DNA of 55,659 nt from Companilactobacillus kedongensis. Its GTDB lineage: Bacteria; Bacillota; Bacilli; Lactobacillales; Lactobacillaceae. The position numbers and the translations under genes were made by a program. Under the pieces are notes generated by a model. The model searched no databases and was not told the origin of the DNA. It saw only the letters and a program-made list of their open reading frames with translations. This document shows positions 1 through 55,659 of the stretch, one piece after another (position 1 is the stretch's first letter; each line of letters begins with the position of its first letter). The stretch is from the NCBI RefSeq assembly GCF_003946625.1, contig NZ_RHOR01000015.1, forward strand, positions 1 through 55,659, written 5' to 3'.

Positions 1-78
1 CCCTTTAATTTTTTAATGTTTGGCTTCGACACCTTCATTTTAAAACTATTGGGGGCTTTTTCGTATAACTATTAACGC

Positions 79-103
79 CCACCCGCATAGCGGGTGGTTT
101 TTT
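79..103 (+). terminator. Intrinsic terminator for a plus-strand gene left of the window
   Basis: A 7-bp GC-rich stem (CCACCCG, loop CATAG, CGGGTGG) is followed by six T on the plus strand. No coding region is visible in positions 1-199. A hairpin with the same stem bases recurs at 55519-55539 at the other end of the window. Confidence 0.6.
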
Positions 104-154
104 GTTTCGCACGCTTACGCGCACTCAACTGGGCCTAAAGGCATAATAATATAT

Positions 155-189
155 AAAAAGCCTTGTTTGCTAAGCAAACAAGGCTTTTT
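155..189 (-). terminator. Bidirectional terminator after trxA
   Basis: A 16-bp perfect stem (AAAAAGCCTTGTTTGC and its complement) has A/T tracts on both sides, so it can end transcription in either direction. It lies 11 bp past the trxA stop codon and closes the alaS-to-trxA gene run. Confidence 0.8.
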
Positions 190-199
190 ATTTCTGATA

Positions 200-511
200 C
201 TAATCAGTATAACCATCCAAAATTTTAGCTAATTGAGCTTTACTGTGAAATCCAGTTATCTTTTCAACAACTTCGCCATCTTTTTTGACAACTAGTGTTG
301 GGATAGCCATGATTCCAAATGATTCTGGTGTTTTAGGGTTAGCATCTACGTCCATCTTAGTGAACTTAACTGCATCATTTTCCTCAGATAGATCCTCAAT
401 AACAGGTGATTGCATACGACATGGACCACACCATGTAGCCCAAAAGTCTGTCAATACTACGCCGTCTTTAGTTTCTTCTTGGAAATTTGCATCTGTTACT
501 TCATCAACCAT
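200..511 (-). CDS. trxA: Thioredoxin
   Basis: Small cytoplasmic disulfide reductase that passes electrons from thioredoxin reductase to ribonucleotide reductase and oxidised proteins. The active site WCGPC follows the typical DFWATWCGPC strand, and the conserved cis-proline context AIPTLVV is present near residue 70. A longer reading frame starts at 538, but a strong ribosome binding site (AAAGGAG) sits just before the ATG at 511, giving a normal 103-residue thioredoxin beginning MVDEVTD. It is the last gene after mutS2 and is followed by a strong terminator. The family call is secure; whether it is the only thioredoxin in the cell cannot be told. Confidence 0.95.
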   Translation of the reverse strand: MVDEVTDANFQEETKDGVVLTDFWATWCGPCRMQSPVIEDLSEENDAVKFTKMDVDANPKTPESFGIMAIPTLVVKKDGEVVEKITGFHSKAQLAKILDGYTD

Positions 512-588
512 GAAATCACTCCTTTTTAAATCACTCATATAAAGGTATCACTTTCGGACAATTCTAGGAAACATTTTGTATCGAGAAT

Positions 589-2943
589 CTAAAGATCAAC
601 GATGGTAGCTCCTGAACCACCCGAACTTGCAGGTGCATATCCAAAGGACTTAACTCTTGGATTTGTCTGCAAATATTTAGTAACACCTTTTCTAATTACT
701 CCCGTACCAAATCCATGAACGATAGTAACTTGATTATAACCTGCTAGCAATGCTTCATCAATATATCTATCCAATTCTGTCATTGCTTCTTCATAACGTT
801 TACCACGTAAGTCCAACTTACTAGAAAGACCCGAACTCTTAGTTCTTCTGACCATTGTTGGCTTAGGCTCATCTTCATCTTTAGAAGCTTGAACTTTTTC
901 TAGATCATCACTCTTGAATTTCATCTTGAGGATACCTAATTGAACTTCATATTCATCATTACGATTCTTACGAACGATCGTACCAATTTGACCATATGGA
1001 ATAGCCTTGACTTCATCGCCAACTTTAAGAGCTTGCTTACGTTTATTACGACGTAAAACACGATTCTTTTTGACGGTTTCATCTTGATGAAGATTCTTCA
1101 ATTCAGTTTTAGCACTGATCAGTTGATCTTCTTTAACAGCGACACCTTTACGTTCCATTTCACGCAAATGATCGATGATCTTGTCTGACTTACCTTTAGC
1201 ACGGGCAACGATTTGATTGGCACGGACTTTGGCAGCTTGGATCTCACTGTCTTTAGAATTAGCTAGGGCAACTTGTTTTTGCTCATAGTCATCTTCAATT
1301 GCTTTATTCTTAGCTAATTGTTCAGACAAATCTTGATTCTTCTGTTCAAATTCTTTACGACGATTCTCCAGATCGGTGATCATATTATTCAAGTCTTGGC
1401 TTTCACCACTCATCAGTGATTCACCACGTTCAACGACATCACGATCCATACCCAAACGTCCAGCAATATTAAAGGCATTACTTGCTCCGGGAATACCGAT
1501 CAACAAGCGATACGTTGGTTTCAATGATTTATCATCAAATTCCATACTTGCATTGATAGTTTCTTCAGTATTATAAGCAAATACTTTCAATTCTGGGTAG
1601 TGAGTTGTTGCCATGATCATACAATCTGATTTGGAAAGTTTTTCCAAAATAGCAATGGCAATTGAGGCACCTTCTTGAGGATCAGTCCCGGCACCTAACT
1701 CATCGATCAAAACTAAACTGTTCTGAGATACCTTGTGGATAATATTAATAATATTGTCCATATGTGACGAGAATGTTGATAAGTTCTGCTCAATAGACTG
1801 TTCATCACCAATATCAACAAAAATCTCATCAAAAACGGCAACTTCACTCTCTTCATGAGCAGGAATGAATAGTCCCGCTTGCGCCATAGCTTGGAGCAAA
1901 CCTAACGTCTTCATAGTGATAGTTTTACCACCAGTATTAGGTCCAGTTATCAGCATAGTTTTGTAGCCATCACCAATCTTAATATCATTGGCAATAACTC
2001 GATCGGGGTCGATCAAAGGATGCTTAGCTTCCTTCAAATCAACGACACGTTCTTTAGAGATCAAAGGTTCAGTACCCTTGATTTCTTTAGCATATTTAGC
2101 CTTAGCATTGATCAAATCAAATTGAGCCAAAACATCATTATTCTTAACGATGTCATCAATTTCTGGACGAACTAAATCAGATAGTTCATTTAAAATCTTG
2201 ATTTCTTCCAGTTTTTCAGAAGTTTGATTATCGTGTAATTGATTATTCAAACCTACAACTGCTTGTGGCTCAATATAAAGTGTTTGTCCACTAGCACTTT
2301 GATCATGGACAACGCCACCAAATTTGGCTCTATATTCCGTCTTAACGGGAACAACAAAACGATCATCACGCAAAGTAACAATTGCTTCAGTCAAATACTT
2401 AGTACTCTTACCTCTAGTATATTGTTCCATTGCATGTCTGATCTGAGCGCTCAAACGTTCAATGTGTTCTCTGATATATTTTAAATCTGGTGAAGCGGCG
2501 TCTAAAACTCGACCACTTTCATCTAATGATTTGTTGATCCTAGTTGTCAAAGTCGGATTGTCGATCAAATCATCATTTAATTCATATAATTGTCGAAGGT
2601 CAACTGCATCATCATGCAGACCTTCAAAGAATTCTTTTAATTCACTTGTATTTTTTAGAACTTGCCCAATTGCGGCTAATTCGGTCCCATTTAAATTACC
2701 ATCTTTTTTGAGTCGATTGGCCTGATCATTTAGATCAGCCAATTTTCTAACTGGAATCTCACCTTTTAGACGGACGATATCCATACCGTCCTTAGTTTGA
2801 TCGATCAATCTTTGAACGATCGATTCAACTGACATTGGCATTAACCTTTTCAGTAATGCATGTCCACGAGAGGTAATCAAAAACTTCCCTATTTCAGCTT
2901 TTATCTTGTCAAACTCTAAAACATTTAATGCTTTATTATTCAT
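589..2943 (-). CDS. mutS2: MutS2 ATPase/endonuclease (ribosome rescue and anti-recombination)
   Basis: 784 residues, the usual MutS2 length. It lacks the N-terminal mismatch-recognition domain of MutS; it has a central clamp region, an ATPase with Walker A GPNTGGKT and Walker B LVLIDELGAGTDP, a long Lys/Glu-rich coiled segment, and a C-terminal Smr nuclease domain (LDLRGKRYEEA, then HGFGTGVIRKGV). MutS2 is known to suppress homologous recombination in some bacteria and, in Bacillus subtilis, to act on collided ribosomes. The start is supported by AGGAG seven bases upstream. It sits between cvpA and trxA as in many Firmicutes. A hairpin before it may reduce read-through from cvpA. Confidence 0.95.
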   Translation of the reverse strand: MNNKALNVLEFDKIKAEIGKFLITSRGHALLKRLMPMSVESIVQRLIDQTKDGMDIVRLKGEIPVRKLADLNDQANRLKKDGNLNGTELAAIGQVLKNTSELKEFFEGLHDDAVDLRQLYELNDDLIDNPTLTTRINKSLDESGRVLDAASPDLKYIREHIERLSAQIRHAMEQYTRGKSTKYLTEAIVTLRDDRFVVPVKTEYRAKFGGVVHDQSASGQTLYIEPQAVVGLNNQLHDNQTSEKLEEIKILNELSDLVRPEIDDIVKNNDVLAQFDLINAKAKYAKEIKGTEPLISKERVVDLKEAKHPLIDPDRVIANDIKIGDGYKTMLITGPNTGGKTITMKTLGLLQAMAQAGLFIPAHEESEVAVFDEIFVDIGDEQSIEQNLSTFSSHMDNIINIIHKVSQNSLVLIDELGAGTDPQEGASIAIAILEKLSKSDCMIMATTHYPELKVFAYNTEETINASMEFDDKSLKPTYRLLIGIPGASNAFNIAGRLGMDRDVVERGESLMSGESQDLNNMITDLENRRKEFEQKNQDLSEQLAKNKAIEDDYEQKQVALANSKDSEIQAAKVRANQIVARAKGKSDKIIDHLREMERKGVAVKEDQLISAKTELKNLHQDETVKKNRVLRRNKRKQALKVGDEVKAIPYGQIGTIVRKNRNDEYEVQLGILKMKFKSDDLEKVQASKDEDEPKPTMVRRTKSSGLSSKLDLRGKRYEEAMTELDRYIDEALLAGYNQVTIVHGFGTGVIRKGVTKYLQTNPRVKSFGYAPASSGGSGATIVDL

Positions 2944-2961
2944 TTAATCTCCTCTTAGAAA

Positions 2962-2996
2962 ATAAGACTGAAACAATTAAATTGTCCCAGCCTTAT
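2962..2996 (-). terminator. Imperfect hairpin between cvpA and mutS2
   Basis: On the minus strand a stem with small internal loops (TAAG-CTG-ACAATT against ATTGT-CAG-CTTA) is followed by TTTT. It probably partly ends transcription before mutS2. Confidence 0.5.
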
Positions 2997-2998
2997 CC

Positions 2999-3541
2999 TT
3001 AGATACCACTTATTAAAAGCGTCGTTAACGCGTGAGTCAATATTGGAGTACTCCGGATCATTGCCGAGGCAACAAAAGAATGTTGCAACGAATTCTGAAT
3101 ACCAGTGACCGGTATCATTGCCATAGTCAAAAGGATCAAAAAGATCATTATATAATTGACTAGCAATCCGAGTATTCCCCCACTCAAGAGGTTAACATCG
3201 TTATACATTGGAAAATAAGTTAATCGCTTAAAATATAACCCAATGAATCGCATAACGATCCAACCAATAAAGCAGACAAAAATAAAGGCAAATGCACGAT
3301 AAAATGCGTCGTCTAATTCCATCCCGACTTTCGTTGAAAAGAAAGCGAACTCACTTCCCAAATTAGCGGAAGGATATGGTATTAACATTTCAAATTTTGG
3401 TCCTAAAGCTCTAGCCGAAATCCATGCTATCCCAAAGAATATCGTATATCCGACTGTATAAAAAGCTTGCATCATCAGGCCACGCCTTGCACCGACGTAA
3501 AAGCCATAGACTAAACATAAAACAATTAAAAGACTCAGCAT
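2999..3541 (-). CDS. cvpA: CvpA family membrane protein
   Basis: 180 residues with four or five hydrophobic spans, starting with MLSLLIVLCLVYGFYVGARRG, the pattern of the CvpA family (first named for colicin V production). Its place just upstream of mutS2 is a common Firmicute arrangement. A GGGG ribosome binding site precedes the ATG. The molecular function of the family remains poorly defined, so only the family is claimed. Hairpins on both sides (3584-3618 before it, 2962-2996 after it) partly separate it from its neighbours. Confidence 0.85.
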   Translation of the reverse strand: MLSLLIVLCLVYGFYVGARRGLMMQAFYTVGYTIFFGIAWISARALGPKFEMLIPYPSANLGSEFAFFSTKVGMELDDAFYRAFAFIFVCFIGWIVMRFIGLYFKRLTYFPMYNDVNLLSGGILGLLVNYIMIFLILLTMAMIPVTGIQNSLQHSFVASAMIRSTPILTHALTTLLISGI

Positions 3542-3583
3542 TATATCCCCTTTAATTCCGTATCACTCAAGTTTTGCATAAAC

Positions 3584-3618
3584 GCGGGACAAGAGAGTAA
3601 ATAACCCTCTTGTCCCGC
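3584..3618 (-). terminator. Strong hairpin between the DUF1292 gene and cvpA
   Basis: A 12-bp perfect stem (GCGGGACAAGAG and complement) encloses an 11-base loop. It is followed by a short T run on the plus strand and GTTTAT on the minus strand. It lies 10 bp past the stop of the DUF1292 gene. Confidence 0.65.
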
Positions 3619-3627
3619 TTTTATCAG

Positions 3628-3939
3628 TTATTCATCTTGTTCTTCGTCATCTGAACTGAATGTATTAAGCACTTCTTGAATCATATCCCATTCTTCATCA
3701 TCTTCGATAGGATCTAATTCACCAGCATCAACATCCCCATTTTCATCGGGTGTGAATGAGAAAGCTTGCACTTCAATTTCACTTGAATCTTCTACATCTT
3801 TAGGATACAAGACAACATATGATTTGCCGTAATCTTCTGAATCAAAGGTAAAAAGAATCTTGTAAGTTTCTTCATTTCCTTGATCATCACTTAAAATCAC
3901 TTCATCCAAATCTTTTGGTGACTGTGGATTTTCATTCAT
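3628..3939 (-). CDS. DUF1292 (UPF0473, YrzB-like) acidic protein
   Basis: 103-residue, strongly acidic protein with a central region (ETYKILFTFDSEDYGKSYVV) typical of DUF1292, and Asp/Glu-rich ends. The gene regularly follows ireB and ruvX in Firmicutes, and it does so here with an 8-bp gap after ruvX. The biochemical function is unknown. No membrane or signal segment is visible, so it is probably cytoplasmic. AGGTGA precedes the start. Confidence 0.85.
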   Translation of the reverse strand: MNENPQSPKDLDEVILSDDQGNEETYKILFTFDSEDYGKSYVVLYPKDVEDSSEIEVQAFSFTPDENGDVDAGELDPIEDDEEWDMIQEVLNTFSSDDEEQDE

Positions 3940-3947
3940 ATTTTCAC

Positions 3948-4382
3948 CTATTTTCGTGTTAACTTACCTTTCGCATCTAAATAATTTTGTAAAATCATTT
4001 CGGCGGCAATTTTATCAATAACTTTTTTACGTTTCTTACGCGAGACATTTGCTTCATCGATCAACATACGTTCAGCTTGAACAGTAGTTAATCTTTCATC
4101 GATAAAATCGACCGGCAAACCAAATTTTTCTTCCACCATGTTACCGTACTCACGAGACTTTTCAACCCTAGGTCCCTCAGTATTATTCATATTCTTAGGT
4201 AAACCAATGACAACACCTGTTGGTTGTTTATCTTTGATGATCTCAGACAATCTGTCTAAACCAAAATCCCCATCGTCTTCATTAATACGAATAATTTCAA
4301 CTCCTTGAGCAGTCCAGCCTAATAAATCACTAGCAGCCACTCCAACAGTCCTTGAGCCCACATCTAATCCAAGTAAGCGCAT
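3948..4382 (-). CDS. ruvX: RuvX/YqgF Holliday junction resolvase-like RNase H-fold nuclease
   Basis: 144 residues with the family N-terminus ([16 protein letters not shown], first catalytic Asp), the [13 protein letters not shown] segment, the DERLTT segment with the second acidic site, and a basic end near [16 protein letters not shown]. YqgF proteins are RNase H-fold nucleases linked to 16S rRNA maturation and in some species to Holliday junction resolution. Its ATG overlaps the ireB stop by one base (TAATG), so the two are translationally coupled. Confidence 0.93.
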
Positions 4383-4639
4383 TATTTGCTTTGACCGAGA
4401 TAACTTTTGACTAGTTCTTCGATTATCTCGTCCCTTTCATGCTTCAAAATCAGATTTCTGGCATCATTATGTCTTGGAATATATGCTGGATCCCCTGATA
4501 ACAAGTATCCGACAATTTGATTGATGGGATTATATCCCTTTTCTTCCAAGGATTGGTAGACACTTTGAAGCGTATCTTTTACATCTTTGCCTTTATTCTC
4601 ATTAAAGTCAAAACTCATTGTTTTATCAAGTGAACTCAT
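4382..4639 (-). CDS. ireB: IreB family regulatory phosphoprotein (UPF0297)
   Basis: 85 residues matching IreB/YrzL, with the conserved core [20 protein letters not shown] and RHNDARNLI. In Enterococcus faecalis IreB is a substrate of the PASTA kinase IreK and affects cephalosporin resistance; a like role here is inference. An N-terminal Thr in the DKTMSF context is the usual phosphorylation region. The gene is the first after alaS and overlaps ruvX by one base. Confidence 0.92.
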
Positions 4640-4702
4640 GGCAAACCTCCATATAACATTATTTAAATGGTTGAAAAAATCTTACTTCAATTATAGCCCA
4701 CT

Positions 4703-7342
4703 TTAATAAGATTTAATAACATCTTTAGCCATTTGTAACGCATTTGTTAAACCAGCAGGGTTTTTACCACCAGCTTGCGCCATATCTGGACGACCACCGC
4801 CGCCACCTTGGATCTCTTTAGCGATTTTCTTGATAATATCGCCAGCCTTAACACCTTTGGCTTGAGAATCCTTATTTACAGCAACTACTAAACTGGCTTT
4901 TTGATCTGCACTTGCGCCTAGCACTAAAATATCAGAACTTTGATCGTTCTTCCACTTATCAGCTAATTGGCGTAAAGCGGCCATATCTGCTGGAACTATA
5001 TCAGCAATAACTTTGAATCCATTAATGTCCTCAACATGATCAAAGATCTCATTTGATTTTTGACTGGTTAATTGTGTCTTAAGGTTCTGGTTATCACGTT
5101 TTAAAGCTTTATTATCATCAATTAATTGATTTGCACGTTGTGGGACATCTTTCAATTGATTTACTTTCATCATATCAGCTGTTTCTTGCAATAGTTGTAA
5201 TTGAGTATTCAAGTATTCAAATGCTTCCTCGCCAGTTACAGCTTCAACTCTTCTGATACCTGAACCAATAGCTGATTCAGAAGTGATCTTGAATAATCCT
5301 AATTCAGAAGTATTTCTGGCATGTGTACCACCACAGAATTCAACTGAATAGTCGTCAATTTCAACAACACGTACTAAATCACCATATTTTTCGCTAAATA
5401 GGGCAATTGCACCCTTTTTCTTCTTAGCTTCTTCAATAGGTAAAACTTCTGTCTTAACTGGAATAGCTTCCCAGATTTTCTTATTGACGATTGTTTCCAA
5501 TTGACTGATTTGATCCTTTGTTAAAGCAGCATTGCTGTTAAAATCAAATCTCAAGTAATCAGGTTCAACTAATGATCCAGCTTGATGTGTTCTTGGTCCC
5601 ACAACATCGCGCAAAGCTTGGTCCAATAAGTGAGTAGCCGTGTGATTGTGACGTACTTTTTCACGGAAATCGACATCGATCTTCAATTCGTATTCACTGT
5701 TTTGTTTTAACTCATTGAAAACATTAACTACATGAATATTTTGACCATTTGGTGCATGTTGTACATCGACAACTTCTGCTACTTGGTTGCCGTTATCATC
5801 ATAAATTCCACCAATATCAGCCACTTGACCACCCATTTCAGCATAGAAAGGTGTCTTATCAAAAATTAATTGAGCTTTACCTTCAGCAACAGCTGAAACT
5901 TCATTATCATCAGCCACGATATCTTTTAATGTAGCTTTGATGTCTGTTTGATCATAACCAACAAATTCACTCTTAGTCTTGATTTCCATCAATGTTTCAT
6001 CTTGCATCCCCATAGATTGTAAGTTTCCACGAGCATCACGAGCACGTTGCTTTTGAGCTTCCATGTTTTCTTTGAAACCATCTTCATCAACATCTAACCC
6101 TTCATCATGGGCATACTCACGAGTCATTTCCAATGGGAAACCATAAGTATCATAAAGCTTGAAAGCAGATGCTCCATCGATCATCTTTTCATTCTTTTTG
6201 TGAAGGTCACTGATAACACCATTTAGTAGTGCTAAACCATCATTCAAAGTATCTGAAAAACGTTTTTCTTCTTGTTGGATCGTCTTAGCAATAAATTCTT
6301 GTTGTTGACTAACTTCTGGATAGTAACTCTCCATTATCTTACCAACAGTAGGAACAAGTTTATAAAGGAATGGGCCATTAATACCGATTTTCTTACCATT
6401 TAAAACAGCACGTCTGATCAAACGTCTGATAACATAACCACGTCCTTCATTAGAAGGCAAAGCTCCGTCACCGACAGCAAATGAAACTGTTCTAGCGTGA
6501 TCAGCGATGATTTTAAATGATACATCATCTTCATCATTAACGCCATATTTACGATTGTCACTTAATTCTTCAGCTTGTTCGATGATTGGCTTAAAGAGGT
6601 CAGTTTCAAAATTAGTTTTTGATCCTTGGATAATAGAAACTAAACGTTCTAGTCCCATACCCGTATCAATGTTTTTATGTGGTTGCTCAACATATTTACC
6701 ATTTGGCAAGTGATTTAGTTCTGAGAAAACGATATTCCAAACTTCCAGATATCTTTCATTTTCACCACCAGGATAATTTTCAGGATCATCTTCTGATAGA
6801 TTATTAAAACTTTGACCACGGTCGTAGAAAATTTCTGAGTCAGGACCACATGGGCCCTCACCAATATCCCAGAAATTATCCTCTTCTTTTAGGATATGAT
6901 CTGGCAAGATACCTACTTCTGCCCAAAGCTTTTGTGTTTCAGTATCCTTTGGATATGTTGTGACGTAAAGTTTTTCAGCATCCATATCGATCCATTCAGG
7001 ACTTGTTAGAAATTCAAATGCCCAAGGGATAATTTCTTTCTTAAAATAATCACCAACGGAAAAGTTACCAAGCATTTCAAAGAATGTTTGGTGACGTGCT
7101 GTTTTACCAACATTTTCGATATCATTAGTTCTGATACATTTTTGAGCATTAGTAATTCTAGGATTCTTAGGAATCACGGTTCCGTCAAAATACTTCTTCA
7201 ATGTAGCAACACCGGAATTGACCCATAGTAAGGTTGGATCATTGACTGGCACTAGAGATGCGCTAGGTTCAACGGTGTGACCTTTCGTTTGGAAAAAATC
7301 TAAAAACATTTTTCTTATTTCTGCACTAGATAAATTTTTCAT
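4703..7342 (-). CDS. alaS: Alanyl-tRNA synthetase
   Basis: 879 residues, full length. The class II catalytic core comes first (FHxxxGH-type start FFQTKGH, then RFF-like motifs), followed by the editing domain with the zinc/editing signature HNHTATH near residue 565 and CGGTHARNT further on. It ends with an oligomerisation C-Ala domain including GGGGGRPDMAQAGG. It charges tRNA-Ala and clears mischarged Ser or Gly. An Ala T-box leader lies directly upstream, so expression should rise when uncharged tRNA-Ala accumulates. It heads the run ireB-ruvX-DUF1292. Confidence 0.97.
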   Translation of the reverse strand: MKNLSSAEIRKMFLDFFQTKGHTVEPSASLVPVNDPTLLWVNSGVATLKKYFDGTVIPKNPRITNAQKCIRTNDIENVGKTARHQTFFEMLGNFSVGDYFKKEIIPWAFEFLTSPEWIDMDAEKLYVTTYPKDTETQKLWAEVGILPDHILKEEDNFWDIGEGPCGPDSEIFYDRGQSFNNLSEDDPENYPGGENERYLEVWNIVFSELNHLPNGKYVEQPHKNIDTGMGLERLVSIIQGSKTNFETDLFKPIIEQAEELSDNRKYGVNDEDDVSFKIIADHARTVSFAVGDGALPSNEGRGYVIRRLIRRAVLNGKKIGINGPFLYKLVPTVGKIMESYYPEVSQQQEFIAKTIQQEEKRFSDTLNDGLALLNGVISDLHKKNEKMIDGASAFKLYDTYGFPLEMTREYAHDEGLDVDEDGFKENMEAQKQRARDARGNLQSMGMQDETLMEIKTKSEFVGYDQTDIKATLKDIVADDNEVSAVAEGKAQLIFDKTPFYAEMGGQVADIGGIYDDNGNQVAEVVDVQHAPNGQNIHVVNVFNELKQNSEYELKIDVDFREKVRHNHTATHLLDQALRDVVGPRTHQAGSLVEPDYLRFDFNSNAALTKDQISQLETIVNKKIWEAIPVKTEVLPIEEAKKKKGAIALFSEKYGDLVRVVEIDDYSVEFCGGTHARNTSELGLFKITSESAIGSGIRRVEAVTGEEAFEYLNTQLQLLQETADMMKVNQLKDVPQRANQLIDDNKALKRDNQNLKTQLTSQKSNEIFDHVEDINGFKVIADIVPADMAALRQLADKWKNDQSSDILVLGASADQKASLVVAVNKDSQAKGVKAGDIIKKIAKEIQGGGGGRPDMAQAGGKNPAGLTNALQMAKDVIKSY

Positions 7343-7382
7343 TTTATCTCCCCTAAATAAATGATTTCTTCATAAGACCACT

Positions 7383-7575
7383 CAAAAAAAAATAAAAACC
7401 GTTGCAATTTCAAGGACGCCACTGCGCGGTACCACCTTGTTTGCAACGATTTTTCGTTAGCCTCTCAAAAAGTTATATTCAATTAACATTTTGGTAGCAT
7501 CTAAATAATTAGTTGTCTTGGCGTTCTCAGCAGCTAGCCTTCTCTTTTGACACTTATCATTTGATATATCCAATG
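7383..7575 (-). promoter_or_regulatory. T-box riboswitch for alaS (specifier GCU, Ala)
   Basis: Read on the minus strand, the leader contains the T-box antiterminator core AAGGTGGTACCGCG (about 7422-7435). The competing terminator has a CGTTGCAA/TTGCAACG stem ending in a long T run (7383-7397). The probable specifier codon GCT followed by ACC is at 7496-7498, which fits alanine and the gene downstream. Uncharged tRNA-Ala would pair with GGTGG and stabilise the antiterminator. Confidence 0.92.
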
Positions 7576-7578
7576 AAA

Positions 7579-7607
7579 ATATTAACGACACAACTAAAAA
7601 AAGTCAA
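7579..7607 (-). promoter_or_regulatory. Promoter of the alaS operon
   Basis: On the minus strand: -35 TTGACT (7602-7607), 17-bp spacer, -10 TAATAT (7579-7584), placed just before the T-box leader. Confidence 0.75.
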
Positions 7608-7631
7608 TATTTAAATCCCTAACCCCATATT

Positions 7632-8384
7632 TTAGATTGCTGCACTGATCTCATTAGCGTATTTAGCTAGATCTTCCCCTTTGTTAACTAATTCAACAAC
7701 CGCACTGCCAATAATTATTCCATCAGCCAATCCTGATAGATCTTGGGCCTGTTGTACTGAATGAATTCCAAAGCCAATTGCCACCGGAACATCAGTAACT
7801 TCCTTAATTCTTTTTATCGTCGGACTCAATTCATTTGAAAAGTCCTCACGTTTTCCGGTAACTCCCATAGAAGAAACCATATAGATGAATCCTTGTGCAG
7901 CTTTAGCGATTTTAGTAATACGTTCATCCGAAGTTGGAGCAACTAATTGAATCAAAGAAATATCATATTGATCTGTATATTTCTTCAGATCACCTTGTTC
8001 TTCAAGTGGTAAATCAGGAATCACTAAACCAGAAATATTTAGTTCATGACATTTCTTACAAAAAGCTTCATATCCAAACTTAAAAGCAATATTCGTATAT
8101 GTTAGAAAGACGATCGGCACGTTAGTCGACTCTCTGACTTTTTCAACAATATCGAAAACTACATTAACATTTACTCCGGCTTCAAAGGCTCTTAGATCCG
8201 CTGCTTGGATCACTGGACCATCGGCAACTGGATCTGAAAAAGGAATCCCCAATTCCACAATATCAGCTCCATTATCAGCTAAGGTCAAAACATTCTGGAC
8301 GGTTGTATTAAAATCAGGATCGTTAGCCACTACAAATGGTATAAAAACTTTTTTATTTTCAAAAATCTTTTGTAATTTATTCAT
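7632..8384 (-). CDS. trpA: Tryptophan synthase alpha chain
   Basis: 250 residues. It splits indole-3-glycerol phosphate to indole and glyceraldehyde 3-phosphate, passing indole to TrpB. The motif [14 protein letters not shown] carries the catalytic Glu and the conserved Asp, and GFGIHS and GSAVVELV form the phosphate-binding end. The ATG at 8384 is preferred because GGGAG lies eight bases upstream; a TTG one codon earlier is less likely. It overlaps the trpB stop by eight bases, so the two are coupled. It is the last gene of trpDCFBA. Confidence 0.96.
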
Positions 8385-9585
8385 CAATATCTCTCCCTCT
8401 ATACTTAGCTATTGAAGCAACATCTTTATCACCACGACCTGATAAAGTGCAGATAATAATCTTATCTTTCGACATTGTTGGTGCCAATTTTTCAACATAG
8501 GCTACGGCATGACAACTTTCAATGGCAGCAATTATACCTTCCGTTTTAGCAATATATTCAAAGGCATCGACGGCTTCATCATCAGTTATACCAACATATT
8601 GCGCACGTTTAGTAATTGCCAAATGTGCATGTTCCGGCCCAACACCAGGGTAATCCAATCCTGCTGAAATAGAATAAACTTTATCAATTTGACCATCGTT
8701 ATTTTGTAAGAATAATGATTTCATACCATGAAAGATACCTGTTGAACCACGTTCGATCGTAGCAGCAGTTTGGTCAGTATCCACACCTTTCCCGGCGGCT
8801 TCACAACCAATCAATTGAACATTTTCATCGTCAATGTATTCAGCAAAACTACCGATAGCATTACTACCTCCACCCACGCAGGCAACTACGGTATCTGGAA
8901 GTCTACCTTCAACATCAAGTATCTGTTGTTTGGATTCTTTGCTGATAACGCTTTGAAAATCATGCACCATTTCTGGAAATGGATAGGGTCCAACTGCTGA
9001 ACCTAAAACATAAAAAGTATCATCGACGCGTTGAGTCCATGCCTGCAAAGTAGCATTGACCGCGTCTTTTAGAACCATAGAACCAGTTGTCACTGGGTGC
9101 ACTTTGGCACCTAATAATTCCATACGATAGACATTTAACTTTTGTCTGTCAGTATCCATCTTCCCCATGTAGATCTCACATTCCATCCCGAACAATGCGG
9201 CAATTGTCGCAGTAGCAACCCCATGCTGACCGGCTCCTGTTTCTGCAATCAAACGTGTCTTTCCCATACGTTTGGCGATCAAAGCCTGCCCAATAACGTT
9301 ATTGATCTTATGTGCTCCAGTATGATTGAGGTCTTCGCGTTTGAAATAAATCTTGGCTCCTCCAAGATCTTCAGTCATATTCTTTGCATAGTACAAAAGT
9401 GATGGACGATTGGCATAATCATTTAAAAGTATCTGCAACTCCTCCAAAAAAGCGGGGTTGTTTTTATATTTGTCATAAGCCTCTGAAACTTTATTCAATT
9501 CTGTCATCAGCGTTTCGGGAATAAATTGTCCGCCAAATTCTCCATAATAGCGTGACTTAGGATCAGTTTCTTGCATTTCCTTCAT
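8377..9585 (-). CDS. trpB: Tryptophan synthase beta chain
   Basis: 402 residues, PLP enzyme condensing indole with serine to tryptophan. The PLP lysine is in HTGAHKINN; the phosphate-binding loop is GGGSNA; the N-terminal [13 protein letters not shown] is typical of TrpB1 that partners TrpA. AAGGAG precedes the ATG. It is 12 bp after trpF and overlaps trpA. A SGRGDKD segment near the C-terminus is the normal family ending. Confidence 0.97.
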
Positions 9586-9597
9586 AGTATTATCTCC

Positions 9598-10173
9598 TTA
9601 CAATCTGTGTACTTTATTTACGATTTGTTTTATTTTTAAGGGATCTTTTTTATTGTCAGTTTCCACTCCACGAGAGACATCAATAATATCTGGAGCAACT
9701 TGTTTGATTGCCATAGAAGCATTATTGATATCAATTGCGCCAGCCAAAATATTGGGTCTTACTGGAAGGGACGTCCAATCTAATATTTGACCATCTCCGG
9801 AACCACTATCTATCATCAATATATCTGCATTTGTCTGAATAGTTTTTTCAGTAGGTAACTTAAAAACTTGAATGACTTTAATATCAAGATTTTTTAATTT
9901 CTCAACCAGTTTTTCTGATTCATGACCATGCAACTGAATCACTGAAACAGCACCACTAGTCACAGCCTCCAGCATTTCATCGATCGAGGCATCTACAAAT
10001 ACTCCAACACTTATAATTTTAGGATCTAGTAGTTTTCGTAATTTTAGAACTTGTTTTAAATCAACATGGTGACGTCCGCCAGCAAAAATGAATCCTGCAT
10101 AATCTGGTTTTGCTTGATTAACGGCTTTAATATCGCTTTCTGTCATCAATCCACAAATTTTTATTTTTGTCAT
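9598..10173 (-). CDS. trpF: Phosphoribosylanthranilate isomerase
   Basis: 191 residues, a (beta/alpha)8 enzyme converting phosphoribosylanthranilate to the carboxyphenylamino sugar form. It starts KIKICGLM with the catalytic Cys, has YAGFIFAGGRHHV, and ends with DVSRGVETDNKKD, the phosphate loop with the usual SRGVE signature. Three bases separate it from trpC. The length is a little below the usual 200-210 but all motifs are present. Confidence 0.95.
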   Translation of the reverse strand: MTKIKICGLMTESDIKAVNQAKPDYAGFIFAGGRHHVDLKQVLKLRKLLDPKIISVGVFVDASIDEMLEAVTSGAVSVIQLHGHESEKLVEKLKNLDIKVIQVFKLPTEKTIQTNADILMIDSGSGDGQILDWTSLPVRPNILAGAIDINNASMAIKQVAPDIIDVSRGVETDNKKDPLKIKQIVNKVHRL

Positions 10174-10176
10174 AAT

Positions 10177-10911
10177 TTACGCTTCTTTAAATTCATTGAT
10201 TACTTTCAACTTATCATTAGCTCTCATAAAAGTTTCTCCGATCAACACTTCATTTACATTGGCTTTCTTTAAGAGTTTGATATCTTCAACTGATTTAATA
10301 CCACTTTCAGCAATAAAAGGAATTTGTTTAGGAACCAGATTTCTTAATTTCAAACTGTTATTAAGATCAACTGTGAAATCCTTTAAATTACGATTATTAA
10401 CTCCAATAATCTTAGCTCCCGCATTAAGTGCAACATCTAATTCATCTTTTGAATGTACTTCTACAATTGCCGCCAAATCTAATTCATCAGCTAATTGTTG
10501 AAATTTTTTTAATTGCTTAGGTGTCAAAATTGCCGTTATCAACAGGATAATATTTGCTCTGGCAAATTTTGCTTGATAGATCATATATGGATCGACCACA
10601 AAATCTTTTCTAAGGATCGGCACATCTACTTCTTTTTTAATATCCGTCAAATATTTTAATTGACCTTGAAAATATTTTGGCTCAGTTAAAACTGAAATCG
10701 CATCCACGCCAGCCTGTTGATATTCTTTGGCTATTTTTAGATACGGAAAATTATCCACAATTATTTCTTTTGAAGGCGAGGCCTTTTTTACTTCACCGAT
10801 AAATCCCATATCTGGACTTAAGAATCTTGCTATAACATTTTCAACATTATGACCTGATTTCTCATTTTTGATTCTTTCTTTTGTCGTTGCCACCAAGTCA
10901 TCTAATATCAT
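10177..10911 (-). CDS. trpC: Indole-3-glycerol phosphate synthase
   Basis: 244 residues, a TIM barrel enzyme that closes the indole ring. Catalytic Lys and Glu motifs are visible as EVKKASPSKE, ILRKDFVVDPYMIYQA and IVEVHSKDEL, with GVNNRNLKDF and AESGIKSVED after them. It overlaps trpD by four bases (ATGA), consistent with coupled translation. Confidence 0.95.
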   Translation of the reverse strand: MILDDLVATTKERIKNEKSGHNVENVIARFLSPDMGFIGEVKKASPSKEIIVDNFPYLKIAKEYQQAGVDAISVLTEPKYFQGQLKYLTDIKKEVDVPILRKDFVVDPYMIYQAKFARANIILLITAILTPKQLKKFQQLADELDLAAIVEVHSKDELDVALNAGAKIIGVNNRNLKDFTVDLNNSLKLRNLVPKQIPFIAESGIKSVEDIKLLKKANVNEVLIGETFMRANDKLKVINEFKEA

Positions 10912-11936
10912 GCGACTAATCCAACCTTAGTCAGATCAATGAATTTTTCTAATTGATGCATTGCAGCACCGGAGTCGATAGCTTGTGTTGCCATCTTGAT
11001 ACCATCGGCGATCGTGATTTCAGGTTTAGCTGTATGAATTGCTACGCCAGCATTTAAAAGTACTACATCCCTATGTGCATCATATTTTCCATTTAAAACA
11101 TCACGTGTTATTTGAGCATTTTCACTTGGAGTTCCGCCAATAATATCTAACTTGTCACATCTATTGATACCAAATTCCTCAGGTGTTATTTCATATTTTA
11201 TCAATTTCCCATTAGTTATCTCTGCAACCGTTGTAGGAGCTGATGCAGATACCTCATCAAATCCATCTTGTCCATGGATGACGACTGCGTTTTCTACCCC
11301 TAATTGATCTAAAACCTTGACCATTGGTTCTACTAATTCTTCATCATAAACGCCTAACATTTGATATGTTGCATGTGCTGGATTTGCCAAAGGTCCCAAC
11401 ACATTAAACAAAGTTCTGATACCTAACTCTTTTCTAACCGGAGCAACATATTTCATTGCCTTGTGATATTCCTGTGCAAACAAGAAACAGATACCAATTT
11501 GTTTGAGAATCGTTTCACTTTGGATTGGATCAATATTAATTTGAACACCTAAAGCTTCTAATACATCAGCCGCCCCACTCTTAGAACTAGCTGCTCTATT
11601 GCCGTGCTTTGCTACTGGAATACCAGTGGCAGATACGACAAGTGCTGAAGTAGTTGAAATGTTAAATGAATTAGAATGATCACCACCAGTTCCAACAATT
11701 TCCAGAACTGGTTCATCGACTTTGAATCCCAACGCATGTTTTCTCATGGCATCTGCAGCGCCGGCTATTTCTTCAACCGTCTCCTTACGGACAGATAATG
11801 CTGTTAGAAAACTTGAGATTTGAACGTTACTTGTTTTTCCACTCATAATTTCATCGATAACTCGATTTGTTTCTTTAAAAGTTAAATCTTGACCTTCAAC
11901 CAATTTTTTAATAGCACTTTCAATTTTTGTTTGCAT
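10908..11936 (-). CDS. trpD: Anthranilate phosphoribosyltransferase
   Basis: 342 residues. It transfers phosphoribose from PRPP to anthranilate. The PRPP loop GTGGDHSNSFNIST and the AKHGNRAASSKSGAADVLEALG segment are clear. It is the first structural gene of the operon, with TTGGAGG before its ATG, and no trpE or trpG lies before it. The operon in this window thus begins at the step that uses anthranilate. Confidence 0.96.
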   Translation of the reverse strand: MQTKIESAIKKLVEGQDLTFKETNRVIDEIMSGKTSNVQISSFLTALSVRKETVEEIAGAADAMRKHALGFKVDEPVLEIVGTGGDHSNSFNISTTSALVVSATGIPVAKHGNRAASSKSGAADVLEALGVQINIDPIQSETILKQIGICFLFAQEYHKAMKYVAPVRKELGIRTLFNVLGPLANPAHATYQMLGVYDEELVEPMVKVLDQLGVENAVVIHGQDGFDEVSASAPTTVAEITNGKLIKYEITPEEFGINRCDKLDIIGGTPSENAQITRDVLNGKYDAHRDVVLLNAGVAIHTAKPEITIADGIKMATQAIDSGAAMHQLEKFIDLTKVGLVA

Positions 11937-11977
11937 GATGATTCCTCCAATTTAATTTTTTATGCTAAATCAAATTG

Positions 11978-12010
11978 TTAAGACCATCGTTTTCCGGGAT
12001 TTTGTATCAT
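11978..12010 (-). CDS. Putative 10-codon leader peptide with one Trp codon
   Basis: Between the T-box terminator and trpD there is a very short frame reading MIQNPGKRWS followed by TAA. It has an excellent ribosome binding site (AAAAGGAG, seven bases before the ATG). The single Trp codon is the ninth. It may be a translated leader adding a second layer of tryptophan sensing, a remnant of a lost first gene, or chance. No hairpin that would clearly pair with it was recognised. Function unproven. Confidence 0.4.
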   Translation of the reverse strand: MIQNPGKRWS

Positions 12011-12035
12011 TTAAGTTCTCCTTTTAAAAATAGAT

Positions 12036-12386
12036 ACAAAAAAATCCGCCCATAAACTTGATTAGAAGTTTAAGGACGGATATATATACCGCGGTGCCAC
12101 CTTATTTTAATAGACTAGTAGCGTATGCAAAATACAACAACACTACTATCCATTACTCTTAGCGAAGGGCTATCACCCTCCCGACAACTTACGTATGCCT
12201 AACGTTTCTTTGTACTAATTTGATATTAAAATTAAAGTTATTTTAATAACCAGATATTCGAAAGAACCCTCGATGGTCCATTTAACTATCTGCGTTTGGC
12301 TACACTCTCAGCAACGGTAACTCTCTGTGCATGCACAATAGTCTTGATCTCCATCTCATCGGTTTATGGACGAATTTGTTTTGTTG
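12036..12386 (-). promoter_or_regulatory. T-box riboswitch for the trp operon (specifier UGG, Trp)
   Basis: On the minus strand the antiterminator core AGGTGGCACCGCGG is at 12089-12102. The terminator (ATCCGCC..AAACTT paired with AAGTTTAAGGACGGAT, then seven T) is at 12037-12081. The probable specifier TGG followed by ACC is at 12278-12280. The leader is long, about 350 bases. It should let transcription into trpDCFBA only when tRNA-Trp is uncharged. Confidence 0.92.
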
Positions 12387-12392
12387 TTATAG

Positions 12393-12421
12393 AGATTAAG
12401 ACTATTGCTAGTGTTTGTCAA
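12393..12421 (-). promoter_or_regulatory. Promoter of the trp operon
   Basis: -35 TTGACA (12416-12421), 17-bp spacer and -10 TAATCT (12393-12398) on the minus strand, just upstream of the T-box. A perfect AT-only inverted repeat (CATAAAATTA and complement, 12422-12450) abuts the -35 and may be the weak end of the helicase transcript. Confidence 0.8.
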
Positions 12422-12480
12422 CATAAAATTAGATTTTTTTAATTTTATGTGACTAAAAGTAATGTTTTAAGGCCATGCGA

Positions 12481-13827
12481 TTATTTGTGATCATTACGTC
12501 TCTTATCGCGTTGTTTACGCATTTCTTGACGATTCTTGATCTTTCTTTGTTGACGTTTTTCAGTAGAAATTGCTTGTCTGATCTTTTTCTTATAACCAGG
12601 CTTTCTCTTGGTCTTTTGTTTCTTAACAAAACCAACCAATTTTGGATCAAGCTTTTCTTGACTAGCGTGACGCTCTTCACGACGATCACGTTCATAGCCA
12701 TCAACGATTTCATTGTTCTTCAATTCCTTAGGCTTGAATTTGATACCTAAGTGCTCGATCTCGCCAACTTTGTTTTCTTCACCGGGAGCGTAAAGTGTGA
12801 TAGCAGTTCCAGACATCTTGTTACGTCCAGTTCTACCAACACGGTGAATAAAGAATTCCAAGTCATCAGGGATTTCAGCGTTAATAACGTGTGAAACACC
12901 ATTGATATCAATACCACGAGCAGCTAGATCAGTTGCTACAACGAATTGATATTCCATATTTTCGACTTGTTTCATAACTCGTTTTCTCTCACGAGGAGTC
13001 AATCCACCATGAATACGAGCAACTTTAAGTCCCTTATTCTTTAAATATTCATAAATCTCATCAACAGACTTTTTGGTATTAGCAAAGATCAATGCCATAT
13101 ATGGTGATCCTAAAGTCATTAGTTGATAGATCAACTCTTTCTTATCGCGACCATGTGTGAACATCAACCAATTATCAACATTTCTAGCAATAACTGATGA
13201 GTTCTTTAATTCAACACGCTTAGGACCCTTCATGTACTTCTTTAAGAATGGCTCTAGTTTCTGTGGGATAGTAGCTGAGAAGACCATCATTTCATGTCTC
13301 TCTGGCATCTTAGCAGCGATACGATCGATATCATTTAAGAATCCCATATCTAAAGTCATATCAGCTTCATCGACAACAAAACGTTCCACATTTTCAACAT
13401 GCAAGTCGTTTTCGCGGATCAGATCCCAGAGTCTACCTGGTGTTCCGATTGCAATTTGTGGTTGATGAGCATTTAATTTTCTCTTTTGACGTTCACGATC
13501 AGCGCCACCAACGAAAATAAAAGCATTATATTCTTCAGGATAGTTTTTAAGAATATTCTGTGTATCTTCATATATTTGATAAGCCAACTCACGACTAGGT
13601 GTCGCGATCAAAGCTTGCACAGTCTGATTCTTAGTTATGGCATTCAAAATTGGCAACAAGAAAGCATGGGTCTTACCAGACCCTGTTTCTGATTGCACAA
13701 TAATGTCCTTCTTCTTATTCACTAATGAGATAACTGCCTCTTGAACTGGTGTTGGCTCATCAAAATGAATTTCTTTCAATGACTTATTGATCGCGTCATT
13801 AAAGTTGTACTGTGAAAATTTTGTCAT
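12481..13827 (-). CDS. cshB: DEAD-box RNA helicase (CshB-like)
   Basis: 448 residues. Motifs in order: Q-motif region near PTPVQEA, motif I SETGSGKT, motif II VDEADMTLD (DEAD), motif III FSATIP, and motif VI HRVGRTGR, then a very basic Lys/Arg-rich tail of about 80 residues that likely binds RNA. The length and tail fit CshB, implicated in RNA decay and cold growth in Bacillus; other DEAD-box subfamilies are possible. The start directly abuts the nrnA stop with no gap. Confidence 0.85.
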   Translation of the reverse strand: MTKFSQYNFNDAINKSLKEIHFDEPTPVQEAVISLVNKKKDIIVQSETGSGKTHAFLLPILNAITKNQTVQALIATPSRELAYQIYEDTQNILKNYPEEYNAFIFVGGADRERQKRKLNAHQPQIAIGTPGRLWDLIRENDLHVENVERFVVDEADMTLDMGFLNDIDRIAAKMPERHEMMVFSATIPQKLEPFLKKYMKGPKRVELKNSSVIARNVDNWLMFTHGRDKKELIYQLMTLGSPYMALIFANTKKSVDEIYEYLKNKGLKVARIHGGLTPRERKRVMKQVENMEYQFVVATDLAARGIDINGVSHVINAEIPDDLEFFIHRVGRTGRNKMSGTAITLYAPGEENKVGEIEHLGIKFKPKELKNNEIVDGYERDRREERHASQEKLDPKLVGFVKKQKTKRKPGYKKKIRQAISTEKRQQRKIKNRQEMRKQRDKRRNDHK

Positions 13828-14781
13828 TTATTCACCCTTTTTAAAATCGGTTACGATTTTAATTAATTTCTTATACATTTGGTCTACTTCTTCTAAATCC
13901 TTAGCATTAGCACCACTAGCTAAAGGATGTCCACCGCCATCATGTTCCTTAGCTAATTCATTGATAACTGGTCCCTTAGAACGTAGATGAATCCTATAAG
14001 TATCATCATGCTTTTGAACAGCTTCTAGCCAAGCAAAGACTTCGCCTAAACGACCAGGTGTTGATACTACTGAGTTGGCTTGCTCTTGATTGATCCCCAA
14101 TTTGTTCATCAGGTCATCATCAATAACAGCCATGGCAGCACCAGACTCATCGATCTTCAAACGATCAAATAATTCACCTTGAAGTTTAGCTTGTTGCAAA
14201 GTAATTTCATTCATTTTTTGGTTGATACCAGGAGCATCAATGCCCAATGAGAGGAATCTACCAGCAACACACATAGTATGTTCAGTTGTAGCCGGATACA
14301 TAAAACGACCTGTATCACCGACAATACCTGCATATAGATAGTAGGCTGCTTCTTTAGTCAAAGTCAAATCACTGCTTGATGCAATAAGATCAGCAATGAT
14401 TTCTGAACTAGAACTAGCATCAGTATTCACATATAGTTGATCACCATATGCTTCATCATTTGGATGATGGTCGATCTTGATCAAGAAGTCTCCTTGATCG
14501 TAACGATTATCATCAACTCTTGGTGTATTAGCTGTATCAGTCGTAATGACTAAAGCACCCTTGAAATCATCATTTTTTACATGGTCCATTGTGGACAACC
14601 ATTTTAAACCTTCGGCATTTTGTCCACCGATCAAAATAGTTTTTTCTGGAAAGGCTGCTTGTAAAGTCAATGCCAATCCCTTTTGAGACCCCAAAGCATC
14701 TGGATCTGGATTTTGATGACGTAGAATGATAATTCTATCATACTTTTTAATTGTTTCAATTATATCTGCAAACTTATTCAT
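13828..14781 (-). CDS. nrnA: DHH family nanoRNase/pAp phosphatase NrnA
   Basis: 317 residues with the DHH phosphoesterase order: HQNPDPDALGS (residues 22-32), DTANTPRVD, IDHHP, and the C-terminal DHHA1 motif GGGHPLASGA. NrnA removes short oligoribonucleotides and dephosphorylates pAp. Its ATG overlaps the dinB stop by eight bases and GGAGG precedes it. Its place before a DEAD-box helicase suggests an RNA turnover unit. Confidence 0.92.
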   Translation of the reverse strand: MNKFADIIETIKKYDRIIILRHQNPDPDALGSQKGLALTLQAAFPEKTILIGGQNAEGLKWLSTMDHVKNDDFKGALVITTDTANTPRVDDNRYDQGDFLIKIDHHPNDEAYGDQLYVNTDASSSSEIIADLIASSSDLTLTKEAAYYLYAGIVGDTGRFMYPATTEHTMCVAGRFLSLGIDAPGINQKMNEITLQQAKLQGELFDRLKIDESGAAMAVIDDDLMNKLGINQEQANSVVSTPGRLGEVFAWLEAVQKHDDTYRIHLRSKGPVINELAKEHDGGGHPLASGANAKDLEEVDQMYKKLIKIVTDFKKGE

Positions 14782-15916
14782 TAGTGCCTCCGTCTAAAAA
14801 TAGCTTTAATGAAACTTCCTGATAAGATAATGGATCAAGATTAGTCACGGTTATTCCCAATAACCGAATCTTTTGATCACTTACTTTTAATTTATCATAG
14901 ATTCCCTTAGCGACTCGATAAATTTCATCTGAATCTTGAACATAATCTTGAAAACTCATGCGTTTGGTGATGGTTTCAAAATCAGAATTTCGTAATTTTA
15001 AAACAACCGTCTTCCCATGTTGTCGCTGTTTCTTCAGATCCTTACTAACCAAATTGGCTAAAAAGTGTAATTCTTGCTCAACTTGCTGATCTAAAACCAG
15101 ATTCATACCATAGGTACGCTCTCGACCTATCGACTTTCTTAACCGATGATTGTTGACCTTTGAATCGTCAATTCCATGAACTCTGCGAAACATCACATAC
15201 CCTAGTTTACCAAATGTTTGTAAAAAAACATCTTGATCAAGGTTTTGCAGATCCTCACCAGTATAAATATCCATGTCATGTAATTTCTTTTGCATAGCTT
15301 TACCAATACCATTAAATTTTTCGATTGGGATCGGCTTCAAGAAATCCTCCGCATACTCGCCTAAAACAATTGTTCGACCAAATGGCTTTCGATAATCTGA
15401 TGCCATCTTGGCTAGAAATTTATTATACGATATTCCAACTGAACACGTTAACTTAGTTTCCTTGATGATCCGCTGTTGAATGTAATTGGCCACCTTGACC
15501 GTGTTAGGTTCATCCAATTTGTTATTAGTCACATCAAGATAAGCTTCATCGAGGGCTACCGACTGATATACATCAGTTACATCAGCAAAAATACTGTGTA
15601 TATAATCAGAAGTCTTACGGTACAATTCAAAATTTGGCGGTGCAATAACTAGTTTATCACGTGGGATAAGTTCCAGTGCTTGTTGGGCCGGCATGGCTGA
15701 ATGAACACCATACTTTCTAGCATTATAATTAGCCGTTGTCACTACACCATGATGATGATTTTTTCTAGGATCAGGAGCTACGATCAGGCATTTTCTCTTA
15801 TAATATGGGTGTTCTCGTTCTTCCACAGACGCAAAAAAAGCATCCATATCAACATGGATGATTTTTCGGTTTTCTTCAATTCTAATTGGTATTTTTAAAA
15901 ATTCGATTGCAAACAC
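14774..15916 (-). CDS. dinB: DNA polymerase IV (Y family)
   Basis: Error-prone translesion polymerase. Visible motifs: DMDAFFASVE (first catalytic Asp), SVALDEAYLDVT (catalytic Asp-Glu pair), SVGISYNKFLAKMASD, and the helix-hairpin-helix GIGKAMQKKL. The start is unclear: GTG at 15916 gives an N-terminus of normal length five bases after zwf, whereas the first ATG at 15946 would add ten residues encoded in the zwf tail. Neither has a strong ribosome binding site. About 380 residues with the GTG start. Confidence 0.9.
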   Translation of the reverse strand: MFAIEFLKIPIRIEENRKIIHVDMDAFFASVEEREHPYYKRKCLIVAPDPRKNHHHGVVTTANYNARKYGVHSAMPAQQALELIPRDKLVIAPPNFELYRKTSDYIHSIFADVTDVYQSVALDEAYLDVTNNKLDEPNTVKVANYIQQRIIKETKLTCSVGISYNKFLAKMASDYRKPFGRTIVLGEYAEDFLKPIPIEKFNGIGKAMQKKLHDMDIYTGEDLQNLDQDVFLQTFGKLGYVMFRRVHGIDDSKVNNHRLRKSIGRERTYGMNLVLDQQVEQELHFLANLVSKDLKKQRQHGKTVVLKLRNSDFETITKRMSFQDYVQDSDEIYRVAKGIYDKLKVSDQKIRLLGITVTNLDPLSYQEVSLKLFLDGGTNE

Positions 15917-15920
15917 CGCC

Positions 15921-17357
15921 TTAATTCCAGATCCAAGAATTACCATCTTTCTCTAAGAGTGTGTCGGCTGTATCTGGACCCATTGTGTCACTCAAATAAT
16001 TAGGGAATTGTGGATCTTCAGCATCCCATTGTTCTCTAATAACATCAATATATTTCCAAGTACTCTTCAATTCTTCCCACAGTGTAAAGTTAGCTTTATC
16101 ACCGGCAAGAATGTCGATAAACAAGCTTTCATAGGCTTCACGTGCACCCTTAAAGATATCTGGATCTTCAGGGTATTTGATCAAATCTTGTTTAACTTCT
16201 CGATAGTCAATACCGTTGATCAAAATACTACTGCCGTCTTCTGGTTCGATAAACAAAGTCACAATAGTATTTGGTCTGATACCAAACGCTTCCACCTTTT
16301 CATTGAAAACAATATCGATTCTTGAAGACTTCTTAGGCATTCTCTTACCAGAACGTACGTAGAAAGGAACATCCGCCCAGCGTTCATTATTAAATTCGAT
16401 CTTACCTGCTACAAAAGTTTCAATATTTGAATCTTCTTCAACCTTATCTTCTTTTCTATAAGGATTGAGTTTGCCTATTTTATCAGTGTCATATTGACCA
16501 CGGACAAATTTTTTAGAAACTTGTTCAGGTGTAAGATCCTTCAAATTAGCAAATAGTCCACCTTTGATTTCATGGATCGATTCAGCATTCATCACTTCAG
16601 GTTCATCCATTGCAACGACACCGAGGATCTGCATAATATGATTTTGAACCATATCACGTAAAGCTCCAGCAGTTTCATAGTATCCACCGCGGTCCTCAAC
16701 ACCAAGTGACTCACCTAAAGTAACCTGAACATTTGAAACATACTTATTATTTAAGATCTCATCGAATTTAGGATTATTTTGACGAAGATTAGGAATCTCT
16801 TTTACCATCTTCTTGCCTAAATAATGATCGATACGATAAATTTCTTTTTCAGTGAATGCCTTTGATAAAGCATCATTCAAGTCACAGGCACTCTTCAGAT
16901 CTCTCCCGAAAGGTTTCTCGATAACTAAACGATTATATCCGTCAGTCTTTAGATCTTCTGACTTGATATGAGCCGCAACTGTACCAAAGAATCTTGGAGC
17001 AATCGCCATGTAATAAACTCGATTACGACCAGTCTCAAAACGATCATCTAATTTACTTGCCAATTGTTTCAAAGCAATATAATGGTCAGAATCGTTCACA
17101 TCATGTGATTGATAGAAGAAATGCATGGCAAAGTTTTCCATCATTCTCTTATCATCATCAAAATCCTCAAGTGAAGTTACCACTGTTTGACGGAAATATT
17201 CATTACTCCATGGACGTCGAGCTGTACCAATTACTGCAAAGTGATCTTTCAACATCCCAGCTTTAAATAAACGGTACAAGGCTGGATATAACTTACGATG
17301 TGCCAAATCACCGGAACCACCAAAAATTATAAAAACTGCCGACTTTTCTGTAGCCAT
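15921..17357 (-). CDS. zwf: Glucose-6-phosphate 1-dehydrogenase
   Basis: 478 residues. First enzyme of the oxidative pentose phosphate and phosphoketolase routes, making NADPH. The nucleotide-binding GGSGDLAHRKLYPALY lies at the N-terminus and the active-site signature RIDHYLGK near residue 175. GGAG upstream of the ATG supports the start. dinB follows closely, so the two may share a transcript. Confidence 0.97.
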   Translation of the reverse strand: MATEKSAVFIIFGGSGDLAHRKLYPALYRLFKAGMLKDHFAVIGTARRPWSNEYFRQTVVTSLEDFDDDKRMMENFAMHFFYQSHDVNDSDHYIALKQLASKLDDRFETGRNRVYYMAIAPRFFGTVAAHIKSEDLKTDGYNRLVIEKPFGRDLKSACDLNDALSKAFTEKEIYRIDHYLGKKMVKEIPNLRQNNPKFDEILNNKYVSNVQVTLGESLGVEDRGGYYETAGALRDMVQNHIMQILGVVAMDEPEVMNAESIHEIKGGLFANLKDLTPEQVSKKFVRGQYDTDKIGKLNPYRKEDKVEEDSNIETFVAGKIEFNNERWADVPFYVRSGKRMPKKSSRIDIVFNEKVEAFGIRPNTIVTLFIEPEDGSSILINGIDYREVKQDLIKYPEDPDIFKGAREAYESLFIDILAGDKANFTLWEELKSTWKYIDVIREQWDAEDPQFPNYLSDTMGPDTADTLLEKDGNSWIWN

Positions 17358-17510
17358 TCTCCAAACTCCCTTTGATAAATCATCTAATTTCCATTAATAA
17401 AACGTATAATTCTATTTTACACTACCCGTTTAGAAACATCTTTAATATCGTCTCTCTAATACAAATAATATTTTAAACCTTAGACCACACTATAAGGCAA
17501 GCAATAAGCT

Positions 17511-17541
17511 AAAAAAAAGATTGAAACATAAGTTTCAATCT
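17511..17541 (-). terminator. Terminator after yajC
   Basis: Stem AGATTGAAAC with its complement (17518-17541) followed by eight T on the minus strand. It ends the yajC transcript. Confidence 0.85.
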
Positions 17542-17547
17542 AAAAAG

Positions 17548-17997
17548 TTATTTATCTTCTTTTGTTTCGTCAGACTTAGCATCATCTTTAGCTTCTTTAG
17601 GAGCAGCTTCTGTAGATGTTTCTTCTGGCTTTGTTTCAGCTTCTGGTTTTTCTTCTGTCTTAGCTGGTTCAGCTTTTTCAGCTGGCTTTGCTTCAACAGT
17701 CTTGTCAGCAGGAGTTGATTTACGGATAAAGTTCATATCGAATGTTAAATAGATACCATCACAATCAACAACGACTTCTTTAGCATCGTGATCGATTGAA
17801 TGAATTTTACCTTTGATACCACCGAGTGTAACGACGTTGTCGCCATCACTCATAGCTTTAAGCATTTCTTGACGCTTTTGTTGTTGCTTCTTTTGAGGAC
17901 GAACTGACATAAAGTACATTACCACAACCATAAGAATGATGATGATAAAGAAACTATATGATGATAATCCACCAGCTGCAGCGCCCAATGTTAACAT
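17548..17997 (-). CDS. yajC: YajC, SecDF-associated preprotein translocase subunit
   Basis: About 149 residues. One N-terminal membrane span (FFIIIILMVVVMYFMSVRPQ) followed by the conserved RPQKKQQQKRQEML basic stretch and the GGIKGKIHSID fold. The C-terminal third is a long, low-complexity tail rich in Glu, Lys, Ala and Pro that is not part of the core family. The ATG at 17997 is preferred, with AGGTGG 11 bases upstream; a GTG at 18012 is the alternative. It follows tgt, the common bacterial neighbour. Confidence 0.92.
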   Translation of the reverse strand: MLTLGAAAGGLSSYSFFIIIILMVVVMYFMSVRPQKKQQQKRQEMLKAMSDGDNVVTLGGIKGKIHSIDHDAKEVVVDCDGIYLTFDMNFIRKSTPADKTVEAKPAEKAEPAKTEEKPEAETKPEETSTEAAPKEAKDDAKSDETKEDK

Positions 17998-18033
17998 ATT
18001 CAAATTTTCCACCTCTTAATAATTTATATCCTT

Positions 18034-18039
18034 ATTATA
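18034..18039 (-). promoter_or_regulatory. Perfect -10 box upstream of yajC
   Basis: TATAAT on the minus strand, 37 bp before the chosen yajC start. No good -35 box is seen 16-18 bp upstream, so the promoter is tentative. Confidence 0.4.
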
Positions 18040-18062
18040 GAATAACAAAGATTGACACACCT

Positions 18063-18084
18063 AGCCACTCCGTGGCTTTTTTTT
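18063..18084 (+). terminator. Small plus-strand terminator-like hairpin between tgt and yajC
   Basis: AGCCAC, loop TCC, GTGGCT, then seven or more T on the plus strand. No plus-strand gene ends here, so it may block antisense transcription or simply be a hairpin in the tgt-yajC gap. Confidence 0.4.
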
Positions 18085-18096
18085 ATTAAAAAAATA

Positions 18097-19257
<1,161 letters not shown>

Positions 19258-19305
19258 TTAGTTTTTATCTTGATAGTAACAAATTCAAAAAGCCTTTTGT
19301 TTGTG

Positions 19306-19331
19306 TTTCTAAAACGAGCAAAGCAAGCAAG
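19306..19331. repeat. Fragment of the 110-bp rod repeat (family I)
   Basis: The stretch TTTCTAAAACGAGCAAAG matches the left edge of copy B at 19518-19535 almost exactly and then diverges. It is probably a decayed fourth copy. Confidence 0.5.
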
Positions 19332-19401
19332 TTTTTTATGTTTATACGGATAAAATTTGATTTTTTTATCATGTAGTAACAATTGTTTGTGCTTTTAAAA
19401 C

Positions 19402-19512
19402 GAGTTGTGAGGAGGCAAACCTCTGCGCTTACTACAGATAAGGTGTATGTCGCTTTGCGACGCCCACCTTATCCTAGGTAATGCTCAAGGTCTGAACGCC
19501 TCCTCACAACTC
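19402..19512. repeat. Structured palindromic repeat, family I copy A
   Basis: A 15-bp perfect terminal inverted repeat (GAGTTGTGAGGAGGC and complement) encloses further paired segments. GATAAGGTG pairs with CACCTTATC, and a GTCGC-TTT-GCGAC tip closes the rod. The inner motif TATCCTAGGTAATGCTC is shared with copy B. It lies between tgt and queA; transcripts from queA would carry it. Confidence 0.8.
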
Positions 19513-19526
19513 TCTCTTTCTAAAAC

Positions 19527-19635
19527 GAGCAAAGTAAGCCAACTCCCTGTGCTTACTACGGATAAGATGTGTGTCGCTTTGCGACGCCCACCTTATCCTA
19601 GGTAATGCTCGGGAGCTAACCGGCTTGTTTTGCTC
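19527..19635. repeat. Structured palindromic repeat, family I copy B
   Basis: Same layout as copy A. The inner half is almost identical, but the outer stem has different bases (GAGCAAAGTAAGCC against GGCTTGTTTTGCTC) that still pair through two G-U pairs. The next stem, CTCCC with GGGAG, is also a compensated change. It begins directly after the queA stop codon (TAG, 19637-19639) in the direction of transcription. Confidence 0.8.
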
Positions 19636-19636
19636 T

Positions 19637-20671
19637 CTACTTAATAAACATGGCGTCTCCAAAGCTAAAGAATCGATACTTCTCTTCAATGGCATGTTCA
19701 TAAGCATTTAAAATGTTCTCACGGCCAGTAAAGGCTGCCACTAACATAACTAAGGTTGATTTTGGTAGATGGAAGTTTGTGATGAATTCATCGACTACTT
19801 TCCATTCATAACCAGGTTTGATAAAGATATCTGTCCAACCGCTATCTGGTTTGATCTCACCATTAAATTTTGTTCCGATTGTTTCTAGCGTACGGATCGA
19901 TGTTGTTCCGGTTGCGACGATCTTACCACCATTTTTACGTACTTCATTTAACGTATTAGCTGAATCTTCATCTAAACGATAAAACTCTGAATGCATTACG
20001 TGCTTGCTGATGTCTGATTCTGTTACTGGTCTAAATGTTCCTAGTCCAACGTGCAATGTTAGGTAAACCAACTTAACACCTTTTTCTTGAACTTTTTCTA
20101 GTAAGTCTTTTGTCCAGTGCAAACCAGCTGTTGGTGCAGCTGCGGAACCATTTTCTTTGGCATAAACGGTTTGGTAACGATCAGGATCGTCTAGCTTTTC
20201 TTTGATATATGGAGGTAATGGCATCTCACCTAATTTTTCTAAGATCTCTAAGAAAATCCCATCATAGTTGAATTCAATGATCTTGCCACCATGTTCTAAT
20301 TCTTCCAATACGGTAGCTTCTAGTTGACCATCACCGAATTGAACTTTTTTACCGACTTTGGCACGTCGAGCAGGTTTCATCAAAACTTCCCACTTGTCTC
20401 CTTCAATATTATTCAACAATAATACTTCTTCATGTCCATCAGTATCTTCTTTAGTTCCATAGAGTCTAGCTGGCAAAACACGTGAGTTGTTCATAACCAA
20501 GGCATCGCCGGGGTTTAAATAATCCAAAATATCGTAAAAGTGTTTATCGTCATACTTACCTGTTTCATGATCCAAAACTAGCAAGCGTGAGTGGTCACGA
20601 TCTTTAATGGGAGTTTGGGCAATTAGTTCTTCTGGCAAATTATAATCAAAATCTTCAGTTGTTAGTGTCAT
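19637..20671 (-). CDS. queA: S-adenosylmethionine:tRNA ribosyltransferase-isomerase
   Basis: 344 residues. It converts preQ1 on tRNA to epoxyqueuosine using the ribosyl group of SAM. It starts with [15 protein letters not shown] and contains GLHWTKDLL and [11 protein letters not shown], all typical of QueA. AAGGAG precedes the ATG. It is 13 bp after ruvB and is followed immediately by repeat copy B, whose shared edge sequence includes its TAG stop codon. Confidence 0.96.
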
Positions 20672-20684
20672 TTCTTACTTCTCC

Positions 20685-21710
20685 TTAGTCAGTCTTCTTG
20701 TCCGGATATGGATAGCCAAGATGTTCATAACCCTTACGTGTTACGATTCGACCTCTGGCGGTCCGTTTCAAAAAGCCTTTTTGCATTAAATATGGTTCAT
20801 AAACTGACTCAATCGTTTCTTGATCTTCACCGATATTAGCGGCGATCACTTTAATTCCTAATGGTCCACCATTATACAGTTCGATCATCATCGACAAGAT
20901 TTTTCTATCTAATCGATCAAGTCCGGCATCATCAACTTGGAGCTGATTCAAAGCCGATTCAGCAATATCATAGTCTATCATATCTTTACCCGCAACTTGT
21001 GCAAAATCACGGACACGTTTTAGCAATCGGTTGGCGATTCTAGGTGTTCCACGAGATCTTCTAGCGATTTCATGTGCGCCTTCCTCATCAACATTGATAT
21101 TCAAAACATTGGCTGATCTAAATACGATCTTAGACAGTTCAGCTTCTGAATAATACTCCATATGTTCAACAATTCCAAACCGATCTCGTAACGGAGCTGA
21201 CAGCTTTCCGGCTGTAGTTGTTGCACCGATCAATGTGTAAGGAACTAACTCATGATGAAGTGAACGTGCCTCTGCGCCTTGTCCAACAATGATATCAATA
21301 TAGAAGTCTTCCATAGCAGAATAAAGAACTTCTTCGATTGCACGCGGCATACGATGGATCTCATCAATAAAGAGGACATCCCCTGGTGACAATTCATCCA
21401 AAACAGCTACCAGATCACCTGATTTTTCAATTGAAGGACCAGTTGTCGTATGAATATTTACACCCATTTCATTGGCGATGATCATTGCTAATGTAGTTTT
21501 ACCTAACCCCGGAGGTCCATAAAGCAAGACGTGGTCTAGTGTTTGCTGACGTTGTTTGGCGGCTTTGATATAAACATCTAATTCTTTTTTGGCTTTCTCT
21601 TGGCCCAAATACTGATCAAACGTAGTCGGACGTAATGTCTGTTCAACAATATCTTCAATATCATCCAATGAATCAGCATCTGTTAGACGGTCATTATCAT
21701 TATTATCCAT
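20685..21710 (-). CDS. ruvB: Holliday junction branch migration helicase RuvB
   Basis: 341 residues. AAA+ motor with Walker [10 protein letters not shown] (residues 65-73), Walker [10 protein letters not shown] near residue 117, sensor-1 region [18 protein letters not shown], and a C-terminal winged helix ending [14 protein letters not shown] that contacts DNA. It works with RuvA, encoded 16 bp upstream. The order mutL-ruvA-ruvB-queA is standard in this group. Confidence 0.97.
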
Positions 21711-21726
21711 TGATTATCCTCCTTCT

Positions 21727-22317
21727 CTATTTAGTTAGTAATTTCAATCCAGCTCTCAAGTAAGCGTCGGCTGAATCGAGTGATTCTTTTTGCAATTTAG
21801 GTTTTATCCTGCCGATATCACGAGCTGTGTATCCTAATGACTCTAAAGCAAGCATTCCATCCTCTAGTTCTTGGTTGCCAGAACTTATGGCTACTGGTTC
21901 TTCTCCTAAAGTCATCTGACCTTGAGCAGTAAACTTACCGCTTAAATCTAAAACAATCTGTTGTGCCGTTTTCTTACCTATCTTAGGGAAACGAGTTAAG
22001 AACTTAACATCGTTATTCTCAATAGCAGTGATCAAACCATTTAAATCTTGTCCAGCCAAAATAGCCAAAGCACTCTTTGGTCCAATTCCTGAAACACTGA
22101 TCAGATTTAAGAAGATCCTTTTTTCATTCAAATCATAAAATCCATATAGTGACTGCTCGTTATCACGAACAATCTGTTCGACATAGACTTTGGCCTGTTC
22201 ATCTTGTTGATAGCGATAGGGATTGGCTACTTGTACCTTATATCCGACGCCACCTACATCAACCACAACATAGGCAGGATCGATTTCGGCGATGATTCCA
22301 TTTAAGTATTCAAACAT
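21727..22317 (-). CDS. ruvA: Holliday junction DNA-binding protein RuvA
   Basis: 196 residues. The OB-fold N-terminus (MFEYLNGIIAEIDPAYVVVD) is followed by two helix-hairpin-helix motifs (VSGIGPKSALAIL and FPKIGKKTAQQIVLDL) and a C-terminal RuvB-binding domain. It tetramerises on four-way junctions and recruits RuvB. Two bases separate it from mutL. Confidence 0.96.
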   Translation of the reverse strand: MFEYLNGIIAEIDPAYVVVDVGGVGYKVQVANPYRYQQDEQAKVYVEQIVRDNEQSLYGFYDLNEKRIFLNLISVSGIGPKSALAILAGQDLNGLITAIENNDVKFLTRFPKIGKKTAQQIVLDLSGKFTAQGQMTLGEEPVAISSGNQELEDGMLALESLGYTARDIGRIKPKLQKESLDSADAYLRAGLKLLTK

Positions 22318-22319
22318 TA

Positions 22320-24173
22320 TTATTCACTTTCTCTTGTGTCATGCGAGTCTTGAATTCGCTTAAACATTTTTTCTAAATCTCTATTACTAAATTCTATCAG
22401 TACAGGTCTTCCATGTGGACAATTATAAGGATTTTCTGCTTTTGATAAGTTTTTCAACAGGAAGGCAGCTTGTTTGTCATCCAAATGTTGATTAGCTTTG
22501 ATGGCACGTTTACAACTCATCATGATGGCATTCTTTTCTCTAAAAGCAGCCACAGAGATCTTGGAATCATTTAAAACATAATCGATCATTTCTCTGATAG
22601 TTGATTCCTCTTGTCCAGCTACGAACCAAGTTGGATGCGTATTGACCACAAAACTGTTTTGACCAAAGTCATCTAGGAATAATCCAATACTCTCTAAAAC
22701 AGGCTTTTTTTCACGGATCAAAATACTTTCAGAGTTAGGATAGTCCAAAACGATCGGTACAAGTAGGCGCTGTTGGTCGGCGGCTACTTCACCAATTTGC
22801 TTTCGATAATACTCATAGTTGACCCGCTCTTGAGCTGCATGTTGATCAACTAGATAAAAACCTTCTGGACTTTCAGCGACAAGGTAAGTTCCATGGATCT
22901 GTCCGATATAACGAAGATCAGGAAAAGTAGACACTGACTCAGTTGGTTGTTTTTCTTCCTTTAATCGATCATCCCACGCTTGTAAATGCTCTGGATCATC
23001 AAAAATCGGATGCGACTCTAATTCTTCGATCGGTGTTTTATCCAAAACTAAAGGCTTAGGATCTGGTTCACTAATATGATCGACCATATCTAAATCATCA
23101 AAACTTATTTGTTCTGGTTTTTCAGGTCTAACAACATTTGCAGCGGTCGTCTTACGTTCCAGATTCTTAACTGCGTCTGGGATCAAATTCTGTGTGGATA
23201 ACTTTTCTTTGATCCCTTCACTGATAAGGTCAGCAATGTGGCCCTCGTTAGTTAATCTAACTTCTTGTTTAGTCGGATGAACATTAATATCAACCAAACT
23301 AGGATCAAGCGTAATATCAACTATCGCAATTGGAAAACGTCCAATCATTAATTTAGAACCATAACCTCTGATAACAGCATTTGCCAACTGATAGTTTCTG
23401 ATATAACGACCATTTAAAATCAACGAAATATAAGATCGATTAGAGCGTGTCGTATCAGGTTTTGAAAAGTAACCTTTGATTTGATAATCAGCGTCACTAT
23501 TTTCAAAAGCATACATGTGACTAGCAATCGTCCGTCCATAAATTCCGGCGATCGTCTGTTGCAGATTATCGTTACCTGATGTCCAGACTAAATCTTTTCC
23601 TTCATGGATCAAGCGAAAAGATATATCGGGATGTCCCATAGCCAGACGATCAACGATATCCACGATTTTTTTCAATTCCGTGTGCAAAGATTTTACATAC
23701 TTTAAACGTGCTGGTGTATTAAAGAAGAGATCTTCAACTGTAATCGTTGTCCCTTTTGAACGGGCATGGGTCTCTTTTTTTAATAAACTATTTCCTGAAA
23801 ATTCAGCTTTAACGGCTGATTTTCCATCAGTACTTGTAACTACGGTCAACTTGGAGACTGAAGCGATACTGGCCAAAGCTTCACCACGAAAACCTAGCGT
23901 TCTGACATTAAATAAATCATGATCGGTAGATATTTTGCTGGTGGTATGAGGTTGAAAGGCAATCTCTACATCATCTGCAGCAATACCGACACCATTATCA
24001 TTGATTTCGATTGAACGTAATCCAGATTGATGAACTGTGATCAGAATTTGCGTTGCTTGTGCATCGATTGCATTTTCAGCCAGCTCTTTAACCACAGATG
24101 CTGGACGTTCAATTACTTCACCAGCTGCGATTTGATTACTCAATTCAACTGGTAATTCATGAATCAACCCCAA
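22320..24173 (-). CDS. mutL: DNA mismatch repair protein MutL
   Basis: 617 residues. GHKL ATPase domain with ELAENAIDA, DNGVGIA and GFRGEALASI, then a linker and the C-terminal dimerisation domain carrying the endonuclease motif DQHAAQERVNYE and the late CPHGRP zinc-site motif. It is thus a nicking-type MutL, as expected in bacteria without MutH. The start is TTG with GGTGG upstream. It follows mutS by 15 bp. Confidence 0.97.
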   Translation of the reverse strand: MGLIHELPVELSNQIAAGEVIERPASVVKELAENAIDAQATQILITVHQSGLRSIEINDNGVGIAADDVEIAFQPHTTSKISTDHDLFNVRTLGFRGEALASIASVSKLTVVTSTDGKSAVKAEFSGNSLLKKETHARSKGTTITVEDLFFNTPARLKYVKSLHTELKKIVDIVDRLAMGHPDISFRLIHEGKDLVWTSGNDNLQQTIAGIYGRTIASHMYAFENSDADYQIKGYFSKPDTTRSNRSYISLILNGRYIRNYQLANAVIRGYGSKLMIGRFPIAIVDITLDPSLVDINVHPTKQEVRLTNEGHIADLISEGIKEKLSTQNLIPDAVKNLERKTTAANVVRPEKPEQISFDDLDMVDHISEPDPKPLVLDKTPIEELESHPIFDDPEHLQAWDDRLKEEKQPTESVSTFPDLRYIGQIHGTYLVAESPEGFYLVDQHAAQERVNYEYYRKQIGEVAADQQRLLVPIVLDYPNSESILIREKKPVLESIGLFLDDFGQNSFVVNTHPTWFVAGQEESTIREMIDYVLNDSKISVAAFREKNAIMMSCKRAIKANQHLDDKQAAFLLKNLSKAENPYNCPHGRPVLIEFSNRDLEKMFKRIQDSHDTRESE

Positions 24174-24188
24174 AATTTTCCACCTTCT

Positions 24189-26798
24189 TTATTTAAGTTC
24201 TTTTTGCCATTTATATAGGAGATTGATAGCGTCGATCGGTGTGACACTCATCAAATCTTGTTTTTGTAATTCACTAACGACCTTCTGCTCACCCTTATTG
24301 AGTTTTGCTTTAGGTGCTTTTTCAAGTTCTGGAAACAGTGAGAGTTGTGATTCAGGTTCTGGTTCACTGATTTCACTGACTGTTGATACTTCAGGCTTAG
24401 CATCCTCTACCTTGATCTCTTTAGGGGCGGTCTCTTCCAAACTACTCAAGATCGTGTCGGCACGAGTTAATACTTCATCTGGTAATCCAGCCAATTTGGC
24501 AACGTGAATACCATAAGATTTATCCGCTGGACCCGTTAATACCTTGTGCAAGAATACTAACGTCCCATTTTCTTCAGAGGCATCAACGTGAACATTTTTC
24601 ACACCCGGTAGCTGTGATTCTAGTTCAGTCAATTCGTGATAGTGAGTTGAAAACATTGTCATCGCTTTAACGTTCTTATCGATATATTCAATAATTGCTT
24701 GAGCTAATGCCATACCATCATATGTTGCTGTTCCACGGCCGATCTCATCGAAAATGATCAGACTATTTTCAGTCGCATTTTTCAAAGCATCATTAGCTTC
24801 TCTCATCTCAACCATAAAAGTACTGTCGCCAGAGATCAGGTCATCTGCAGCTCCAATTCGTGTAAAGATATGATCAAAGATCGGCAATTCGGCCTTTTCG
24901 GCCGGTACAAAACAACCTACTTGTCCCATGATAACTGTCAAAGCCATCTGTCTCATGTAAGTACTCTTACCAGACATATTAGGTCCAGTTATCAACAAGA
25001 TATCAGTTTCATCATCAAAATTAACATCATTAGGAATATAACTGTTATTGCTGAGGACTTTTTCCACAACTGGATGCCGTCCGTTGACAACTTTTAATTC
25101 ATGACTCTCTGTAAACACTGGTTTGATGTAATGATACGTCTCACTTACTACCGCAAAACTCTGCAAAACATCAAGTTGTGACAAGATATTAGCCAAATTC
25201 TGAATTCGTCTGATTTCTTGTTTGATCTTAGTTCTGATCTCATCAAAGAGATGATATTCCAAAGCTTGAGATTTCTCTTCAGCCTCAAGGATCAAGCTCT
25301 CTTTTTCCTTTAATTCAGGTGTGATATATCTTTCAGCGTTAGTTAAGGTTTGTTTTCTCTGATAACGACCTTCAGGAACTTTATCGATATTCGACTTAGT
25401 GACTTCAATATAGTAACCAAACACCTTGTTATAACCAATTTTAAGATTACTTATACCTGTCACTTCTTGTTCTTGAGCACGCAAACTTGCCATCCACTGC
25501 TTACCATTTTTGGAAGCGTCGATGTATTTATCAAGTTGTTCGTTGTAACCTTGCTTGATCAAGCCACCGCCAGTAACTGAAATAGGTGGTTCATCACTGA
25601 TAGCTTTGTCGATAAGTGTATAAACATCGTTAACGTCGTCAATTTTTTCCACATAGGCATCGAGATCGTAGTCACCAATATCCAATAATATCTGTTTGAT
25701 CTTAGGGACTTGTTCGAGTGAAGTTTTGAGTTGTACTAAATCTCGCCCATTAACTGTTCCGTAAGCAATTCGTCCCGCTAAACGTTCCAAATCATAGACT
25801 TTAGTTAAATAATCTTGAAATGATGATCGTTGGAAATAATTTTCCAAAAAGACTTCCACTATATGTTGGCGATGTTCCAGCGTACCTTGATTGATCAACG
25901 GACGTGACAACCATTGTTTCAATAGTCTGCCACCCATAGCGGTTTTAGTCTCATCTAGTAACCACAAAAGTGTTCCTGATTTTTTATTAGTACGCAAATT
26001 CCTGAATAACTCTAAATTACTCTGTGCAGTATGATCCATTGAAAGATAAGCTGTTGTTTCATATGTTTCAGCTGGTTTCAAATGATCGAGCGAACGCATT
26101 TGTGTTTCGATCAAATAAGAGATCAATATTTTTACAGTACCAACTTCTAAATCATCCGAAATATTACTGAAATCATATTTAAAGTTGTCGTCGATCGCAT
26201 CAATAGTTGAAATCAAGATACCAATTTTTTGAATCGGTTCAAGATATTTTTTAGCCAGATCATTAAAGACGACACATTCTTTGGTATTGAGATTCTGCAA
26301 TTCATTGACCAAATCTACCATATTATTGACCACAGTTACCTTGACTTCACCAGTAGATAAATCAGCATATGCTAAACCGAATTGATCTTTGTTGCGACCG
26401 ATCGCAGTAATGTAGTTATTTTCAGTCGCTTGATTGGCTGATTCATCCATAACTGTACCAGGTGTGACTACACGAGTGATCCCTCGTTTGACCATGCCTT
26501 CAGCATCTTGTGGATTTTCTAATTGATCACAAATGGCAACTTTGTAACCCTTATCGACCAAAATATCAATATAACTTTGAACGGCTTTATGAGGTACTCC
26601 ACACATGGGAATACTTTCATCAGCCTTTTTGTTGCGTGACGTTAACGTCAATTCTAGTATTTGTGAGCCTTTAACAGCATCATCATAAAACATTTCATAG
26701 AAATCTCCCACACGGTAAAACAAAAAAGCATCCGGATATTCATCTTTCATATCGAGATACTGTTGCATCATAGGAGTCTCTTTAGTTTTTTGTGGCAT
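24189..26798 (-). CDS. mutS: DNA mismatch recognition protein MutS
   Basis: 869 residues. Mismatch-reading Phe-x-Glu motif is in GDFYEMF (F33, E35). The ATPase has Walker [10 protein letters not shown] near residue 610 and Walker [18 protein letters not shown], with [11 protein letters not shown] after it. A C-terminal linker with acidic repeats precedes the dimer end, and LSLFPEL is a probable beta-clamp-binding motif. GGAGG lies before the ATG. It is 12 bp after ymdB and coupled to mutL. Confidence 0.97.
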
Positions 26799-26810
26799 CT
26801 ATTTCCTCCA

Positions 26811-27614
26811 CTAATTTAAAAATTTTTGATTGTCAGGACTTATTACATAATTTTTGATACTACGGGCATAGTTAGTTTGATCATTAATATCGATCACACA
26901 AAAGCCGATTTGCATACGACCATCTTCATCAACATCAAACTTAGTTGGACGTTGGGTTAGGAAACGTGTGATGATTGGTTCTTCTTTAACACCAAGAATA
27001 CCGTCGTATGAGCCAGTCATACCAACGTCAGTTAAATAAGCCGTCTTCTTATCAAAGACACGAGCATCATTAGTTTGCACATGAGTATGAGTCCCAACCA
27101 CTGCTGAAACACGACCAGTCAAATACTTGGCAGTTGCAATCTTTTCACTAGTTGTTTCGGCGTGAAAATCAACAAACTTAACCGCATCCTTATCTAAAGT
27201 TGGTAATAATTTATCAAATGCCAAAAATGGATTATCCAAAGGCTGCATCAAGGCAGTCCCTTGCATATTAATAATGTAAACTTTTTTCTGATTGACCTTT
27301 TTTTCGATCACACCACGACCAGGCACATCGTCACCTGAAAAGTTATATGGACGCAAAATACTCTTCTTAGGATCGTCAATGAAGTCTAGAACTTCACGCT
27401 TATCCCAAATATGGTTACCACCAGACACTACATCAGCTCCGGCTACTTGGATTCTTTGGTAATCATCAACCTTGATACCTTTACCGCCATTAGCATTTTC
27501 ACCATTAACGATAGTCAGTTGTGGTTTAACTTTCTGCTTGATCTCTGGCAAATAAGTTTCCACTGTCTTGAGGCCGATCTTGCCAACGACATCCCCAACG
27601 AAAAGTATTTTCAT
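26811..27614 (-). CDS. ymdB: YmdB-type metallophosphoesterase
   Basis: About 267 residues. Motifs: GDVVGKIG at the start, NGENANGGKGI, GGNHIWDKRE and GTHTHVQTND, which provide the di-metal centre. In Bacillus YmdB is a 2',3'-cyclic nucleotide phosphodiesterase affecting biofilm and late adaptive responses. The ATG at 27614 is chosen because GGGGGAA lies nine bases before it; an in-frame start six codons earlier overlaps that site. It heads ymdB-mutS-mutL. Confidence 0.92.
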   Translation of the reverse strand: MKILFVGDVVGKIGLKTVETYLPEIKQKVKPQLTIVNGENANGGKGIKVDDYQRIQVAGADVVSGGNHIWDKREVLDFIDDPKKSILRPYNFSGDDVPGRGVIEKKVNQKKVYIINMQGTALMQPLDNPFLAFDKLLPTLDKDAVKFVDFHAETTSEKIATAKYLTGRVSAVVGTHTHVQTNDARVFDKKTAYLTDVGMTGSYDGILGVKEEPIITRFLTQRPTKFDVDEDGRMQIGFCVIDINDQTNYARSIKNYVISPDNQKFLN

Positions 27615-27703
27615 TATATAAAATTCCCCCATCTTTACCTATGATATTGTATCAATATTGTTGAAAATTAAAAAGAGACTGGGCTTATATTATGTGTGCC
27701 GCC

Positions 27704-27870
27704 GAAGGATGTGAGGGAGTGGGCTCGCAATTGGACCGACACGAGCCTAGGTCTCGTCGTCTCGATTTTGAGCTTTGCTTACGCAAATCTCAAAATCGTC
27801 CATGCCGTAAGGACGGAAGTTCACCGTCCCAACGGCATTTGCACTGCTGGTCCACACCCTCACATTCTTC
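27704..27870. repeat. Large branched palindromic element, family II copy 1
   Basis: An imperfect outer stem (GAAG-ATGTGAGGG-GTGG paired with CCAC-CCCTCACAT-CTTC) encloses three hairpins. ACGAG with loop CCTAGGT comes first, then a long arm with CGATTTTGAG, and last GCCGT-GGACGG. The long arm is the reverse complement of the middle arm of copy 2, so copies 1 and 2 are inverted to each other. Short frames inside encode nothing recognisable. Confidence 0.8.
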
Positions 27871-27988
27871 AGCTAATTTCATTTAAGACCATAAATCGTC
27901 AAATGCGAATCATTAACTAATACAGTCAAAGACTCCAAAATATCAACGTAAAAAATATAGTATACCAACTGAATAGTATAGAAAATAA

Positions 27989-28159
27989 GCCAGTGGTTTC
28001 GAGTAATGGAATCAGTTACGCAAGTGGTGTAGAATGGCGATTTTCCGTTCGTACACCACCGACGATTCTGAGATTTGCGCAAGCAAAGCTCAAAATCGAG
28101 TCTCAAGACCACGGCTTGAGACGTTCGCGTAACAGATGGAATTACTCGAAACCACTGGC
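27989..28159. repeat. Large branched palindromic element, family II copy 2
   Basis: The outer stem GCCAGTGGTTTCGAGTAAT pairs with its complement at the far end, continuing with GTTACGC/GCGTAAC. Inside are GTGGTGTA..TACACCAC, a middle arm around GATTTGC-gcaa-GCAAAGC, and GTCTCAAG with loop ACCACGG. It lies between the SLAP protein gene and ymdB. Interval 27871-27988 contains no gene or clear signal. Confidence 0.8.
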
Positions 28160-28172
28160 GGCAACAACCCCA

Positions 28173-28205
28173 CAAAAAAAATAGCCCGACACAATAGCCG
28201 AACTA
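28173..28205 (-). terminator. Terminator after SLAP protein 1
   Basis: On the minus strand TAGTTCG pairs with CGGGCTA (two G-U pairs), followed by eight T. It ends the upstream secreted protein transcript. Confidence 0.65.
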
Positions 28206-28215
28206 CTTAAAAAAA

Positions 28216-28773
28216 CTATTTAGCTTGTTGAACATCTCCGAATGAAACAAACTCATTAGTTGAAACTCTGAAGTAAGTTATATGATCAACTGTGATCATT
28301 CTATCTGTACGCCAATATGAACCCGGTGCTAGTGCACGACTGGAGTTCTTAATTAATTGACCACTATTGTCATAAAGTGAAACTGGTTTGCTTCCATTCA
28401 CATAGACAACTTGATCAGTTGGTTGATAGAAATAAACGTCACTGCTGTCAACATAAGCATTAGATGAAACACGATAATAAACTTCATTACCAATATAACG
28501 TTCATTATCTGTCTTCCAAGAAGTCCCTTCATTTAGGCTAGCAGAGATCTTATTTCCATTAATATCATATAGTTGAGCTGAACTGGCAGTGACAGTTACT
28601 CCATAGTTGCCATTGTTAAGATCCAATGTATTAGTATCTGTTCCATAGCCATCCTTAATTGAAATATCGCCTGTATTTGAAGCTGATGTATCAGTATCAG
28701 CAGCTTGAACTGTCGTTGCCCCCACGCTCAAAGCTAACAAAATAATAATACTGCTTAGTAGACTCTTTTTCAT
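28216..28773 (-). CDS. Secreted SLAP-domain protein 1
   Basis: 185 residues. Signal peptide (MKKSLLSSIIILLALSVGA, probable cleavage after TVQA). The mature part carries two repeats of the Lactobacillus surface-layer SLAP type: each has a segment like GTSWKTDNERYIGN or GSYWRTDRMITVDH followed by YYRVSSNAYVDSSDV or YFRVSTNEFVSFGDV. Such domains bind cell-wall polymers, so it is likely exported and held non-covalently at the wall. No sorting signal or catalytic domain is seen. A tandem paralogue follows at 28901. Confidence 0.82.
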   Translation of the reverse strand: MKKSLLSSIIILLALSVGATTVQAADTDTSASNTGDISIKDGYGTDTNTLDLNNGNYGVTVTASSAQLYDINGNKISASLNEGTSWKTDNERYIGNEVYYRVSSNAYVDSSDVYFYQPTDQVVYVNGSKPVSLYDNSGQLIKNSSRALAPGSYWRTDRMITVDHITYFRVSTNEFVSFGDVQQAK

Positions 28774-28900
28774 AATGCTCTCCCCTTAGTAAATACCTAT
28801 TACACCCCCATCCTAACATTAAGAATTTGCTTTGAAGCACTTTTAATAAAACTTATTTAAAGACTCAAAAGTTGGCGATGTTCTGTTACTCTATCAGTTT

Positions 28901-29449
28901 TTATTCTACAAACGAAACATCTGATAATGAAGCAAACTCATTAGTTGAAACTCGGTAATAACTAACATGATCAACCGTAATAACCCTATCAGTTCTCCAA
29001 GATGATCCAGGTGCTAGAGCACGATTAGAATCCTTGATCAACTGACCCTGATTATTGTAAAGGACAACTGGCTTATCTCCCAAAGTCTTGATCACATCGT
29101 TAATTGGTTTATAAAGATAAACATCACTACTATTTACATATCCATTTGATGAGACCCGATAATAAACTTCGTTGCCAATATAACGCTCGTTGTCAGTTTT
29201 CCACGACGTTCCACTATCGAGACTAGCTGAGATCTTTTCACCATTGATATTGTATAGCTGAGCTGAACTCGATATAACAGTTACACCAAAATCATCAAGA
29301 TCTTGAGTATTAGTTATTGTGCTACCATCCTCGTTGGTAATTGTATAGTCACCATTATTGTTTGTTACCGTTTTGGCCGCTTGAACCGTTGTTACTCCAG
29401 TACTTAACGCAAGTAAAATTACTATACTGCTCATTAGATATTTTTTCAT
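28901..29449 (-). CDS. Secreted SLAP-domain protein 2
   Basis: 182 residues, closely related to the adjacent 28216-28773 gene along its whole length, including the signal peptide (MKKYLMSSIVILLALSTG) and both SLAP repeats (YYRVSSNGYVNSSDV and YYRVSTNEFASLSDV). The two differ mostly in the short Asn/Thr-rich segment after the signal peptide. Tandem duplication is the simple explanation. GGAGG precedes the ATG. Role unknown beyond probable wall attachment. Confidence 0.82.
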   Translation of the reverse strand: MKKYLMSSIVILLALSTGVTTVQAAKTVTNNNGDYTITNEDGSTITNTQDLDDFGVTVISSSAQLYNINGEKISASLDSGTSWKTDNERYIGNEVYYRVSSNGYVNSSDVYLYKPINDVIKTLGDKPVVLYNNQGQLIKDSNRALAPGSSWRTDRVITVDHVSYYRVSTNEFASLSDVSFVE

Positions 29450-29547
29450 AACAAGTTTCCTCCGACTAGACCCTCTTCATTAATATTTTCTAGCTAATCG
29501 AATCATAACATGCGTACCATTTTAATAAAACACCTGTATACAACAAA

Positions 29548-29584
29548 AGAGCAATATCATAATTTAAATATGATATTGCTCTCT
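29548..29584. terminator. Bidirectional terminator-like hairpin
   Basis: A 14-bp perfect stem (AGAGCAATATCATA and complement) is flanked by A and T runs in the gap before SLAP protein 2. It probably ends transcription coming from panE. Confidence 0.7.
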
Positions 29585-29609
29585 TTTGTATAGTTGAATT
29601 TCAAAATTA

Positions 29610-29782
29610 GTCGGAAGGACTGAGAATATCCACCAGCTATGAGAGTGGCGTTATTGCTTTAGCAATTACACCACCGGACGAGTTTGGAGAATTACCGGTT
29701 TGTGGTAAGTCTTCAAACCGAGGGACGAGACCAAGGCTCGGCCCGTTCCGCATAGCAGGTGAATATTATCAGTCCTGGAGAC
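29610..29782. repeat. Large branched palindromic element, family II copy 3
   Basis: The outer stem AGGACTGA-AATAT-CACC-CTATG pairs with CATAG-GGTG-ATATT-TCAGTCCT. It encloses three hairpins in the same order as copy 2: GTGG-GT-ATTGC arm, GTTTG-AGA-TTACC arm, and CGAG with loop ACCAAGG. The stem bases differ from copies 1 and 2 yet stay paired. It ends 11 bp from the panE stop codon. Confidence 0.75.
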
Positions 29783-29792
29783 GGCAAGAATA

Positions 29793-30764
29793 CTATACCT
29801 TTGCCACCAAACTGTCAGGATCAAAATCATTAGTAAATTCAGCCAAATGCACCAAATTACGCAAATAATCATGTGTCGTAGCTTCATAATGATACTTCAA
29901 TCCCAACTCATAAATGTAGCCATTGATATAGTCAACCTCAGTTGGTCGATGCTTAGACATATCCTGATACATTGATGGATAGTGCAGTGGCATGCCTTTA
30001 GTAGAAGCAACCTGAATGGCTTCCCACTCCTGTTCACGAGTATTCAATAAAGTAATCCCCGCTCTTTCACAGACATCAAAAGCTTCGTTTATCAACTGCT
30101 TACTCAAGGCTTCTGTCGTTGGTGCTTGAATAAATTCACCCATTTTAATACCAAACATGGTACAGAGTGTGTTACAGACAGAATTCAAAATAACTTTAGC
30201 CATCAATGTTCCTTGAAAATTAGTCGTGATCTCGGGATTCAGATTAGCTTTAGTGAAGTCATCCGCAATCTGTTGTGTCATTTCGTCTGGTGTCTCATTT
30301 TGATTAACCAGTTTCATACTTCCGGCACCAGATGGTCCCATGAAATCAACATCCCCAGGTCCATTTAAAACAGTCGCAATCATAGCTGTTCCACTGATAA
30401 CTTTATCTTCAGCAAAATATTGATCAAGTTTTTCAATGTGTCCCATACCGTTCATTGGTGCTACAACGTATTGTTGTTTCGTAAAGAGATGTCCGGCACG
30501 CTTTAGAGCATCTTCAAGCTGCATCTGCTTAACAAAGACGATCCAAACATCCGGATCTCCTGAATAATCTTCTGGCGATGAAATATTGATCGGTACTAAA
30601 TGTTTATTCTCACCATCTCTAGATACAAAGACACCATTTTGCTTTGTGACTGTTTCAATTTGTTTATCCCAAATATCGACAAAATCAACTGGAAAACCTG
30701 CTTCTTGTAACAGCACTCCATATCTCAAACCCATAGCTCCTGCACCTAATACTGCATATTTCAT
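29793..30764 (-). CDS. panE: 2-dehydropantoate 2-reductase (ketopantoate reductase)
   Basis: 323 residues. The NADPH-binding Rossmann start MKYAVLGAGAMGLRYG is followed by the C-terminal all-helical domain with KVILNSVCNTLC (catalytic Lys region) and SMYQDMSKHRPTEVDYINGYI, both typical of this family. It reduces ketopantoate in pantothenate synthesis; some family members in lactic acid bacteria act on other 2-keto acids, so substrate assignment is moderate. GGAGGC precedes the ATG. It stands alone between non-pathway genes. Confidence 0.88.
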   Translation of the reverse strand: MKYAVLGAGAMGLRYGVLLQEAGFPVDFVDIWDKQIETVTKQNGVFVSRDGENKHLVPINISSPEDYSGDPDVWIVFVKQMQLEDALKRAGHLFTKQQYVVAPMNGMGHIEKLDQYFAEDKVISGTAMIATVLNGPGDVDFMGPSGAGSMKLVNQNETPDEMTQQIADDFTKANLNPEITTNFQGTLMAKVILNSVCNTLCTMFGIKMGEFIQAPTTEALSKQLINEAFDVCERAGITLLNTREQEWEAIQVASTKGMPLHYPSMYQDMSKHRPTEVDYINGYIYELGLKYHYEATTHDYLRNLVHLAEFTNDFDPDSLVAKV

Positions 30765-30875
30765 AAATAGCCGCCTCCAAATTATATGTTGTTAAGCATT
30801 ATTAGATACTTTTTAATAAATGTCAAGCCATTATAATAAATTCGGCGTCAGTATTTTAATAATAACAAATAAAAA

Positions 30876-31553
30876 TTAAAACAGTCCTAGTAAGAATACG
30901 GCAATAATTGGAACAGCTAACGACGGTAAAAGATTTAAAACACTGATTTTCTTTATCTCTAACAATCCTAAACCAGATGCCAAAATTAGAATCCCCCCAA
31001 CGATCGTCAACTCATTGATCATATTTGTATTCAAAGCACTCTGGAAGAATAAGGCAATCATATAAATACTGCCTTGCCAAGCCAATACAGCAATTGCTGC
31101 AAAAGCTATCCCTAGTCCAAAAGTCGATGCTAAAACAATCGAAGTAATTCCATCCAACATCCCATTAGTAAACAAGAAAGTATAATCGTGCTTCAAAGCT
31201 GCTTCAATTGGACCAAGGATCGACAGAGAACCGATACAGTACAGCAAAATAGCTGTTGCCAATCCTTCCGCTAAATTGCCACCAGAGAATTTTCCTACTA
31301 ACTTATCGAATCTCGTTTGCAAATCGATCCACTGTCCAAACAATCCACCAATAGCCAAACTAACGATAAATAAAACGGGATAGTGACTTTGGGGCATATG
31401 TTGCACCACAGCGTTTATCCCAATTACCATTGCCGCTAATCCTAGTCCCTGCGTTAAAATCTTCTGAAATTCTGGTTTCATTCCTTTATGCAAAAATCTA
31501 CCAATAACACTACCAATAAGTATCATCGACACATTAAAAATTGTTCCAATCAT
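30876..31553 (-). CDS. DUF554 membrane protein, paralogue 1
   Basis: 225 residues and about six or seven hydrophobic spans, with the DUF554 core (YCIGSLSILGPIEAALKHD, then LDGITSIVLASTFGLGIAF). The ATG at 31553 is chosen because GGGGGAC lies just before it; it then matches its neighbour 31789-32466 residue for residue in length. Probable transport or membrane role, substrate unknown. Confidence 0.85.
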   Translation of the reverse strand: MIGTIFNVSMILIGSVIGRFLHKGMKPEFQKILTQGLGLAAMVIGINAVVQHMPQSHYPVLFIVSLAIGGLFGQWIDLQTRFDKLVGKFSGGNLAEGLATAILLYCIGSLSILGPIEAALKHDYTFLFTNGMLDGITSIVLASTFGLGIAFAAIAVLAWQGSIYMIALFFQSALNTNMINELTIVGGILILASGLGLLEIKKISVLNLLPSLAVPIIAVFLLGLF

Positions 31554-31631
31554 ATTTATGTCCCCCACAATTAAATATGACTAATATAAACTCTCATGTT
31601 ACTAGAGAGTCAATAAAAGATTAAAAAAAGA

Positions 31632-31743
31632 GTGTGACAAAACATGGTCAACTTTCGAGCATTAAGGCAAATGGCTCCAGTAATCCGAATTTGGATTACT
31701 GGAGCCATTTGTTTTAAACGGAAAAAGCTATGTTTTGTTACAC
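31632..31743. repeat. Long palindromic element between the DUF554 paralogues
   Basis: The outer stem GTGT-ACAAAACAT pairs with ATGTTTTGT-ACAC. The inner stem is an 18-bp perfect AAATGGCTCCAGTAATCC with its complement around loop GAATTT. No coding potential. It resembles neither family I nor family II in sequence. It lies downstream of the 31789 gene in the transcription direction, so it may act as a 3' end or processing structure. Confidence 0.75.
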
Positions 31744-31788
31744 GTTTATGCCACATGTTTAAGATGGAAATAGTTATGTCACGGTTCC

Positions 31789-32466
31789 TTAAAATAATTG
31801 CATGATTGCCACTACTACTATCGGCACAATCAACGATGGTAACAAATTAACTATATTTATCTTCTTTATTTCTAGTAACCCTAGACCTGAAGCAATTATT
31901 AGAATTCCCCCAACAATTGTTAATTCTGTGATCATATCTTGATTGATGGAGTTCTGCAATAACAGCGCAACCCCATAAATACTACCTTGCCAGATAAATA
32001 CAGCCACAGCTGAAAAGGCTATCCCAATACCAAAAGTCGACGCTAATACTACTGAAGTTATCCCATCTAGAATCCCATTAGTAAATAAGAACGTCATATC
32101 GTGTTGCAGAGCCTCTTGAATCGGGCCAAGGATAGATAAAGAACCGATACAATATAATAGAATAGCTGTTGCCAAACCCTCGGCTAAATTTCCACTGGAA
32201 AACTTTCCAACAAAATCATCAAATCGCTTTTGTAAATTGATCCATTCACCAAGCACCCCTCCGACTGAAAGACTAACAATAAACAAGACTGGATAGTTGC
32301 TCTTAGGCATATACTCCACTACCGCATTGATCCCGATTGCCATTGCCGCTAGTCCCAGTCCCTGTGTCAAAATTCGTTGATATTCCAACTTGATACCATT
32401 GTGGAATAATTTACCTAAAATACTGCCGCCAATAATCATTGCTACATTAAATAGTGTCCCAATCAT
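31789..32466 (-). CDS. DUF554 membrane protein, paralogue 2
   Basis: 225 residues, highly similar to the 30876 gene over its full length (for example YCIGSLSILGPIQEALQHD and LDGITSVVLASTFGIGIAF). AGGAG precedes the ATG. It is the first of the pair in transcription order, downstream of the MerR regulator gene. Tandem duplication is likely; a paired heteromeric membrane complex is possible but unsupported. Confidence 0.85.
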   Translation of the reverse strand: MIGTLFNVAMIIGGSILGKLFHNGIKLEYQRILTQGLGLAAMAIGINAVVEYMPKSNYPVLFIVSLSVGGVLGEWINLQKRFDDFVGKFSSGNLAEGLATAILLYCIGSLSILGPIQEALQHDMTFLFTNGILDGITSVVLASTFGIGIAFSAVAVFIWQGSIYGVALLLQNSINQDMITELTIVGGILIIASGLGLLEIKKINIVNLLPSLIVPIVVVAIMQLF

Positions 32467-32559
32467 TATTACTCTCCTCTTATGTAAGCGATTACACCAT
32501 CTACAATAATAGACTCTCTAGTAACTATAGGGTCAATATGATTGAGCAAAATTTAGAAT

Positions 32560-33369
32560 TTATCTGACCGGTAATCTAATTTCTGTAACGTATTTGTCAA
32601 AATCATTCGTAATGCCATAATCGATCAAAGTAATCTCGATCGCATCGTCAATAATTGTTAATAAATGATCCTGACAATATTTGATTAGTTGACGATAGGA
32701 CTCGGCTGAATTTTCATGTGTTCCATGAAATCTGATCCGTAAATATGAACCCGCTGATAAGAACGATGTTGCCTCTCTCTCATCCCCAGACTCTAAAATC
32801 ATCAAAATTCCGCTATACTGATTGAATTTATTAGCCAACATATTTTGCTTACTTAGTGATAAGGCAATTTTTCCAAGAAATATCGCCTGATCCAAGCCAT
32901 ATTTTCTCCGCAAGGCAGTTAAAGGAACCTCAATATCTTCACTTAACTGATAATTTCTCCTCAAATAAACGATTGGTGTTTCTGGTAAATTTAAATATTC
33001 TATTTTACCGAGAACAGAATTTTTAGCATCACGCACCTGTTTCAAACGTGAAGTTATCCGACCATTGACTGCTTGAAGTGTCTTCATCTGTTGTTCCACT
33101 TCGGCCTGTTGTTTCTCCAAGAGATTTTCCAAAGTAGATATATCACGGGCATCGAAGAATTTCTTAATATCAGAGATAGGGACGTCAAGCGCACGCAAAT
33201 ATTTGATCACATTTAAACGCTCAAATTCTTCAGTTGAATAGTAGCGATAGTGTGATTCTGGATCAACTTTGGCCGGTTTCAAAATACCGACATCATCGTA
33301 GTATCTTAAAGTAGGTATTTTAATATCATATAATTTTGATAATTGTCCGATAGTGAATAATTGATCCAT
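32560..33369 (-). CDS. MerR family transcriptional regulator with BmrR-like effector domain
   Basis: About 269 residues. N-terminal winged helix FTIGQLSKLYDIKIPTLRYYDDVGILKP, then a long dimerisation helix (STLENLLEKQQAEVEQQMKTLQ), then a C-terminal domain of about 150 residues like the GyrI/BmrR drug-binding fold. The ATG at 33369 is supported by GAGG upstream; longer in-frame starts are unlikely. It probably senses a hydrophobic or cationic compound and may control the DUF554 genes beside it; that link is inference. Confidence 0.85.
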   Translation of the reverse strand: MDQLFTIGQLSKLYDIKIPTLRYYDDVGILKPAKVDPESHYRYYSTEEFERLNVIKYLRALDVPISDIKKFFDARDISTLENLLEKQQAEVEQQMKTLQAVNGRITSRLKQVRDAKNSVLGKIEYLNLPETPIVYLRRNYQLSEDIEVPLTALRRKYGLDQAIFLGKIALSLSKQNMLANKFNQYSGILMILESGDEREATSFLSAGSYLRIRFHGTHENSAESYRQLIKYCQDHLLTIIDDAIEITLIDYGITNDFDKYVTEIRLPVR

Positions 33370-33404
33370 TGATATATGCCTCAAGTGTTTTTCTTTAATT
33401 TTAG

Positions 33405-33447
33405 CATAAAAAATAACCATCCCTGTGTTGGTGTAGGGATGGTTATT
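33405..33447 (-). terminator. Terminator upstream of the MerR gene
   Basis: AATAACCATCCCT pairs with AGGGATGGTTATT, followed by TTTTTTAT on the minus strand. It closes the groES-groEL transcript after the repeat at 33559-33665. Confidence 0.8.
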
Positions 33448-33558
33448 AATTGTCTAATTAATGGTTTTATTTTTGAAACTTTACTTTTTGTTCTTAGAAA
33501 TTTAATTCTTAAATCAAGTGGAGATATAGTGAAGTGTTTCAGATTGGTTGTCTGAAAC

Positions 33559-33665
33559 GAGTTCCACAAAACAACTTCCTGTGCTTACTACGAACAATCT
33601 GCATGCCACTTCGTGACACTCCGATTATCCTAGAATGCTCAGAAGTTAATCGTTTTGTTACACTC
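33559..33665. repeat. Structured palindromic repeat, family I copy C
   Basis: It shares CTGTGCTTACTACG and TATCCTAG-AATGCTC with copies A and B. Stems here are CAAAAC/GTTTTG and AACTTC/GAAGTT, different bases from copies A and B but still paired. It starts directly after the groEL TAG stop codon in the transcription direction, in the same position as copy B after queA. An 8-bp hairpin (GTTTCAGA and complement, 33536-33558) adjoins it. Confidence 0.75.
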
Positions 33666-33666
33666 T

Positions 33667-35310
<1,644 letters not shown>

Positions 35311-35350
35311 TCACACTCCAATTATCATTTAAATTTTTATATAATGTTTA

Positions 35351-35635
35351 TTATTCAACGATTGCCATGACATCTTTTTCATGAAGGATTAAATATTCAT
35401 TGTCATCGTATTTAACGTTTGAACCAGCATACTTATCAAAGAGAATCTTGTCACCAACTTTAATACTCATTGGTAACTTCTTTCCATCTTCCGTTACGGC
35501 TCCTGCACCTACAGCAACTACCTCTGCTGTTTGTGGTTTTTCTTTAGCGTTGTTAGCTAAAACAATGCCGCCAACTGTCTTCTCTTCTTCTTTATCGACT
35601 GTTACAATAACTCTGTCTCCAAGTGGTTTTAACAA
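35351..35635 (-). CDS. groES: Co-chaperonin GroES (10 kDa)
   Basis: 94 residues, starting [25 protein letters not shown] with the mobile loop, then [24 protein letters not shown]. The start codon is TTG, with GGAGG eight bases upstream. It forms the seven-subunit lid of GroEL. A CIRCE operator lies 35 bp before the start, so it should be repressed by HrcA. Confidence 0.97.
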
Positions 35636-35669
35636 TTTGAATCCCTCCGATGATTAAAATTTTTAAACT

Positions 35670-35696
35670 TTAGCACTCGAACTTGTCTTGTGCTAA
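35670..35696 (-). promoter_or_regulatory. CIRCE operator (HrcA binding site), one arm degenerate
   Basis: One arm is perfect, TTAGCACTC, then nine bases, then TTGTGCTAA instead of GAGTGCTAA. The two altered bases weaken the symmetry. Its position between promoter and groES is standard. Confidence 0.88.
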
Positions 35697-35707
35697 TCAC
35701 ATGTTTA

Positions 35708-35735
35708 ATATTAACATTTTCTTGTGAACATGCAA
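35708..35735 (-). promoter_or_regulatory. Promoter of groES-groEL
   Basis: On the minus strand -35 TTGCAT (35730-35735), 16-bp spacer, -10 TAATAT (35708-35713). The CIRCE site follows within the 5' leader. Confidence 0.65.
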
Positions 35736-35767
35736 GTATTTACATTCAAAAAAATTAAGGAGAACCT

Positions 35768-36397
35768 ATGACTTATTTCAAAAATCAATTCACGACCCTC
35801 TTGATTTACATCCTCTTACTTTTTACAGGATCAGTCCTGACCATGCTTAAAGTAACCGGTTCCAGCTATTTCATCATCTTAACTATTGCCGCTATTATCG
35901 CTACTGGACTTATGGTTTATCTAACTCAAAAAAGTTCCCCAAATAATATTGAGGAACAGACAAGTACCTCTGACAAAATCAAATGGATCATCATTGGTAC
36001 CGTTGGAGCACTTGTTATTCAAATTGGGATCAGTTTAATAGAAGAACTGGTTTTACACCACAGTATAGCCTCGGCTAATACCACACAATTACTTACACTA
36101 GTGACGGCCTATCCTTACTATTTCATCTATGTTTTGATCTGTGCACCGATAATGGAAGAAATCGTCTTTAGACGTTTGTTCTTCTCAAACTTGATCACAC
36201 TGACTAATGTTTACTGGGCCGGCATCATCTCGGCTGCCTTCTTTGCCTTTATGCATCAAGACACACGATTTGCTATCTACGTAGGAATGGGATTGTGGTT
36301 CGCCTTTGTCTACTACAAATCAAAGAATATCTACATCAGTGCTGCCAGTCATCTGATCATGAATACAATTGTTGTTATTGCTAGTTTCTTTATATAA
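35768..36397 (+). CDS. CPBP family intramembrane glutamic endopeptidase
   Basis: 209 residues, mostly hydrophobic with about six or seven spans. The metal-site motifs of the CPBP (CAAX protease and bacteriocin-processing) family are present: PIMEEIVFRR (EExxxR), FFAFMHQ (FxxxH) and the late SHLIMN. In lactobacilli such proteins act in bacteriocin self-immunity or protein processing; no bacteriocin gene is seen nearby. AAGGAG precedes the ATG. It is divergent from groES. Confidence 0.88.
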   Translation: MTYFKNQFTTLLIYILLLFTGSVLTMLKVTGSSYFIILTIAAIIATGLMVYLTQKSSPNNIEEQTSTSDKIKWIIIGTVGALVIQIGISLIEELVLHHSIASANTTQLLTLVTAYPYYFIYVLICAPIMEEIVFRRLFFSNLITLTNVYWAGIISAAFFAFMHQDTRFAIYVGMGLWFAFVYYKSKNIYISAASHLIMNTIVVIASFFI

Positions 36398-36407
36398 TTT
36401 TATCCAA

Positions 36408-36437
36408 AAAAAAGTGTGCCCGCAGGCACGCTTTTTT
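36408..36437. terminator. Bidirectional terminator between convergent genes
   Basis: GTGTGCC pairs with GGCACGC (one G-U pair) between an A run and a T run. It serves the CPBP gene and the convergent symporter gene, and overlaps the symporter stop codon. Confidence 0.85.
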
Positions 36438-37716
36438 AATCTCCACGTTTATAACTAGCAACATACTTCTTCCGCTGATCGTCATCGAATTCATTTTCAC
36501 TCTTAGCGATAATGATCGTAGCTAGTGAATTACCGACAACGTTAACGGCTGTACGTCCCATATCGACTAGACGGTCGATACCGGCGATAAATGTTAATCC
36601 TTGCATTGGTACACCAATTGTTGAAACAGTGGCTAACAATACAACGAATGAAGCTCCTGGAACACCTGCCATACCTTTAGATGTCAGCATCAAGACAACG
36701 ACCAGTGTGATCTGTTGTCCGATCGACAAATCAATATGATAAGCCTGAGCTAAGAATAAGGCGGCTAATGATTGATAAATTGCTGAACCATCAAGGTTAA
36801 ATGTATATCCCGTTGGGATAACGAATGAGACGATACCTTTACTTGCTCCATAATCTTGCATTTTTTCCATCATCTTAGGCAATGCAGCTTCTGAACTAGC
36901 AGTTGTAAAGGCCAAGACAAATTCGTTCTCAATGATCCTGAATAATTCAAAGAAATCTACATGGAAAATCCGACCAACAATGTACATAACAACGAAAACG
37001 AAGAATGCCATTGTTGCATAGGCGATAACAATAAATAATGCCAGTGGCTTGAGGGATGCAAATCCCATCTCACCAACGGTAACCCCGATCAAAGCACAGA
37101 CACCGATTGGAGCTGTACGCATAACCCAATTTGTTACTTTGAACATAACATTTGCTACGGCATTCAATAGATCAGTAATGATCTTACCTTGTTTACCAAG
37201 TGAAGCCGTTCCTAGTCCAAATAGAACTGAGAAGAAGATAACTGGCAACATGTCACCTTTACCCATAGCGGCAAAGATATTTGTTGGGATGATCCCCATC
37301 AAAACTGACCAAACACCTGAATGCTTAGCACTTGAAGCAGAGGCCGTATATTGCGAAATACTTGAACCCTTTAGATCATTGATGTTGATATAAGTACCTG
37401 GGTGTGTAATATTAGCAACCAAAATACCAATAATAATAGCTAGTGTCGTCATAACCTCGAAGTAAATCAAAGTTTTTAGACCGATACGACCTAGTTTTCT
37501 AATGTCACCCATGTTAGCAATTCCGACAGTCAAACATGAGATAACAATAGGTAAAACAATCATTTGAATTAATGAAATGAACATTGTACCAATGTTCTGC
37601 ATGACTGTTATAGCAGCCTTATTGTGATAAAAGACCTGCCCTAAAATTATACCTAGAACTAGACCGATAATAATTTGCCAGCCTAAACTAAGCCGAAAAA
37701 ACTTTTGCTTTTGCAA
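36436..37716 (-). CDS. Dicarboxylate/amino acid:cation symporter (DAACS, GltP-like)
   Basis: 426 residues with about eight membrane spans and two re-entrant loops. The first serine-rich loop is AFTTASSEAALPKMM; the substrate and sodium site is GYTFNLDGSAIY. These define the glutamate/aspartate:H+ or Na+ symporter family; in lactic acid bacteria the substrate is commonly glutamate or aspartate, which is not certain here. The start is TTG, with GGGGG eight bases upstream. Confidence 0.92.
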   Translation of the reverse strand: MQKQKFFRLSLGWQIIIGLVLGIILGQVFYHNKAAITVMQNIGTMFISLIQMIVLPIVISCLTVGIANMGDIRKLGRIGLKTLIYFEVMTTLAIIIGILVANITHPGTYININDLKGSSISQYTASASSAKHSGVWSVLMGIIPTNIFAAMGKGDMLPVIFFSVLFGLGTASLGKQGKIITDLLNAVANVMFKVTNWVMRTAPIGVCALIGVTVGEMGFASLKPLALFIVIAYATMAFFVFVVMYIVGRIFHVDFFELFRIIENEFVLAFTTASSEAALPKMMEKMQDYGASKGIVSFVIPTGYTFNLDGSAIYQSLAALFLAQAYHIDLSIGQQITLVVVLMLTSKGMAGVPGASFVVLLATVSTIGVPMQGLTFIAGIDRLVDMGRTAVNVVGNSLATIIIAKSENEFDDDQRKKYVASYKRGD

Positions 37717-37772
37717 TTTAGAAGCCCCCTTAAAGCGTCGAGTTATATTATAGCAGATTATCTTTAATCAAA

Positions 37773-38585
37773 TTAAATTTTTTTAATGGATTTTGAGAAT
37801 TTTTTAAATTGATCTTGCCAATCCTTTGGTCTGTCAGTAAATAAATTATGTCCGGCATCATTCAAAACCATTATTTGAATTTCATTTGCTGGATTTAATA
37901 GTCCAAGTTGATCTCTATAACCAACTATTTGGTCGTTTGTCCCCAAAAGGATCGTCACATCACTATTATTTGAAGTAAGATCTGCTACTAACTCTTTTTC
38001 AAATGAAAAGCTGTAATTGTGACTAGCTTTTATCTGGTTCCAAAATGCAAGATTGAACTTATTAGCTCCAGGAATAATTGCTTTTTGATAGTTATCCCAA
38101 GCCTTTAAATTGATCAAGACATTCATATCAAGAAACTTTTGGTAGTTAGGATCAGTTGTTTCTAACTTCTCTTGAATAATATTCTTATGAGCACTAATAT
38201 CACGATTTTCTTTATCTGCATGGACCACCGGACAGGTAAGAAATGCCGATTCAATTTTTGATCCAAGCTTATCGATCAATCCTAAGCAGATATATCCACC
38301 GTAAGAATGTCCACAGATAGCAATGCTTTGATCACCAGTAATTTGATTGATAAAGTCGATGACTAATCTCAAGACATCATCAGAATTATGAACCAAGGAA
38401 ACATCTTGTGAATCCCCCATTCCTGGAAGGTCGAGATAAATCCTTTTGATTCCCGTCGTCATAAGCGGTTCATAGTTTTCGATCATACTAGTTGAATCCT
38501 GACTCATTCCATGAAAGAAATAAACTGGAAAACCAGTTCCAACGATTTCATAATTCAGTTGCGTATTGTTTATAGTAATTTTCAT
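37773..38585 (-). CDS. Alpha/beta hydrolase
   Basis: About 270 residues. The nucleophile elbow is GHSYGG, the oxyanion strand VYFFHGMSQD, the acid residue likely in LLGTNDQIVG, and the catalytic His in DAGHNLFTDRP. No signal peptide. Substrate not determinable from sequence; esterase, peptidase or C-C hydrolase are all possible. The ATG at 38585 is chosen, with GGAAG upstream; a longer frame starts at 38636 inside the manA-side gap. Confidence 0.85.
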   Translation of the reverse strand: MKITINNTQLNYEIVGTGFPVYFFHGMSQDSTSMIENYEPLMTTGIKRIYLDLPGMGDSQDVSLVHNSDDVLRLVIDFINQITGDQSIAICGHSYGGYICLGLIDKLGSKIESAFLTCPVVHADKENRDISAHKNIIQEKLETTDPNYQKFLDMNVLINLKAWDNYQKAIIPGANKFNLAFWNQIKASHNYSFSFEKELVADLTSNNSDVTILLGTNDQIVGYRDQLGLLNPANEIQIMVLNDAGHNLFTDRPKDWQDQFKKFSKSIKKI

Positions 38586-38642
38586 ATTTTGCTTCCCAAC
38601 AAAAAAATGAGGTTGGAATTTCCATCCCAATCTCATAATGAT

Positions 38643-39605
38643 TTATTTTTCACCAGATTCAGAGGCAATTATATCAAGACTTCCATCAAGTGTCCATTCG
38701 TTAACTGTTGCAGGAACAATCAAGTGAACACCCTTCTTCAAGTCGTAATCTTTGCCATCAACAGTAATTTTACCAGTACCGTTAATAACTGAAACCAAAG
38801 TGTATTTGCCAATATTATGTTTTAAAGTAACGGGTTCTTTAACTTCCCAACGATAAACAGCAAAGAATGGTGAGATAGGTGGTTGAACAAAAGTTGTAAA
38901 TTTGTTCTTGCCCTCTGTCTTAGTCTGAATATCTAATTGTGGATCTTTGTGAGGAACCGTGATCGTATCCTCTGATTGTTTAATATGTAGTTCACGTTTC
39001 TTACCAGTACTCTTTTCAACACGGTCGTAATCATACAAACGATAAGTTGTATCACTACTTTGTTGCGTTTCAAGAGCCATGATTCCTTTATTCAAGGCAT
39101 GAACTGTACCACTAGGAACGTAGAAGAAGTCACCAGTCTTAACAGGGACCTTTCTCAAAAGATCATCCCATTTACCTGATTCGATCATATCATCTAGTTC
39201 AGCTTTGTTTTTGGCATTGTGACCATAAATAAGATAAGAGCCCGGTTCAGCATCAATGATGTACCAGCATTCAGTCTTACCTAATTCATGTTCGTGCTTC
39301 CATGCGTAATCATTATCTGGATGGACTTGAACCGACAAGCTGGCCTCGGCATCTAGAATTTTGGTTAGTAATGGAAATACTTTGCCTTTTGGATCACCAA
39401 ATAATTCACCGTGATTTTTCCATAAATCATCGATAAATTGTCCAGCAAATTCGCCATTCTCAACTTCAGAACGACCATGGGGATGACCGGAAATTGCCCA
39501 GCATTCTCCTATATCACCTGCGGGTAAATCGTAATCAAATTTCTCTAATTTACGACCACCCCACATCTTCTCATGAAAAACAGGTTTCAAAAATAATGGC
39601 TCCAC
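38643..39605 (-). CDS. manA: Mannose-6-phosphate isomerase, class I
   Basis: About 320 residues. EPLFLKPVFHEKMWGGRKLEKF is the standard N-terminus; the zinc site is in VQVHPDNDYAWKHE and GTVHALNKG. It interconverts mannose 6-phosphate and fructose 6-phosphate. The GTG at 39605 is preferred because GGGGGA lies seven bases before it; a TTG five codons earlier overlaps that site. It is 18 bp downstream of rex, so probably cotranscribed with it. Confidence 0.93.
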   Translation of the reverse strand: MEPLFLKPVFHEKMWGGRKLEKFDYDLPAGDIGECWAISGHPHGRSEVENGEFAGQFIDDLWKNHGELFGDPKGKVFPLLTKILDAEASLSVQVHPDNDYAWKHEHELGKTECWYIIDAEPGSYLIYGHNAKNKAELDDMIESGKWDDLLRKVPVKTGDFFYVPSGTVHALNKGIMALETQQSSDTTYRLYDYDRVEKSTGKKRELHIKQSEDTITVPHKDPQLDIQTKTEGKNKFTTFVQPPISPFFAVYRWEVKEPVTLKHNIGKYTLVSVINGTGKITVDGKDYDLKKGVHLIVPATVNEWTLDGSLDIIASESGEK

Positions 39606-39623
39606 GTTAGAATCCCCCAATTT

Positions 39624-40274
39624 TTAGTCTTCGTTTTCCTCTAATGACTTATCGCGATCCAAGAAGAAAATCAAAGTCTGTAATTCGTTTGCCAAGTCAA
39701 CATAATGTACACGAATGGAACTTGGCACATTAATAATTACTGGTGTAAAGTTCAAGATTCCCTTTACTCCAGCATCTGCCAAAAGGTTCGCCGTAACTTG
39801 TGCTGCATTTGATGAAACTGTTAGAATACATACATCGATCTGTTGTAAATCTAACTGTTCTTTTATTTCAGAGACATCATAAACAGGCACACCGCTCTTG
39901 ACTGTACCAACGATCGATTGATCAATATCAAAAGCTGCGGCAATTCTTACATTATTTGTTCTAGCAAAGTTATAATTTAATAAGGCGTTACCCAAATTAC
40001 CGACACCGACTAAGGCAACATTAGTCCGTTTGTCTTGATTGAGTAATTTCTTAAAGAAGGCGACAAGCTCATCTACATCATAACCGTACCCTCTCTTACC
40101 TAAAGCTCCCAAGTATGAGAAGTCACGTCTTATTGTAGCACTGTCAATTTTGACGCCCTCAGATAATTCTCCTGAGGAAACTTTTTGCGTGCCTTCATCT
40201 TTTAAGAACTGGAAATACCTATAATAAATAGGTAACCTTTTAATAGTTGCGTTTGGAACTGTTGTTTTTGTCAT
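39624..40274 (-). CDS. rex: Redox-sensing transcriptional repressor Rex
   Basis: About 216 residues. N-terminal winged helix (RLPIYYRYFQFL, then VSSGELSEGVKIDSATIRRD), then the NADH-binding Rossmann domain GVGNLGNALLNYNF. Rex leaves DNA when NADH is high, inducing fermentation genes. The ATG at 40274 is supported by GGTGG five bases upstream. It is divergent from the ABC-F gene and followed by manA. Confidence 0.95.
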   Translation of the reverse strand: MTKTTVPNATIKRLPIYYRYFQFLKDEGTQKVSSGELSEGVKIDSATIRRDFSYLGALGKRGYGYDVDELVAFFKKLLNQDKRTNVALVGVGNLGNALLNYNFARTNNVRIAAAFDIDQSIVGTVKSGVPVYDVSEIKEQLDLQQIDVCILTVSSNAAQVTANLLADAGVKGILNFTPVIINVPSSIRVHYVDLANELQTLIFFLDRDKSLEENED

Positions 40275-40410
40275 ATCTACCACCAATGTGCGTTATTTCA
40301 CTAATATTTATAGTAAATAAAATTAAGCAAAAACGCAATAGATTAAGCCTATAAAGAATTATTTTTTACAAATAATGATAAAATTGTGAATATGTAAAGG
40401 GGTATTTAAC

Positions 40411-42321
40411 TTGATTTTATTACAAGCTCAGAACATTACTAAAAACTTTGGAACTAAAAAACTCTTCGAAAATGTCAATTTTGAAGTTCAAGATAACAGT
40501 CGTATCGGCCTTGTAGGGCGAAACGGTGTTGGTAAATCAACGCTTCTCAAGATCATTTCTGATCAAGAAAGTTATAGCGATGGAAACATTGCCCTCAAAA
40601 AAGACACTAATATCGGTTACCTAGCTCAGGATTCCGGTTTAGACCGCGACAATATCATTTTCGATGAGATGGAAAAGATTTTTGACTATCTCAAGAAACA
40701 AGAAAAACAGATGCATGACCTTGAAGCTAAACTAGCCGACAACACGACCAAAGACTATGATCAAATTCTAAAACAATATGATCAATTACAAAATACTTTT
40801 CGACAAGAAAATGGTTACGGCTACCAATCTGAGATCCGTAGTGTCCTCAAAGGATTCGGCTTTGAAGAAGACGTCTGGCACGATAAGATCTCTACTCTCT
40901 CAGGTGGTGAGCGTTCACGTCTAGCTATGGCTAAAATGCTTTTGGAACACCATGATATTCTGTTACTTGACGAACCGACAAACCACTTGGATATCGGCAC
41001 GGTTGAGTGGCTGGAAGGCTATCTAAAAAACTATCGTGGTGCTTTAGTTATCATCTCCCATGATCAGTACTTCCTAGATAAAGTCGTTACTGAAATCGTT
41101 GAGATCAATCACCATTCATCAAAGCACTATTCTGGTAACTACACTTTCTATCTACAAGAAAAGAAGAAGAATCAACAAGTCGAGTGGAAACATTACGAAG
41201 AACAACAGGCTGAAATCAAGAAGACAGAGGAATATATCCAAAAGAATATTGTCCGTGCTTCTACTACTAAGATGGCTCAAAGTCGCCGTAAAAAGCTGGA
41301 AAAGATGGATGTCATGGACCGTCCCGGTTCTGATCAAGCTTCAGCACACTTCAGCTTTCAGATCGACAAAGAGAGCGGTAATGATGTTTTGCTGATCAAA
41401 GATGCCGCTATTGGCTATGAAGATCACATCATGTCAGAACCGATCAACCTGGATGTCAAAAAAGGTGAACGAATTGGTATTATTGGACCTAACGGAATTG
41501 GTAAATCTACCCTCCTAAAATCGATTCTCGACCAGATACCTTTGATCAAAGGTACTTACCAATTTGGAGCCAATGTTCAAGTTGGTTACTATGACCAGAA
41601 TTTGACAAATTTGGACCCACGTAAAGATGTACTTCACGAGATCTGGGACCTCCACCCGCTACTCGATGAACAGATAATTCGTAACATTTTAGGATCATTT
41701 TTATTCAGTGGCGATGATGTCCTGAAACCAATTTCTGGACTCTCCGGTGGCGAAAAAGCTCGTCTTACTTTGACTAAATTATCAATGGAACACGATAACT
41801 TCTTAGTGATGGATGAGCCAACTAACCATTTGGACATCGATAGTAAGGAAGTTTTGGAAGATGCCTTGAGCAACTTTGACGGGACTGTCCTCTTCGTATC
41901 CCATGACCGTTACCTGTTGAACACACTAGCTGATCGTATCGTCGATATCGGAGCTAGCGGAAGTAAGATCTATCTTGGTGATTACGATTATTATTTGGAG
42001 AAAACGACTGATACTCCGACTGAAGAAAGCGGCTCTAGCCATAACGTCAGCGAGAAAAAGGTCGAGTATCAACAATCTAAAGAACAGCAAAAACAAGAAC
42101 GTAAGATCCGTCGTCAAGTTGAACAATTGGAAAAAGAAATCTCTGAACTGGAAGAAAAGAATTCCGCCATTCAACTAGAAATGACTAAAGAAGAAAATCT
42201 TACTTCATATACTAAGTTGGCTGATTTCCAAAAAGAATTAGATGAGAACAAAGCTAAACAAAGTGATCTGGAAGATGAATGGACTGAAAAGTCATTGGAG
42301 TTGGAAGATTTAGGCGAATAA
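40411..42321 (+). CDS. ABC-F family ATPase (ribosome-associated, YdiF-like)
   Basis: 636 residues. Two ABC ATPase domains without membrane segments: Walker A GRNGVGKST and GPNGIGKST, signatures LSGGERSR and LSGGEKAR, Walker B LLLDEPTNHLD and LVMDEPTNHLD. Between them is the P-site interaction linker (about residues 245-290, Lys/Glu/Gln rich), and the C-terminus is a coiled coil of about 90 residues. ABC-F proteins act at the ribosomal E site in translation or antibiotic protection; this architecture fits the YdiF/Uup group rather than dedicated resistance proteins. The start is TTG with AAAGGGG upstream. Confidence 0.9.
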   Translation: MILLQAQNITKNFGTKKLFENVNFEVQDNSRIGLVGRNGVGKSTLLKIISDQESYSDGNIALKKDTNIGYLAQDSGLDRDNIIFDEMEKIFDYLKKQEKQMHDLEAKLADNTTKDYDQILKQYDQLQNTFRQENGYGYQSEIRSVLKGFGFEEDVWHDKISTLSGGERSRLAMAKMLLEHHDILLLDEPTNHLDIGTVEWLEGYLKNYRGALVIISHDQYFLDKVVTEIVEINHHSSKHYSGNYTFYLQEKKKNQQVEWKHYEEQQAEIKKTEEYIQKNIVRASTTKMAQSRRKKLEKMDVMDRPGSDQASAHFSFQIDKESGNDVLLIKDAAIGYEDHIMSEPINLDVKKGERIGIIGPNGIGKSTLLKSILDQIPLIKGTYQFGANVQVGYYDQNLTNLDPRKDVLHEIWDLHPLLDEQIIRNILGSFLFSGDDVLKPISGLSGGEKARLTLTKLSMEHDNFLVMDEPTNHLDIDSKEVLEDALSNFDGTVLFVSHDRYLLNTLADRIVDIGASGSKIYLGDYDYYLEKTTDTPTEESGSSHNVSEKKVEYQQSKEQQKQERKIRRQVEQLEKEISELEEKNSAIQLEMTKEENLTSYTKLADFQKELDENKAKQSDLEDEWTEKSLELEDLGE

Positions 42322-42378
42322 TTGTCTTTAATGAAATAATTTGCTAATATTCTAAGAACAAACAACTTAGGAGATCAA

Positions 42379-43233
42379 ATGAAAAACAGACAAGAAAATT
42401 TCTTTATCCGCTTTTTCAAGGGTGTCGTTATCGCCTTAGGATTCATATTACCCGGAGTTTCCGGGGGTGTTTTAGCAGCTATTTTGGGAATTTATGAACG
42501 ACTGCTCCACTTTATGGCTCATTTTAGAAAGAACTTCAAAAAAGACTTTATGTATTTTTTGCCAGTTGGTATAGGTGGAATTGTCGGAATTGGTCTACTA
42601 TCTAAGCCATTAGAATTTCTCTTAGCTCATTATCAAGTTATCGTGCTGTGGGGTTTTGCTGGAGCAATTATTGGAACCCTGCCTGCTCTGATCAAAGAAT
42701 CAACTTCTCGGTCAAAAAGAGATTTCGTCGATATTAGTTGGTTTTTCGCAATGTTGATTTTAGGAGGACTCTTCCTCTTTTTCATGAGTGAAATATTTGG
42801 GACCATTCCTGCTAACTTCTTTGGATTTGTGATTGCTGGGATGCTGATTGCCCTGGGTGTATTAGTACCCGGACTTAGCCCTTCAAACTTACTGTTGATT
42901 TTAGGACTCTACACGCCAATGCTGACCGGATTTAAAAATTTCGACATTGCGGGAGTATTTCTACCGATCGCCGTTGGTGGAATTATTGCCATGATTCTCT
43001 TCTCCAAAGGAATGGAATATTTGATCCAACATCACCACTCAAGGGTCTACCATTTCATTTTAGGAATCGTGGTTGCTAGTACGATCTTGATACTGGTGCC
43101 AAATCCTTATTCCGAAGAAACCATATCTTATGCTGGAATCACTGGCATGACAATCACGCTCAGTGTTATTACTTTTATCCTTGGAACATTATTAGGTCTA
43201 TGGATGAGTAAATTAGAAGATAAATACAAATAA
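42379..43233 (+). CDS. DUF368 membrane protein (PopT-type polyprenyl-phosphate transporter)
   Basis: 284 residues, about eight hydrophobic spans, with the paired motifs LPGVSGGVLAAILGIYE and VPGLSPSNLLLILGLY that mark an inverted repeat. DUF368 proteins have been shown to return undecaprenyl phosphate across the membrane for wall synthesis. AGGAG precedes the ATG. It follows the ABC-F gene by 57 bp. Confidence 0.88.
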   Translation: MKNRQENFFIRFFKGVVIALGFILPGVSGGVLAAILGIYERLLHFMAHFRKNFKKDFMYFLPVGIGGIVGIGLLSKPLEFLLAHYQVIVLWGFAGAIIGTLPALIKESTSRSKRDFVDISWFFAMLILGGLFLFFMSEIFGTIPANFFGFVIAGMLIALGVLVPGLSPSNLLLILGLYTPMLTGFKNFDIAGVFLPIAVGGIIAMILFSKGMEYLIQHHHSRVYHFILGIVVASTILILVPNPYSEETISYAGITGMTITLSVITFILGTLLGLWMSKLEDKYK

Positions 43234-43259
43234 AAAAGTCGACTTTCGAGTCGGCTTTT
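43234..43259. terminator. Bidirectional terminator, DUF368 gene / azoreductase
   Basis: AAAAGTCGACT pairs with AGTCGGCTTTT around TTCG (one G-U pair), with A and T runs outside. It serves the two convergent genes. Confidence 0.85.
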
Positions 43260-43896
43260 AAAATACCCTAGCTAAATTTTGAACCTTCTTATAACCTAGA
43301 TTTAAAATTTCCTGTGCATGTTCTGGATCAAAATCCATTCCTTCTACAAATACACTCTGGAAATCAGAGACACCCATAATATTAAAGACAGTCTTTAAAT
43401 ACTTGTCCCCTAAGTCTAAATCTTTCATGTTACCTGCGTTGGCACCGTGAAAACGATCCCCACTGGATTGCAGATGTAGCGCCTTTTTTGAATGTAGATT
43501 ACCTTGTAATTTTGCCTGATCATCATATTCAAACGTGTCTGGAATTTGCATGACAAGATCCAAATAACTCTTCATCTCTGCTGGCAAGAAAAAATTATAC
43601 ATGGGATTTACAAAGACGTACTTGTCTGATTCCACAAACTCATCTACATATGATTGTCGAACCGAATTGATTGCCCGCTCGTGCCTAGTGAATGTTATTC
43701 CGCTGGCTTTCTTGTTGTAAATAGATAGAGCCGTTTCATCAAATGGTAGATGTGGTTCATCGGAGACATTATGTTCGATGATCGTATCATTGGGATGTGA
43801 TTCTTGATATGATCCGATGAAGTTTTGATAGAGTTTGATACTTGTTGATAGTTTATCAGTTTTGGGATGAGCAATTATTGCTAAAAGTTGTGTCAT
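43258..43896 (-). CDS. azoR: FMN-dependent NADH-azoreductase / NAD(P)H oxidoreductase
   Basis: 212 residues, flavodoxin-like fold. The FMN phosphate site is at the N-terminus (AIIAHPKTDKLSTSIKL), the isoalloxazine loop is NPMYNFFLPAEMKSYLDLVMQ, and LQSSGDRFHG follows, as in AzoR. It uses NADH to reduce quinones or azo compounds. It is a single gene; the start is supported by GGGGGGA. The physiological substrate is unknown. Confidence 0.85.
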   Translation of the reverse strand: MTQLLAIIAHPKTDKLSTSIKLYQNFIGSYQESHPNDTIIEHNVSDEPHLPFDETALSIYNKKASGITFTRHERAINSVRQSYVDEFVESDKYVFVNPMYNFFLPAEMKSYLDLVMQIPDTFEYDDQAKLQGNLHSKKALHLQSSGDRFHGANAGNMKDLDLGDKYLKTVFNIMGVSDFQSVFVEGMDFDPEHAQEILNLGYKKVQNLARVF

Positions 43897-43947
43897 GTAA
43901 ATCCCCCCTTTTTGTTTATTTTAGCAAATTAGGGATTTTGGAGATAT

Positions 43948-43974
43948 AAAAAGCACACCTACGTTGGGTGTGCT
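43948..43974 (-). terminator. Minus-strand terminator at the trailer side of the CRISPR region
   Basis: AAGCACACC, loop TACGTT, GGGTGTGCTT, followed on the minus strand by TTTTTATAT. The 24-bp core is identical to the terminator at 51946-51969 between the two cas9 genes. Confidence 0.7.
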
Positions 43975-44075
43975 TAATCGATTGATTGTATTGAAATAAT
44001 TTTAATATCTGCAATAACCATAGTTTCAATAATACTACCATGATAAAATGCAATTATTGAAAGAGAGGAATAAAA

Positions 44076-44303
44076 ATGACAACTCAAGCAAGATCAATAC
44101 GTATCGACTCAAACTTGGATAAAGCAATTAACGATTACTTAAAAGTTACAGGACAAAGTTTCAATAGTTTTGCTGAAACAGCGATGGCCGACAAATTAGA
44201 GGATCTGCTAGATATGAAAGATTATTCAAATGTCAAAATAAATGATGACGGTTCCAGGTTTACTGTGGATGAAGTGGTTAAAAAATTAGGTATTGATTTA
44301 TAG
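44076..44303 (+). CDS. Ribbon-helix-helix RelB-like protein (orphan antitoxin candidate)
   Basis: 75 residues. It begins MTTQARSIRIDSNLDKAIND, a beta strand and helix of the RHH DNA-binding fold, then YLKVTGQSFNSFAETAMADKLEDLLDMKDY, like DUF6290/RelB-type antitoxins. GAGAGGAA precedes the ATG. No complete toxin gene follows. The next 150 bp contain only short broken frames, one reading KRLKKNG as in the N-terminal part of some RelE toxins, so the toxin may have decayed. It lies against the CRISPR array on the opposite strand. Confidence 0.65.
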   Translation: MTTQARSIRIDSNLDKAINDYLKVTGQSFNSFAETAMADKLEDLLDMKDYSNVKINDDGSRFTVDEVVKKLGIDL

Positions 44304-44463
44304 GGGTTTGTTTGTAAACGGCTCAAGAAAAATGGATGAAAAGATAATAATTGAAGTTATCAAATTTGGATTAAGAAATAATGTTTAAAAAGATAGAAAA
44401 ATAGGATTGTGCACTTAGCAAATGGGCCAGTATCTCAACATATATGACGATTCTGCCGGCTCA

Positions 44464-46019
44464 TTTTTACTATTACTAAATCCTTAAGAGTACAAAAACA
44501 GGGAGATACAAATGGAAAAGACAAAAGATGTTTTACTATTACTAAATCCTTAAGAGTACAAAAACAGTAGTTGCATTATTTTATTCCATAGAGTAGTTTT
44601 ACTATTACTAAATCCTTAAGAGTACAAAAACGTACCATCTAACCAATATTTACAATCGATTGTTTTACTATTACTAAATCCTTAAGAGTACAAAAACCTG
44701 TGGGGGCTACATATTTGCTGTTTTTTCGTTTTACTATTACTAAATCCTTAAGAGTACAAAAACGAAAGCGATGGATGATTGGATACAGAAGCTAGTTTTA
44801 CTATTACTAAATCCTTAAGAGTACAAAAACATTACGTTAATTCAATTAATCCTGATCACTGTTTTACTATTACTAAATCCTTAAGAGTACAAAAACTGGG
44901 ACATGTAATTGATGTGGTACATTCGCGTTTTACTATTACTAAATCCTTAAGAGTACAAAAACAACCGATTCACATAAATACATTTGATTGTAGTTTTACT
45001 ATTACTAAATCCTTAAGAGTACAAAAACAAGGCTCTTGTGGCAGTATTTACTTGGTTGGTTTTACTATTACTAAATCCTTAAGAGTACAAAAACAGCTGT
45101 GATAGATACGATTTTGAAAAGGGTGTTTTACTATTACTAAATCCTTAAGAGTACAAAAACATTAAGGAGTTCTCCTTAATCCGCTGGAATGTTTTACTAT
45201 TACTAAATCCTTAAGAGTACAAAAACATAAGTGCAAGCATTAGCTTCATTTGACGGGTTTTACTATTACTAAATCCTTAAGAGTACAAAAACATGGCCTT
45301 TGTTGTAATGGAGCTTGACGTAAGTTTTACTATTACTAAATCCTTAAGAGTACAAAAACATACGTTTGGAACGAGAAAACCGGCGAACCGTTTTACTATT
45401 ACTAAATCCTTAAGAGTACAAAAACGAGGTAACTGGTAAAGCTGAGCCAATGATCGTTTTACTATTACTAAATCCTTAAGAGTACAAAAACATCAAGCTT
45501 GTTTTCTCCTAAGACACGGTAGTTTTACTATTACTAAATCCTTAAGAGTACAAAAACATAGCCTTAACGCCCGTATCATCAGTGACTGTTTTACTATTAC
45601 TAAATCCTTAAGAGTACAAAAACCCAGAATATGACGAAATCAAGTGTAGAAACGTTTTACTATTACTAAATCCTTAAGAGTACAAAAACGTACGGTGCCT
45701 TTAACTTACCGGGCTTCGTGTTTTACTATTACTAAATCCTTAAGAGTACAAAAACACTTATCCGTTTTAATTTTCGGTGTATCTGGTTTTACTATTACTA
45801 AATCCTTAAGAGTACAAAAACGATGACTCAGGCCAATAACTATCTTAGTTGGTTTTACTATTACTAAATCCTTAAGAGTACAAAAACACTTGTTGCTGCT
45901 CCATATTCTTTAAAGAAGTTTTACTATTACTAAATCCTTAAGAGTACAAAAACGCAATGACCACAAATGATGGTTCGTCATAGGTTTTACTATTACTAAA
46001 TCCTTAAGAGTACAAAAAC
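44464..46019 (-). CRISPR. Type II-A CRISPR array, 24 repeats and 23 spacers
   Basis: The repeat is 36 bp. In the transcribed (minus) direction it starts GTTTTTGTACTC and ends AATAGTAAAAC, close to repeats used by small type II-A Cas9s such as Streptococcus thermophilus CRISPR1. Repeat starts step by 66 bp from 44464 to 45984; 21 spacers are 30 bp and two (starting 44764 and 45293) are 31 bp. All repeats look identical except the trailer-end one at 44464-44499, which has a changed end base, as expected for the oldest unit. The array lies downstream of csn2 in the same direction. Spacer targets cannot be searched here. Confidence 0.98.
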
Positions 46020-46045
46020 CTCAAATAAAAAAAATTAACACGTTA
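46020..46045 (-). promoter_or_regulatory. CRISPR leader end with integration anchor ATTTGAG
   Basis: The seven bases before the first repeat read ATTTGAG on the minus strand, the known leader-anchoring sequence that fixes the spacer integration point in type II-A systems. Only 26 bp separate the csn2 stop from the first repeat, so further leader or promoter sequence must lie inside csn2. Confidence 0.8.
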
Positions 46046-47068
46046 TCAACCTTCCAAAAATTTGGCTTCTGCATCTGTCAGTAACTGATCTTCAAAACTA
46101 AATGACGTCTCGTAGTTGAGAATCTCACTTACTACCTTCAATAATACCAAATCTTTGCTATTAAGAAACAATTTTTCTTTAATTCCAATATATGGAATAA
46201 TCCGTTGCATTGATTCAACAAATTTCTCTTCACTACTATTAAATTCATTAGGATAATTATTCTTTACCGAGCGTAATAGTTCGTCAGTTGGCAACAACTG
46301 ATCAAATTCATCAGCAGCCACGACAATTTTTTCTAAATCCGTTGCGTCTATTGGTAAATTATCAAGATTATTACCGATATAAACTACTCGCAAATCATAT
46401 TCGCCCAATAACTCTTTTACCTCGATAAAGAAGTTATTTTTTTCGTACTGAGAAATAAAGCTGTCAACATTGTACAAAACAAGCCACGTTGGGTGACTAT
46501 TCTTGCTCAATTTAAATCTCAAAAAGTTTAGAAATTCATCTAACAAACTTTCAGTATTCATAAATTCCAAAGGATAATTCTTCGAATTTTCTTGATAGTT
46601 TAATACTAAAAAATTCTTTAACATCTCAAGATAGTTTAGATCCTGAAAATTTACTCGCAAATTATTAGAATAGTTATCTAAGAATTCTTGAACCTTGATT
46701 TCTAAACGAAAATTCTCATTATTCATATTCTCAATTGCATGGTCAATATCAACATCATCACTCAGTCCATTCAGTAATTCATACAATAAAGTATCTTTCT
46801 TATACTGCATTTGTTGATAAATACTGTCTCGATTATTTATAAAGAAAACATCGTTATTTTTTACGGAAACCTTATCGCCATCAATATACAATTCGATATT
46901 ATTATCTCCGTAAATATTAGAGGTCAGACTAGGACTACGGTTGAAGTAATAATATAAACTCCGAAATACCGTCCACAACTTCTTGTGATCAATTCCAGTT
47001 AAATAGACAATATCGTCAAAATCAAGATCCAAGAATTTTTGATTTTCTAACTCAATTTTTAATATCAT
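46046..47068 (-). CDS. csn2: Csn2, long form, spacer acquisition
   Basis: 340 residues, matching the long Csn2 subfamily (about 350 residues) rather than the short 220-residue form. The fold is P-loop derived with degenerate nucleotide motifs; Csn2 forms a tetrameric ring that slides on DNA ends during adaptation. The start overlaps the cas2 stop as ATGA. It is the last cas gene, with the array leader directly after it. Assignment rests on position, length and the start LKIELENQKFLDLDF; primary sequence is poorly conserved in this family. Confidence 0.88.
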   Translation of the reverse strand: MILKIELENQKFLDLDFDDIVYLTGIDHKKLWTVFRSLYYYFNRSPSLTSNIYGDNNIELYIDGDKVSVKNNDVFFINNRDSIYQQMQYKKDTLLYELLNGLSDDVDIDHAIENMNNENFRLEIKVQEFLDNYSNNLRVNFQDLNYLEMLKNFLVLNYQENSKNYPLEFMNTESLLDEFLNFLRFKLSKNSHPTWLVLYNVDSFISQYEKNNFFIEVKELLGEYDLRVVYIGNNLDNLPIDATDLEKIVVAADEFDQLLPTDELLRSVKNNYPNEFNSSEEKFVESMQRIIPYIGIKEKLFLNSKDLVLLKVVSEILNYETSFSFEDQLLTDAEAKFLEG

Positions 47069-47388
47069 ATGATCACCAGATCCTTATTACCGACAACCGT
47101 TTCTTGTTTGCTCTTACTACCAACAAGAACCTGCATATCCTCAAATTGCTTTTCACTGACAGCCATAAGTCTGATCTCACCATTTTCTGGCAAAAAGTAT
47201 TCAATTGCATTTTGATATTTCTTACCAGCTGAACGATTAGGAATCGAACGATAATAAACTGAATATTGTAGCATCATGAAACCATTTCTGATTAGTTCCT
47301 TTCTGAAGATACGGTATTGTCGCTGCTGTTTTGGTGTATCCATTGGTAAATCAAATAAGCACATCATTCTCATATTTTGATATTTCAA
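47065..47388 (-). CDS. cas2: Cas2, spacer acquisition
   Basis: 107 residues. Ferredoxin-like fold start MRMMCLFDLPMDTPKQQRQYR with the conserved Asp, followed by GFMMLQYSVYYRSIP. With Cas1 it forms the integrase complex. The start is TTG overlapping the cas1 stop (TTGA); an ATG five codons later at 47373 is the alternative. Overlaps with cas1 and csn2 indicate one coupled adaptation unit. Confidence 0.94.
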   Translation of the reverse strand: MKYQNMRMMCLFDLPMDTPKQQRQYRIFRKELIRNGFMMLQYSVYYRSIPNRSAGKKYQNAIEYFLPENGEIRLMAVSEKQFEDMQVLVGSKSKQETVVGNKDLVII

Positions 47389-48293
47389 CTTTCTTCACCC
47401 ACGAAATTTTTTAAGTCGATATTCAATAAAGCATCTGAATCATTAGCTTCTATCGCAGTTATAAAACTGGTGACAAATTCCTGCATTGAATTATCTATCG
47501 ACATTTTCTTACCCTTAACTTTAATTTTATGATTCATAAACTTAATTATTTCAAGTCTCGATTCATAACTCAGATAGTTTTTATCACCTAAAAGGTTTTG
47601 ATTGATCCAATAGTCCATCAACGGACGATACGGTTCCATCAAGTCATCAACCAAGTTAAAGCTATTAAATTCGTTTTTATGGAATATTCCTAGCATTGTC
47701 ACCAATCCGTTACCGACCACGATTCTTGCCATGCATGACCTTAAAATTGCATAGCCAAAGTTCATAGCAGCATTGATAACACTGTCATCCCCACGAGTAA
47801 AACTCTTTCCATACAGTGAATCAAAATATACCTTAGCAACGTGACCTTCCCGATTTGTCTTATCGCCAACTACCAGATCAGACACTAAATCTTCCATTAA
47901 TTCAAGTCGTTCTTGTTCAACTCCAGTCCACCTGGCAAAAGCTATCTGGTTATCCATCTTTTGTTTAATGACAGTTTGCCAAATCAAACCTTTCTGTTCA
48001 GCAGTCCAAGAAGCTTGTTTGATGACTCGTTTTGAATAATGGTGATATTGACCATATGGTAAGTAGATACCAACAGGTAAATACTTGTCATCACAAATTA
48101 CTAAACCGATATTGTTCTGACTTAAACTAGACATCAATTTGGTAGTTATCGAGGTTTTATTCCCCTCAAGTACAACCATCGTAATATCAGACAACGGTAC
48201 ATAAAATTTATCGTCTCTCTTTCTGATTTCTAAATTATCCAATCTAAGCCTTAATAAATCGCCTTCCTTAACATGAACAATCCTCCATGCCAT
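47385..48293 (-). CDS. cas1: Cas1, spacer integrase
   Basis: 302 residues. The metal-binding active site is seen as Glu in TNREGHVAKVYF, His in GIFHKNEFN, and acidic residues in LVDDLMEPYRPLMD. It cuts and joins new spacers at the leader-repeat border. GGAGG lies seven bases before the ATG. The terminator of the tracrRNA separates it from cas9-1, so adaptation genes may be transcribed from a promoter inside or after the tracrRNA. Confidence 0.97.
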   Translation of the reverse strand: MAWRIVHVKEGDLLRLRLDNLEIRKRDDKFYVPLSDITMVVLEGNKTSITTKLMSSLSQNNIGLVICDDKYLPVGIYLPYGQYHHYSKRVIKQASWTAEQKGLIWQTVIKQKMDNQIAFARWTGVEQERLELMEDLVSDLVVGDKTNREGHVAKVYFDSLYGKSFTRGDDSVINAAMNFGYAILRSCMARIVVGNGLVTMLGIFHKNEFNSFNLVDDLMEPYRPLMDYWINQNLLGDKNYLSYESRLEIIKFMNHKIKVKGKKMSIDNSMQEFVTSFITAIEANDSDALLNIDLKNFVGEES

Positions 48294-48318
48294 AAGCTAT
48301 CCTCCTAAATTTTTCGGA

Positions 48319-48403
48319 AAAAAAAACCACCTAGCAAGTAGGTGGTAAATTCGGAATAAATCCTTATTTTTGTAGATCCTTAAGAATTTAGTAATAGTAA
48401 AAC
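48319..48403 (-). ncRNA. tracrRNA
   Basis: Minus strand. The anti-repeat (48372-48403) begins GTTTTACTATTACTAAAT and pairs with the crRNA repeat except for a small bulge. Next comes the nexus region with AAGGATTTATTCCGAAT, then a hairpin CCACCTA-GCAAG-TAGGTGG (48328-48346) ending in about nine T. The order and bases resemble the S. thermophilus CRISPR1 tracrRNA. It is between cas9-1 and cas1. No second tracrRNA is seen in the window. The exact 5' end and promoter are not certain; AT-rich sequence upstream (48404-48468) is the likely promoter zone. Confidence 0.92.
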
Positions 48404-48468
48404 GTCGAATGAATATATTCAAACATATAAGGCGTCCCTTACAAATTCATAATATCATAAACTATCCA

Positions 48469-51400
48469 TTAATCAAGGATATCTTTAGGATTTTCTCCCT
48501 CTTTTTCTAAGTAAAATGGATTACCTAGTATATCCGTATTAACCTTCCAAATTTTACAATTTTTTGGTACTAGACGCTTAATAATTTGTTTCTTTGCAGA
48601 ACCGTATACTGGCCAATCATCATTATCAGTCTTATATTTATATATTGGCTTAAGTTCTACATATCCTTTTTGCTTATCCATTGTACGGGACCAGAATAGC
48701 ATTTCAACACTTTCACCAGTTTCTAAATTTTCAACCTTAATGCGATCTTTTTTATACAGACTAAATATAAATTCAGAATCATCAGATACCCTTTCTCGGT
48801 ATTTAATCTCTAGATATTTTTTAAGTTTAATCCCATATCCTTCATCTTCATTAAACTTAAGATCAGCATATTTAATTCCCATGATCTCATATTCACCAGT
48901 TTCATGATTCAAATAGACATCAGTCCTCCATGGATTTAATGATTGTAAAATAACATGTTTGTTGTTAGCATTTTCAGGTGTTATATCAATATTAGATCCA
49001 ATTTTCTTATCCAAATATTTGAGCTGTCTTATTTCAGGTCCATTATTTTTCTTTGAATATTTTCTCACTGGTCCATGATCTACGCGATAAAGTTCAAATG
49101 GAGATATATCAACTGTCTTGACTTTATTATCCCTCCCCATTTTTTCAATAGAACTAGGATAAGTATTCATAATTTCTTCTAAATGATTAAAACTTCTTGG
49201 ATCATACTTATTCAATAAAAATTTAGATTTATCCTTATCGCATATTTTTTTGAATCTAACATATTCTTTGTAATCATAAATATTCTTAATTTTTCCAACA
49301 ATATACTCTGATTCTTCTTTGTCCTTGGCAAGCATCCCGGATCTTGTAGAATATATCGTTGAATCACTGACTTTACGATTCATTTTCTTATCAACTTGAT
49401 GTGAAAATTTAATTCTATCGTCAGCATTCATAAGTTCATCAACAAAGCCATTGTATGGTTGTTCATAAACTTCCTTGTCAAAAGTCTTATCATCAATTAT
49501 CTCACCAGTTTCAATATCTACAGTATTATCGCCTTCAACTTTGACAGGGAATATACTGGCTCCTTTTTTCCAAATATTTAAAAACGGAGTCGAAGCAATT
49601 ATTGATGCATCAATAGCATGATGATGGAAAGTTTCTCTGGTCTTATTGATATGCCAATGTTTACGCATATTAGAAGTAAACTTACCACGAATAACTGTAA
49701 CTTTTGTATTAACTTCTTTTTCTCTAAAGAATTCTTGTAAACTATTTAAAACAACTCTTGAAGAATATCTAGTATCAACTAAATTACGAGAAATAAATCT
49801 CTTCCGTGTATCGATATCACTAACATTTTCAGAGAAAAGATAGTTTTTACGTTTATTCTTGTTAAATCTTGTATTTTTAATTACCATGGCCTTCATGGAA
49901 TCAAATCCCTGACCATGACCCTCATTCATGAATTCAAATGGAGTCTTTTGTCCTTTAATTTGATTCATTTCGGCATAACAAAGTGTCTTGTTATTGATAC
50001 TATCATCAAATGAAATGGATTGCGGTATTATATGATCTATTTCAAAATTATCAGGATTGTTTAATAAATCAGATGCTGAAATTACTTTTCCATTGTACAC
50101 ATCTATTTTCTGTTGTTGATACCAAAGCCTGATCTTGAAAAATAGCTTTGACCCATATTTTCGCAAACCATCATCCACCAACGACTTGCTACCAACAGAA
50201 TTAGTAAATTCTTTAAGGGCTTCATCCTTTTGCTTCTTATTTTTGTTTTGAAAATCTTTAATTTGCTTTTTTGCATCGTCCTCATTCTTATCACGAGGCA
50301 TTTCTACAACAACATAGTCAATATGACCATATTCCTTCAATACAGCATTAACAATTTTTAAAGCTTCACGAACCGATTTAGCGGCGACTGGATTATAAAT
50401 ATCTTGGGCAATTTGTTTATATGGCAAATACTTATATTGGCTATACTTCTTGCCATTGTCTTTTATCAACCCCATTTCATTGATCAGGGTCATCTGTTCG
50501 ACTGGACGCTTTAACATTTCTGGTATTAGTAGTTTCATTGTCTTAACAGACAGTCTGTGCCACTTGTTATTAGACGTAACATTAAAACTAGCTTTATTGT
50601 CGATAATTAATTGAATCAAATCATCAGTCAAAAAATCAAAGTCCGGTTGTAATTTATTACGTAGCTGTTTTCTAATCTCACCATTCTCTGTGTTGAGTGT
50701 CAAAATAGAACTAAGTCGATCTAAGAAGTCCGTAGACCAGTCAGATATATCAACATCCGACTCTAAGAATTTTTTATGGACCTTACGATAAATTTCCATT
50801 GAACTTATTTCCGGTTTGTCTTTATCGTCAGTGCGATAACCAGCAATATCCGAGTCATCACAATCTGCAACTTTTTTGATCAACTTGATCATATTAACGG
50901 TAGTTTTATTATTTTTTAATTCTGATAAGATCTGTCTCTTATCATTCTCAGTTAATTTTTGATCTTCATAACTCAAAATACGTAAGTTATTCAAATCATT
51001 TAAAACATTAAACACTTGCGCAGTATAGGAAGCACCAGAAGCTCTTAATTCATCAGGAAAGATTTTATCATGACCAATCAATTCTTCAAATAGATTTTCT
51101 AACTTGCGTCCATCTTCCTTATAAATTCCATAATCAGTTCTTGATTTTTCACTACCTGGACCCTTAAAGTAATCCCTTTTTCGATTTAATATTTTACAAT
51201 ATGCATCTTCAAATTCTTCAGTTAATACCTCTGGATAGAATTCTCTTTGCTTTTCAATGATTCGTTTTGCCTCATCGATGTACGCTTTTGTAGTGAAGAC
51301 ATTCAACAACACTTCTCCTTCATCAGCATCAACGACAACTGTTCCTCTGGTAGCACCGTGTTTAGATAAACGATCTAATTGTATTTGTGCAGGTGTTTGA

Positions 51401-51861
51401 GTTTTCAACTCTTTAGTATTAAGCTGCAAACTTTTAGCATAATCTGAACCTTCGGATTCATCGTCAACATCTTTCAAATCGTAACTTATTCCTCGACGCT
51501 TCACGATATGATATAGACTTACAGCAATTTCTGATAAGTTTAACCTTTCGGATAATCCTTTTACCCGTAATTCATATGGATTGGAATTGTTGTCAAAATG
51601 GTCAAAATAGTTTTTATCTTCTTTGGAATCAATCAACTTAAATTTGTTGAATAGTTTGGCAGTATCCTTACGACGCTGTTTTTTTCGATTAGTTGATCTA
51701 CGGGCACCACGCATACTTCTACGTGTCTGATTTTCTTCACCTATCTTACCATTGATCAATCGTGATCCTAATTCAAGAATCTTACCAGCTCTAGGATCTA
51801 TTACACTGAATCCAACCGAAGATACACCGATATCTAATCCTAAACTTATTTTTCGATCCAT
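48469..51861 (-). CDS. cas9: Cas9-1, type II-A effector nuclease with complete active sites
   Basis: 1130 residues from the ATG at 51861 (GGAGG eight bases upstream; an earlier in-frame ATG at 51876 overlaps that site). Small type II-A Cas9, about the size of S. thermophilus CRISPR1 Cas9. RuvC-I LGLDIGVSSVGFSVID (D10), Arg-rich bridge helix (residues 47-66), REC lobe, RuvC-II VVVEMPRD (E520), HNH EIDHIIPQS (H610) with N633, RuvC-III FHHHAIDAS (H748, D751), then WED and PAM-interacting domains. It should cut both strands of target DNA. It has its own promoter upstream. Confidence 0.97.
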   Translation of the reverse strand: MDRKISLGLDIGVSSVGFSVIDPRAGKILELGSRLINGKIGEENQTRRSMRGARRSTNRKKQRRKDTAKLFNKFKLIDSKEDKNYFDHFDNNSNPYELRVKGLSERLNLSEIAVSLYHIVKRRGISYDLKDVDDESEGSDYAKSLQLNTKELKTQTPAQIQLDRLSKHGATRGTVVVDADEGEVLLNVFTTKAYIDEAKRIIEKQREFYPEVLTEEFEDAYCKILNRKRDYFKGPGSEKSRTDYGIYKEDGRKLENLFEELIGHDKIFPDELRASGASYTAQVFNVLNDLNNLRILSYEDQKLTENDKRQILSELKNNKTTVNMIKLIKKVADCDDSDIAGYRTDDKDKPEISSMEIYRKVHKKFLESDVDISDWSTDFLDRLSSILTLNTENGEIRKQLRNKLQPDFDFLTDDLIQLIIDNKASFNVTSNNKWHRLSVKTMKLLIPEMLKRPVEQMTLINEMGLIKDNGKKYSQYKYLPYKQIAQDIYNPVAAKSVREALKIVNAVLKEYGHIDYVVVEMPRDKNEDDAKKQIKDFQNKNKKQKDEALKEFTNSVGSKSLVDDGLRKYGSKLFFKIRLWYQQQKIDVYNGKVISASDLLNNPDNFEIDHIIPQSISFDDSINNKTLCYAEMNQIKGQKTPFEFMNEGHGQGFDSMKAMVIKNTRFNKNKRKNYLFSENVSDIDTRKRFISRNLVDTRYSSRVVLNSLQEFFREKEVNTKVTVIRGKFTSNMRKHWHINKTRETFHHHAIDASIIASTPFLNIWKKGASIFPVKVEGDNTVDIETGEIIDDKTFDKEVYEQPYNGFVDELMNADDRIKFSHQVDKKMNRKVSDSTIYSTRSGMLAKDKEESEYIVGKIKNIYDYKEYVRFKKICDKDKSKFLLNKYDPRSFNHLEEIMNTYPSSIEKMGRDNKVKTVDISPFELYRVDHGPVRKYSKKNNGPEIRQLKYLDKKIGSNIDITPENANNKHVILQSLNPWRTDVYLNHETGEYEIMGIKYADLKFNEDEGYGIKLKKYLEIKYRERVSDDSEFIFSLYKKDRIKVENLETGESVEMLFWSRTMDKQKGYVELKPIYKYKTDNDDWPVYGSAKKQIIKRLVPKNCKIWKVNTDILGNPFYLEKEGENPKDILD

Positions 51862-51897
51862 CTTAAATTCCTCCATTCAAATTAAATCTATGAGTTT

Positions 51898-51927
51898 AAT
51901 ATATCAGTGTCAGTATACGGAAATCAA
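51898..51927 (-). promoter_or_regulatory. Promoter of cas9-1
   Basis: Minus strand: -35 TTGATT (51922-51927), 18-bp spacer, -10 TATATT (51898-51903). Transcription should start near 51890, about 30 bp before the start codon. It sits directly after the terminator at 51942-51973. Confidence 0.65.
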
Positions 51928-51941
51928 TAATTCAGGAAAAT

Positions 51942-51973
51942 AAAAAAGCACACCTACGTTGGGTGTGCTTTTT
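51942..51973 (-). terminator. Terminator between cas9-2/solo repeat and cas9-1
   Basis: AAAAAAGCACACC and GGGTGTGCTTTTT form a long stem with loop TACGTT, with T runs in both directions. The minus-strand product would end the solo-repeat RNA three bases after the repeat. The core is identical to 43951-43974. Confidence 0.85.
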
Positions 51974-52034
51974 AACGTTCTACTATTACTAAATCCTTAA
52001 GGGTACAAAATTACATCTATCAGGTCCAACATAA
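51974..52034 (-). ncRNA. Candidate crRNA-like regulatory RNA (guide plus solo repeat)
   Basis: On the minus strand a perfect -10 box TATAAT (52041-52046) would start a transcript near 52034. That gives about 22 bases of guide-like sequence ending CTGATAGATGT, then the solo repeat, then directly the terminator at 51942-51973. This matches the layout of stand-alone crRNA-like regulators such as CreR or scaRNA. No convincing -35 box is seen. Whether it is expressed is unknown. Confidence 0.45.
51977..52012 (-). repeat. Solo degenerate CRISPR repeat between the two cas9 genes
   Basis: 36 bp, in crRNA orientation, matching 32 of 36 positions of the array repeat. The changes are at positions 1 and 2 (both to A), 11 (T to C) and 33 (A to G). 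The 3' part still pairs fully with the tracrRNA anti-repeat, the position-33 change giving a G-U pair. There is no second repeat and no leader motif beside it. Confidence 0.9.
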
Positions 52035-52104
52035 TTATTTATTATATTAAACAATCAAGACATCTCTATTTTAAAGCAATTTACTAAAATATCCAAGCCA
52101 TTAA

Positions 52105-55100
52105 TTATTCAAGAATATCCTTAGGCCCGCTGCCTTCCCTTTCCAAATAGAATGGATTACCAAGTATATCAGTATTGACCTTCCAGATCTTACAATTCTT
52201 AGGCACTAAACGTTTAACTAATCGTTTACTTTTACCATAAATCGGTAACTCATCATCACTAGTCAGACTTTTAATAGGCTTTAATTCCGCGTATCCTTTT
52301 TGTTTCTCCATTGTTCGTGACCAGAATAAAACTTCTACACTTTCGCCACTCTCAATATTTTTAACTTTGATTCGATCTTTCTTATACAACGTAAACATAA
52401 ACTCAGAATCATCGGATACTTCTTCACGATGTTTTATTTCAAGGTACTTATCGCGCTTGATTCCATATCCTTCACCCTTATTGAATTTGAGATCAGAATA
52501 TTTGATGCCCATAATTTCATACTCATTGGTTTCATGGTTCAAGTAAACATCAGTCCGCCATGGTTTCAACGACTGTAAGACTACTCGTTTATTTCTAGTA
52601 TTTGCAGGTGTGATATCAATGGTCGAACCAACTTTTTTATCCAAGTACTTAAGTTGCTTTATTTCTGGACCATTATTTTTCTTTGCATACTTTCTGATGG
52701 GTCCATTATCTCGACGGTAAAGTTCAAACGGTGAAGCACTGAACATTCTAACTTTACCCCTTATTCTTTCTTCAAACGAATCAGGATAAGTGTTCATGAT
52801 TCTTTCTAATTGAGCAAAGCTTTTTGAATCATACTTATTTAATAAGAACTTAGTTTTGTCTTTGTCATAAATTTTCTTAAATTTGGCATACTCGTCAATA
52901 TCATAAATATCTTTGATTTTGGCGACTACATACTCGGACGTCCCTTCATCTTTGGCAAGCTTACCAAATCTAGTCGAATAAACAGTTGAATCACTGATTT
53001 TACGGTTCATCTTCTTATCGATTTGATGAGAAAACTTCACTCTGTCATCACTGTTCTTTAATTCACTTTCAAATCCAGAGTATGGTTCTTGATAAGTGTA
53101 TTTAAGATATTCTCTTGTACTTAGAATTTCACCAAGTTTAATATCGAGAACATCCCCATCTAAACTATTAGGAAACATACTAAATCCATGTTTCCAAATA
53201 GTTAAAAATGGCATCGCAGCTATGATGGATGCATCAATTGCATAATAATGATACGTTTCTCTAGAATTCTTTATCTGCCAATACTTACGCATATTTGAAG
53301 TAAATTTACTACGGATAACTGAAACTTTGGTGTCTATACCCTTTTCATCAAAGAAGTCATGCAGACCATTAAAAACCACCTTAGAGGAATATCTCGTATC
53401 AATCAAATTACGAGTAATAAATCTCTTTCTTGTGTTTGAATCTCTTATATCTTCTTCATAAAAATAATTTCTTCTCTTGAGATTTAATCGAGAATTCTTT
53501 AATACCATATCTTTCATAGCTACATAACTCTGACCATAACCCTCATTAAGATATTCAAACGGCGTCATCTTATCTTTCAGCTGATTCATTTCAGCATAAC
53601 AGAGAGTTTTATTATTTATCCCATCGTCAAAGGAAATTGAAACCGGCACAATGTGATCTATTTCAAGTTTAGATCCATTTTGCAAAATATCTTCTGGTTG
53701 AATGGCTCTACCACTGTATAAATCCATTCCTTTTTGTTGATACCACAATCGTATTTTGAAACGAATATTGCTGCTTAATTTATCGTATTCATCACTGGAA
53801 ATACCAGTTGCTTCGATGAATTCTTCCTTAGCATCCATTATTTCTCTAGAATTCGTTCTTTGAAATGACTCAATATTTCTTTTTTCTTCGTCTTCATTTT
53901 TATCACGCGGCATTTGGGCAACGATATAGTCAATATGTTCATATTCCTTCATCACTGCATTAACAATTTTTAATGCTTCACGTACTACCTTGGATACGAC
54001 TGGATTATAAATATCTTCTGCAATTTTCTTGTAAGGCAAATGCTTATACTTACTATATTTAGGGCCATTGTTCTTAACTAATCCCATTTGCTTGATCAAG
54101 TCATTTTGCCCAATTGAATTTTTTATCATTTCAGGTATCAATAAATCCATTGTCTTAATAGATAACCTATGCCAACTATTACTAGATGTAACATCAAAAC
54201 TGGCTTTATTATCAATGATCAATTGAATCAAATCATCACTTAAAAAATCATATTGAGATTGCAAAAGGTTCTCAAGCTGATTTCTTATTTCACCATTATC
54301 AGTGTTAAGCGTCAAAATAAAACTCAAGTTGTCAAAAAAATCGGTTGGCCATTCGTTAATATCAACGTTATTATCTAAAAACTTTCGATGTACTTTACGG
54401 TATGTTGCCATTGAACTGATATCTGGTTTTCCTCTAGTATCAATTCGATACCCTTTAATGTCAGAGCCATCACAATTAGCTATCTTTTTAATAAGCTTGA
54501 TCATATTTATATTTGAAGTATTACTCTTCAATTCTTCTATGATTTGCTCTTTATCTTTGGGAGTCAATTTCTGATCCCCATAGCTCAGAATACGCAAATT
54601 ATTTAAATCATCCAAAACATCAAATTTCTGTGCTGTATAAGATGCTCCAGCGGCTCTCAATTCATCAGGAAAGATCTTATCGTGACCAATCAACTCTTCA
54701 AACAAATTATTCAAGATTCGTCCATCTGTTTTAAATATTCCGTAATCAGTCCGAGACTTGACGCTACCGGGACCTACAAAATAACTTCTTTTACGTGATA
54801 CTATTTGGCAATACTTTTCTTCAAATTCATCGGTTAATATATCTGGATAGAATTCTCGTTGTTTTTTGATAATACGTTTTGCTTCGTCAAGGTAGGCTTT
54901 GGTTGGAAAAATATTAAGTAGAGTTTCATTATCAGTAACAACTTTACCTCTAATAGCACCATACTCATTTAATCTTTTCAATTGAATTTGAGCTGGCGTC
55001 TGCGTTTTTAATTCAAGGTTATTGATCTTTAATCCATTGGCATATTCTGAATCTTCTGCTTCAGAATCAACATCTTTCAAATCGTAACTGATACCACGTC

Positions 55101-55464
55101 TCTTAACGATGTGATACAAACTATCTGCAATTTCTGACGTAGTTAATTGTTTTGACAAGCCCTTAACTCTTAATTCATAAGGATTAGAATTATCAACAAA
55201 ATTATCAAAATAGTGTTCATTATTCTTTGAATCTATCAATCCAAATTGATCAAATAACTTAGTTACATCCTTACGACGTTGCTTTTTCCTATTATTTAAT
55301 CTACGTGAGCCTCGCATATATCTGCGGGTCAAGTTCTCTTCACCGACTTTTCCATTTATCAGACGCGAGCCCAGCTCAAGGATTTTACCAGCTTCAGCGT
55401 CTATTACACTGAATCCGACCGATGAAACACCGATATTTAATCCTAAACTTATCTTTCGATCCAC
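52105..55464 (-). CDS. Cas9-2, Cas9 paralogue with RuvC catalytic residues replaced and HNH intact
   Basis: 1119 residues, an uninterrupted frame from GTG at 55464 with GGGGGAG five bases upstream. It aligns with Cas9-1 along the whole length; by eye roughly two thirds or more of residues are identical, with bridge helix, REC lobe, WED and C-terminal domain all present. RuvC-I reads LGLNIGVSS (N10 in place of Asp), RuvC-II reads IVAQMPRD (Q517 in place of Glu), RuvC-III reads YHYYAIDAS (Y741 in place of the catalytic His; D744 kept). HNH is kept: EIDHIVPVS (H604) and MNQ (N627). Predicted: guide-directed DNA binding with at most one-strand cleavage. It precedes cas9-1 and is separated from it by a terminator. 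Confidence 0.95.
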   Translation of the reverse strand: MDRKISLGLNIGVSSVGFSVIDAEAGKILELGSRLINGKVGEENLTRRYMRGSRRLNNRKKQRRKDVTKLFDQFGLIDSKNNEHYFDNFVDNSNPYELRVKGLSKQLTTSEIADSLYHIVKRRGISYDLKDVDSEAEDSEYANGLKINNLELKTQTPAQIQLKRLNEYGAIRGKVVTDNETLLNIFPTKAYLDEAKRIIKKQREFYPDILTDEFEEKYCQIVSRKRSYFVGPGSVKSRTDYGIFKTDGRILNNLFEELIGHDKIFPDELRAAGASYTAQKFDVLDDLNNLRILSYGDQKLTPKDKEQIIEELKSNTSNINMIKLIKKIANCDGSDIKGYRIDTRGKPDISSMATYRKVHRKFLDNNVDINEWPTDFFDNLSFILTLNTDNGEIRNQLENLLQSQYDFLSDDLIQLIIDNKASFDVTSSNSWHRLSIKTMDLLIPEMIKNSIGQNDLIKQMGLVKNNGPKYSKYKHLPYKKIAEDIYNPVVSKVVREALKIVNAVMKEYEHIDYIVAQMPRDKNEDEEKRNIESFQRTNSREIMDAKEEFIEATGISSDEYDKLSSNIRFKIRLWYQQKGMDLYSGRAIQPEDILQNGSKLEIDHIVPVSISFDDGINNKTLCYAEMNQLKDKMTPFEYLNEGYGQSYVAMKDMVLKNSRLNLKRRNYFYEEDIRDSNTRKRFITRNLIDTRYSSKVVFNGLHDFFDEKGIDTKVSVIRSKFTSNMRKYWQIKNSRETYHYYAIDASIIAAMPFLTIWKHGFSMFPNSLDGDVLDIKLGEILSTREYLKYTYQEPYSGFESELKNSDDRVKFSHQIDKKMNRKISDSTVYSTRFGKLAKDEGTSEYVVAKIKDIYDIDEYAKFKKIYDKDKTKFLLNKYDSKSFAQLERIMNTYPDSFEERIRGKVRMFSASPFELYRRDNGPIRKYAKKNNGPEIKQLKYLDKKVGSTIDITPANTRNKRVVLQSLKPWRTDVYLNHETNEYEIMGIKYSDLKFNKGEGYGIKRDKYLEIKHREEVSDDSEFMFTLYKKDRIKVKNIESGESVEVLFWSRTMEKQKGYAELKPIKSLTSDDELPIYGKSKRLVKRLVPKNCKIWKVNTDILGNPFYLEREGSGPKDILE

Positions 55465-55518
55465 ATCGACTCCCCCAATTTGTCATAAAATACACAAGTT
55501 AAATATATCATAATAAAA

Positions 55519-55596
55519 ACCACCCGTAAAACGGGTGGTTTTCTCTGAGGCTATAAGCCTCTTCCACTAGCCAGCGTCTCAAGACGCTGGCTTTTG
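55519..55596 (-). terminator. Cluster of three hairpins upstream of cas9-2
   Basis: ACCACCCGT/ACGGGTGGT (55519-55539), GAGGCT/AGCCTC (55547-55561) and AGCCAGCGTCT/AGACGCTGGCT (55569-55592). The first ends in TTTTTATT on the minus strand, so it terminates an unseen gene to the right. The third ends in TTTTG on the plus strand. No gene is visible from 55465 to 55659 and no clear -35/-10 pair for cas9-2 was found. Confidence 0.65.
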
Positions 55597-55659
55597 TATA
55601 CCAAAGCCAAACTGCTTTTATCACTTTTGCCACCGCTTTAAGCGATATTCGTACTACTT

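Follow-up and report, generated by a model that had tools for sequence, protein, structure and literature searches.

Why would a bacterium keep, beside a Cas9 with every catalytic residue in place, a second full-length Cas9 whose RuvC active site has been lost? In Companilactobacillus kedongensis, a lactic acid bacterium of the food type, two Cas9 genes, here called cas9-1 and cas9-2, adjoin each other in the stretch of DNA that was analyzed (the window, 55,659 nucleotides). dCas9 and Cas9 nickases are regarded as laboratory inventions, and a natural Cas9 with lost RuvC beside an active one makes it possible to examine directly what benefit a bacterium draws from a Cas9 that does not cut. Our preferred reading, which we hold at a probability of about one-half, is that Cas9-2 is a natural Cas9 that is no longer a double-strand cutter but is retained, alongside the active Cas9, to load guides, read PAMs, and bind DNA.

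Catalytic residues and layout of the tandem locus

The features of the locus are as follows.

55511 to 55659, unstranded: end of a repeated element rich in hairpins, which recurs at the termini of contigs C12, C17, and C23
55502 to 55530, minus strand: promoter-like site of cas9-2, with the ancestral extended −10 TGATATATT and a first hexamer, TTTACG, inside repeated insertion-sequence-like DNA
52105 to 55464, minus strand: cas9-2, encoding a predicted RuvC-dead Cas9 paralogue of 1,119 aa with a GTG start (open reading frame and alignment)
55435 to 55437, minus strand: RuvC-I D10N, codon AAT (GAT, D, at 51832 to 51834 in cas9-1)
53914 to 53916, minus strand: RuvC-II E517Q, codon CAA (GAA, E, at 50302 to 50304 in cas9-1)
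53653 to 53655, minus strand: HNH H604 codon, kept (alignment; coordinate derived from the frame)
53584 to 53586, minus strand: HNH N627 codon, kept (alignment; coordinate derived from the frame)
53242 to 53244, minus strand: RuvC-III H741Y, codon TAT (CAT, H, at 49618 to 49620 in cas9-1)
51977 to 52012, minus strand: solo CRISPR repeat in crRNA orientation, 4/36 bases changed
51943 to 51973, minus strand: terminator hairpin 3′ of the solo repeat, sharing 28 identical nt with the array terminator hairpin
51898 to 51927, minus strand: promoter-like site of cas9-1, TTGATT-18-TATATT with TG preceding; relatives have a homologous cas9 promoter
48469 to 51876, minus strand: cas9-1, encoding a Cas9 in which the RuvC and HNH catalytic residues are all present
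48318 to 48443, minus strand: tracrRNA gene, approximate ends; no second one was found in the genome
47385 to 48293, minus strand: cas1
47065 to 47388, minus strand: cas2
46046 to 47068, minus strand: csn2, St (long) subfamily
44464 to 46019, minus strand: CRISPR array, 24 repeats of 36 nt and 23 spacers of 30 to 31 nt
43948 to 43975, minus strand: array terminator hairpin

The 1,119 codons of cas9-2, the first of them GTG, run without a break in frame, and the Cas9 family model TIGR01865 matched the protein over its full length (residues 6 to 1103; 588 bits, cutoff 100). The RuvC catalytic set D, E, H, D reads N, Q, Y, D in Cas9-2, so that 3/4 residues are replaced; D744 of RuvC-III and the HNH residues D603, H604, N618, and N627 are all kept. 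Codons read directly thus bear out what the first-pass annotation had claimed of the three RuvC replacements, and its claims of an open frame and of retained H604 and N627 were likewise confirmed. It had overlooked H740Y, a second His-to-Tyr change just before the catalytic His. The RuvC residues D, E, H, H, D and the HNH residues D, H, N, N are intact in all 22 other aligned Cas9s; the combination N, Q, Y, Y at D10, E517, H740, and H741 belongs to Cas9-2 alone, and the orthologues with the same N/Q/Y set for which a search had been proposed are absent from these 22 sequences.

The best solved-structure match to Cas9-2 by sequence is St1Cas9 (Streptococcus thermophilus CRISPR1, type II-A; phmmer, 880 bits), which has the same domain order and is associated with a Csn2 of the St subfamily, as at the C. 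kedongensis locus. With St1Cas9 residue numbers counted by hand along the alignment to structure 6rj9, the N, Q, and Y of Cas9-2 at positions 10, 517, and 741 align with D9, E509, and H738, and its H604, N627, and D744 align with H599, N622, and D741. The D10A and D9A substitutions each remove a RuvC metal ligand. From its RuvC changes, Cas9-2 is predicted to lack RNA-guided double-strand DNA cleavage. RuvC is inactivated in the same sense in the engineered D10A/D9A nickase and in dCas9 (use of D10A is reported in PMC8034620); unlike these, Cas9-2 appears to be a natural variant affected at three catalytic positions at once and by drift across the whole module. A sequencing artefact was also considered and is improbable, as several catalytic changes and module-wide drift in an open frame speak against it.

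The arrangement resembles a tandem of two type II-A loci, of which the first is reduced and the second complete. The first consists of a promoter, cas9-2, a last repeat, and a terminator and lacks its own tracrRNA, cas1, cas2, csn2, and array; its solo repeat is interpreted as the final repeat of an array that has since been lost. The second brings together the cas9, cas1, cas2, csn2, tracrRNA, and array that characterize type II-A; the expectation of an active-type neighbor therefore held, with the catalytically complete Cas9-1 adjoining all of these components. Its tracrRNA comprises a conserved leader (48427 to 48443), an anti-repeat (approximately 48380 to 48399), a nexus, and a terminator, and its array, the only one found with this repeat in the genome, comprises 23 exact repeats and a terminal variant, with 22 spacers between exact repeats and one before the variant. 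Two Cas9s are thus accompanied by one tracrRNA gene and one array.

Single-cas9 loci of C. tucceti (L004/L045) and of another genome of the genus (G016, locus L043) have the same order, cas9-tracrRNA-cas1-cas2-csn2-array-terminator-flavodoxin gene, with a homologous cas9 promoter and a closely similar repeat; G016 and a portion of the C. tucceti array match the C. kedongensis repeat exactly. Each has one, catalytically intact cas9, and the stretches read contain no solo repeat or second promoter. A type II-A locus of Ligilactobacillus salivarius NCK 1355 is reported with "two cas9 genes," which are two reading frames (PMC11288051). As described there, these represent one cas9 split in two frames, whereas C. 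kedongensis encodes two full-length Cas9s.

Upstream of cas9-2, the native −35 region has been replaced by the repeated element approximately 50 bp away, which makes expression of the gene uncertain. The element is probably insertion-sequence-like; no transposase was seen. The window stops inside this hairpin-rich DNA.

Such a layout, reduced to a promoter, cas9-2, a last repeat, and a terminator behind a repeated element, resembles a remnant, and it favors a serious rival to the preferred reading. On that account, deletion of the array and the remaining genes of the first type II-A locus left cas9-2 as its surviving effector; RuvC was lost under relaxed selection, the gene is decaying, and its open frame reflects luck and recency. 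We give this relic explanation an appreciable chance, short of even.

Origin and distribution of cas9-2

The tandem pair was found in 1/36 genomes of the genus, and no other adjacent pair of full-length Cas9s was found in the sampled genomes of the family, order, class, and phylum. Because Cas9-2 occurs in one genome only among those searched, no orthologue attests to its long-term conservation. This restriction is also what a relic would show, and so is the finding that cas9 is fragmented or carries stops in 3/17 genomes of the genus with a match (G007, G023, and G033).

The first-pass annotation had explained each catalytic replacement by one base change relative to the neighboring gene. The codon differences stand, but the recent copy that they imply does not, as a sister topology of Cas9-2 and Cas9-1 was rejected (whole protein; AU p = 0.00025); the changes are therefore best read against the family consensus. 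The full-protein tree places Cas9-2 as sister to the C. tucceti Cas9 with 97% support, the conserved lobes alone are compatible with three placements, and first and second codon positions slightly favor a placement other than that beside C. tucceti. Mosaic import of the nuclease part was rejected, with no donor among the aligned sequences (best, 59.6%, C. tucceti); in the nuclease part, Cas9-2 is less similar than Cas9-1 to 21/21 other sequences. Lineage-specific states of Cas9-2 recur in one or more of 19 other Cas9s at 30/62 sites in the nuclease part and 45/75 elsewhere, apparently as convergence at variable sites would give. Plasmid-borne relatives were likewise rejected: 59 plasmid records matched, none over more than 80% of the query and all below 60% identity.

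Distribution of change and the open frame

The surplus amino-acid change of Cas9-2 is concentrated in RuvC-II, HNH, L2, and RuvC-III. The nuclease/rest ratio of branch shares was 2.8 in Cas9-2 (40 bootstraps, 2.1 to 3.5), compared with 0.23 to 1.69 in 14 other tips; the ratio of the sister, C. tucceti, is itself raised (1.69), and the contrast of Cas9-2 with C. tucceti alone is modest (Fisher p = 0.036). The Cas9-2 branch makes up 28% of the tree length in L2 plus RuvC-III, 17% in HNH, and 15% in RuvC-II, compared with 5.5% in RuvC-I plus bridge helix, 5.5 to 10% in REC, 10% in WED, and 5% in PI. Among sites invariant in the other 14 sequences, Cas9-2 has changed 15/70 in L2 plus RuvC-III (at most 4 in any of the others), 0/15 in the bridge helix, 2/55 in PI, and 15/151 in REC, 8 of these last at residues 428 to 459. 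Drift was not restricted to the nuclease module, as the WED and REC values illustrate.

This distribution suggests that RuvC was lost while the RNA-holding and DNA-reading parts were better preserved, leaving a natural Cas9 that nicks at most or does not cut at all. The nearly normal rate in the bridge helix, most of REC, and PI counts against a relic, to which the greatest acceleration, where function was lost, is congenial. Cas9-2 is also a natural comparison between Cas9 positions constrained by cutting and those constrained by binding. The better preservation of most of REC, WED, and PI than of the nuclease module would also suit an anti-CRISPR decoy, in which Cas9-2 retains the inhibitor-binding surfaces and soaks inhibitors up on behalf of Cas9-1; we consider this the least probable of the explanations.

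The dedicated nickase proposed by the first-pass annotation, in which selection keeps HNH and Cas9-2 nicks one strand of crRNA targets, would account for the retention of D603, H604, N618, and N627 in a protein without an intact RuvC. Engineered RuvC-dead D10A mutants of Cas9 are established nickases. The catalytic residues are indeed kept, but the HNH domain around them is accelerated: 24 lineage-specific changes in Cas9-2 compare with 8 in C. tucceti, 2 in Cas9-1, and 2 in G016 (Fisher p = 0.016 against the three), and 4/34 otherwise invariant sites have changed, compared with at most 2/32 in the 14 others. L2, which docks HNH in known Cas9s and whose limits are approximate here, carries several changes at otherwise invariant sites, and AlphaFold confidence at residues 601 to 680 is approximately 65 in Cas9-2 and 85 in Cas9-1 (block means averaged by hand). 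A codon fit to HNH alone gave a low omega (0.028 versus 0.042) with an impossible dS of 8.7 and was not relied on. Because HNH is relaxed too, a dedicated nickase is unlikely. Foldseek matched the Cas9-2 model best to 6m0w, 6m0x, and 6m0v (all St1Cas9), with global TM-scores of approximately 0.3 that reflect uncertain domain placement in the model (pTM, 0.36); the structure comparison therefore supports the fold family only.

Selection was estimated with our own codon model on 8 of 15 sequences of the genus. As dS on the Cas9-2 branch is saturated (approximately 2.7), dN/dS is weak evidence, and for this reason and because the HNH-only fit was unusable, amino-acid branch lengths were relied on. 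Under this saturation, omega = 1 was rejected for the whole branch (2ΔlnL = 146) and for the whole nuclease module (2ΔlnL = 32.4), where omega was 0.073 versus 0.038 elsewhere, a nonsignificant difference (2ΔlnL = 2.8). L2 plus RuvC-III gave 0.37 versus 0.025 (2ΔlnL = 10.0), and neutrality was not rejected there. The dN/dS near 1 that had been named as a refuting result was thus rejected for the branch but not for this segment, which a relic would explain. Against a relic, the estimated excess of approximately 185 replacement changes on the Cas9-2 branch would have produced approximately 14 stops under neutrality, and 0 stops or frameshifts were observed in 1,119 codons. The excess change cannot all have accumulated neutrally, or the frame would be broken; the branch could comprise both prolonged constraint and a brief, recent period of decay. 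cas9-2 has neither the broken frame nor, with saturated dS, the neutral rate along the whole gene that would mark a pseudogene.

Guides, targets, and possible roles

A spacer-repeat unit (51977 to 52032) lies 3′ of cas9-2 on the same strand, closed by the terminator, and its repeat pairs with the tracrRNA like those of the array (−38.9 versus −38.5 kcal/mol). With such a guide, Cas9-2 could act at a host promoter as an RNA-guided repressor, in the manner of TldR or of tracr-L:Cas9. TldRs are nuclease-dead relatives of TnpB that have lost RuvC. They are reported as RNA-guided transcription factors, a natural case of an RNA-guided nuclease relative turned regulator (PMC13418256), and with tracr-L, S. 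pyogenes Cas9 is reported to bind without cutting and to repress cas genes (PMC11417352). TldR belongs to the TnpB family and has a regulatory guide, whereas Cas9-2 is a Cas9 with no such guide at the sites searched; the tracr-L system employs an ordinary cutting Cas9. Over its full 20 nt, the guide of the solo spacer has no second genome site at ≤3 mismatches, and the tracrRNA leader has at most 9 nt in a row in common with either cas9 upstream region, the repeat itself excepted. These results weaken the transcriptional regulator suggested by the first-pass annotation; the solo unit is more economically explained as the final repeat of an array that has disappeared, and we judge a repressor very improbable. 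The conserved tracrRNA leader was also rejected as a guide, with 4 other genome sites, each with 3 mismatches.

Under the preferred reading, Cas9-2 would fold, load the crRNA:tracrRNA common to Cas9-1, and bind PAM-bearing DNA, nicking it at most. It might then join Cas1-Cas2-Csn2 as their Cas9 during spacer acquisition, a process in which a Cas9 would not have to cut and HNH could trim prespacers without RuvC, or it might act as a brake by competing for guides and targets with Cas9-1. For S. pyogenes, it is reported that RuvC-dead D10A Cas9 in the Cas1-Cas2-Csn2 complex trims prespacers via HNH in vitro and that the nuclease activity of Cas9 is dispensable in vivo (PMC8034620). Acquisition partner or brake is the most likely role of Cas9-2, because neither needs a special guide; choosing between the two is a guess. 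Cas9-2 thereby bears on whether type II-A spacer acquisition can pass to a dedicated protein. Tentatively, and with some doubt, the pair may represent a division of labor in which the active Cas9 cuts and the RuvC-dead Cas9 reads PAMs in acquisition or restrains the first; two loci would have been joined in tandem and one nuclease module then lost, yielding a natural counterpart of dCas9.

The array was compared with viral sequences. Of 35 phage records, the 20 listed showed nothing beyond short marginal or repeat-like matches, and the 22-nt core of the solo spacer was absent from viral contigs. Exact 22-nt cores were tried against viral contigs for 6/23 array spacers, and 1 was found. The newest array spacer matched a viral contig at 30/30 positions, which indicates that the array has taken up virus DNA.

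Catalytic residues and rarity of the Cas9 pair

The genome (2.27 Mb, 37 contigs, the window being contig C7) carries cas9-2, cas9-1, a tracrRNA gene, cas1, cas2, csn2 (St subfamily) and the array, in that order, on the minus strand of the window.

52105-55464 (-), cas9-2
51977-52012 (-), solo repeat
48469-51876 (-), cas9-1
48318-48443 (-), tracrRNA gene
44464-46019 (-), CRISPR array

The codons of Cas9-2 specify N, Q and Y where those of Cas9-1 specify D, E and H, and alignment to Streptococcus thermophilus CRISPR1 Cas9 (St1Cas9) places all three at RuvC catalytic positions. Together with the retained HNH catalytic residues, this bears out the first-pass annotation of a RuvC-substituted Cas9 with an intact HNH site. 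St1Cas9 was also the closest fold to the AlphaFold model of Cas9-2 (mean pLDDT 75.1, pTM 0.36; Cas9-1, 72.9 and 0.36). Averaged over printed blocks 601-680, the HNH stretch was modeled at a pLDDT of ∼65 in Cas9-2 versus ∼85 in Cas9-1, which weakly suggests HNH relaxation.

Named genomes yielded two relatives of Cas9-2, one in C. tucceti (70%) and the other in C. suantsaicola (61%), which are both species of Companilactobacillus. A match was present in 17 of 36 genus genomes, namely the window's own, 13 with a single intact Cas9 and 3 with damaged cas9; the last were left uncounted because the gene is fragmented (G007:C7:15183-18564) or stop-bearing (G023, locus L014; G033, locus L020). RuvC and HNH residues were complete in Cas9-1, in all 13 intact genus Cas9s and, more widely, in 22/22 other Cas9s (the genus set plus 8 of the 9 family loci, L031 being left out because our motif script obtained no frame from it), so the orthologues sharing the N/Q/Y set that the annotation proposed to look for were absent from these 22.

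Tandem pairs were sought by eye in four sampled match tables, which overlap and include the window's genome: family (397 genomes, of which 86 matched Cas9-2, at most two candidates being scored per genome), order (395, HNH_4 present in 142), class (398, hits in 53) and phylum (398, hits in 18). Two adjacent full-length Cas9s occurred in the window's genome alone; elsewhere, genomes with at least two matches had them far apart, on separate contigs or as fragments of one gene. Among the matches listed in full-text literature, with subscription journals mostly outside coverage, no natural dead, nickase or paired Cas9 like Cas9-2 was described, and none of the papers listed for Companilactobacillus with CRISPR and Cas9 dealt with this locus.

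Locus history

In C. tucceti and G016, another Companilactobacillus genome, the order is a putative tsaD-like gene (a label from our reading of the upstream DNA), promoter, cas9, tracrRNA, cas1, cas2, csn2, array, terminator hairpin and flavodoxin gene. Their cas9 promoter has an extended -10 region, TGATATATT, that also precedes cas9-2 in the window. On its 3′ side, cas9-2 is followed by the solo repeat and by a hairpin that agrees with the array terminator at every base over 28 nt; beyond the hairpin, the cas9 promoter occurs again, ahead of a complete second locus. From this arrangement we infer two tandem loci, the first of which would have lost everything between cas9-2 and its last repeat. 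The terminator hairpin lies close behind the array in G016 and C. tucceti; in the window, a 75-aa open reading frame (DUF6290; 44076-44303) sits between the two.

Cas9-1 and the Cas9 of G016 form a sister pair (100%), and Cas9-2 clusters with that of C. tucceti (97%). A sister relationship of Cas9-2 to Cas9-1 was rejected (AU p 0.00025 for the whole protein, 0.0011 for the conserved lobes), while the conserved lobes alone permitted three placements of Cas9-2. Judged by a nearby ABC-F gene, the host species has its closer relative in G016 (97%), with C. tucceti at 94%. Therefore, the pair is either an old tandem or the result of a second related locus arriving.

Where Cas9-2 changed

Up to residue ∼406, Cas9-2 is about as close to its relatives as they are to one another. 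Windowed identity to Cas9-1 falls to 39-65% across residues 527-820, after which closeness is again normal in parts, with windows 881-939 and 1058-1114 lower. Domain limits are approximate, from Pfam matches and what we take to be the SaCas9/St1Cas9 limits. Codon models were fitted with our own script to 8 of 15 genus sequences.

Cas9-2 branch share of tree length, and omega on that branch versus elsewhere
RuvC-I and bridge helix: share 5.5%
REC: share 5.5-10%
RuvC-II: share 15%
HNH: share 17%; omega fit unusable (dS 8.7)
L2 and RuvC-III: share 28%; omega 0.37 vs 0.025 (2dlnL 10.0), neutrality not rejected (0.26)
WED: share 10%
PI: share 5%
Residues 1-486: omega 0.038 vs 0.038
Nuclease module (RuvC-II, HNH, L2, RuvC-III): omega 0.073 vs 0.038, not significant (2dlnL 2.8)
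Residues 806-1119: omega 0.038 vs 0.024 (2dlnL 1.6)

The C. tucceti branch holds 2-7% in every region. When the share in the nuclease module is divided by that in the rest of the protein, Cas9-2 reaches 2.8 (2.1-3.5 in 40 bootstraps), C. tucceti 1.69, and the 13 remaining tips range from 0.23 to 1.06. Against the three nearest Cas9s (p values uncorrected), Cas9-2-specific changes were enriched in L2 and RuvC-III (p 0.0005) and HNH (p 0.016) and not significantly so in RuvC-II (p 0.11); against C. tucceti alone, the whole module gave an uncorrected p of 0.036. A dedicated nickase, as proposed at first pass, is made less likely by this excess change in HNH, although the HNH catalytic residues are kept. 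In REC, 15/151 otherwise invariant sites changed in Cas9-2, eight within residues 428-459 (13/149 in G029, the most divergent relative), which speaks against uniform nuclease-only drift.

Over the whole gene, omega on the Cas9-2 branch was 0.048 versus 0.034 elsewhere (2dlnL 2.95, not significant), and omega = 1 was rejected (2dlnL 146), both at a saturated dS of 2.7; the dN/dS check called for earlier weakly favors constraint, with neutrality left standing in L2 and RuvC-III. Cas9-2 could alternatively be a decaying leftover of the first locus, a serious reading that is only somewhat less probable. Decay of cas9 does happen in the genus, as the broken genes of three sister species demonstrate, and neutral change in L2 and RuvC-III, which the model allows, would suit this reading; a short recent decay phase is possible. 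However, replacement change is 0.131 on the Cas9-2 branch versus 0.057 for C. tucceti, an estimated excess of ∼185 changes whose neutral build-up would bring ∼14.5 stops in simulation, and 0/300 simulations from each of three starting genes stayed stop-free (base frequencies assumed), as the cas9-2 frame has. Hence, the greater part of these excess changes dates from a time when the frame was still of use.

Because the RNA-holding and PAM/target-reading parts have changed less than the cutting module in a kept frame, we give roughly even odds (0.5) that Cas9-2 is no longer a double-strand cutter and is kept as a guide-loaded, PAM-reading DNA binder beside an active Cas9. Nicking or prespacer trimming may survive, since the HNH catalytic residues persist. 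In S. pyogenes, according to PMC8034620, RuvC-dead Cas9 with Cas1-Cas2-Csn2 trims prespacers via HNH in vitro, and acquisition in vivo dispenses with Cas9 nuclease activity. Given these findings, the most economical role for such a binder would be as a helper in spacer acquisition or a brake on Cas9-1.

Guides, promoters and target site

When the genome was searched with a 20-nt repeat core (≤3 mismatches), the solo repeat was the sole hit besides a single array and a single tracrRNA. The solo and array repeats pair with the anti-repeat at -38.9 and -38.5 kcal/mol, respectively (shuffled mean, -9.7). No guide for the suggested transcriptional regulator emerged: the solo-repeat guide had no second genomic site at ≤3 mismatches, and the regions upstream of the cas9 genes held no match resembling tracr-L, the S. 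pyogenes RNA with which Cas9 represses cas genes.

Promoter-like sites, each with TG before the second hexamer, precede cas9-1 (TTGATT-18-TATATT; 4 consensus matches versus 1.3 expected) and cas9-2 (TTTACG-17-TATATT; 1 versus 0.5), the TTTACG hexamer falling within a repeated element. This element lies ∼50 bp upstream of cas9-2, and the window terminates inside it; its hairpin-rich end (55511-55659) is common to the ends of contigs C12, C17 and C23.

All 30 bases of the most recently acquired spacer in the array are found in viral contig IMGVR_UViG_2718218029_000001 (30/30; L071 239-260), with GAATAAAGAT as the 3′ flank. At this one site, the flank is compatible with NNaWNW, the motif used for L. 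salivarius Cas9 in PMC11288051.

Just upstream of the tracrRNA anti-repeat, the block TGTAAGGGACGCCTTAT (48427-48443) is nearly invariant across the genus, which makes it a candidate for a conserved leader at the 5′ end of the tracrRNA; a more variable stretch that looks hairpin-capable follows it. GTAAGGGACGCCTTAT is exact in 15/16 printed tracrRNA loci (the window and 15 others), L020 being one base off. Several Streptococcus thermophilus phages have repeat-like matches to the array in multiple pieces (70-75% identity), perhaps phage-borne solitary CRISPR repeats.
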